DNA of 9,981 nucleotides from Symbiobacteriaceae bacterium (GTDB lineage Bacteria > Bacillota_E > Symbiobacteriia > Symbiobacteriales > Symbiobacteriaceae). A program made the position numbers and the translations under genes. The stretch covers positions 1-9,981 of the forward strand of contig DAHVXO010000183.1 in NCBI GenBank assembly GCA_027356675.1, read 5' to 3'. A model generated the notes under the pieces. It was not told the DNA's origin and did no database searches. It was given only the letters and a program-made list of their open reading frames with translations. Of this stretch, positions 1-9,981 are shown piece by piece; the stretch's first letter is position 1; the number at the start of each line of letters is the position of its first letter.

Positions 1-651
1 GGCCAGAAGCGCGTGGTCGAGGCCGAGCAGCTGCTAGTAGCGACCGGCCGGCGGCCAAATACAGCGGCACTGGCCTTGGACAAGGCCGGGGTTAAGGTTG
101 GGAAGCAGGGGCAGGTGCTGGTTGATGACCACCTCCGCACCAGCAACCCCCGCATCTTCGCTGCGGGCGACGTCACCCTCGGCCCGCAGTTCGTTTACGT
201 TGCAGCCTACGAGGGCGGGGTAGCTGCCGCGAATGCCCTCAACTTAGGCGAACGCAAGGTCGACCTGCGCGTCGTCCCGGGAGTGACCTTCACCAATCCC
301 GCCATCGCCACAGTCGGGCTGACCGAAAGCCAGGCGAAGGCAGCGGGGTATGAGGTGAAGACCTCCGTGTTGCCTCTGGATGCCGTCCCCCGCGCTCTGG
401 TTAATCGGGAAACGACGGGCGTTTTCAAGCTTGTGGCGGACGCGGAGACCGGTCGCCTGCTTGGTGCGCATGTGGTGGCCGAAAACGCCGGCGATGTGAT
501 TTACGCCGCTACCCTGGCGATGAAGCTGGGAGCTACGATTCAGGACCTGAAGGACACTCTGGCACCCTACCTGACCATGGCTGAAGGACTCAAGCTGGCA
601 GCCCTCACCTTTGACATGGACGTGTCCAAGCTGTCCTGCTGCGCAGGATAA
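1..651 (+). CDS. merA: Mercuric reductase MerA, C-terminal part (5' end outside window)
   Basis: MerA is a cytosolic, FAD-containing, NADPH-dependent flavoprotein that reduces Hg(II) to volatile Hg(0), the central step of mercury resistance. The frame is open from base 1 and gives the last 216 residues; a normal MerA is about 470-560 residues, so the FAD-binding N-terminus and the redox-active disulfide lie upstream of the window. Visible are the ATGRRPNT segment (residues 13-21), FAAGD of the second FAD-contact motif (53-57), QFVYVAA just after it, and the dimerisation domain ending in [12 protein letters not shown]. The tail is S-C-C-A-G: the paired cysteines (213-214) are the family's Hg(II)-delivery pair, which separates MerA from lipoamide dehydrogenase and glutathione reductase. 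The stop is TAA. A damaged metal-binding gene follows 56 bases downstream in the same direction, so the two were probably one mer-type transcript. No defect is seen in the visible part. Confidence 0.96.
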
Positions 652-707
652 TAGGGCAACGCGGCCGTCTTGAGCAGGCTGATTGCCATAACTAAGGAGG
701 AGATCGT

Positions 708-1003
708 ATGGGACTTTCGGACTTCTTCCGACGGACGCCAGCTGCGCCAGCAGCAGCGCCCACCCCCGGACCCGGAGAGAAGATGGTCGTATTCAAAGAG
801 CTAGGAATGCACTGAGCCAGCTGCAAGGCTCGGTCGAAGCTGAGCTGGAGGAGGTTCCCGGAACTCATCAGGTGACGGTCAACTTCCGAGATCAGTCGGT
901 GACTGTGATCTTTGACCCGGCCCAAGCCACGGTGGAGAGCCTCCGGGAGGCCCTCGAGCGAGCTGGTTATCCGGCGGGCTCGGAAACGGTTCTTGCTGGT
1001 TAG
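708..1003 (+). pseudogene. Heavy-metal-associated (HMA) domain protein, MerP/CopZ-like, broken by a frameshift
   Basis: An ideal Shine-Dalgarno (AAGGAGG, 694-700) sits seven bases before the ATG. The first frame reads MGLSDFFRR, an Ala/Pro-rich linker, then EKMVVFKELGMH and a TGA at 813-815, exactly where the first cysteine of the HMA motif GMxCxxC should be. The frame one base back resumes the domain as SVEAELEEVPGTHQVTVNF, then VTVIFDPAQATVESLREALERAGYP, ending at TAG 1001-1003. That is a classic beta-alpha-beta metal-binding domain. The 296-base length is one base short of whole codons. Two repairs fit. One missing base after TG at 813-814 restores the first Cys only (GMHC-SQLQGS-VE). Alternatively, a Cys-to-stop change plus one missing base after the AAGGC near 823-827 restores GMHCASCKASVE with both cysteines. 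An intact copy would bind Hg or Cu and hand it to MerA or a transporter. A base-calling error is the main alternative to a true pseudogene. Confidence 0.8.
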
Positions 1004-1011
1004 AGAGAACG

Positions 1012-1045
1012 CATCTCGGGACTCACGTCCCGAGATGTTTCGCAT
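1012..1045 (+). terminator. Intrinsic terminator after the mer-type genes
   Basis: A perfect 11-bp stem, CATCTCGGGAC (1012-1022) pairing with GTCCCGAGATG (1027-1037), closes a four-base TCAC loop and is followed by TTTCGCATT. It begins nine bases after the stop of the HMA pseudogene and should end the merA transcript. The T-tract is short (TTT), so efficiency is uncertain. Confidence 0.7.
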
Positions 1046-1048
1046 TGA

Positions 1049-1180
1049 TTGGTTATTATTTCCGAATGGCTACTATACGTCGATGCTTATCGGCGAGGCA
1101 TATCGGTCGAGAAACGTCCCGACTCGAGCGGCACGATCGGCAGAATGGCCCGCGTAATGCAACCAGGCAAATCGACGCTT
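1049..1180 (+). pseudogene. Possible degraded IS21-type (IstA-like) transposase N-terminal scrap
   Basis: From the TTG at 1049 the frame reads VIISEWLLYVDAYRRGISVEK (to 1114). This has the look of the start of IstA-type transposases: a Trp-containing helix, then a G-x-S turn leading into an HTH. Restoring one base after position 1114 continues the HTH-like register as SRLERHDRQNGPRNA, comparable to the family's IARxLGHDRxTVRxAL. No catalytic DDE region, IstB or terminal inverted repeats are visible, so at most a fragment of about 40-45 codons survives with at least one indel. The match is by eye only. A chance resemblance is quite possible. Confidence 0.3.
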
Positions 1181-1309
1181 CCCCCTCTCAACGAACCATA
1201 CACAACTATATTGAGTACGACTAAGCCCCGAAGGTGCTCCCCGCCACCGTTGTGTCCTCAGGCCCTCGCCTTCACCACGAACTTTCAGGTAAACAATAGC
1301 ATTTCTTAG
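1181..1309. other. Gene-free spacer before the ligase remnant
   Basis: No convincing coding sequence, promoter or RNA gene was seen here. It ends in a TAG (1307-1309) in the frame of the downstream ligase remnant, so that frame is open only from 1310. No ligase motif I (K-x-DG) was found in this stretch, which suggests the missing ligase N-terminus was deleted or replaced rather than simply shifted out of frame. Confidence 0.5.
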
Positions 1310-1336
1310 CGTGGAAGCCTGCGGCTAAAGGGTTCG

Positions 1337-2092
1337 GTGATAATCGGCGTACATGGGCCAAAAACGACGACTTTTCCAGACGTCGTAGCGGGCCTCCGGC
1401 AGGCGCTGCCTCACGCCAGCGGCTGGTTTGATGGAGAGTTGACCGTCCTCGCCGCTGATGGCCGGCCGGATTTCTACCGTGTCATCCGCCGGCATGGGCT
1501 CACCGACCCCCGCAAGATTGAACAGGGAATCCAAAACGATCCGGCCTCTCTCATGCTTTTCGACGTCATCGAGCGGTCGGGACAGCGCCTGACCTCCTGG
1601 ACGCTGCGGGATCGGAGGCTGGCCTTGTCCGACATACTGCATCCCGCCGATGCGATACATCAGGTGGAGTCCTGGCCGGGCGAATCGGGTACAACGTTAT
1701 TATCTGCAGTGGCCGCCCGCGACCTCGAAGGCGTTGTGGGCAAGCGTCTCGACAGCCGTTACCATCTGGACACCCGTTCACGCGACTGGGTGAAGGTCAA
1801 GTGCTGGAAGGAGAGGGAGGTCACGCTGCTTGGCCTCCGACAGGAGCCCTTCGGCGTACTGGTTGGGGACCACCCGGGCACAGTGCTCTGTGTGATCGAA
1901 CTTGGCTGGGGACCCACTGAGCGATCGGCCCTCCGTCGTCTTCTGCCTGAACTTCAAGTCCGAATGGAGAAGGGCGTTTCTTGGCTCCGGCCGTACCTCA
2001 CCTGCCGGATGCGGTACCGCCTGACACCAAGCGGCGTAATTCGTGAGCCAGTCTTTGCTGGTTTTGTGCAGGCTGTCGCACGGGCGGTATAG
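1337..2092 (+). pseudogene. ATP-dependent DNA ligase (LigD ligase-domain type), N-terminally truncated
   Basis: Intact relatives (about 300 residues, alone or fused in LigD) seal nicks in non-homologous end joining. Here 251 residues remain from a GTG at 1337, weakly supported by AAAGGG just upstream. Nucleotidyltransferase motifs appear in order: III (FDGEL, residues 31-35), IIIa (LMLFDVIERSGQRL, 72-85), IV (EGVVGKR, 131-137, with Gly where Ala is usual) and V (DWVKVK, 150-155). An OB-fold follows (about 160-250) with the typical CRMRYRLTPSGVIREPVFAGF. The first 20 residues match the region just after motif I, with FPDVVAGLRQALP as landmark. Motif I itself (K-x-DG-x-R, the lysine that is adenylated) is absent, and an in-frame TAG at 1307-1309 blocks any further extension. 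The product cannot self-adenylate, so this is called a pseudogene even though the rest of the frame is intact. It may have been damaged recently, possibly with the neighbouring IS-like scrap. No polymerase or Ku gene is seen. Confidence 0.85.
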
Positions 2093-2218
2093 AGGAAAGC
2101 GGGCACCCCATCACTAAGTATGAGAAGCTGGGGCGCCGCCGTACGTCAGTCCCGATGTGCCTTCGCCGGAGCGCCGAAACTAAGGCATGACACCGCATTC
2201 GCATTGGGGAGAGAGCCG

Positions 2219-3079
2219 ATGAAGGAATCGTTTTCCGAGCGCCAAGGTTTCCGGGCCCCGGAGCCACCCATCACCGTGCAAAACGACGCTCCTGACGAGC
2301 TACGTGAGGCGCTGCCGGTGATTGCCGAGCAAGCCGGCCTGCGCCCTTCTGGACAGCGGGACGTGATCTGCCGGGTGCTCCTGAAACGTCCTGACCCGTC
2401 GAACTGGAGCGACTATCCGAATATCAGCAACGAGGTCCATCACCTTCTGGAGGCGTGCCCCTGGTGGAAGGTCTATGACATTGCGGAAGGGCTGTATGCG
2501 GCGCTACCCGCCCCGCGCCGGTACCCCGTGGAGTACGACCTCGCTCCGGCGGCCCCGGAGCGGTCGCCGCAGGAGATCTTCGTGCGCAAGCTCAACGAGG
2601 TTCTGGTCGACAACGGCATCGGTTGGCTGATGAACGACCAGGGGATGATCGTGCTGCGCAGTGACTCCTTTTCGACCCAGGCGGTGGACCAGGCAACAAC
2701 TGCCCTGGCTGACCGCAGCATGCACAACAGTCTTCGCGAACTGAAGATGGCGCTCGAGGGGCTGTCCCGCCGTCCCGAGCCAGACGTGACAGGTGTGGTC
2801 CAGCACTCCATGGCTGCGCTCGAAGGGCTCGTCCGCGAGATTGTGGGATCGAACCGCACGCTCGGGCAAGCCACCAAGGAGCTGGAGGCTTTGGGAGTGC
2901 CTAGCGCGCTGCAGAATGCCATCAGTGCGCTCTATGGTTATGCCTCCAGTCCGCGTGGGGGCGGGCGGCACGGTGGGGAACAGTTGCAGGTAGACCGGGC
3001 CGAAGCACAGATGCTCTTTCACCTGTCAGCCGCGCTGATTGCCTACCTGTCGGCCCGTGCCGAAGATCCCCGTAAATAG
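2219..3079 (+). CDS. AbiJ-like abortive-infection protein (AbiJ N-terminal-type domain plus HEPN-like C-terminus)
   Basis: Likely a phage-defence effector of the AbiJ type, whose family pairs a variable N-terminal domain with a HEPN ribonuclease-like C-terminus. The ATG at 2219 is preceded by GGGGAGAG at a good distance; an ATG at 2120 in the same frame lacks an RBS and would add an unlikely 33 residues. The protein is 286 aa. Residues 1-95 (FSERQGFRAPEPPI, then DELREAL, then the Trp-rich CPWWKVYDIAEGLY) resemble the AbiJ N-terminal domain 4 pattern. The middle (about 100-165) is a short winged or linker segment. The C-terminal part is helical: HSMAALEGLVREIVG resembles the Abi C-terminal family, then RGGGRH (R246 to H251) fits the HEPN R-x4-6-H catalytic pattern, then a final helix. 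It faces the DUF4209 gene tail to tail across a shared hairpin. A toxic RNase role is inferred from the motif only. No antitoxin-like partner is adjacent. Confidence 0.72.
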   Translation: MKESFSERQGFRAPEPPITVQNDAPDELREALPVIAEQAGLRPSGQRDVICRVLLKRPDPSNWSDYPNISNEVHHLLEACPWWKVYDIAEGLYAALPAPRRYPVEYDLAPAAPERSPQEIFVRKLNEVLVDNGIGWLMNDQGMIVLRSDSFSTQAVDQATTALADRSMHNSLRELKMALEGLSRRPEPDVTGVVQHSMAALEGLVREIVGSNRTLGQATKELEALGVPSALQNAISALYGYASSPRGGGRHGGEQLQVDRAEAQMLFHLSAALIAYLSARAEDPRK

Positions 3080-3081
3080 AG

Positions 3082-3123
3082 GAAGGCAGCATGGGGAGCG
3101 CCCCAGTGCTGCCTTCTTTGTTT
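3082..3123 (+). terminator. Intrinsic terminator between the two convergent HEPN-type genes
   Basis: The arms GAAGGCAGCA (3082-3091) and TGCTGCCTTC (3107-3116), continued by T plus GGGG against CCCC plus A with one bulged G (3106), give about 15 pairs around an AGCG loop. The plus strand continues TTTGTTTGAT, a reasonable U-tract for the AbiJ-like gene. The hairpin also lies directly after the stop of the minus-strand gene, so it may serve both, although the minus-strand tail (CTCTATTTA) is poorer. Confidence 0.85.
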
Positions 3124-3125
3124 GA

Positions 3126-4919
3126 TCAAGGAGCTTGCGGCGGTTCTGTGTTCTCTGCCGGGCCGGTCGTTCCCGAATCCTGCACCTGCGGCCGAAGGAG
3201 TGTCAGCAGCAAAATGATGTGAAGCAGGGTCTCGGCATTCGCTCGGTTGAAGGCGCCGGGCTCGGCCAGACCGTGGGCGACCTCGTTGCGAAGGTTGTAG
3301 CCGCGCGGGTCAGACAGGACTACCCGCAGGTAGGCGATGACGTCGGGACCGAACACTTCACGCAGTGCAGGTTCAGAGAGTAAGGTGCCGAACGTCTTCT
3401 CACTCGTGACGCCTGGGTGCTCGGAGTCAGCGGATGTGGTGGCCACTCCCATGCGCTGCAGGAGGTGCCGAAAACCCGCCTCTACCTGGGGAATCAAGAC
3501 GTGAATCGATCCAATGAAATCGCTCTCGAAGTACCGCTGCAAGCTGTAGGCTAGGAGCGTGTGGTCCCGGTCCCGGAACAGCCAGGCCTGCGTGACATAG
3601 GCGGTCAGGCGTTCACAGGTCAGTCCGTGCTCGGCTTTCAGCCGCTCCAAGATGGGGGCCAGGTAGAGCACAGCGTTGAACTGGATTTCGCGGCCAAAGT
3701 GCTGGTAAAGGTGGAACGCATCCGCTTCCTCGTCGGTCTTGGGGCTGGACGTGATGTTCCCGCGGGCGGTAACCGCTACGGGGCGAACCAGCATGTGGAA
3801 CACGGTACCCTCCCGGGCGGCCTGGAGACGCTCCTGCGCGCCTTGCAGGGACGGGATAAAGGCGAGGGCGATCCGCTCCAGGGCTGGCTCAAGGCCATCA
3901 GCGACGAAATGCTGGATGATCTCTTCTACGTGTTCTTTCGGAAGACTGAACCGATAACCCAGGGCCTTGAACTCCGTTTCAACCGCCTGGCGGTTCGCCT
4001 CCTGCGCCTTAACCTTGAGGCGGTCCAGCGGCTCGGGATGCCCGATGTTGCTGTAATGCTGGAGTGCCAGGGCGTAAAAGTGTCCAGCGGCAAAGTTGCT
4101 GCCGGGCAGTCGGGAGTCTCCTTCGAGTTCAAAGGACTCACCGATCTCGATGTTTGCCTTGCGCGCCGACTCCTGATCCCCAAGGGCCTTATGGAAAGCC
4201 ATCAGGCCCTTGAGCGTGAATCGGTGGGCGTTGAAATTGCCCTGGGTCCGGAACGAATCCGCCGTCCGGCGGACAAGGTCGGCTGCCTGCTGACGGAGGT
4301 TCGTGTTGCCGCCGGGCAGTTCCAAGAGGACTTCGGCGATCCGCGAGACCAACGGAAGGCGCTCGTCCGCTTCAAAGCGCAGCAGGGAGTTCATGATTTC
4401 AGCTTCCACAGCCGGAACCATCGCCTTGACGTTGAGCAGGCGGATCAACTGCGCCGTTCGGCGAAAGGCGTCATACTGCTCCAGGTCCCAGTGCTGAGCG
4501 CGGTAGTGGGGCACGCAGGCAAGGTACGCATCAACGGCCGCCCGCCCCTGCCGGAAGTCCTTGAACTTGTCCCAGAGGAAGTCGCAGTATCGCGCACGGT
4601 GGATCGGGTTGGTGGTGGTCTGCGCCCTGCTTGCGACATAGGCCTGGAGACCATCTGGCAGGTTATTCAGGTCGGGGTAGGTAGTGCCGTCCGCAGCGAT
4701 ATACTCCGGCCCGAAGCGTTCTCCGGGTGGGGCCGCATCGGTGGCATGGGCCCGGAACACCAGGTCCTCGAAATCGCATTCACGGGCGCGCTCGGCGTTC
4801 CCCTCGGCCGAAAAGGCTTCCCCGGCTTCGCGAAAAACACGTGCGCGGGAGAAAGCATACTTGTACTCGGTGGTATCGATCTCAACACCGGCAAACAGCT
4901 CGCTTCCGGTCGGTGCCAT
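3126..4919 (-). CDS. DUF4209-type protein with C-terminal HEPN-like RNxxxHG motif
   Basis: A 597-aa soluble protein of unknown function, called from its C-terminal third. The ATG at 4919 has GAGGTG six bases upstream; an in-frame GTG at 4928 lies inside that SD and is less likely. Residues 1 to about 130 form an alpha-helical N-terminal domain of the kind often found with DUF4209. The middle (about 130-340) is helical, with repeat-like AxxLxxR segments. The DUF4209 signature is clear: YFESDFIGSIHVLIPQVEAG, then KTFGTLLSE, then VVLSDPRGYNLRNEVAHGLA. R544-N-E-V-A-H549 fits the R-x4-6-H ribonuclease motif of HEPN domains. A short Pro/Thr-rich tail follows. Its neighbour on the opposite strand also has a HEPN-type motif, which suggests a defence locus. 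Two TGTAAGC copies lie 66 and 171 bases before the start and may be operator sites. RNase activity and a defence role are inferences. A long overlapping plus-strand frame here is an antisense shadow. Confidence 0.8.
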   Translation of the reverse strand: MAPTGSELFAGVEIDTTEYKYAFSRARVFREAGEAFSAEGNAERARECDFEDLVFRAHATDAAPPGERFGPEYIAADGTTYPDLNNLPDGLQAYVASRAQTTTNPIHRARYCDFLWDKFKDFRQGRAAVDAYLACVPHYRAQHWDLEQYDAFRRTAQLIRLLNVKAMVPAVEAEIMNSLLRFEADERLPLVSRIAEVLLELPGGNTNLRQQAADLVRRTADSFRTQGNFNAHRFTLKGLMAFHKALGDQESARKANIEIGESFELEGDSRLPGSNFAAGHFYALALQHYSNIGHPEPLDRLKVKAQEANRQAVETEFKALGYRFSLPKEHVEEIIQHFVADGLEPALERIALAFIPSLQGAQERLQAAREGTVFHMLVRPVAVTARGNITSSPKTDEEADAFHLYQHFGREIQFNAVLYLAPILERLKAEHGLTCERLTAYVTQAWLFRDRDHTLLAYSLQRYFESDFIGSIHVLIPQVEAGFRHLLQRMGVATTSADSEHPGVTSEKTFGTLLSEPALREVFGPDVIAYLRVVLSDPRGYNLRNEVAHGLAEPGAFNRANAETLLHIILLLTLLRPQVQDSGTTGPAENTEPPQAP

Positions 4920-4931
4920 GTCCTTCACCTC

Positions 4932-5368
4932 GGGCTTTGTTTAGTCGTCGTGCACGTCCGTGAGCGCTGCTGTTGTCGCGGTGTGCTTACATCTCGGCTG
5001 TCACTCGACCGAACCTGCGCCGAAAACAAGGACCCATCGATTGATGAAGTCTTTGCGGCTGTAGGCGTGGGAGCGACAATACCAAACTCGCTTACAGCAA
5101 GTGGTCACCCAAGAGGGGGGACATTCCGGTCCTGGTCACTATCATCGTGGCCGGCCAGAACGGGGCGACGGCGGTGACCCGCGTGAAGGCCATCGGACAG
5201 GTGATAAAGCACCGTGGTGCTGCCCGGGTCTAGGATCCACTCAAAGACCCAGGGTTAGCCCATTGGGAGAGGCACGAACCGCTCGCCGAATCACGGCTGG
5301 CGGTCGACCACCATCTGCGTAGTCTGCACCACCGGGTCCACCAACGTGCGCGTCCAACCGGTCAGGGA
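4932..5368. other. Gene-poor spacer between the DUF4209 gene and the winged-helix/Xre gene
   Basis: About 440 bases without a supported gene. The part near the DUF4209 gene should hold its promoter and the two TGTAAGC sites. A plus-strand frame at about 5115-5232 (GDIPVLVTIIVAGQNGATA, up to a TAG) looks mildly protein-like, but it has no start with an RBS and no family I recognise. It may be residue of a lost gene. No clear terminator follows the stop of the winged-helix/Xre gene at 5369. Confidence 0.45.
4985..5096 (-). promoter_or_regulatory. Two TGTAAGC sites upstream of the DUF4209 gene
   Basis: Read on the minus strand, TGTAAGC occurs at 4991-4985 (context GATGTAAGCACA) and at 5096-5090 (context GCTGTAAGCGAG), 105 bases apart and in the same orientation as the gene. 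The same heptamer recurs in the other gene-free regions. A good sigma-70 -35/-10 pair could not be placed with confidence. The sites could be operators or iteron-like repeats. Confidence 0.4.
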
Positions 5369-6871
5369 TCATTTGGGCTGCATCATGCCGGCATTCAACC
5401 AGGAGAGTTGGAGGGATTCTCCGCCGCCCGGGGCCTGCTCTTGCACCGAGGCAGCGACCTGGTCGAACTGCTCCCCGGTAAGTTCGGCCAGCTTCAGGGC
5501 GACCAGCCGGTTCAGCTTCTTGGCCGTCTCATCGGTGATTCCCCGCTGCCCATTCTCCAGCATGCAGACGAACCCCCGGCTGACGCCCAGGGCGTCGGCA
5601 AAGTCGCGTTGGCCCATCTTCAAGTGAACGCGTAGGGCCCTGACCGCTTCCGGGGTCCAGAAGGGCTGGGAGGGTGCGGTTAGCGCGGCCACCGGCTCCT
5701 TCAAGGCCCCATCGTCCCCCGGCGTGCTGAGCGCCTGAATGCCTTGTCGCCAGTACACGTCATAGACGGCGTCCTCAATCGTCACGCTCAGCGCCTGCTG
5801 GAGCCATGTCTCATACCAGCGGTGGCGTGGCCGCTGCCCTTCCAGCAGCCCGTATGTGGCATCATCCCAGTCCTCATAGGACCAACCCAACTCACCGATG
5901 ACACGATCCTGGCAAAGCGTGTTCAGCGCCTTTTCGAGCCGATCTTTGTACTCTTTGGGGCGCCGAGGCGAGTCCGTAGGTAGGCCAGCGACGTCGACCA
6001 GCTCCTGTACGGTGACGCGGACCGAGCGGCTCCCGAGCTTGAAGCGGCGGCGGAAGATTAGCCCAAGGTAGCGGGTGAGCCGCTTTTCCACTACCTGGAG
6101 CGTGTCCTTGTACTGCAACGCCCTTGTGGCCAGAAGTGCCCACTCTTCCGGCGATTCAAGCAGGTAGCGGGCCAGTAGCGGACCGGGCTGCAGCTCCACC
6201 CCGTCGAGGACAATGCCTTCACCAAACACGACGGTTCGACCGGTGGTGGTATCCTCTTGACCAGCCACCACCCGTGTGCCGACCCGGTCACGGATCATCA
6301 ACACCGGCGAAAGGCGGACCTGCTGCAGCAGGATAAAGTCCTGCTCCGACTGCCCCTTCCGGCGCCGAGTGACCTTCTTGGTCTGCGACAGCGGCACCTC
6401 GTAGCACTGGGTACCGCCCAGCCGGAGCACGCCCTCCTGGACCTTGAACCGATCCCGGACCCGATACGCCAGCCCCCCATCCTGAGGCTGAATACCGGAG
6501 AGTTCAAGCACATCAGCGAACGGAACATAGACCCAGTCGGGTTTCGTGCCCGTTCCCTGGCGCCATAGCTCACAGGCCGCCGTGAACGCATCCACGTCGG
6601 CATCATTCATGCGCTGGAACAAGGCATGGGTTTGTACAACCGTGAGAAGCATGGCCTGCCGGATCGACGCGGTCGCTTCGTCCACCTGAACCTGCAGACC
6701 AGCCGCAGAACCCAGCTCTGGGTTCTCGAAGTGGTACGAGTAAGTCCCGCCCTGCGCCGTTTCCCATTCTTCCAGCCCCCGGGAAAAACCCCGGTGAAGC
6801 GCCTCGAAGACCGCCTGGGTCGGATGCACCATGTGTTGGGGCACTCTGCCCTTGCTTTGTCGCCTTGCCAT
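5369..6871 (-). CDS. Winged-helix and C-terminal Xre-HTH DNA-binding protein, plasmid initiator- or regulator-like
   Basis: A 500-aa cytosolic protein from the ATG at 6871 (AGGGA nearby). Upstream in-frame starts, GTG 6898 and TTG 6901 behind AAAAGGA, are a real alternative that would add 9-10 residues. Residues 1-90 are helical with a basic start (MARRQSKGR). About 95-160 look like one winged helix (VYVPFADVLELSGIQ, then YRVRDRFKVQEGVLRLGG) and about 260-330 like a second (LTRYLGLIFRRRFKLG, VTVQELVDVAGLP, RLEKALNTLCQDRVIGEL). This tandem layout recalls theta-plasmid replication initiators. Residues 413-456 are a clear Cro/C1 HTH (GQRDFADALGVSRGFVCMLENGQRG). The family was not identified. TGTAAGC sites lie upstream in the gene-free region. 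It could be an initiator that autoregulates, or a large repressor controlling the neighbouring genes. That it is a real gene and has an Xre HTH is well supported; the replication role is a guess. Confidence 0.75.
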   Translation of the reverse strand: MARRQSKGRVPQHMVHPTQAVFEALHRGFSRGLEEWETAQGGTYSYHFENPELGSAAGLQVQVDEATASIRQAMLLTVVQTHALFQRMNDADVDAFTAACELWRQGTGTKPDWVYVPFADVLELSGIQPQDGGLAYRVRDRFKVQEGVLRLGGTQCYEVPLSQTKKVTRRRKGQSEQDFILLQQVRLSPVLMIRDRVGTRVVAGQEDTTTGRTVVFGEGIVLDGVELQPGPLLARYLLESPEEWALLATRALQYKDTLQVVEKRLTRYLGLIFRRRFKLGSRSVRVTVQELVDVAGLPTDSPRRPKEYKDRLEKALNTLCQDRVIGELGWSYEDWDDATYGLLEGQRPRHRWYETWLQQALSVTIEDAVYDVYWRQGIQALSTPGDDGALKEPVAALTAPSQPFWTPEAVRALRVHLKMGQRDFADALGVSRGFVCMLENGQRGITDETAKKLNRLVALKLAELTGEQFDQVAASVQEQAPGGGESLQLSWLNAGMMQPK

Positions 6872-6966
6872 GTGTCCCTGCGGCCCCCATTCAGACACCA
6901 ATTCCTTTTCGCGATTCGGCGCGGGACGGGCTCACCCCTGCCCGGCTCCCCGCAGGTGCTCACAGC

Positions 6967-7308
6967 GCTTACAAAACCCGACCAAACCACCGCCATAAGG
7001 ATGAACCTGGAACAGCGAGACTTACGCTGAGACAAGCGAAAGGAACCGCGCTTACTGCTCACACATGTCGACCAGACTACTGCCGATCTGTAAGCATGCC
7101 ACGCCCCACCGCTGGTTCAACGGGGGCATGCCCCGCGGGCCGCAGCCGGCAATCGATGCCGGCAACCACTGGCAGGAAGGTTCACCCCGTGCTGGCGGTC
7201 AATGAAGAGATGGCGGACTTCCTGGCGGCTGAGGCGGCAGAACGTCCCCGCAAGAGGACTAACTGCCGACGCCGGCTAAGTCTTCTGACCACCGCTGAAT
7301 CTGTAAGC
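6967..7308. promoter_or_regulatory. TGTAAGC motif cluster upstream of the winged-helix/Xre gene
   Basis: Exact TGTAAGC copies lie at 6967-6973 (minus strand), 7089-7095 (plus) and 7302-7308 (plus); the last two share ATCTGTAAGC. Near copies are AGTAAGC at 7050-7056 (minus) and CGTAAG at 7021-7026 (minus). The nearest copy is about 95 bases before the gene start, suitable for an operator or for iterons beside a rep-type gene. Confidence 0.45.
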
Positions 7309-7657
7309 TGCGGCATACTTGCGGAACTTCACGGGGAACACGACGTCTGTACACTCCCATGTGAATCGTGTCGTGATCCCGGGGGCACAACAGCCAACAA
7401 GGCTGCTACAAGCCGGCGTGTAGGACGGGAGTCGGGATCTGCCTGAACCAATCCAGGTTCTGGACGTAGCGCGCTGGGGTAGAGACGGATTTCTGCGAAA
7501 GGACGCTGCCTCTATCGTTGTCAGTCTTCAGAGGCCTTCTTGATGTTCCCCTCCGAGATTGTACGTCGCGTGATCGCGCCTTCATTGTAGGTGTTGGTTG
7601 GGAATGGGGCATTGGTAGAGCAATGCAATGGCGGTGCCACATTGGGGAATCGGAGCA

Positions 7658-7669
7658 TTGAGGCCTCAA
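7658..7669. repeat. 12-base perfect palindrome
   Basis: TTGAGGCCTCAA reads the same on both strands. It sits in the gene-free region about 30 bases after a short inverted repeat, GCATTG/CAATGC (7609-7626). It could be a dimer-binding site or chance. Confidence 0.4.
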
Positions 7670-8104
7670 AGCCATGGGGAACAAGGGTTTTCGGTGGGGA
7701 TAACCTTGGCCGAACGCAGTAGTCTGAACACGTACCACTTTGTGGAATGGTGGATCAACAGCCACGCGAGACTACGCAGTAAGAGGTCCCACCTTATTGA
7801 CATGGGGATACTGTCCGCACTTGATCCACTTATTCCCGAGGTGGCAACTGAGGGTTGGTCACAGGCCGCGCATTCGTGTGGGTAACTGGAAGAACTCTTG
7901 CGTGCCAGCTGGAGGATATGTGAACAATATCGGCCCCCAGAGAGGACCCTTATTGACAGTCGGTGTACGACTTGCGGGTGCCACCTTGCGAGCATGTGCA
8001 TATGCGCCCGTCGCAGGCCGGGGTGGAGGCGGCCAGGGGCAGGGGCCGGTTAGCAGCAGCGGATCTCCAGAGCGCGCCGCCGGTCTTACCAGGTGGCTGA
8101 AGGA

Positions 8105-8145
8105 CACGAAAAATGCCTTCCGTGACACGGTCACGGAAGGCATTC
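8105..8145 (-). terminator. Strong intrinsic terminator for the HTH/DnaA-N-like gene
   Basis: The arms AATGCCTTCCGTGAC (8112-8126) and GTCACGGAAGGCATT (8130-8144) pair perfectly over 15 bases around a three-base loop. On the minus strand the stem runs straight into TTTTTCGTG. It lies about 75 bases after the minus-strand stop at 8218, and its polarity fits that gene. Confidence 0.9.
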
Positions 8146-8163
8146 CACCAGCCGGCGCAATGT

Positions 8164-8201
8164 CGCCAACCCCGCATCATGGGATGCAGGGGAGCGTGGC
8201 G
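8164..8201 (-). other. Nested hairpin in the 3' untranslated region
   Basis: An inner stem, CCCC-GCATC against GATGC-A-GGGG (8170-8192, loop ATGG with a bulged A), lies inside an outer CGCCA (8164-8168) and TGGCG (8197-8201) pair. It sits between the stop of the minus-strand gene and its terminator. No U-tract follows, so it is more likely an RNA-stabilising or pausing structure than a second terminator. Confidence 0.5.
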
Positions 8202-8217
8202 GGGCAGGGTATAGAGT

Positions 8218-9285
8218 TCAACGAAGCCAGGTGGCGTTCGCCAGTTCTATCCGGCATGATCGCACCCGGGCCAGGATGATGGCGGCTTGCGGCGATACCG
8301 CCCCCGTGACCGTCAATGTCTCGCCGTCGAAAGTCACAGGGCGGAGTTTGCGGAAGAGTCGGAGCGTGGTAGTCAGAGGGATGCGGGCGCGAATGGCCTG
8401 GATCACCTCATACCACTTTTCCGCCGGCGCCTTGTCCGAAAGCGGAGCCTCATCCTCGATCCACTCCACCTCAGAGCGAAGGACGGCCTCCGGTCGTTCC
8501 GGATCACCGAGGCGGGCCTGAAGGTCCCGCGCAACCTGAATCGCCTCATCGGATACGAACAGGCGATAGGTATTGGTGGGGTGGGCTTCAGACGCGCGGC
8601 GGCAACCACCCTTGACGGCCTTTCCGGCACCATCTGCGGGCGTTGCGACGGAGAGCTGCTCCAGCACCTCCAGGGGACCTCCCTGGTACTTGATCACCCG
8701 CATGAGGTGCTGGCGGCTGACCCCGAGAATTCCGGCCATGGCGCGCGATGACGGGGCGACAATCAGATCCGAATGTGGCTTCGGTTTACGCCCTTGGCGA
8801 CCGAGGCCGGCCAGATAAAGCGCAACTCCCGTGATGTGGAGCAGGAGGGGGTGGGCGTTTGCGATTCGCGCATTGGGGCTGGCCGCCTGCATGTGTGGTA
8901 TGCGGCGGATCTGCGCAGGCCCGGTGAAACCCGGGTCGCAGTATTTGGGGAGGGGAATCCGATCCAGGAAGCGCGGGTCGGCATCCGGAATTACCTGTAG
9001 AATGAGCAGGTTGAACTCGTCGCGAGAGAGATCCTTCAGGCGCGGCCAGTTAGCCTCCCACCAGACTGCCCAGTCCCGCTCCCACTCCCAGGTGCGGTAT
9101 CCATTATCCCACGTGCTTTTGTACTCGGGCTGCTCAGGGGTGGCTGGCGGGGCGATCCGGGCAAACAGATCTGGCCGCAGCCAGCCGTGGAGGGGGTCAG
9201 GGTTGGCGTAACGAGCTGCACGCTTTGCCAGGTAGACGGGGGAATACCCGTGCGCGTTGACAGGTGCTGGTGAAACGGTAGCCAC
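8218..9285 (-). CDS. HTH protein with DnaA N-terminal-like C-terminus, candidate replication initiator
   Basis: A 355-aa protein. The chosen GTG at 9285 has GAGGAGGG seven bases upstream. The frame stays open to 9669, but that extension is low-complexity and unlike protein, and the ATG at 9315 lacks an RBS. Residues 1-130 are rich in Trp/Tyr/Pro (WEWERDWAVWWEANW, 66-80). Residues 170-200 (PHSDLIVAPSSRAMAGILGVSRQHLMRVIK) form a helix-turn-helix. Residues 290-350 (KWYEVIQAIRARIPLTTTLRLFRKLRPVTFDGETLTVTGA) follow the pattern of the DnaA N-terminal domain: W, about 25 residues, then L-xx-DG-x-TLTV, which in DnaA contacts DnaB, DnaD or regulators. HTH plus DnaA-N fits a plasmid replication or helicase-loading protein. 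Strong transcription stop signals follow. TGTAAGC sites, including a perfect inverted repeat, lie upstream at 9557-9789. That it is a gene is well supported; the role is inferred from the domain pattern only. Confidence 0.72.
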   Translation of the reverse strand: MATVSPAPVNAHGYSPVYLAKRAARYANPDPLHGWLRPDLFARIAPPATPEQPEYKSTWDNGYRTWEWERDWAVWWEANWPRLKDLSRDEFNLLILQVIPDADPRFLDRIPLPKYCDPGFTGPAQIRRIPHMQAASPNARIANAHPLLLHITGVALYLAGLGRQGRKPKPHSDLIVAPSSRAMAGILGVSRQHLMRVIKYQGGPLEVLEQLSVATPADGAGKAVKGGCRRASEAHPTNTYRLFVSDEAIQVARDLQARLGDPERPEAVLRSEVEWIEDEAPLSDKAPAEKWYEVIQAIRARIPLTTTLRLFRKLRPVTFDGETLTVTGAVSPQAAIILARVRSCRIELANATWLR

Positions 9286-9556
9286 GCGGTATCCCTCCTC
9301 GGAAAAGTCTCTCATGCAGCACATCACGGTCAGCCCGAGGCAACTGAAAAGCCTCCATACGCAGCAGGCAAAGTGATAGTAGCGGTGGGGATCGCCTGCG
9401 CCGCGACATCGCCACCTACAGATCCAGGAACCATCGGGGACGCTGGCGGCGCCAGGAACCGGCCAAGATAGGCAGCGGCGTGATGCAACCGGGAAGGGTG
9501 CCCCTTTTGCCTGTCTCCTGGCAATGTTTATACCGCAGGCGGGCGTGAAGCGCATT

Positions 9557-9582
9557 GCTGTAAGCGCGTGGGTGCTTACAGC
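9557..9582. repeat. Perfect inverted repeat of the TGTAAGC motif
   Basis: GCTGTAAGC (9557-9565) and GCTTACAGC (9574-9582) are exact reverse complements separated by eight bases (GCGTGGGT), with 17 bases from centre to centre. The spacing suits a dimeric regulator or paired initiator monomers, and differs from a terminator because no T-tract follows on either side. Confidence 0.75.
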
Positions 9583-9782
9583 CCAGAAGGGCATCAACAC
9601 AGGGCAGAGTGCTTGCATTGGCGGGAGGTTGGTCGAGTTTTTCGGTGGGGGTCTGGTCAACGCAGGCATATCGGCGCCGTGAAACTGCCTCAGTCTCTCG
9701 CAGGCCTTAGAGCCACAAGGTCTTAGCGGTCACGGTGTTAACGAGGGGCAACCAGAATTACGGTGCCGGTTTGGTCGATTTC

Positions 9783-9973
9783 TGTAAGCGACCGGGGGAC
9801 CCAATCCACACCTCTGTGAAGGCGGAATGCCGTGTCAGCCCTGCGTCCGAGGCCTTCATGCGGGTGCTGAGGACGGCGGCGCGCGCGCCAGCATTCGTAA
9901 GCGCGATGGCGAGCCTGGGCGGCGCTCACAAAATCAGATGCGATCGACCAAGCCTCCGCCAAAACGTAAGCGC
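9783..9973 (+). promoter_or_regulatory. TGTAAGC/CGTAAGCG sites at the right end
   Basis: TGTAAGC occurs at 9783-9789, and the variants CGTAAGCGCG (9896-9905) and CGTAAGCGCA (9965-9973) follow, all on the plus strand, at intervals of 113 and 69 bases. More copies may lie beyond the window. The spacing is too irregular for a classical tight iteron array. Confidence 0.4.
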
Positions 9974-9981
9974 ACCAATCA

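Follow-up and report, generated by a model that had tools for sequence, protein, structure and literature searches.

Why should a single heptamer, TGTAAGC, gather in the gene-free parts of a short stretch of DNA, and which protein reads it there? The question was raised by the initial annotation of the window (by which we mean the whole stretch of 9,981 nucleotides analysed here), which took the copies for a shared operator or a dispersed iteron or partition site. We consider it likely that TGTAAGC is the short half of compound sites bound by the protein encoded at 5369-6871, which would be an iteron-type initiator combining an RctB-like core with an XRE helix-turn-helix (HTH).

The heptamer and a second box in the window

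A word count of the window returned eight exact TGTAAGC copies on the two strands, at 4985(-), 5090(-), 6967(-), 7089(+), 7302(+), 9559(+), 9574(-) and 9783(+), in full agreement with the positions first given. Dinucleotide shuffling of the window (200 shuffles) gave an expectation of 0.65 copies (standard deviation 0.79) and never more than three. The variants that had been listed were also recovered, namely AGTAAGC at 7050 and, at 9896 and 9965, a word that reads CGTAAGC, and the partial word CGTAAG is readable at 7021. All eight exact copies are non-coding, as the initial annotation had it, non-coding DNA amounting to 2,923 of the 9,981 bases with a gene list that takes in one ORF region recognised by eye (707-1003). 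The 6-mer GTAAGC occurs 11 times outside genes and never inside them, whereas GTGAGC lacks such confinement (five outside, four inside). Allowing up to one mismatch to TGTAAGC gave 27 sites against 16.7 expected, a total reached in 2 of 200 shuffles; because this excess is far smaller, the exact word must make up the bulk of the signal, to which GCTCACA variants at particular positions add.

De novo motif finding in non-coding DNA, which had been proposed as a check, confirmed a feature that the initial annotation did not mention: a second box of 17 nucleotides, held at a constant distance from the heptamer. Run unseeded on the three non-coding stretches and set to return the best 17-mer with seven copies, the search recovered precisely the seven sites that had first been noticed flanking heptamer copies, at 5005(+), 6978(+), 7068(+), 9944(+), 9620(-), 9644(-) and 9762(-). 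The consensus of this long box is TCGACCAAACCnCCGCC, followed by GAAA; it carries 23.9 bits of information, compared with 19.3-20.6 bits in 12 shuffles and 20.3 bits in coding DNA of equal length. When left out of the matrix in turn, the boxes still score 15.9-19.6 bits, and the best non-member in the window, at 5450, scores 10.6-14.4 bits.

With offsets counted from the long-box start and short boxes read as GCTYAC, three of the long boxes have a short box beginning at -20, three have one beginning at -11 and two have an inverted GTAAGC at +22 (+21 for the heptamer). A short box lies no more than 40 bases away at five of the seven long boxes. Five repeated offsets were observed, compared with a mean of 0.31 after the short boxes had been jittered by up to 30 bases, and five or more arose in none of 20,000 trials; three sites sharing one offset arose in 0.5 per cent. 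The -11 and -20 classes are 9 bases apart, about one helical turn. At four of the seven long boxes the +21 short box or a near variant is absent, and no GTRAGC was found within 40 bases of the two tandem long boxes. The features are collected in Table 1; sites II and III lie at least 87 bases upstream of the start of the initiator-like gene, and the tandem pair is 2.7 kb from that gene.

Table 1. Boxes, compound sites and the two genes discussed, by position in the window (offsets relative to the long-box start)
Feature	Positions	Strand	Description
Compound site I	4985-5021	+	Short box GCTTACA (4985) at -20; long box TCGACCGAACCTGCGCC (5005-5021)
Lone short box TGTAAGC	5090-5096	-	Exact word match
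Initiator-like gene, 500 aa	5369-6871	-	RctB/Rep-like core of two winged helices between an N-terminal part and a C-terminal XRE helix-turn-helix
Compound site II	6958-6994	+	GCTCACA at -20, GCTTACA at -11, long box CCGACCAAACCACCGCC (6978-6994)
Compound site III	7050-7095	+	GCTTACT at -18, GCTCACA at -11, long box TCGACCAGACTACTGCC (7068-7084), inverted TGTAAGC at +21
Lone short box TGTAAGC	7302-7308	+	Exact word match
Companion gene, family unknown	8218-9315	-	Middle part winged-helix-like
Inverted short-box pair, 8 bp between	9559-9580		Exact word matches
Two tandem long boxes, candidate core iterons	9620-9660	-	9644-9660 then 9620-9636; 24 bp start to start
Compound site IV	9762-9789	-	GCTTACA at -11; long box TCGACCAAACCGGCACC
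Lone short-box variant CGTAAGC	9896-9902	+	Variant match
Compound site V	9924-9971	+	GCTCACA at -20, long box TCGACCAAGCCTCCGCC (9944-9960), inverted CGTAAGC at +21

The 5369-6871 protein and repeats beside its relatives

In Pfam the 5369-6871 protein matches HTH_3, HTH_19 and HTH_31 only, with no known Rep initiator family among the matches, and the RctB central domain HMM (PF11826, DUF3346) gave no match at E values up to 1. That HMM gave nothing above its cut-off in eight relative records and nothing in 14 control genomes either, hence the comparison has no positive control. The core of the protein model forms two winged helices with a fold match to domains 2-3 of RctB, its initiator core, and the C-terminal XRE HTH has sequence and fold neighbours that are mostly repressors and antitoxins; the models of this protein and of the companion are both of low confidence (mean pLDDT 52.0 and 51.5). 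Among the best 7,995 candidates scored in the protein search, relatives comprised P0002 at 49 per cent and four more distant proteins. The companion gene had three relatives in the protein search, including P0010, and the initiator-like and companion genes probably travel together, since the longest contigs for P0010 and P0002 are equal in length (39,770 bases).

A tblastn search of plasmids with the 5369-6871 protein gave ten records, and a genome scan gave three Chloroflexota loci (L010-L012). Homologues at 21-29 per cent identity are found on Peribacillus, Metabacillus, Niallia, Bacillus and Klebsiella plasmids and in Chloroflexota metagenome-assembled genomes, and 16 of 120 genomes of the same Chloroflexota class match, seven of them from residue 363 on only. 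A layout like that of the window recurs beside these homologous genes, with different words. In ten of the first 12 loci the gene is flanked by a 14-mer whose copy number exceeds that in all 15 shuffles, on the upstream side in seven plasmids (6-17 copies) and downstream in the three Chloroflexota loci (4-5 copies); these ten loci represent about five lineages. No such repeat was found beside the gene in L001, or in L003 on the upstream side, the one tested there. One locus (L008) has a further nine-copy region elsewhere.

Counted over whole plasmids, the long repeat is on the flank of the gene in three Peribacillus plasmids (9 of 9, 8 of 8 and 6 of 7 copies), in B. arachidis (9 of 9) and in Niallia (6 of 6), where the short word TGGTGCA is not confined to the flank (9 of 25). 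In a 400-kb part of a Chloroflexota contig, five of seven copies of GGGGTAATC and 11 of 24 copies of TATGAAT fall inside the 660 bases adjoining the gene. The relatives differ from the window in their words and in having one compact repeat cluster, whereas the window sites are dispersed over 5 kb in three clusters, on both strands and with one tandem pair.

Short words and long boxes at the Chloroflexota loci

With sixteen further loci added to L010-L012, the Chloroflexota set numbers 19. Under a stricter count, at least five downstream 14-mer copies are present in nine of the sixteen (L050-L057 and L062), and de novo searching found repeats in more loci than the first 14-mer counts had done: an unseeded six-copy motif exceeds the best of four shuffles by at least 2 bits in 17 of 19 loci, and by this measure L058 and L059 have no downstream repeats. 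Same-strand copies 21-22 bp apart are found de novo in 12 of 19 loci, compared with 3 of 76 shuffles. A seeded search over ten of the 19 loci (L054, L055, L064 and L065 having no site of the seed pattern, and L058-L061 and L063 being left out) gave 69 candidate long boxes, some of them probably false, for example in L051, L052 and L056; copies exactly 22 bp apart occur in all ten. With the short word of each locus chosen by enrichment, blind to spacing, and up to one mismatch allowed, short words in these ten loci start at -12 or -13 (16 cases), at -20 to -22 (21) and, inverted, at +21 (five), where the window has -11, -20 and inverted +21. Further inverted matches fall at +4, inside the long box (seven), and at +23 (three). 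The short word of L056 has three copies only, and that of L057 lies in one orientation in eight of nine. Two successive short boxes before a long box, resembling compound site II, are present in L051, L056 and L055.

The long box itself mostly appears not to be common by sequence, and we claim a likeness for L062 only, a restriction to one locus that slightly lowers our confidence in the reading proposed here. Compared de novo with the window box, 3 of 19 loci and one of seven coding controls fall below P 0.05, the loci being L051 (0.030), L056 (0.033) and L062 (0 of 400). The unseeded L062 motif GTCGGGGTAACCnCTGCCcAAA beats all 6,000 column permutations in its match to TCGACCAAACCnCCGCCgAAA of the window, so that the register of the L062 long box is set by sequence, and its short word TATACAT, as in the window, begins at -20 in three places, which lie at 214, 310 and 446 of the stretch on the downstream side. 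A pooled comparison that put the window and Chloroflexota boxes in one register (P 0.033) was set aside as partly circular, because the seed favoured TCG and CC ends after the window box had been seen, and it was weakened by the de novo repeat.

The short word changes from locus to locus. Seven were found in Chloroflexota, TATGAAT, TTATGCA, TATGCAT, TATACCT, TATAACC, TATTCCT and TATACAT, some of them common to related loci; GCTTACA, of which the window has eight, is absent from all ten loci counted. A single bin (G002), a metagenome-assembled genome in which strains may be mixed, carries seven strong relatives with seven different combinations of short and long box: TATTCCT is common to L053 and L054, and L050 and L055 overlap in TATGCA words, the long boxes differing in each case. 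Just ahead of the usual Gln of the XRE recognition helix stands V or N where the short word is of the TATG kind, A or S where it is TATA and G where it is TATT; this holds in 11 of 12 loci, for classes that we set by eye and afterwards, and L054 is the exception. In the window, where TATnnnn becomes GCTTACA, the usual Gln is replaced by Arg, as it is at the same helix position in L064, a locus with no assigned short word. Since helix residues vary with the short word, the sequences suggest, and do not prove, that short-box recognition falls to the XRE domain.

Origin function, rival readings and known systems

In the mechanism we propose, DNA binding, the assignment of domains to boxes and origin function are all predicted. 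The 17-nucleotide long box would be read by the winged-helix core, with the XRE domain recognising one or two short boxes set on one face of the DNA at a spacing of about one helical turn. If iteron initiators are a guide, the tandem long boxes would serve as core iterons on which an opening complex nucleates, and the compound sites near the initiator gene would repress that gene, titrate the protein and pair origins, together setting copy number.

In two Peribacillus plasmids cumulative GC skew reaches its minimum 5.6 and 4.5 kb from the initiator position and its maximum 77-90 kb away, at an amplitude unmatched in 500 block shuffles; as the two plasmids are related we treat them as a single case, and one of them is linear according to its record. 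The Niallia skew tells nothing (P 0.17). In B. arachidis it points to a place 48 kb off, with a replicase and ParM close to the minimum, and the three Chloroflexota loci show no switch. DnaA is on another contig in all three Chloroflexota genomes with such a locus, and in L011 ParA and ParB are encoded divergently from the gene, on the side opposite the repeats; the locus may therefore belong to a second replicon. The window has no exact DnaA box (one-mismatch boxes number 10, against 6.0 expected) and no strongly AT-rich stretch near the sites: its 25 AT-richest 40-nucleotide stretches start at 1033-1277, and in the neighbourhood of the sites GC does not fall below 0.525, a value reached at 7700-7899. 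As the contig runs past 9981, part of the origin may lie beyond.

Could the sites instead be a shared operator, a local regulon of the XRE-domain or 8218-9315 protein repressing the three minus-strand genes, with no role in replication? Clusters do precede all three genes, as the initial annotation had stated, the plasmid relatives are annotated as transcriptional regulators and the 5369-6871 protein ends in an HTH of mostly repressor-like and antitoxin-like company. We nevertheless regard this as unlikely, given tandem long boxes 21-22 bp apart, repeats that keep to one side of the gene when entire plasmids are searched, Chloroflexota repeats 3' of the gene with the L011 ParA and ParB on its other side, and an RctB-like double winged-helix core. 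Of the original interpretation, the iteron guess is supported, and the operator would be a minor part of the story at most. That one of the two HTH proteins reads the boxes as partition (centromere) sites is suggested by short repeats that cluster, in either orientation, outside genes; it seems very improbable, as the six window proteins tested gave no ParA-, ParM- or TubZ-like match, L011 has separate ParA and ParB, and the fold match is to an initiator core.

A different question is whether the heptamer is read mainly by the 8218-9315 protein rather than by the 5369-6871 protein. The former is winged-helix-like in its middle part, the short-box group at 9559-9971 lies upstream of its gene, and its relative P0010 and the initiator relative P0002 have longest contigs of equal length. 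Against it, the loci with repeat clusters were all found via the 5369-6871 protein, hhalign gave a probability of 0.1 per cent, and so no detectable relation, between the 8218-9315 protein and the second gene of the Chloroflexota loci, and the XRE helix residues vary with the heptamer at 11 of 12 loci, albeit in classes set after the fact; we think this reading quite improbable.

The reading we prefer, of compound sites bound by the 5369-6871 protein, has its nearest parallels in RctB. According to excerpts of the literature on RctB and ori2 of Vibrio chromosome 2, the protein has a double winged-helix core and a further HTH, and the origin carries two kinds of word (PMC6090056, PMC5395669, PMC11711613); the 29-mer is the 39-mer minus 10 central bases, and one 29-mer overlaps the rctB promoter (PMC6090056). 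As far as these excerpts go, the window protein resembles RctB in its core and additional HTH domain, and the window resembles ori2 in having two kinds of word, here candidate initiator sites, and sites near the initiator promoter; its -11 and -20 classes recall the 29-mer and 39-mer, both varying by about one helical turn. The window differs in joining its two words into one compound site of fixed spacing, and its protein in lacking a PF11826 match and in placing an XRE HTH at the C-terminus. The short box has TTAC in common with the RctB word TTACGG, to which we give no weight; the comparison covers TGATCA and TTACGG, the words in those excerpts. In the passages of PMC8826520 consulted, PF11826 is called diagnostic of RctB, and the origin of the Plesiomonas RctB chromid is an ORF-free region from the initiator gene to parAB with 10-mer and 8-mer repeats. 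Two repeat types are common to both, whereas the Plesiomonas RctB, on that account, has the diagnostic HMM that the window protein lacks, and the repeats of L010-L012 lie across the gene from parAB.

Iteron plasmids such as those of RepE and pi likewise have, in the part of PMC5395669 consulted, repeats near the initiator gene and a double winged-helix fold. The window has its boxes, as candidate iterons, near the initiator-like gene, its protein has a predicted core of the same fold, and the tandem repeats of the relatives are two helical turns apart; unlike these initiators, the window protein has no Pfam Rep family. RepA of pPS10 and TrfA are further iteron-plasmid initiators. To our knowledge the iteron scheme includes neither short heptamers at fixed offsets in both orientations nor an extra XRE domain. 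We rate the window as a probable origin of the iteron type, with sites in two parts and an initiator from a family as yet without a name; in the open-licence literature we found no paper describing this family.

An odd word count has in this way become a testable candidate origin, and with it comes a family of probable initiators, now labelled XRE regulators, in Bacillales plasmids and Chloroflexota genomes. More tentatively, and as somewhat less likely than not, we put forward that this undescribed family may use a modular two-part origin address, the long box read by the winged-helix core and the fast-changing heptamer by the XRE domain, such that a change of word would yield mutually compatible replicons. 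If such a two-part code holds, replicon compatibility would be predictable from sequence, the address would serve secondary replicons as an incompatibility code that can be read off, and origin control of the RctB kind would reach past Vibrionales and Plesiomonas. The window, whose GC content is 62 per cent, also holds a mercuric reductase fragment, with its closest plasmid record in Paenibacillus (82 per cent).

Relatives of the initiator-like gene, and a second gene, in Chloroflexota

In a single Chloroflexota metagenome-assembled genome bin, G002, the initiator-like gene has seven strong relatives and one weaker match. The strong relatives (L020 and L050-L055) do not all carry the same short word, the heptamer that reads TGTAAGC in the window; several words are represented. 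L020 and L011 are one locus. A second gene that lacks any Pfam match is conserved at L010, L011 and L012, all of them Chloroflexota loci (Table).

Repeats outside the main clusters

In Peribacillus, one copy of the repeat lies at W03:C1:171455, ~26 kb from the cluster. The control windows of the repeat count revealed a second region on the B. arachidis plasmid (L008), downstream of the initiator-like gene at about 8350-11200, with a 14-mer in nine copies. At the Chloroflexota locus L059, the 1.5 kb upstream of the gene contain a GCTAGCATGCAAGC-like 14-mer nine times and GCAAGCA 18 times; a downstream repeat array is absent at this locus.

Other features of the window

Table. Locations of genes and an inverted repeat
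Feature	Location	Description
LigD-like ATP-dependent ligase ORF	window 1337-2092	Pfam ligase domain match
AbiJ_NTD4 protein	window 2120-3079	domain match
DUF4209/DUF7380 protein	window 3126-4928	domain match
Inverted repeat	window 8112-8144	perfect, 15-bp arms, 3-base loop; immediately 3' of the 8218-9315 gene
Second gene	L010 7800-9692; L011 7702-9420; L012 7696-9426	conserved, after the repeat cluster

In the ligase ORF, the match to the Pfam domain does not start until position 53 of 204; the ORF therefore appears to lack its N-terminal part. The AbiJ_NTD4 and DUF4209/DUF7380 genes adjoining the origin-like region are possible defence genes. A small metal-binding-like ORF region 3' of merA (707-1003), which by eye appears split across two frames, was counted as a gene and masked in the window counts.

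The perfect inverted repeat is terminator-like and is absent from the list returned by the terminator scan of the window. Within non-coding DNA at 7633-8001, imperfect inverted repeats surround TTGATCCAC, and GGTGCCAC occurs twice.
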